A DNA stretch of 14,811 bases from an uncultured Clostridia bacterium (GTDB lineage: Bacteria; Bacillota_A; Clostridia; Christensenellales; Aristaeellaceae): the NCBI GenBank assembly GCA_947165745.1, contig CAMVBO010000013.1, forward strand, positions 1 through 14,811. Reading direction: 5' to 3'. Shown here one piece after another: positions 1 to 14,811 of the stretch; the stretch's first letter is position 1, and each line of letters starts with the position of its first letter. Made by a program: the position numbers and the translations under genes. The notes beneath the pieces were generated by a model. The model had not been told where the DNA came from. It searched no databases and was given only the letters and a program-made list of their open reading frames with translations.

Positions 1-25
1 TTATATACCCATATCTTTGTATACT

Positions 26-54
26 ATGATACTCCCAGATGCAGGATTTGTCAA
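26..54 (-). promoter_or_regulatory. Sigma-A-type promoter facing out of the window
   Basis: Read on the minus strand, a perfect TTGACA -35 box (54-49) is followed after exactly 17 bases by TATCAT (31-26), five of six matches to the -10 consensus. It would drive a gene to the left of the window, which cannot be seen. The 16-bp palindrome at 55-70 abuts its upstream side. Confidence 0.6.
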
Positions 55-350
55 TAACACTGATGTGTTACATCTATACAAAACAAACACACCATGGTTT
101 TGTTCTCGTGCGTCGTCAAGCTGGGCGAGTCACCGAGCATCTGGGCCTTCAGGGCGGTTACCTGAAACAAATTCATATGATGGCTGTTTCCGCTGATGTA
201 TCACCGGAGCTGTTCCATCAGGCTGAAATCCCGGAGGAAGAAAAAGGTGTCGCCGGCTGTCGTCATGGTATACGCGCCTATGCCACTGGTTCATATCCGC
301 CGCCGCGTCCCATGCAGCGCTCTCGCGGCATCGGATGCGTCCTGATTTCA
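51..350 (-). pseudogene. Possible decayed reading frame, unrecognised
   Basis: No intact gene fills 71-400. On the minus strand one frame ending at the TGA at 53-51 looks protein-like: from an ATG at 266 it reads 21 codons (starting MTTAGDTFFFLRDF), meets a TGA at 203-201, then continues about 49 codons to 51. A further in-frame TGA lies upstream near 295. Both stops could have come from TGG (Trp) codons. The hydrophobic and polar residues alternate as in a real protein, but I recognise no family and see no convincing ribosome binding site. Selenocysteine is not favoured because no obvious stem-loop follows the stop. This may equally be non-coding sequence. Confidence 0.22.
55..70. promoter_or_regulatory. 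Operator-like palindrome next to the 26-54 promoter
   Basis: TAACAC-TGAT-GTGTTA is a perfect inverted repeat with 6-base arms and a 4-base centre. It lies directly upstream of the minus-strand -35 box at 49-54. That position fits an activator site or a repressor operator. The regulator is unknown, and the small size means chance cannot be excluded. Confidence 0.35.
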
Positions 351-354
351 ACAG

Positions 355-389
355 CCCCCGGACCTTTGCCAAAGGCAAAGATACGGGGG
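355..389 (-). terminator. Strong hairpin after the 477-residue protein gene
   Basis: CCCCCG (355-360) pairs with CGGGGG (384-389), and CTTTGCC (364-370) pairs with GGCAAAG (374-380). The two stems are separated by a symmetric 3-by-3 internal loop and closed by a 3-base loop. It starts 15 bases past the stop codon of the minus-strand gene that ends at 405. There is no clear U-run after it, so it may be a weak terminator or a 3'-end stabilising structure. Confidence 0.5.
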
Positions 390-404
390 CGCGTTGTCGC
401 TGGA

Positions 405-1838
405 TTACTTACCCTGCTGGCCAACCGCCTTCAGAACGTCGGCCAGTTCGTTGTTGATCTTCTCGATGGTGATCTCGTTGAGATTCTCAGCGGTGCTCAG
501 GTCCTGGATGTCCGTCTTCTCGATCCTGCTGATCTTGATGGTCGCAGTCTGCTCGGATTCGGGCGTGCTCATTTCGCAAATCAGGCTGTCCTCCTCCTCG
601 AAGAAGTCGAAGATGATCGTGGCCTGCTTGCCTTCAGCGGTCTCCGCAAACACCTCGTAGCGGATCTTGCCGCTCCAGGTTTCGCGCACGGTGGTGCTGA
701 TGGCGCCCTTGGGCCCCTTCATGTAGAAGTAGTCCGGGCCGACCTCCATACGCATCCATTCGGTGCCTTCGATCACGGTGACGACCTTGCCCTTGTTGAC
801 CAGGTTGCCATCGAATTCCATATCCACCTCGGTCATAGTATTGCCGGAGCTCAGCTTCTCGTGGTAGGCATACTGGTCCACGCTCAGTTCATAGACCAGG
901 AAGGGATCCTCATCCTTGAAGCCCAGGCTGGCGGTGATCTCCGCGTCGCCGTTCTCCTGATTGATCCAGGCGTCGGTGTCGCACATCAGGATCTTCGTCG
1001 CGGACTGCTCCTCGCCGATCTGGTAGTGGGACTGCAGATGGCCGTTCTCCCCGATGCTTTCGGTGCTCTCGACGGTACGGATGGCTGCCAGAGTGGCTTC
1101 GCGGTTCGCCGCCCAGTTCTTCTGCAGCTCGGCAAAGCTCTTGCCGCCTTCCACCGCGGCCTGACGGTTCACCAGGTCCGCGAGAGCGGGGTTGAGCATC
1201 AGCTCGTCAATCGCGTCGGCCACGGCGGAGGCATAAGCTTCGCTGCGCAGGCTGATGGTCACTTTGTCGCCCTCATCCTTGACATCCAGGATGTATTCAG
1301 GCTTGAATTTGTTGGCGAAGGATATGGCCGCGGTGGCCAGGGTCATCGCATCCGCCTGCTCCTGGGCTTTCGCCTCAGCGGCCAGAATGCTCATCTCCTG
1401 AACGGCCTTCATCATCTCCTCCTCCGTGGGAAGCTGATCCTCGGGGATGCTCTTGATGGCCTCGTCCATCATCGCGTCCACCGTGTCGAAAATCTGCTGC
1501 AGGGCGGTGGTCACAGTGGCGTAGCGCAGCAGCGTCACGTTGCCGTTCTCAGCCAGATAGACGCCCTCGGCATTCATCTGGATGTGGCTGGCCTCCTGGC
1601 CGTTGGTACGCGCCACGATGTGCAGGTTATCCCTGTCCACGCGGAACACGAGGTCGGCGGACTGGTCGTCGGCCGCAACCTGCAGCGCGATGTCCTTGGT
1701 CTTCAGGTCCGTCTGCTTCACAAAGCGGGTCACGATATCGCTGTTCCCAAAGCGTCCCACCCCGGCCGGCTCCGCAAGGGCGCCCACGGCGGCGATCAGC
1801 ATCATGACGACCAGCAAACAGGAAACAAGTCTCTTCAT
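405..1838 (-). CDS. Secreted protein of unknown function, 477 aa
   Basis: The N-terminus has a classical signal peptide: a basic MKR start, a hydrophobic stretch to about residue 20, and a GALA-EP signal peptidase I type site near residues 20-23. There is no lipobox cysteine at the cleavage site, so the mature protein should be exported and soluble or cell-surface associated. The mature part is acidic and alternates helical stretches (around 120-165, rich in Glu, Met and Ala) with a beta-rich C-terminal half containing several Trp/Tyr-bearing strands. I see no catalytic motif and recognise no family. The ATG at 1838 is chosen because AAAGGGG lies 7 bases upstream and because the signal peptide starts there. 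A promoter at 2028-2056 and the hairpin at 355-389 suggest a single-gene transcript. Confidence 0.85.
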   Translation of the reverse strand: MKRLVSCLLVVMMLIAAVGALAEPAGVGRFGNSDIVTRFVKQTDLKTKDIALQVAADDQSADLVFRVDRDNLHIVARTNGQEASHIQMNAEGVYLAENGNVTLLRYATVTTALQQIFDTVDAMMDEAIKSIPEDQLPTEEEMMKAVQEMSILAAEAKAQEQADAMTLATAAISFANKFKPEYILDVKDEGDKVTISLRSEAYASAVADAIDELMLNPALADLVNRQAAVEGGKSFAELQKNWAANREATLAAIRTVESTESIGENGHLQSHYQIGEEQSATKILMCDTDAWINQENGDAEITASLGFKDEDPFLVYELSVDQYAYHEKLSSGNTMTEVDMEFDGNLVNKGKVVTVIEGTEWMRMEVGPDYFYMKGPKGAISTTVRETWSGKIRYEVFAETAEGKQATIIFDFFEEEDSLICEMSTPESEQTATIKISRIEKTDIQDLSTAENLNEITIEKINNELADVLKAVGQQGK

Positions 1839-2027
1839 AGAAATACCCCTTTCGTCTTAAAAAGATAGCTGTATTTATGCGCTATGCGCGCATTTTACCG
1901 GTTTATTCGCTTTTCGCGAGCGACGCGCGATGGCCACGATCCCGGAGCGGGCGGAACCAATGCGAATCATGTCGACGCCGGATTCGTAAGGGCTTTGGGA
2001 TTGTCCGACCGTACATACATCTTTTAC

Positions 2028-2056
2028 AATATAAACCATTCATCTTAATATTGCAA
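2028..2056 (-). promoter_or_regulatory. Promoter for the 477-residue secreted protein gene
   Basis: On the minus strand TTGCAA (2056-2051) is followed after exactly 17 bases by TATATT (2033-2028). Transcription would begin near 2021 and give a leader of about 180 bases before the ATG at 1838. The palindrome at 2063-2077 sits just upstream of the -35 box. The leader (1839-2020) has one short hairpin, ATGCGC-TATGC-GCGCAT at 1877-1893, and no recognised riboswitch. Confidence 0.5.
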
Positions 2057-2062
2057 GCATGC

Positions 2063-2077
2063 GTGACATATTGTCAC
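2063..2077. promoter_or_regulatory. Operator-like palindrome GTGACA-TAT-TGTCAC
   Basis: Perfect 6-base inverted arms flank a 3-base centre in an AT-rich region. The site lies 6 bases upstream of the -35 box of the minus-strand promoter at 2028-2056, a typical activator position. The arms resemble half-sites of Crp/Fnr-family regulators, but the spacing differs from the classical CRP and FNR sites, so the family is not assigned. Confidence 0.4.
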
Positions 2078-2143
2078 ATAAAAATTATAGGAGCTAAATT
2101 ACACATCAGAAAAGAGGTAACCATAGCAAGGCGCCGTCTTCCA

Positions 2144-2455
2144 TCAACATCCCTTTCTTCCGTTCTTGTGATCCTCAATAGAGCAGGCATTCGCGGTACC
2201 GTACTCGACGAGGCCGGCATCCGCCGGATCAACAGACACCCTGCCGTCTTCAAACACGAAAGCCGGGATCCCCACATCCCCGATCGCTTTCAAGCGATCA
2301 AAGACCGGGTTCGTATCCCGCAGCCTCGTAAACGCGCTCATATTGCGGAGGTTCTCGCCAATGTCGATGTATTTGAATTCTGATTCCCGTCCCTTGATCT
2401 GCTGATGAACAAAATCGCAATAGGGACACGTTGACATTCCGTAGATGATGATCAT
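2144..2455 (-). CDS. Glutaredoxin-like thiol-disulfide protein, 103 aa
   Basis: A short thioredoxin-fold protein. It opens with a beta strand (MIIIYGMST) leading to the redox motif CPYC at residues 10-13. The VGIP segment at 61-64 provides the cis-proline that faces the active site, followed by the FVFEDGR strand and turn. This matches small glutaredoxin-like proteins of anaerobic Bacillota, which catalyse thiol-disulfide exchange in the cytoplasm. The ATG at 2455 is preferred over the upstream ATGs at 2494 and 2464 because AAGGAG ends 9 bases before it and because the fold begins there. The C-terminus carries extra cysteines at 91 and 103. It follows the oxidoreductase gene on the same strand after about 180 bases and may share its transcript. 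The true partner is unknown. Confidence 0.8.
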   Translation of the reverse strand: MIIIYGMSTCPYCDFVHQQIKGRESEFKYIDIGENLRNMSAFTRLRDTNPVFDRLKAIGDVGIPAFVFEDGRVSVDPADAGLVEYGTANACSIEDHKNGRKGC

Positions 2456-2636
2456 GGTCTGCATCTCCTTCGTATTTGGCATCACGCACTGCATGGGCTT
2501 TCAAACTCGGCCTCTGGCATCCTGACCGCGTCCTCAAGCGTCATACCGCGCATATAGATACAGCTGTTCCGGTAAAGGCGATGTGTTGGGCATGGTGATG
2601 ATATCGGTCTTATTCATAGGCTCGCATCCCGTTCGA
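2456..2636 (-). other. Gap with a possible small ORF (2534-2617)
   Basis: This 181-base stretch separates the two minus-strand genes. An ATG at 2617 opens a 27-codon frame ending at 2534 (MNKTDIITMP...). In the neighbouring frame the sequence continues as a plausible coding stretch (YMRGMTLEDAVRMPEAEF) ending in a TGA near 2493. A single-base shift would join the two into about 45 residues. There is no good ribosome binding site at 2617. It could be a frameshifted small gene, a gene remnant, or chance. I recognise no family. Confidence 0.2.
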
Positions 2637-3662
2637 TCATCTCCTGACAGGGGTTGCTTCGACCGCCTCCCGCAATCTCAGCCAAAATCGCGCGTCCTCG
2701 ACGGCCTCCCACAGCGGGTACGGAGATTCGCCGCCCCGCAGGTAGTCCCCCATATCCAGCAGGATCGTCGCGATGGCGTATTCGTCCTGAAGGGTGTCGA
2801 GGAACAGCTCCGGCCGCCATGTCTTGCGCAAATCCCGCAGATACTGCGTATCCAAACACCGATAGCGCTCCGGAATCTCCGGCATCAATGCAGTCCTGAA
2901 GGGCACATTTCGCCCGTCCAGGCGGTATACGGTCGTGTCGCTCCACTCGCCCCGATCGCCGCGCACGGTGAAGTGGCGCGCGCGGATATAGGAACGGTAT
3001 TGCAGCGGCGCGAAGTCGTAGATCGCGGTTTTTCCGGATTCGTAGTCGATCAGCACCTGGTCGCGAACCTCCTCTGTCACGGAGCCGTCCAGGATCGCTC
3101 CATAGCGGGAATCGGTGTTCACGGCAGGGCTGACCTGTCGGGAGCCTCGCATTTCGTATCGTTCCCTGCCGATCATCAGTGCCCGGCGCAGCAGGCTGGC
3201 CGCGTGATAGTCGTGGGCCAGGGAGATGCAGGCCGACCGCGGCGTCCCGATTGCGCCACGCCGAACGGCCTCGAGACCCGCGGCGAGGATGGGATAGCGA
3301 TGGTACTGCTCGCAGCACACGATCTTCGCGCCGCGCTCGCTCAGCGCCTCCAGCCTTTGAAGCTTCTCCTCGGTGTCGCCCACGGGCGTTTCCGCCACCA
3401 CGGGAAAGCCGCGCCCGATCCACTCCTCAACGACGTCGGCCACGTGCCCGCGATCCACCGCCACGACGATAAAGTCCGGCTTGAACGCCATCGCCGCTTC
3501 GGCGGTCAGCACCGCCTCCGCGCCGGTGTTTTTGCGCATCAGCGCCGCCTTCTCCTCCGAGCGGCACAGATAACAGGCCCTGAAAAGCTCCGGCCACGTT
3601 CGGGCAACGCGCCCAAAGTATTCCGCACGATAGCCCGATCCTGCAATGACATAAGTAAGCAT
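2637..3662 (-). CDS. Gfo/Idh/MocA-family NAD(P)-dependent oxidoreductase, 341 aa
   Basis: The N-terminal Rossmann fold shows the dinucleotide loop AGSGYRAEYF at residues 7-16. A segment at 88-94 (VVAETPV) occupies the position of the conserved Glu-Lys-Pro of the family, with Thr in place of Lys. The usual alpha/beta C-terminal domain follows, and EQYHRYP (118-124) sits near the expected substrate region. Family members oxidise or reduce sugar-type hydroxyl groups, inositols or related substrates with NAD(P). The substrate here cannot be deduced. The Lys-to-Thr change at the EKP position, which normally contributes the conserved catalytic or cofactor-contacting lysine, hints at a divergent member. 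Length is normal for the family. The ATG at 3662 follows AAGG about 10 bases upstream. It is divergent from the VOC protein gene, and the two may share regulation through the 177-base spacer. Confidence 0.85.
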   Translation of the reverse strand: MLTYVIAGSGYRAEYFGRVARTWPELFRACYLCRSEEKAALMRKNTGAEAVLTAEAAMAFKPDFIVVAVDRGHVADVVEEWIGRGFPVVAETPVGDTEEKLQRLEALSERGAKIVCCEQYHRYPILAAGLEAVRRGAIGTPRSACISLAHDYHAASLLRRALMIGRERYEMRGSRQVSPAVNTDSRYGAILDGSVTEEVRDQVLIDYESGKTAIYDFAPLQYRSYIRARHFTVRGDRGEWSDTTVYRLDGRNVPFRTALMPEIPERYRCLDTQYLRDLRKTWRPELFLDTLQDEYAIATILLDMGDYLRGGESPYPLWEAVEDARFWLRLREAVEATPVRR

Positions 3663-3690
3663 ATCATCTTTACCTTATATTCGTTGGTTA

Positions 3691-3719
3691 TTGACATCCC
3701 ATAAACCGTTATGTACAAT
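3691..3719 (+). promoter_or_regulatory. Near-consensus promoter for the VOC protein gene
   Basis: TTGACA (3691-3696) and TACAAT (3714-3719) are separated by exactly 17 bases. The transcript would start near 3726, leaving a leader of about 115 bases that contains the hairpin at 3768-3785. No comparably good promoter is visible for the divergent minus-strand gene at 3662. Confidence 0.7.
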
Positions 3720-3767
3720 CATAGCAGATCAGGAATCCGTTGTAAAGGACTTTGGAAATGCCGGGCT

Positions 3768-3785
3768 TTCATCCAAAAGGATGAA
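3768..3785 (+). promoter_or_regulatory. Leader hairpin or operator TTCATCC-AAAA-GGATGAA
   Basis: Perfect 7-base inverted arms enclose an AAAA loop within the 5' leader of the VOC protein gene, about 55 bases before its start codon. It could act as an operator downstream of the promoter or as an RNA hairpin. There is no U-run, so it is not a classical terminator. Confidence 0.35.
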
Positions 3786-3839
3786 CATACTGCCATATAC
3801 CTGAACGCATTGCAATGACGAACAAAGGAGGCCGCTGAC

Positions 3840-4265
3840 ATGGTCACAGGCATCGCACACAACGCAGTTACCGTGAAGGACATGGACGAGTCGCTCCGAT
3901 TCTACACGGAGGGGCTCGGCTTCAAAAAGGCGTTCGAGATCAACCGCCCGGAAACGGGAGAACCCTGGATCGTCTACCTGTCTGTTGCCCCGGGCCAATT
4001 CCTGGAGTTGTTCTACGGCGGCACAGAAGACAATCCCTGGCGCGACAGCCTAATCGGTTTCAACCACTTTTGCTTTGAGGTGGATGATGTCTTCGCCACG
4101 GTCGAGCGGGCGCGCGGCGCGGGCTATCTGATTGATGTGGAGCCAAAGCAGGGCGCCGACACCAACTGGCAGGCATGGATCACCGATCCAAACGGCATAC
4201 GCATCGAGCTGATGAAGATCATGCCCGAATCCCCGCAGGCAAGGTATTCTGGGCAGCCGCAGTGA
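3840..4265 (+). CDS. VOC-family (glyoxalase/bleomycin-resistance fold) protein, 141 aa
   Basis: Two beta-alpha-beta-beta-beta modules of the vicinal oxygen chelate superfamily are visible. The usual four metal-ligand positions are all present: His7 (GIAHNAV), Glu56 (FLELF), His76 (NHFCFEV) and Glu123 (DPNGIRIELM). The sequence therefore looks like a metal-dependent enzyme of the lactoylglutathione lyase, methylmalonyl-CoA epimerase or dioxygenase type. The exact reaction cannot be told from sequence. Glyoxalase I-like activity is only a default label. The start is fixed by AAAGGAGG (3824-3831), 8 bases before the ATG. The gene is preceded by a good promoter at 3691-3719 and followed after 7 bases by the broken ABC exporter gene, so the two were probably once co-transcribed. 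Confidence 0.88.
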   Translation: MVTGIAHNAVTVKDMDESLRFYTEGLGFKKAFEINRPETGEPWIVYLSVAPGQFLELFYGGTEDNPWRDSLIGFNHFCFEVDDVFATVERARGAGYLIDVEPKQGADTNWQAWITDPNGIRIELMKIMPESPQARYSGQPQ

Positions 4266-4272
4266 AACACCC

Positions 4273-4822
4273 ATGAAACTACTGTGGCGGCTCAGCCGCG
4301 AAGCAAAGCGATACAAGGGCCTGTATCTCGCCGCCATCCTTGCCACGCTGGCGCTGGCTGACTGGGGTCAACCTGGCCGCGCCGAAGCTGCTGTCCGCGG
4401 TGACGGGCGTGGTGGAGGGTGGCGTGGACGAAGCGGGTCTGCGCAAAATCCTGACGCTGACGGCAGGGCTGGCTTTGCTTTACCTGCTCAGGGTGCTGTT
4501 CCGCTTCATGAGCAACTATCTGGCGCACCGGGCGGCATGGTATCTGGTGGGTGACCTGCGCACCCGCACCTACGACAAGCTGGAGCGGATGCACCTCGGC
4601 TTCTTCCACGACAAGCAGACCGGCGATTTGATGAGCCGGGTGGTCAACGACACGCGGGACTTCGAGTTGCTCTATGTCCACATCATCCCGGAGTCCGTCA
4701 CCAACTTCGTCACCTTCGCGGGCGTGCTGATCATGCTGATGACGATCAACTGGCGATTGGCGCTGATCACCTGCGCGCCCATCCCATTGATCCTCATCTC
4801 CGGCGTGATCTTCGCCAAAAGT
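4273..4822 (+). pseudogene. Truncated, frameshifted ABC exporter (N-terminal membrane domain only)
   Basis: The first 28 or so codons (MKLLWRLSREAKRYKGLYLA...) give the start of a type I ABC exporter. The frame then shifts around 4352-4362, within a GCGCTGGC-rich repeat, and continues in the +2 frame with LTGVNLAAPKLL. Loss of 2 bases from the repeat would explain it. The second part contains membrane helices and the typical coupling region (DKLERMHLGFFHDKQTGDLMSRVVNDT). Only about 180 residues of an expected 570-600 remain. The nucleotide-binding domain is absent. The coding sequence ends at FAKS, where the mobile element at 4823 begins, and the element's own TAG is the stop codon. No continuation is found beyond the element, so sequence has been lost there. 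The gene lies 7 bases after the VOC protein gene. Confidence 0.85.
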
Positions 4823-4918
4823 TAGAGTGTGTTTCTAAAGTCCGGGATGTGCAGTTTCGAGCGTATCAGGCTGCATTTCAAGGCGATTTTCCGAAGGCTT
4901 ACTGGCATCGAGCGCCCG

Positions 4919-4966
4919 GAAAACAGTCCAGCGGACTGTTTTCAGCGAGATGGGGCCGGCAGGCCC
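4919..4966 (+). repeat. Central two-hairpin cassette of the outer MITE
   Basis: GAAAACAGTCC-AGC-GGACTGTTTTC (4919-4943) is a perfect 11-bp stem with a 3-base loop, followed by GGGCC-GGCA-GGCCC (4953-4966). The same pair occurs inverted in the copy at 14570-14798, and it is missing from the inner copy. It may be structural or a transposase or host-factor recognition site; function is unknown. Confidence 0.7.
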
Positions 4967-5007
4967 GTGGATGCAAGTCGAGGAAAAGCAACACAGAAAT
5001 GCAGCCT

Positions 5008-5171
5008 TAGAGTGTGTTTCTAAATCCCAGGAGATGCAGTTTCAAGCGTAGTTGGCTGCATATCAAGGCGATTTTCCGCAGGCTTACTGGTTGCAAGTCA
5101 AGGAAAAGCAACGCAGAAATGCAGCCAAATCCGCTGAAAATGCGCTTCGGGGATTTTAGAAACAGACTCTA
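5008..5171 (+). mobile_element. Nested, internally deleted MITE-like copy
   Basis: This copy begins TA-GAGTGTGTTTCTAAA and ends TTTTAGAAACAGACTC-TA, inserted within the outer element with TA at both borders. It keeps the sub-terminal GCTGCAT and AAATGCAGC arms but lacks about 66 bases of the outer copy (4906-4971), including both central hairpins. The right terminal repeat has one mismatch (CAGACTC instead of CACACTC). It is a short derivative of the same family. Confidence 0.8.
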
Positions 5172-5276
5172 ATCGCCGAAAAAGCAGGTTCAGGATTTTA
5201 GAAACACACTCTAGTAGTATGCTATACTCATCTGACAAATGGGGTGCAGTTCATACGGCCCGCAGCACAGTCGTTC

Positions 5277-5305
5277 TTTACAAGAGCGTAAAAACAAGGT
5301 ATAAT
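5277..5305 (+). promoter_or_regulatory. Promoter of the formate dehydrogenase/cofactor operon
   Basis: TTTACA (5277-5282) and a perfect TATAAT (5300-5305) are separated by 17 bases. Transcription would start near 5312, with a leader of only about 23 bases before the first gene, too short for a riboswitch. The MITE right end is 63 bases upstream. A small palindrome AGTAT-GCT-ATACT at 5216-5228 lies between them. Confidence 0.7.
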
Positions 5306-5334
5306 TGCACTATCCAAAGGCATCGGAGGGGCGT

Positions 5335-5850
5335 ATGCATGTATTTTTGACAGGAGACAGGGGCATTGGCAAGAGCTGGGCGGCAGCGTCCGCCGCGGCA
5401 CTGCTGCAGCGTCCATGCCTGGGCTTTCGCACTGCGTTCTTGGCGAAAGATCATCGCGCGTCCGCCCTGTACCTGTTCCCCGCCGGCGCGGACTGCCCAT
5501 CGCCCGAGGCCCGAGTAGCGGCCGTCTGGGCGGATGGCCGGCTGACGGCAGTGGCGGGCGTGTTTGACAAATACGGCACCGCCCTGCTGCGGGAGGCCCG
5601 CAGGCATCCGGAAGCGCTGATCCTGATGGATGAGTGCGGGCACGTGGAGCGGGACGCGCTCGTCTTCCAGCGTGAGATCCTGGCCTGTCTGGACGGAGAA
5701 ACGCCGGTGCTGGGCGTGCTGCGCAAGGGCCAGCTCTGGCATGGCATGATCCGGGAGCATCCCAATGTGCGGGTGCTGGAGGTCACCGCGCAGAACCGGG
5801 GCCGGCTGCCGCAGCAAATCGCCGCGCTGATCAGAGGGTTACGGCCATGA
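5335..5850 (+). CDS. P-loop nucleoside-triphosphatase, THEP1-like, 171 aa
   Basis: A Walker A motif, GDRGIGKS, lies at residues 7-14 directly after the first strand (MHVFLT). The strand LILMDECGHVE at 95-105 carries the Walker B acid and the DECG signature typical of THEP1-type NTPases (PF03266). PVLGVLRK at 124-131 fits the following strand. Proteins of this group hydrolyse NTPs and are soluble; their cellular roles are poorly known. The ATG at 5335 is chosen because GGAGG stands 5 bases before it. A longer frame from TTG at 5305 begins inside the -10 box and cannot be transcribed whole. The stop overlaps the start of the next gene (ATGA). Position at the head of a molybdenum enzyme operon that has MobA but no MobB invites the idea of a MobB-like role, which is inference. 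Confidence 0.8.
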   Translation: MHVFLTGDRGIGKSWAAASAAALLQRPCLGFRTAFLAKDHRASALYLFPAGADCPSPEARVAAVWADGRLTAVAGVFDKYGTALLREARRHPEALILMDECGHVERDALVFQREILACLDGETPVLGVLRKGQLWHGMIREHPNVRVLEVTAQNRGRLPQQIAALIRGLRP

Positions 5851-6488
5851 GCGGGATCATGCGGGAGTCGCTGCTTTCCTGGGCCCTGAACGGCGCGCCC
5901 CAGGCGCCTTTGCTGTGCTCCGCGGGCGAGGAAGAAGCATTGCTGCTGGGCCACATGGTGGCCTCCGGACTGGTGGACGGCGCGGACAGGGTTCGCTCCG
6001 TCCGGCGCGAGGGCAAGGGATGGCAGGTACGGGCCGAGTTGTGCGCGCAGGCGTCCCTGCCCGCCCTGCTGCGGCTGGAGACGATGAAACCCCTGGAAGG
6101 CAGCTTTGTCGCGCCGTCCGAAGCGATCATCCGCTGTTGCGAACAAGTGATGGCGATGAAACGCGGCGCGGGGCTTCACACCGTTCTGCTCGGCATCGGA
6201 GAAAGGACGGTGCTTTGCCAGGACATCGGCCGACACAACGCGCTGGAAAAGGCCGTGGGCAGCGCTCTGCGCGAATCGCTCGACCTGAGCCGTGCCATTC
6301 TGGCCGCCTCCAGCCGGCTGTCCCTGGAGATGCTGGCCAAGGCCGCCTTTGCCGGCATTCCCGTCCTGGTCACTCAAAAACAGGTGGGCAGCCTGTGCGT
6401 GCCGCACGCACAACGCCTGAACATCGCCGTATGCCGCCTGGACGCGGCGCTTATCCCCCTCAGCCGCCCTGAGCGCGTGCGGGACTGA
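5847..6488 (+). CDS. fdhD: FdhD-like formate dehydrogenase accessory protein, 213 aa, no Cys-x-x-Cys
   Basis: FdhD is a sulfurtransferase that passes sulfur from a cysteine desulfurase to the molybdenum cofactor of formate dehydrogenase. The C-terminal half carries the family signature: GLHTVLL (109-115), QDIGRHNALEKAVG (125-138), a Ser-Arg-Leu-Ser-Glu-like segment (155-161), and GIPVLVT (170-176). The N-terminal half (NGAP...EEEALLLGHMVASGL) fits the family's first domain. It is short compared with the usual 250-280 residues. The loop between the halves that normally holds the catalytic Cys-x-x-Cys reads LETMKPLEGSFVAPSEA with no cysteine; the only nearby cysteines are the pair at 97-98. It may be a non-transferase variant or use other cysteines. 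ATGA overlap with the preceding gene indicates coupled translation. Confidence 0.82.
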   Translation: MSGIMRESLLSWALNGAPQAPLLCSAGEEEALLLGHMVASGLVDGADRVRSVRREGKGWQVRAELCAQASLPALLRLETMKPLEGSFVAPSEAIIRCCEQVMAMKRGAGLHTVLLGIGERTVLCQDIGRHNALEKAVGSALRESLDLSRAILAASSRLSLEMLAKAAFAGIPVLVTQKQVGSLCVPHAQRLNIAVCRLDAALIPLSRPERVRD

Positions 6489-6527
6489 ATGTCCCGTTTT
6501 CAAATCTGCCCCAAGGAGATCGTCAGC

Positions 6528-7163
6528 ATGCAGAGGATCAAAACCCGGGATCTGGCCGTGATGGCCCTGGTCCTGGCGCTGGGCCTGTTTTCCAAGCGGA
6601 TCGTTTCGCCCGTGACCAACCTGCTCACCGAGTTCTTCCGCCTCCCCGGCGGAAGCGCGGCGGCGGGATTCTCGCTGGCGTTTCTGCTGATCGGCGGGGA
6701 GATGGTGTCGGTGCCCTTCGCGGGGGCGCTGATGGGCCTTGCCCAAGCGGGCCTGGCGCTGGCGCTGGGCATGTCGGGCTACCAGGGCGCGCTGGCGCTG
6801 ATCACCTATACCCTGCCCGGTCTGGTCCTGGATCTGGCGTCCCATCTGCCCCTGGAAGGCATGGCGGGCCGCGCCCTGGCGTGCGCATCGGCCTGTCTGA
6901 CCAGCGCGGCGCTGAGCAACATGCTCGTCTTTCATCTGCGCGGGCTGTCCCTTATCCTGTGGCTGTTGCTGGCGGCGCTGTCGGGGGTGGTCGGCGGATG
7001 GCTGGCCCATCTGGTGCTGAAAAGACTTGATAAACAAAACGACAGGAGAAACAGAAGCCATGAAGAAAAAAGCAATTTGGATCGCCGCAGTCGCGGTGCT
7101 CGTCGTCGCCGTCCTGGCCGTCGGCCTGATCGTGCGCCAGCGCCAGACGGCCCGCCAGGTTGA
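6528..7163 (+). CDS. ECF transporter S component-like membrane protein, 211 aa
   Basis: About five to six hydrophobic helices span residues 8-165. The arrangement starts with a short basic N-terminus (MQRIKTRDLAVMALVLALG) and includes LIGGEMVSVPFAGALMGLAQAGLA, typical of substrate-binding S components of energy-coupling factor transporters. These import vitamins or metals with shared EcfA/EcfT subunits encoded elsewhere. The substrate is not identifiable. The ATG at 6528 follows AAGGAG by 9 bases; an upstream in-frame ATG at 6489 would have no good site. The tail after residue 170 (LVLKRLDKQ) is Arg-rich low-complexity sequence that overlaps the next gene by 104 bases, and it looks like a read-through caused by loss of the original stop or a frameshift. 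Its place between FdhD-like and cofactor genes suggests a cofactor-related substrate. Confidence 0.75.
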   Translation: MQRIKTRDLAVMALVLALGLFSKRIVSPVTNLLTEFFRLPGGSAAAGFSLAFLLIGGEMVSVPFAGALMGLAQAGLALALGMSGYQGALALITYTLPGLVLDLASHLPLEGMAGRALACASACLTSAALSNMLVFHLRGLSLILWLLLAALSGVVGGWLAHLVLKRLDKQNDRRNRSHEEKSNLDRRSRGARRRRPGRRPDRAPAPDGPPG

Positions 7164-7557
7164 CGGCGCTGTTACGCTGAAGAACGGCGGGAAGACCGTT
7201 CAAATTCCCCTCGGGGAGCTGGACCAAATGGCCTTCAGCGGCGAGACGGTGAACGGCAAGGGTGAGCGCGCCACCCATGATTATCATGGCGTCCCCCTGA
7301 AGACCCTGCTGGAGGATCGGCAGGTCGACCTGGGCGCGGTGTCCGCCGTGACGGTGACCGCGGCAGACCAGTTCTCCGCCAACTATACCATCGACGAAAT
7401 CAACGAAGAGGGCAAGGTCTGGCTGGCCGTGCGGGTGGACGGCCAGAGCGTAGAAGGCGTCGACCCGGGAACGCCCGGCGCGCAGATGGTGGTCTTCGGC
7501 GATCCCAACAGCAAACGCAACGTGCGCTGCCTGACCGAGATCGAAACGAAACCCTGA
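7060..7557 (+). CDS. Membrane-anchored molybdopterin-oxidoreductase-fold protein, 165 aa
   Basis: Residues 5-25 form one hydrophobic helix after a Lys-rich start (MKKKAIW), acting as a membrane anchor or uncleaved signal with the rest outside the cytoplasm. The outer domain resembles the small beta-rich domain of the sulfite-oxidase type molybdopterin family (PF00174-like): DYHGVPLKTLLE (74-85), VTVTAADQFSANYTIDEI (97-114), VWLAVRVDG (120-128), and RCLTEIE (156-162). The conserved molybdenum-ligating cysteine of the full enzyme is not evident; Cys157 is the only cysteine. It probably binds something rather than catalyses, but this is inference. The ATG follows AGGAGA by 10 bases. It is flanked by the ECF component and the FDH flavoprotein, so an accessory or ligand-capturing role is possible. 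Confidence 0.7.
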   Translation: MKKKAIWIAAVAVLVVAVLAVGLIVRQRQTARQVDGAVTLKNGGKTVQIPLGELDQMAFSGETVNGKGERATHDYHGVPLKTLLEDRQVDLGAVSAVTVTAADQFSANYTIDEINEEGKVWLAVRVDGQSVEGVDPGTPGAQMVVFGDPNSKRNVRCLTEIETKP

Positions 7558-7588
7558 CACGAACGCCGTCCTGTAAAGACCGAACCCA

Positions 7589-9436
7589 ATGAAAGCAGGT
7601 GTCGCCTTGAAACAATTGGCAAGACGCGGGAACATGAACGAGCGCATCGACGTCGTTCTGCAAAAGTTCCGCTCCCGAATGACCTCTTATCCGCCGGGCA
7701 TGTGCCCGCTGGTGCTGTACCGTTCGCTGCTGCAAATCTCCATGAACCAGACCTGTGGAAAGTGCGTGTCCTGCCGGGACGGACTGGTGGAGGCGGATCG
7801 ACTGCTCGGGGACATCCTGTCCGGCGACGGCGACGGGGACACCCTGGCGAAGATGGAGCGCCTGTGCCGCATGATCGCCCGCACGGCGGATTGCGCGGTG
7901 GGCGTGTCCGCCGCCAATCTGGTCCTGGACAGCCTGACCGAATTTGCCGACGAATATGAAAGCCACATCCACCATCATCGCTGCGTGGAGAACGTGACCC
8001 AGACCATCCCCTGCGTCACGCTGTGCCCCGCGCACGTGGACGTGCCGGGCTATGTGGCGCTGGTCCATGCCGGGGATTACGCCGGGGCGGTGAAGAAGAT
8101 CCGGGAGAAAAACCCCTTCCCCACGGCCTGCGCCATGGTGTGCGAGCATCCCTGTGAGCGCAAGTGCCGCCGCAGGATCATCGACGACGCCGTGAACATC
8201 CGGGGTCTGAAAAAGTATGCCGTGGACCAGGTCCGCGCGGACAAGGTCGACACCCCGCGGCGAAACGTCGGCACGGGCAAGCGCGTCGCCGTCATCGGCG
8301 GCGGTCCGTCCGGGCTGACCGCGGCCTATTTCCTTTCCCTGATGGGCCATCATGTGGACGTCTACGACGCGCACGAAAAGCTGGGCGGCATGCTGCGCTA
8401 CGGCATCCCTGAATATCGGCTGCCCAAGGATCGGCTGGACGAGGATATCCGGGCCATACTTTCCGTGGGCGGCATCGACACTCACCTGAATACGAAGGCC
8501 GGCGCGGACATTGCCTTTGACGCCATCCGCAGGGACCATGACGCCGTTTTCCTGGGTCTGGGCGCACAGCTGGGCAACCGCATGCCCGTGGACGGCGCGG
8601 ACGGGAAAAACGTGATCCCCGCGGCGGATTTTTTGCAGCGGGTGGCCAGCGACCACGCGCCGGACCTGACGGGAAAGCGCGTGGCGCTGATCGGCGGCGG
8701 CAACGTGGCCATGGACGCGGCCCGGACGGCGGTGCGCCTTAACGCCCGGTCCGTGCACGTCTTTACCCGCAAGCGGGACGACTACACCGCCCTGGGCACG
8801 GAAATCGAGGCCGCCATGCAGGAGGGCGTGCGCTTCCGCACCCTGCTCAGCTTCCTCAACATCGAACTGGACGACGAAGGCGCCGTGCGCGCCGTCTGGC
8901 TCCAGCCGGAAATCGTGGCCGAGTACGACAAATTCGGTTTCGTACAGACCGAACACTCCAGCAGCTATCCCTATCGCTTCCTGTGCGATTATTTGATCCT
9001 GGGTGTCGGGCAGCGGAGCGACCTGTCGGCGTTCACCGAGGCGGGCGTCCCCTCCGAGCGGGGGCGCGTCCGCGCGGACGTGACCTGCGAAGTCCAGGGA
9101 ATGTCCGGCGTGTTTTCCGGCGGCGACTGCGTCACCGGCCCCTCCACGGCGATCAACGCCATCGCGGCGGGACAGGTGGCAGCCTATAACATCGACGAGT
9201 ATCTGGGCTATCATCACAAGATCCTCAGCGACACGCCCCTTCCCGCGGCGGTGCCGAACCCCTGCATCCCCACGGGGCGCGCGGAGATCGAGGAAAAGGA
9301 CCCCTTTGAGCGGCGCGACAGCTTCGACTTCGTGGAGCTGTCCATGACCGCCGAAGAAGCGATGCGCGAATCCGGCCGGTGCCTTCGGTGCGATCACTAC
9401 GGCTGCGGCGCGATGACAGGAGGCAGGGGCGAATGA
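7589..9436 (+). CDS. NAD(P)H-linked FAD iron-sulfur protein of the formate dehydrogenase, 615 aa
   Basis: Three parts are visible. Residues about 35-120 resemble the C-terminal 4Fe-4S domain of NuoF, with CGKCVSC (56-62) and Cys102 as cluster ligands. Residues about 130-200 are the two-cluster domain of the glutamate synthase small subunit/DPD family (Cys132, 142, 146, 181, 185, 189, 193). Residues 231 onward are the two-nucleotide flavoprotein: an FAD site GGGPSG at 237-242, the GGMLRYGIPEYRLPK block, and an NAD(P) site GGGNVAMDAAR at 370-379. The C-terminus carries CLRCDHYGC, possibly another cluster. No FMN-binding NuoF core is present. It most likely moves electrons between the adjoining catalytic subunit and NAD(P)(H). 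The start is uncertain: ATG 7589, TTG 7607 and ATG 7634 all have weak binding sites. ATGA overlap joins it to the next gene. Confidence 0.87.
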   Translation: MKAGVALKQLARRGNMNERIDVVLQKFRSRMTSYPPGMCPLVLYRSLLQISMNQTCGKCVSCRDGLVEADRLLGDILSGDGDGDTLAKMERLCRMIARTADCAVGVSAANLVLDSLTEFADEYESHIHHHRCVENVTQTIPCVTLCPAHVDVPGYVALVHAGDYAGAVKKIREKNPFPTACAMVCEHPCERKCRRRIIDDAVNIRGLKKYAVDQVRADKVDTPRRNVGTGKRVAVIGGGPSGLTAAYFLSLMGHHVDVYDAHEKLGGMLRYGIPEYRLPKDRLDEDIRAILSVGGIDTHLNTKAGADIAFDAIRRDHDAVFLGLGAQLGNRMPVDGADGKNVIPAADFLQRVASDHAPDLTGKRVALIGGGNVAMDAARTAVRLNARSVHVFTRKRDDYTALGTEIEAAMQEGVRFRTLLSFLNIELDDEGAVRAVWLQPEIVAEYDKFGFVQTEHSSSYPYRFLCDYLILGVGQRSDLSAFTEAGVPSERGRVRADVTCEVQGMSGVFSGGDCVTGPSTAINAIAAGQVAAYNIDEYLGYHHKILSDTPLPAAVPNPCIPTGRAEIEEKDPFERRDSFDFVELSMTAEEAMRESGRCLRCDHYGCGAMTGGRGE

Positions 9437-12144
9437 TCACCATCACCATCAACCAAAGGCCCATCCAGGCGCCGGAAGGCCGGACGATCCTGCAAATCGC
9501 CCGGGACAACGGCATCTACATACCGACGCTGTGCTACCTGGAGGATGTGTCCGACATCGGCATGTGCCGCCTGTGCATGGTGGAGGCGGAGGGCTACGGC
9601 CAGCTCCTGCCCGCCTGCCGCACCGTGGCGGCGGACGGCATGGTCATTGTCACGGAAAGCGAGGCGCTGAAGGACTATCGCCGGGAGATGCTCAACCTGA
9701 TCCTGTCCAACCACACGCTGGACTGCATGAGCTGCGCGGCCAACGGCGGCTGCGAGCTGCAGGATCTGTGCAATCGCTTCGACGTCAAGCACGCCTCCTA
9801 CCGGGGCTCGCGCACCGAGATCGAGGGCAAGGCGCAGGTGCTGTCCGAAAACCCGTTCATCACCTACGATCCCGGCAAGTGCATCCACTGTCAGCGGTGC
9901 GTCAACGCCTGCCACGCCATCGCCTGTAACGGCGCGCTGGGCAACGGGCGCAGCGGCGTGTTCCACCTGGTGGACGCGCCCTTCGGCCAGGGCTATAAGC
10001 TGACAGCCTGTGAAAGCTGCGGCAACTGCGCCGCCGTCTGCCCCACGGGCGCGCTGCGGCTGAAGCAGGAGGAAAAATACCGGAACTGGGAGATCTCCAG
10101 GGTCCGCACGACCTGTCCCCACTGCGCCACAGGCTGCCAGTTCGACCTGCTGGTCAAGGACGGACGGATCGTCAACGTGGAGGCGGCGGACGGCCCCTCC
10201 AATCACAGGCGCCTGTGCGTCAAGGGCCGCTCCGGCAGCTATGACTTTGTCCATTCGCCCGACCGGCTGACCGACCCGCTGATCCTGGATCGCGCCACCG
10301 GCCAGTTCCGCAAGGCATCGTGGGATGAAGCCATCGCCTACACCGCCCGGCGATTGATGGAGATCAAGGCCAAATATGGCGGGGACGCCCTGGCCGGGTT
10401 CGCCTGCTCCCGCTCGCCCAACGAGGACATCTACATGGTGCAGAAGATGGTGCGCACCTGCTTCGGCACCAACAACACGGACAACTGCGCCCGCGTGTGC
10501 CACTCGGCCACGGTGGCCGGCCTGGCGAAGACGCTGGGCTCCGGCGCGATGACCAATCCCATCCGCGACATCACCCACGACGTGGACTGCATCCTGCTCA
10601 TCGGCTCGAACCCGGAGGAGGCCCACCCGGTGGTGGGCATGCAGATCCGCAGGGCGGTCTCGCGCGGCACGCGGCTGATCGTGGTGGACCCGCGGGAAAT
10701 CGGCCTGACGAAATACGCGGACATCCACCTGAAGATCCGGCCCGGTACCAACGTGGCCTTCGCCAACGGCATGATGCATGTGATGATCGAGGAAGATCTG
10801 ATCGACCGCGCCTATATCGAAAACCATGCTGAAAGCTTCGATGCGCTGAAGGCGACGGTTGAAAAGTACACCCCGAAATACGTGGGGGAAATCTGCCACA
10901 TCGACCCGGACAAGCTGGTGGAAGCGGCGCGCATGTACGCCACGGCGAAAAAGGCGCCGATCATCTACTGCCTGGGCGTCACGGAGCATTCCTCCGGCAC
11001 CGAGGGCGTGATGTGCGTGTCCGACATGGCGGTGCTGTGCGGGAAAATCGGAAAGAGCGGCTGCGGCGTCAACCCCCTGCGCGGCCAGAACAACGTGCAG
11101 GGCGCCTGCGACATGGGTGCTTCCCCCACCGACTTTCCCGGCTATCAGAAGGTGGACAACCCTGCGGTGCGCGAAAAGTTCGAGGCCAAATGGGGCGTGC
11201 GCCTGAACCCGACGCCCGGGCTCAAGGCCACAGACGTGTTCCCCGCCGCCATCGAGGGGAGGATCAAGGGCCTGTATATCTATGGCGAGGACCCCATGGT
11301 CACCGATCCGGACACTCAGCACATCGAAAGGGCGCTGGAAAGCCTGGAATTCCTGGTGGTTCAGGAGCTGTTTATGACCAAAACCGCCCGGTATGCCGAC
11401 GTCGTTTTGCCGGGCCGGAGCTACGCCGAAAAGGAGGGCACCTTCACCAACACCGAGCGTCGCGTACAGCGCGTGCGCAGGGCGGTGACCGTGCCGGGCA
11501 ACATGCGGCAGGACACGGATATCATCATCGACCTGATGAACGCCATGGGCTATCCCCAGGAGCGCCTCACATCGGCGCAGATCATGGATGAGATTGCCGA
11601 ACTGACGCCCAGCTTCCACGGCATCAGCCATGCCCGGCTGGACGCGGGCGAGAGCCTGCAATGGCCCTGCCCGGACGCGAACCACCCGGGCACGCCCATC
11701 ATGCACGCCGGAAAGCCCGCCCGGGGCCGGGCGCTGCTCTACGCCGTGGACTACAAGCCCTCCATGGAGCTGCCCGACGAGGAATACCCCTTCATGCTGA
11801 CCACCGGACGCATACTGTATCAGTACAACGCGGCGGCCATGACCGCCCGGGTGAAGGGCCTGAACGAACTGGCCGGAGAGGGCTTCATCGAGGTGAATTT
11901 CCGCGACGCCGAAAGGCTGGGCATCGCCAGGGGCGAGCGCGTGCGGGTGACCAGCCGGCGGGGAAGCATCACCGCCACGGCCCATGTGGGGCGCAAGGTG
12001 TCCCAGGGTGAAACCTGGATGCCCTTCCACTTTCCCGACTCCCCCGTGAACCGATTGACCAACGCGGCGCTGGATGAATTTGCCCGGATCCCCGAATATA
12101 AGGTCTGCGCCGTGAAGCTGGAGAAGATCCATGGAGACGGCTGA
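9433..12144 (+). CDS. fdhA: Formate dehydrogenase catalytic (alpha) subunit, cysteine type, 903 aa
   Basis: The enzyme interconverts formate and CO2 at a molybdenum or tungsten bis-dinucleotide centre. The NuoG-like N-terminus holds a 2Fe-2S site (Cys34, 45, 48, 62) and a His94-Cys98-Cys101-Cys107 cluster site. Two ferredoxin-type 4Fe-4S sites follow (Cys150-153-156-160 and Cys193-196-199-203). The molybdopterin domain begins with Cys228, 231, 235 and 262 and runs to the C-terminal dinucleotide-binding domain. The metal-binding residue is Cys356 (NCARVCHSAT, codon TGC), with the catalytic His357 next to it, so no selenocysteine is used. The ATG at 9433 is taken because AGGAGG (9418-9423) lies 9 bases before it and it overlaps the previous stop (ATGA). 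The end overlaps mobA by 14 bases. No signal peptide: a cytoplasmic enzyme. Confidence 0.95.
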   Translation: MITITINQRPIQAPEGRTILQIARDNGIYIPTLCYLEDVSDIGMCRLCMVEAEGYGQLLPACRTVAADGMVIVTESEALKDYRREMLNLILSNHTLDCMSCAANGGCELQDLCNRFDVKHASYRGSRTEIEGKAQVLSENPFITYDPGKCIHCQRCVNACHAIACNGALGNGRSGVFHLVDAPFGQGYKLTACESCGNCAAVCPTGALRLKQEEKYRNWEISRVRTTCPHCATGCQFDLLVKDGRIVNVEAADGPSNHRRLCVKGRSGSYDFVHSPDRLTDPLILDRATGQFRKASWDEAIAYTARRLMEIKAKYGGDALAGFACSRSPNEDIYMVQKMVRTCFGTNNTDNCARVCHSATVAGLAKTLGSGAMTNPIRDITHDVDCILLIGSNPEEAHPVVGMQIRRAVSRGTRLIVVDPREIGLTKYADIHLKIRPGTNVAFANGMMHVMIEEDLIDRAYIENHAESFDALKATVEKYTPKYVGEICHIDPDKLVEAARMYATAKKAPIIYCLGVTEHSSGTEGVMCVSDMAVLCGKIGKSGCGVNPLRGQNNVQGACDMGASPTDFPGYQKVDNPAVREKFEAKWGVRLNPTPGLKATDVFPAAIEGRIKGLYIYGEDPMVTDPDTQHIERALESLEFLVVQELFMTKTARYADVVLPGRSYAEKEGTFTNTERRVQRVRRAVTVPGNMRQDTDIIIDLMNAMGYPQERLTSAQIMDEIAELTPSFHGISHARLDAGESLQWPCPDANHPGTPIMHAGKPARGRALLYAVDYKPSMELPDEEYPFMLTTGRILYQYNAAAMTARVKGLNELAGEGFIEVNFRDAERLGIARGERVRVTSRRGSITATAHVGRKVSQGETWMPFHFPDSPVNRLTNAALDEFARIPEYKVCAVKLEKIHGDG

Positions 12145-12730
12145 TCGCGTCGCCGTCGGGATCCTCGCCGGCGGCCAGAGCCGCCGGATGGGGCGGGACA
12201 AGTCGCTGCTCCCCTTTGACGGCAGGACGGCCATCGGGATCATCGCGGAGGAGATGCGGGATTTCCCTGAAACGCTCATCTCCGCGGCGGAGCCGGGCAG
12301 GCTCGACGCCCTCGGCCTGCCCGTCTGCCGGGATGAACACAGGGGCATCGGCCCCATCGAGGGCATCCGGCGGCTCCTGGAGACGGCAAAGGCGGAATAC
12401 CTATTCGTCTGCGCGGTGGACATGGCCTTTATCTCAAGGGAGGCGGTGCGCGCCCTCGCCCGCCGGATCTGTCCGGAATATGACTGCTATGCGATCACCC
12501 GCGACGGCGTTCCCGAACCGATGTGCGCCATCTACTCCAAAAGGGTCCTACCGGTCATCGAGCGGCTGATTTCCCAGGGCAGGTATCGCCCGCGCGAGAT
12601 CTTCCGGGAATGCCCGACCCTGTATATCCCGCTGGAATCCTCCGGTTTGGGTCCACGAATCCTTATGAATATCAACACCCCGGAGGACTACGAGAAAGCG
12701 CTGCAGGCGTACAGATCCACCGACCTGTGA
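12131..12730 (+). CDS. mobA: Molybdenum cofactor guanylyltransferase MobA, 199 aa
   Basis: MobA joins GMP from GTP to molybdopterin, giving the guanine dinucleotide cofactor needed by formate dehydrogenase. The signature nucleotide loop LAGGQSRRMGRDK is complete at residues 12-24. GIGPIEGI at 72-79 and VCAVDMAF at 93-100, with the metal-binding Asp97, follow in the right order. NINTPEDYE near the C-terminus matches the conserved family end. Length is normal. The start overlaps the end of the catalytic subunit gene by 14 bases, with GGAGAAG ahead of it, indicating translational coupling. No clear terminator follows in 12731-12834. Confidence 0.92.
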   Translation: METADRVAVGILAGGQSRRMGRDKSLLPFDGRTAIGIIAEEMRDFPETLISAAEPGRLDALGLPVCRDEHRGIGPIEGIRRLLETAKAEYLFVCAVDMAFISREAVRALARRICPEYDCYAITRDGVPEPMCAIYSKRVLPVIERLISQGRYRPREIFRECPTLYIPLESSGLGPRILMNINTPEDYEKALQAYRSTDL

Positions 12731-12816
12731 TCCTGCCCGGGACGGACTTTATTGAATACTGCTTATGACGAGGATGTCGCAGATTACGCGCCTCACACGG
12801 CGACAATAGATGTAAG

Positions 12817-12823
12817 AAAGGAG
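12817..12823 (+). promoter_or_regulatory. Ribosome binding site of the nucleoside permease gene
   Basis: AAAGGAG lies 11 bases before the ATG at 12835 and fixes that start, which is also where the signal peptide begins. The 104-base gap from 12731 shows no convincing promoter or terminator hairpin, so this gene may be transcribed from a weak promoter or by read-through from the formate dehydrogenase operon. Confidence 0.5.
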
Positions 12824-12834
12824 ACAATCACACA

Positions 12835-13869
12835 ATGAAAAGGTTTCTTGTGGCCATTCTGATAATGGCCATGGGCTGCGCAGCCGTTTCCGGCGCTCTG
12901 GCGGAGCAGGCGAAGGCGGCGGATGCTCCGCTGCCGGGCAAAGTGCTGATCCTGCCCAGATTCGAGATTGGGGAGATGGCCGGGGATTTCCCCGGCGGAG
13001 CCCAGTATTACTACGACGCGTATCTGGCAGATGCCGAAGCCTTCGAGGTGCCTCATGGCGCGCCCGGCGCGAAGCTGTATTACAGGGACGGCGTGGCGCT
13101 CTGCGTGCTGGGCATGGGCAAGGTCAACGCGGCGCTCACCACCATGGCCATACTCTCGGATGCGCGCTTCGATTATTCACAGGCCTATATCCTCTCCACG
13201 GGCTGCGCGGGTTCGGCCGCGGAAGCCACGGTGATGGGAGACGTCTTCCTGATCACGGCGGCGGTGGACTACGATCTTGGGCATCATGCGGACGGCAGAG
13301 ACCTTGCGGATCCCGAGGGAATCTCCTGGTTTCATAACGCGGATTTTGACGAAGCGGCAGTGGTCCTTCTGAATCAGACGCTGGCGGAGAAGGCTTACGC
13401 GCTGGTGAAGGACACGCCGGTGGAGACCACCGAGCGCACGCGGAATTACATGCTTCACGCCTTCGACGGCGCGGCCTGGGCCGTCCGTGATCCCCTGGTT
13501 CTCACCGGAACCACCGTCACAGGCGACAATTACTGGAAGGGCACGCACGGACACGCAAATGCGCTGCGCATGGTGGAAACCTACGGGTGCCCCGATCCGT
13601 ATGTGACGACGGAGATGGAGGATGTCGCCGTGGCCCGGGCGGCGCAGTGGATGGGCCTTCTGGACCGTCTGATCGTGATTCGCGGCAGCGTGAATATGGA
13701 TGTGTTCATGCTGGGCGCCACACCGGAAAGCCTGTGGAGCGATGCAGAAAACATGACGCTGGCCGTTGAGGACAGCGTCGAAGCAGCCGACATCTTCCCG
13801 GTTTCCATGAAGAACAACTACGCAGTGGGGCGGATCATCATCGACAGCATCCTCTCCGGGGAATTCTGA
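12835..13869 (+). CDS. Secreted purine nucleoside permease (NUP)-family protein, 344 aa
   Basis: The protein begins with a signal peptide (MKRFLVAILIMAMG..., Ala-rich end near GALAEQAKA, residues 20-29). The mature part follows the NUP family (PF06516): KVLILPRFEIGEMAG at 41-55, LGMGKVNAALTTMAIL at 91-106, and AYILSTGCAGSAAEATVMGD at 117-136 with ITAAVDYDLGHHADGRD after it. The family is related to nucleoside phosphorylases in fold; in yeast it is described as a purine nucleoside permease, and in bacteria its action is uncertain. An extracytoplasmic nucleoside-binding or phosphorylase-like role is plausible. It is about the usual length. It faces the converging membrane protein gene at 13932-14423 with 62 bases between. 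Its signal peptide resembles that of the protein at 405-1838. Confidence 0.85.
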   Translation: MKRFLVAILIMAMGCAAVSGALAEQAKAADAPLPGKVLILPRFEIGEMAGDFPGGAQYYYDAYLADAEAFEVPHGAPGAKLYYRDGVALCVLGMGKVNAALTTMAILSDARFDYSQAYILSTGCAGSAAEATVMGDVFLITAAVDYDLGHHADGRDLADPEGISWFHNADFDEAAVVLLNQTLAEKAYALVKDTPVETTERTRNYMLHAFDGAAWAVRDPLVLTGTTVTGDNYWKGTHGHANALRMVETYGCPDPYVTTEMEDVAVARAAQWMGLLDRLIVIRGSVNMDVFMLGATPESLWSDAENMTLAVEDSVEAADIFPVSMKNNYAVGRIIIDSILSGEF

Positions 13870-13886
13870 TCGGTGAATGTCCTATC

Positions 13887-13922
13887 TGGAGTGTGTTTCT
13901 ATAATCCCCGAAGCGCGGTTTC
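13887..13922 (-). mobile_element. Lone end of a MITE-like element
   Basis: GAGTGTGTTTCTATAATCCC (from 13889) and the following CGAAGCGC match the reverse complement of the right end of the nested copy (5144-5171), including the sub-terminal CCCCGAAGCGC block, with a few changes. Similarity fades before 13930. The other end is missing. It sits in the space between two converging genes. Confidence 0.65.
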
Positions 13923-13931
13923 GGTTCTACG

Positions 13932-14423
13932 TCAGAACAACATGTTCAGTCCGGCTACCGCCAGCCCTGCGATGGGACAGGCGATCAGCGTCCACAACAG
14001 TCCGTGCTCCGGAATAGCCAGGGTTTTCAGCCACTCCCAACGTTCCCAGGCCTTGCAGTGCTCCGCGCCTTTGATGAAGGGTTTGGCTTTGGGCGGCAGC
14101 CAGCAGTCGAGGATGATAAAATCGGACAGGCTTACCATGGTCATCTCCACATAGCCCGCCCAAAACAGGTTCCAGAAGCCGGTCATACCCGCAAAATGCG
14201 CGCTGACCGCCCAATAGACAAACAGCACCAGATACAGTGGATACAGAATCAGCTTCATGGTGCGGACATCCTTCTTCTTCACAAAAGGAGCCGCCACCTG
14301 CCTGATTTCCTTCGGGAACATCGTGCTGTAGGCCTGCGGTACCAGCAGGAAGCCAAGCCCGGCCACCGCGTTGAACAGCATGGACATGGACAGTCCGTCC
14401 AGGATGATTCTCGGCCAATTCAT
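13932..14423 (-). CDS. Membrane protein of unknown function, 163 aa
   Basis: Four hydrophobic segments are visible at about residues 9-30, 57-78, 84-107 and 141-161. Between the first two lies a basic loop (PKEIRQVAAPFVKKKDVRT) that is probably cytoplasmic by the positive-inside rule. Trp and aromatic residues are frequent around 82-136 (FWNLFWAGYVEM, WERWEW). I recognise no family for certain. The start is well supported: AGGAGG (14437-14432) lies 8 bases before the ATG at 14423. A frame that begins further upstream at 14520 is in a different register and is not favoured. A weak promoter-like pair, TTGGTA and TATGAA with 17 bases between, lies about 100 bases upstream. The upstream region is bounded by the MITE at 14570. 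Confidence 0.82.
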   Translation of the reverse strand: MNWPRIILDGLSMSMLFNAVAGLGFLLVPQAYSTMFPKEIRQVAAPFVKKKDVRTMKLILYPLYLVLFVYWAVSAHFAGMTGFWNLFWAGYVEMTMVSLSDFIILDCWLPPKAKPFIKGAEHCKAWERWEWLKTLAIPEHGLLWTLIACPIAGLAVAGLNMLF

Positions 14424-14569
14424 TTTGATTTCCTCCTATAGTTAATCTCATCGTGACAGGCGTTCCCACCCGACAGGTCCGAATGCCGGATGAATGTCGC
14501 GTGGCGGCACAGGCTTTCATACGAGGTCGTGTCCGTCATACCAAAAACCTTGCGCAGACCGCGGCGCCT
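14424..14569. other. Upstream region of the membrane protein gene
   Basis: This 146-base gap holds the strong AGGAGG site at 14432-14437 and a weak minus-strand promoter candidate, but no gene I can support. The minus-strand frame from 14520 codes for MKACAATRHSSG and then runs out of register into the real gene. Confidence 0.4.
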
Positions 14570-14798
14570 TAGAGTGTGTTTCTAAATTCCACAAGATGCA
14601 TTTTCGGCGCCTTGAACTGCATTTCTGCGTTGGTTTCCCTTGACTTGCATCCACGGGCCTGCCGGCCCCATCTCGCTGAAAACAGTCCGCTGGACTGTTT
14701 TCCGGGCGCTCGATGCCACTAAGCCTGCGGAAAACCGCCTTGAAATGCAGCCCAATCCACTCGAAACTGCACATGTCTCATTTTAGAAACACACTCTA
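14570..14798 (-). mobile_element. Complete MITE-like element, inverted copy
   Basis: It is bounded by TA at 14570-14571 and 14797-14798, with terminal repeats GAGTGTGTTTCTAAA and TTTTAGAAACACACTC. Read in reverse it aligns along its length with the outer copy at 4823-5213. A block of about 75 bases around the central hairpins (14644-14719) is identical between the two. The 11-bp stem is at 14678-14702. At 229 bases and with no insertion in it, it is the best model of the intact element. Confidence 0.85.
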
Positions 14799-14811
14799 GG
14801 TAGCTACTGAT

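Follow-up and report, generated by a model that had tools for sequence, protein, structure and literature searches.

The ECF S component (S; positions 6528 to ~7060) and the adjoining single-helix protein (M; 7060–7557) encoded among the formate dehydrogenase (FDH) genes of an uncultured Clostridia bacterium probably constitute the substrate-recognizing part of an ECF importer for salvage, from outside the cell, of the molybdenum or tungsten cofactor (Moco or Tuco) or of molybdopterin or its dephospho form; substrate binding, transport, its direction and the chemical form of the substrate are what we infer. The observations behind this proposal are the pairing of the two genes, the riboswitch linkage in relatives, the predicted folds, the missing synthesis genes and the neighbouring genes of kinase and phosphodiesterase families. 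Taken together, the missing synthesis genes, the riboswitch-linked pair of S and a pterin-fold protein and the enzymes of sister operons point to import of Moco/Tuco or of its pterin. The initial annotation had suggested a capture-and-import pair for a pterin, for molybdate or tungstate, or for another FDH-related compound; gene content and predicted structures support such a pair, and the PruR-like fold of M, the loss of Moco synthesis genes in window-type carriers and the pyrophosphatase-like protein, MobB and kinase of sister operons narrow its probable substrate towards the pterin cofactor, as Moco/Tuco or molybdopterin.

The window, which is the whole stretch of 14,811 nucleotides that was analysed, carries the genes concerned on its forward strand. 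A P-loop NTPase_1 gene (5305–5847; PF03266, Pfam E 2.5e-18) precedes the FdhD–S–M series, in which a short-form FdhD family protein of 213 amino acids (5847–6488; PF02634, 2.7e-29) is followed by S, assigned as a YkoE/PF09819-related S component from its fold, relatives and position in a tree, and by M, which has a PruR/sulfite-oxidase-fold domain. Downstream lie an FDH electron-transfer subunit combining a NuoF C-terminal Fe–S region with a GltD-like flavoprotein (7589–9436; PF10589, PF14691 and PF07992, with NF009410 above its cut-off), the FDH alpha subunit, a Mo/W enzyme needing the cofactor (9433–12144; TIGR01591, 818.7 bits, above cut-off), and a MobA-like nucleotidyltransferase of the type converting molybdopterin to MGD (12131–12730; PF12804, 9.3e-33), for which the top NCBIfam matches are MobA models, all under their cut-offs. 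S and M sit between fdhD and the FDH genes, in agreement with their earlier placement between a sulfurtransferase-like gene and the FDH genes. Sequence comparison with two close loci, L001 and L002, shows the window to be one base shorter near 7034, as a consequence of which its S frame extends to 7163, inside M, and in L001 S ends at the ATGA of M; the missing base may be an assembly error or a real change. The motif CxxC is the sulfur-transfer motif of FdhD; the window FdhD (5847–6488) does not contain it, displaying RCC and scattered cysteines instead, and judging by its sequence it may be a carrier rather than a sulfurtransferase.

Sixteen close S loci (L001–L016), all from uncultured Bacillota and many labelled as ruminant samples, were obtained from one scan of genome contigs. 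Eight further loci came from the order of the L001 genome, in which S is present in 9 of 297 genomes (G001 included), and 15 from a class sample consisting of genomes with a PF00384 match. M directly follows S in the window and in all 16 close loci, with a 4-base overlap in 12 (an ATG start being taken for L009), and an M-like gene is found in the S operon of 22 of the 23 further loci (7/8 in the order, all but L072, and 15/15 in the class), counts that describe M given S and not S given M, because all loci were found through S. The pairing in other genomes, which the initial annotation proposed as a check and whose lack it named as a refutation, is conserved. Among the M-like genes of the order, those of L073, L074, L075 and L079 pass the PF00174 cut-off, and the matches of L076, L077 (E 0.04) and L078 fall short of it; 14 of the 15 class genes match at E ≤ 0.1, 12 of them above the cut-off and those of L109 and L110 below, and that of L097 was recognized by BLAST to the window M alone (2e-13). 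An apparent S–M fusion in L008 was rejected, as the 353-residue frame opens in a different reading frame from S, which itself terminates where M begins. Viral contigs gave 73 pattern matches, none of them encoding an S relative.

The predicted structure of M displays a SUOX-type fold with a domain of ~130 residues, like that of PruR, and an N-terminal helix (residues 2–34) that may be an anchor or a signal. No cysteine is conserved across 36 aligned M sequences and hence no metal-ligating one. The description of the pair as an ECF S component and a single-helix PF00174-like protein devoid of such a residue holds, with both folds being predicted. A search of the PDB with the single M sequence gave chance-level matches, and a profile search gave weak matches to PruR and sulfite oxidase (E 0.25–0.3). 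M differs from the sulfite oxidase/MsrP family (PF00174) in having no conserved cysteine, i.e. no Mo-ligand Cys, and in being reduced to the core domain and a single helix. With the periplasmic pterin-binding protein PruR (PDB entries 7KOM, 7KP2, 7KOS and 7RKB) it shares the fold, the domain size, the absence of a metal-ligating cysteine and a location outside the cytoplasm, predicted in the case of M; however, PruR is described as the partner of the signalling enzyme DcpA in Proteobacteria (PMC13259868), whereas the constant partner of M, which occurs in Bacillota, is an S component. On the basis of these models, M is proposed to be an extracytoplasmic receptor for a pterin cofactor.

Of the 39 related loci, 30 have the Moco/Tuco riboswitch RF01055 above the gathering threshold, and in 25 it precedes S or the S operon in the same line of genes. 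It lies directly before S in 10 of the 16 close loci (L003–L006, L008, L009, where it is partial, and L013–L016); no riboswitch was found in L001, L002, L007, L010, L011 and L012, and the window has no RF01055 match at E ≤ 1. In seven of the eight order loci it precedes S or the gene that opens the operon, L078 being a contig end. Within the class, where it is present in 13 of 15 loci, its position is in line with and ahead of the S operon in eight (L097, L101, L102, L104, L106, L107, L109 and L110), and upstream in L103 in a relation to the S operon that is ambiguous by position; in L098, L099, L100 and L111 a different gene of the cluster follows it. L105 and L108 have none, and upstream of S their contigs extend for only 4.4 and 0.4 kb. 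RNAs bearing the P3 stem were tied to Moco, and those lacking it to Tuco, by Regulski et al. (2008; PMC2408646). Of the eight riboswitches aligned, those of L004, L013, L016 and L097 have P3, and those of L072, L073, L101 and L106 lack it.

Genes for Moco synthesis are largely missing from the 16 window-type genomes, whose assemblies are of unstated completeness: 15 are without MoaA and MoaC, and 13 without any of MoaA, MoaC, MoaE and MoeA. MoaA is above its cut-off in one genome (all 16 give weaker matches to this model, which is of the radical-SAM type), MoaC in one, MoeA_N in two, the G009 match being a short fragment, and MoaE in two (35.6 and 33.7 bits). All four proteins are encoded on one contig of G003, G008 has only MoaE and G009 only the MoeA fragment; contamination was considered for the G003 contig, but the GC content of the loci on it (0.52–0.58) is too close to that of the S locus (0.50) to call. 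Clade I carriers that possess a Mo/W enzyme, being without enzymes to build or metallate molybdopterin, would need ready cofactor; G005, G007 and G012 are without an identified Mo/W enzyme and were outside the PF00384 scan. As PF00384 is rare across the order (6/297 genomes), the class served as control, with matches in 71 of 391 genomes, one of them (G429) below the cut-off. Apart from G001, 70 of these genomes remain, of which 60 have MoaC and 15 have S; MoaC is found in 47 of the 55 without S and in 13 of the 15 with S. The difference in MoaC between the window-type genomes (1/16) and the control genomes without S (47/55) has a Fisher p of 7e-9, a value that ignores kinship, assembly gaps and the different sampling of the two sets. 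MoaC is present in 1 of 17 clade I carriers tested when G421 is included, in none of five tested order carriers of S (from eight others, G223, G243 and G305 being left out) and in three of five other genomes of the order that match PF00384 but lack S. Since 13 of the 15 class-sample carriers have MoaC, S is not solely a tool of auxotrophs, and in one genome (G352) MoaC and MoaA, with a riboswitch of their own, come next in line after the S operon. The MoaC-positive carriers and the riboswitch-free loci (the window, L001, L002, L007, L010, L011 and L012) count against the salvage proposal.

A tree of 48 S proteins, built without those of L079 and L111, where the S match is in pieces, separates the window type (clade I; 18 rows, support 100/99) from the operon type (clade II). 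No dedicated ECF module is seen beside S in clade I, and EcfT is encoded in 15 of the 16 carrier genomes. In clade II, EcfA, EcfA′ and EcfT form one line of genes with S, as seen in 14 of the 15 class loci, the exception, L097, belonging to clade I; EcfT is found in seven of the eight order loci, with L078 ending before that position. BLAST to clade II members identified a PF01663 protein in 12, MobB in 12 and a kinase in 13 of the 15 class loci, some kinase matches being weak, and sequence clusters gave 7, 7 and 6, respectively, for the eight order loci, the Pfam names of these neighbours being taken from scanned members. The RIO/APH-like kinase has the motifs DxNxxNF and DFE in all ten proteins checked, and the PF01663 pyrophosphatase-like protein bears an N-terminal signal or a lipobox in several cases. 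AOR, a tungsten or molybdenum enzyme, is encoded in 14/15 class, 7/8 order and 6/16 close-locus genomes. Similar partners appear in clade I: a RIO/APH-like kinase lies between M and FdhD in L009 and is fused to MobA in L013 and L016, MobA is fused to NTPase_1 in L011, NTPase_1 relatives occur in L007, L010, L011 and L012, and in L004 and L008 MobB separates FdhD from the riboswitch. From its like places beside MobA or FdhD, NTPase_1 is proposed as a stand-in for the salvage kinase. In L013–L016, S and M stand behind a different molybdopterin oxidoreductase of ~708 residues (PF00384 checked in L013 and L016), accompanied by an Fe–S protein of 169–171 residues and a flavoprotein.

Several further genes surround the clade II operons. 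Large PF00174-domain proteins are encoded in L099 (665–5203), L101 (2196–5612) and L098 (10796–12181), with S-layer domains in those of L099 and L098; in L099 and L101 the riboswitch precedes the giant protein, whose PF00174 stretch is without cysteine. Lipoproteins with a cysteine in the matched or expected PF00174 stretch are encoded in L073 (1597–2733), L074 (8837–9385), L079 (5332–7350) and L106 (2604–3710) and, unlike M, could be metal-ligating enzymes or different binders. In L098 (3993–7632; genome G352), ApbE, NusG_II and Hpre_diP_synt_I genes lie behind the S operon and before MoaC and MoaA, a layout that connects genes for flavinylation with those for Moco. A tungstate or molybdate ABC importer is perhaps encoded by FecCD-type permease and Peripla_BP_2 genes in the clusters of L106 (3725–8394, where DUF364/DUF4213 genes accompany them), L104 (4280–5281) and L105 (677–3613, by layout only).

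In the proposed salvage route, a single helix would anchor M at the outside of the membrane, where M would bind the metal-pterin in a pocket of the PruR/sulfite-oxidase type, reversibly in the absence of a metal-ligating cysteine, and would hand the cofactor to S. Uptake would be driven by EcfAA′T, on which S would dock, encoded elsewhere for clade I and in the same operon for clade II. In clade II, dinucleotide forms (MGD/MCD) would be cleaved before uptake by the nucleotide-pyrophosphatase-like protein outside the cytoplasm, and the cytoplasmic RIO/APH-like kinase would restore the phosphate, a step that NTPase_1 may perform in the window clade; MobA/MobB would then make MGD, and FdhD would help to load FDH. 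In many relatives, an ample supply of cofactor would turn the system off through the riboswitch. A pyrophosphatase-like protein and a kinase are the partners to be expected if the salvaged compound carries a nucleotide and a phosphate, their activities being presumed from their families.

The import of a simpler pterin or of a Moco precursor such as cPMP, instead of the metal-bearing cofactor, partly overlaps with the salvage proposal and is a rather unlikely alternative. PruR, the solved family with the fold of M and no cysteine, binds small reduced pterins and is considered likely to be unable to hold Moco, its pocket being described as too small (PMC13259868), so that M could bind only a smaller pterin. 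This pocket size, the carriers that retain MoaC and the Cys-bearing lipoproteins of clade II are weak points of the salvage proposal. The sister-operon kinase would also suit a dephosphorylated substrate, but 13 of the 16 window-type genomes are also without MoaE and MoeA, which leaves them no known enzymes to complete a precursor.

Uptake of molybdate or tungstate by S and M, with Moco then being made by known or unknown enzymes, is improbable. ModABC, TupABC and WtpABC are binding-protein ABC importers, not ECF transporters. Their substrate is molybdate or tungstate, in contrast to the pterin cofactor proposed for S and M. The reading would suit the MoaC-positive carriers, and most carriers may need another Mo source, since PF13531 matches of a strong ModA type (E 3e-46 and 3e-44) are found only in G003 and G010; PF13531 as such was discarded as a ModA marker, as it matched all 16 genomes and is too broad. 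Moco riboswitches are also reported to control modABC, a possible mode of control shared with the S relatives (PMC2408646). On the other hand, the 13 genomes without the four enzymes could not use molybdate, the reading gives no role to the pyrophosphatase-like protein and kinase of sister operons, and the predicted fold of M is pterin-binding.

Export is a distinctly improbable direction: PF00174 proteins outside the cytoplasm would receive Moco/Tuco or a pterin from the ECF complex, much as flavin is exported by EetB/FmnA in Listeria. Several PF00174 proteins encoded in clade II loci do have signal or S-layer features, some with cysteine in the PF00174 stretch, L098 adds its ApbE, NusG_II and Hpre_diP_synt_I genes, and most class-sample carriers (13/15) can make Moco, to judge by MoaC. 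Nevertheless, the 13 window-type genomes show none of the four enzymes to make an exportable product, the window FDH is, by family, presumably a cytoplasmic NAD(P)-linked enzyme, the giant L099 and L101 proteins have no cysteine in their PF00174 stretches, and a kinase and MobB suit import better. The precedent, EetB/FmnA, resembles the salvage pair in that ECF subunits serve extracytoplasmic cofactor traffic, but it is an exporter of flavin tied to FmnB flavinylation (PMC9973259).

S has a predicted six-helix S-component fold, for which a second structure comparison gave YkoE as the closest; Foldseek returned no match at E ≤ 0.001, and PDB sequence searches, single and profile, found no credible relative, with chance-level matches to thioesterase and neuropilin. 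PF09819 is matched by 14 of 38 S relatives at E ≤ 0.1 but not by the window S. YkoE is reported to contact thiamin through Trp49 (H2), Glu77 (H3) and Gln95 (H4). A helix-level comparison, made without residue alignment, finds in the window S no Trp in helix 42–59, no Glu in helix 65–79 (which has Gln73) and no Gln in helix 87–104, the counterpart of H4, with Gln86 just preceding it. That S is YkoE proper, a thiamin/HMP component beside FDH by accident, is hardly credible: the fold, the PF09819 matches and the thiamin/HMP name of one distant relative favour it, but the thiamin-contact Trp and Glu are not seen in the corresponding helices, and the TPP riboswitch RF00059, which accompanies YkoE (YkoEDC transporter; PDB 5EDL), is absent among the matches for the window and the 39 related loci, where relatives have the Moco riboswitch instead. 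An assignment to an unrelated vitamin through a riboswitch-linked homologue, which the initial annotation had regarded as fatal to its idea, is not what the linked riboswitch indicates, and pairing with a PruR-like protein is a further difference from YkoE.

A known analogue of the Moco/Tuco salvage proposed here is preQ1/queuosine salvage by QrtT with QueK/QueL, which shares the logic of a riboswitch, an ECF S component and salvage enzymes but has a different substrate, and for which the accessible text mentions no M-like receptor (PMC11477304). The earlier statement that no system of this composition has been described is in line with a literature search in which no described bacterial importer of Moco was found, most subscription papers and all bioRxiv preprints being outside its scope. 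How pterins cross the bacterial membrane is unknown according to a 2026 review (PMC13259868, in part), and one paper only suggests molybdopterin uptake by outer-membrane proteins (PMC12282271). If correct, the proposal would explain how Mo/W enzymes run in gut bacteria seemingly unable to make the cofactor, make sense of genomes with FDH and without MoaA or MoeA, assign a substrate to a whole clade of S components and add Moco/Tuco to the nutrients traded among microbes. It would also make the receptor, pyrophosphatase and kinase directly testable and open a genetic route by which cells could be supplied with this unstable cofactor. The broader idea of Moco/Tuco as a shared gut 'vitamin', for which we see the case as evenly balanced, is that some Clostridia gave up synthesis and live on intact Moco by means of an ECF transporter with a Moco-holding surface receptor, pyrophosphatase trimming outside and re-phosphorylation by a dedicated kinase inside.

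Genes resembling ABC exporters were also encountered in this clade. Proteins of 669 and 697 residues encoded directly after M in L007 (11227–13236) and L012 (11125–13218) were first grouped with EcfA, a grouping rejected once PF00664 identified them as ABC exporters. In the window, a repeat of ~180 bases, with inverted copies at 4822–5172 and 14569–14798 (91% over 182 nt; 81% over 85 nt), flanks the operon region and interrupts a frame at 4273–4825 that, judged by eye, resembles the start of an ABC exporter.
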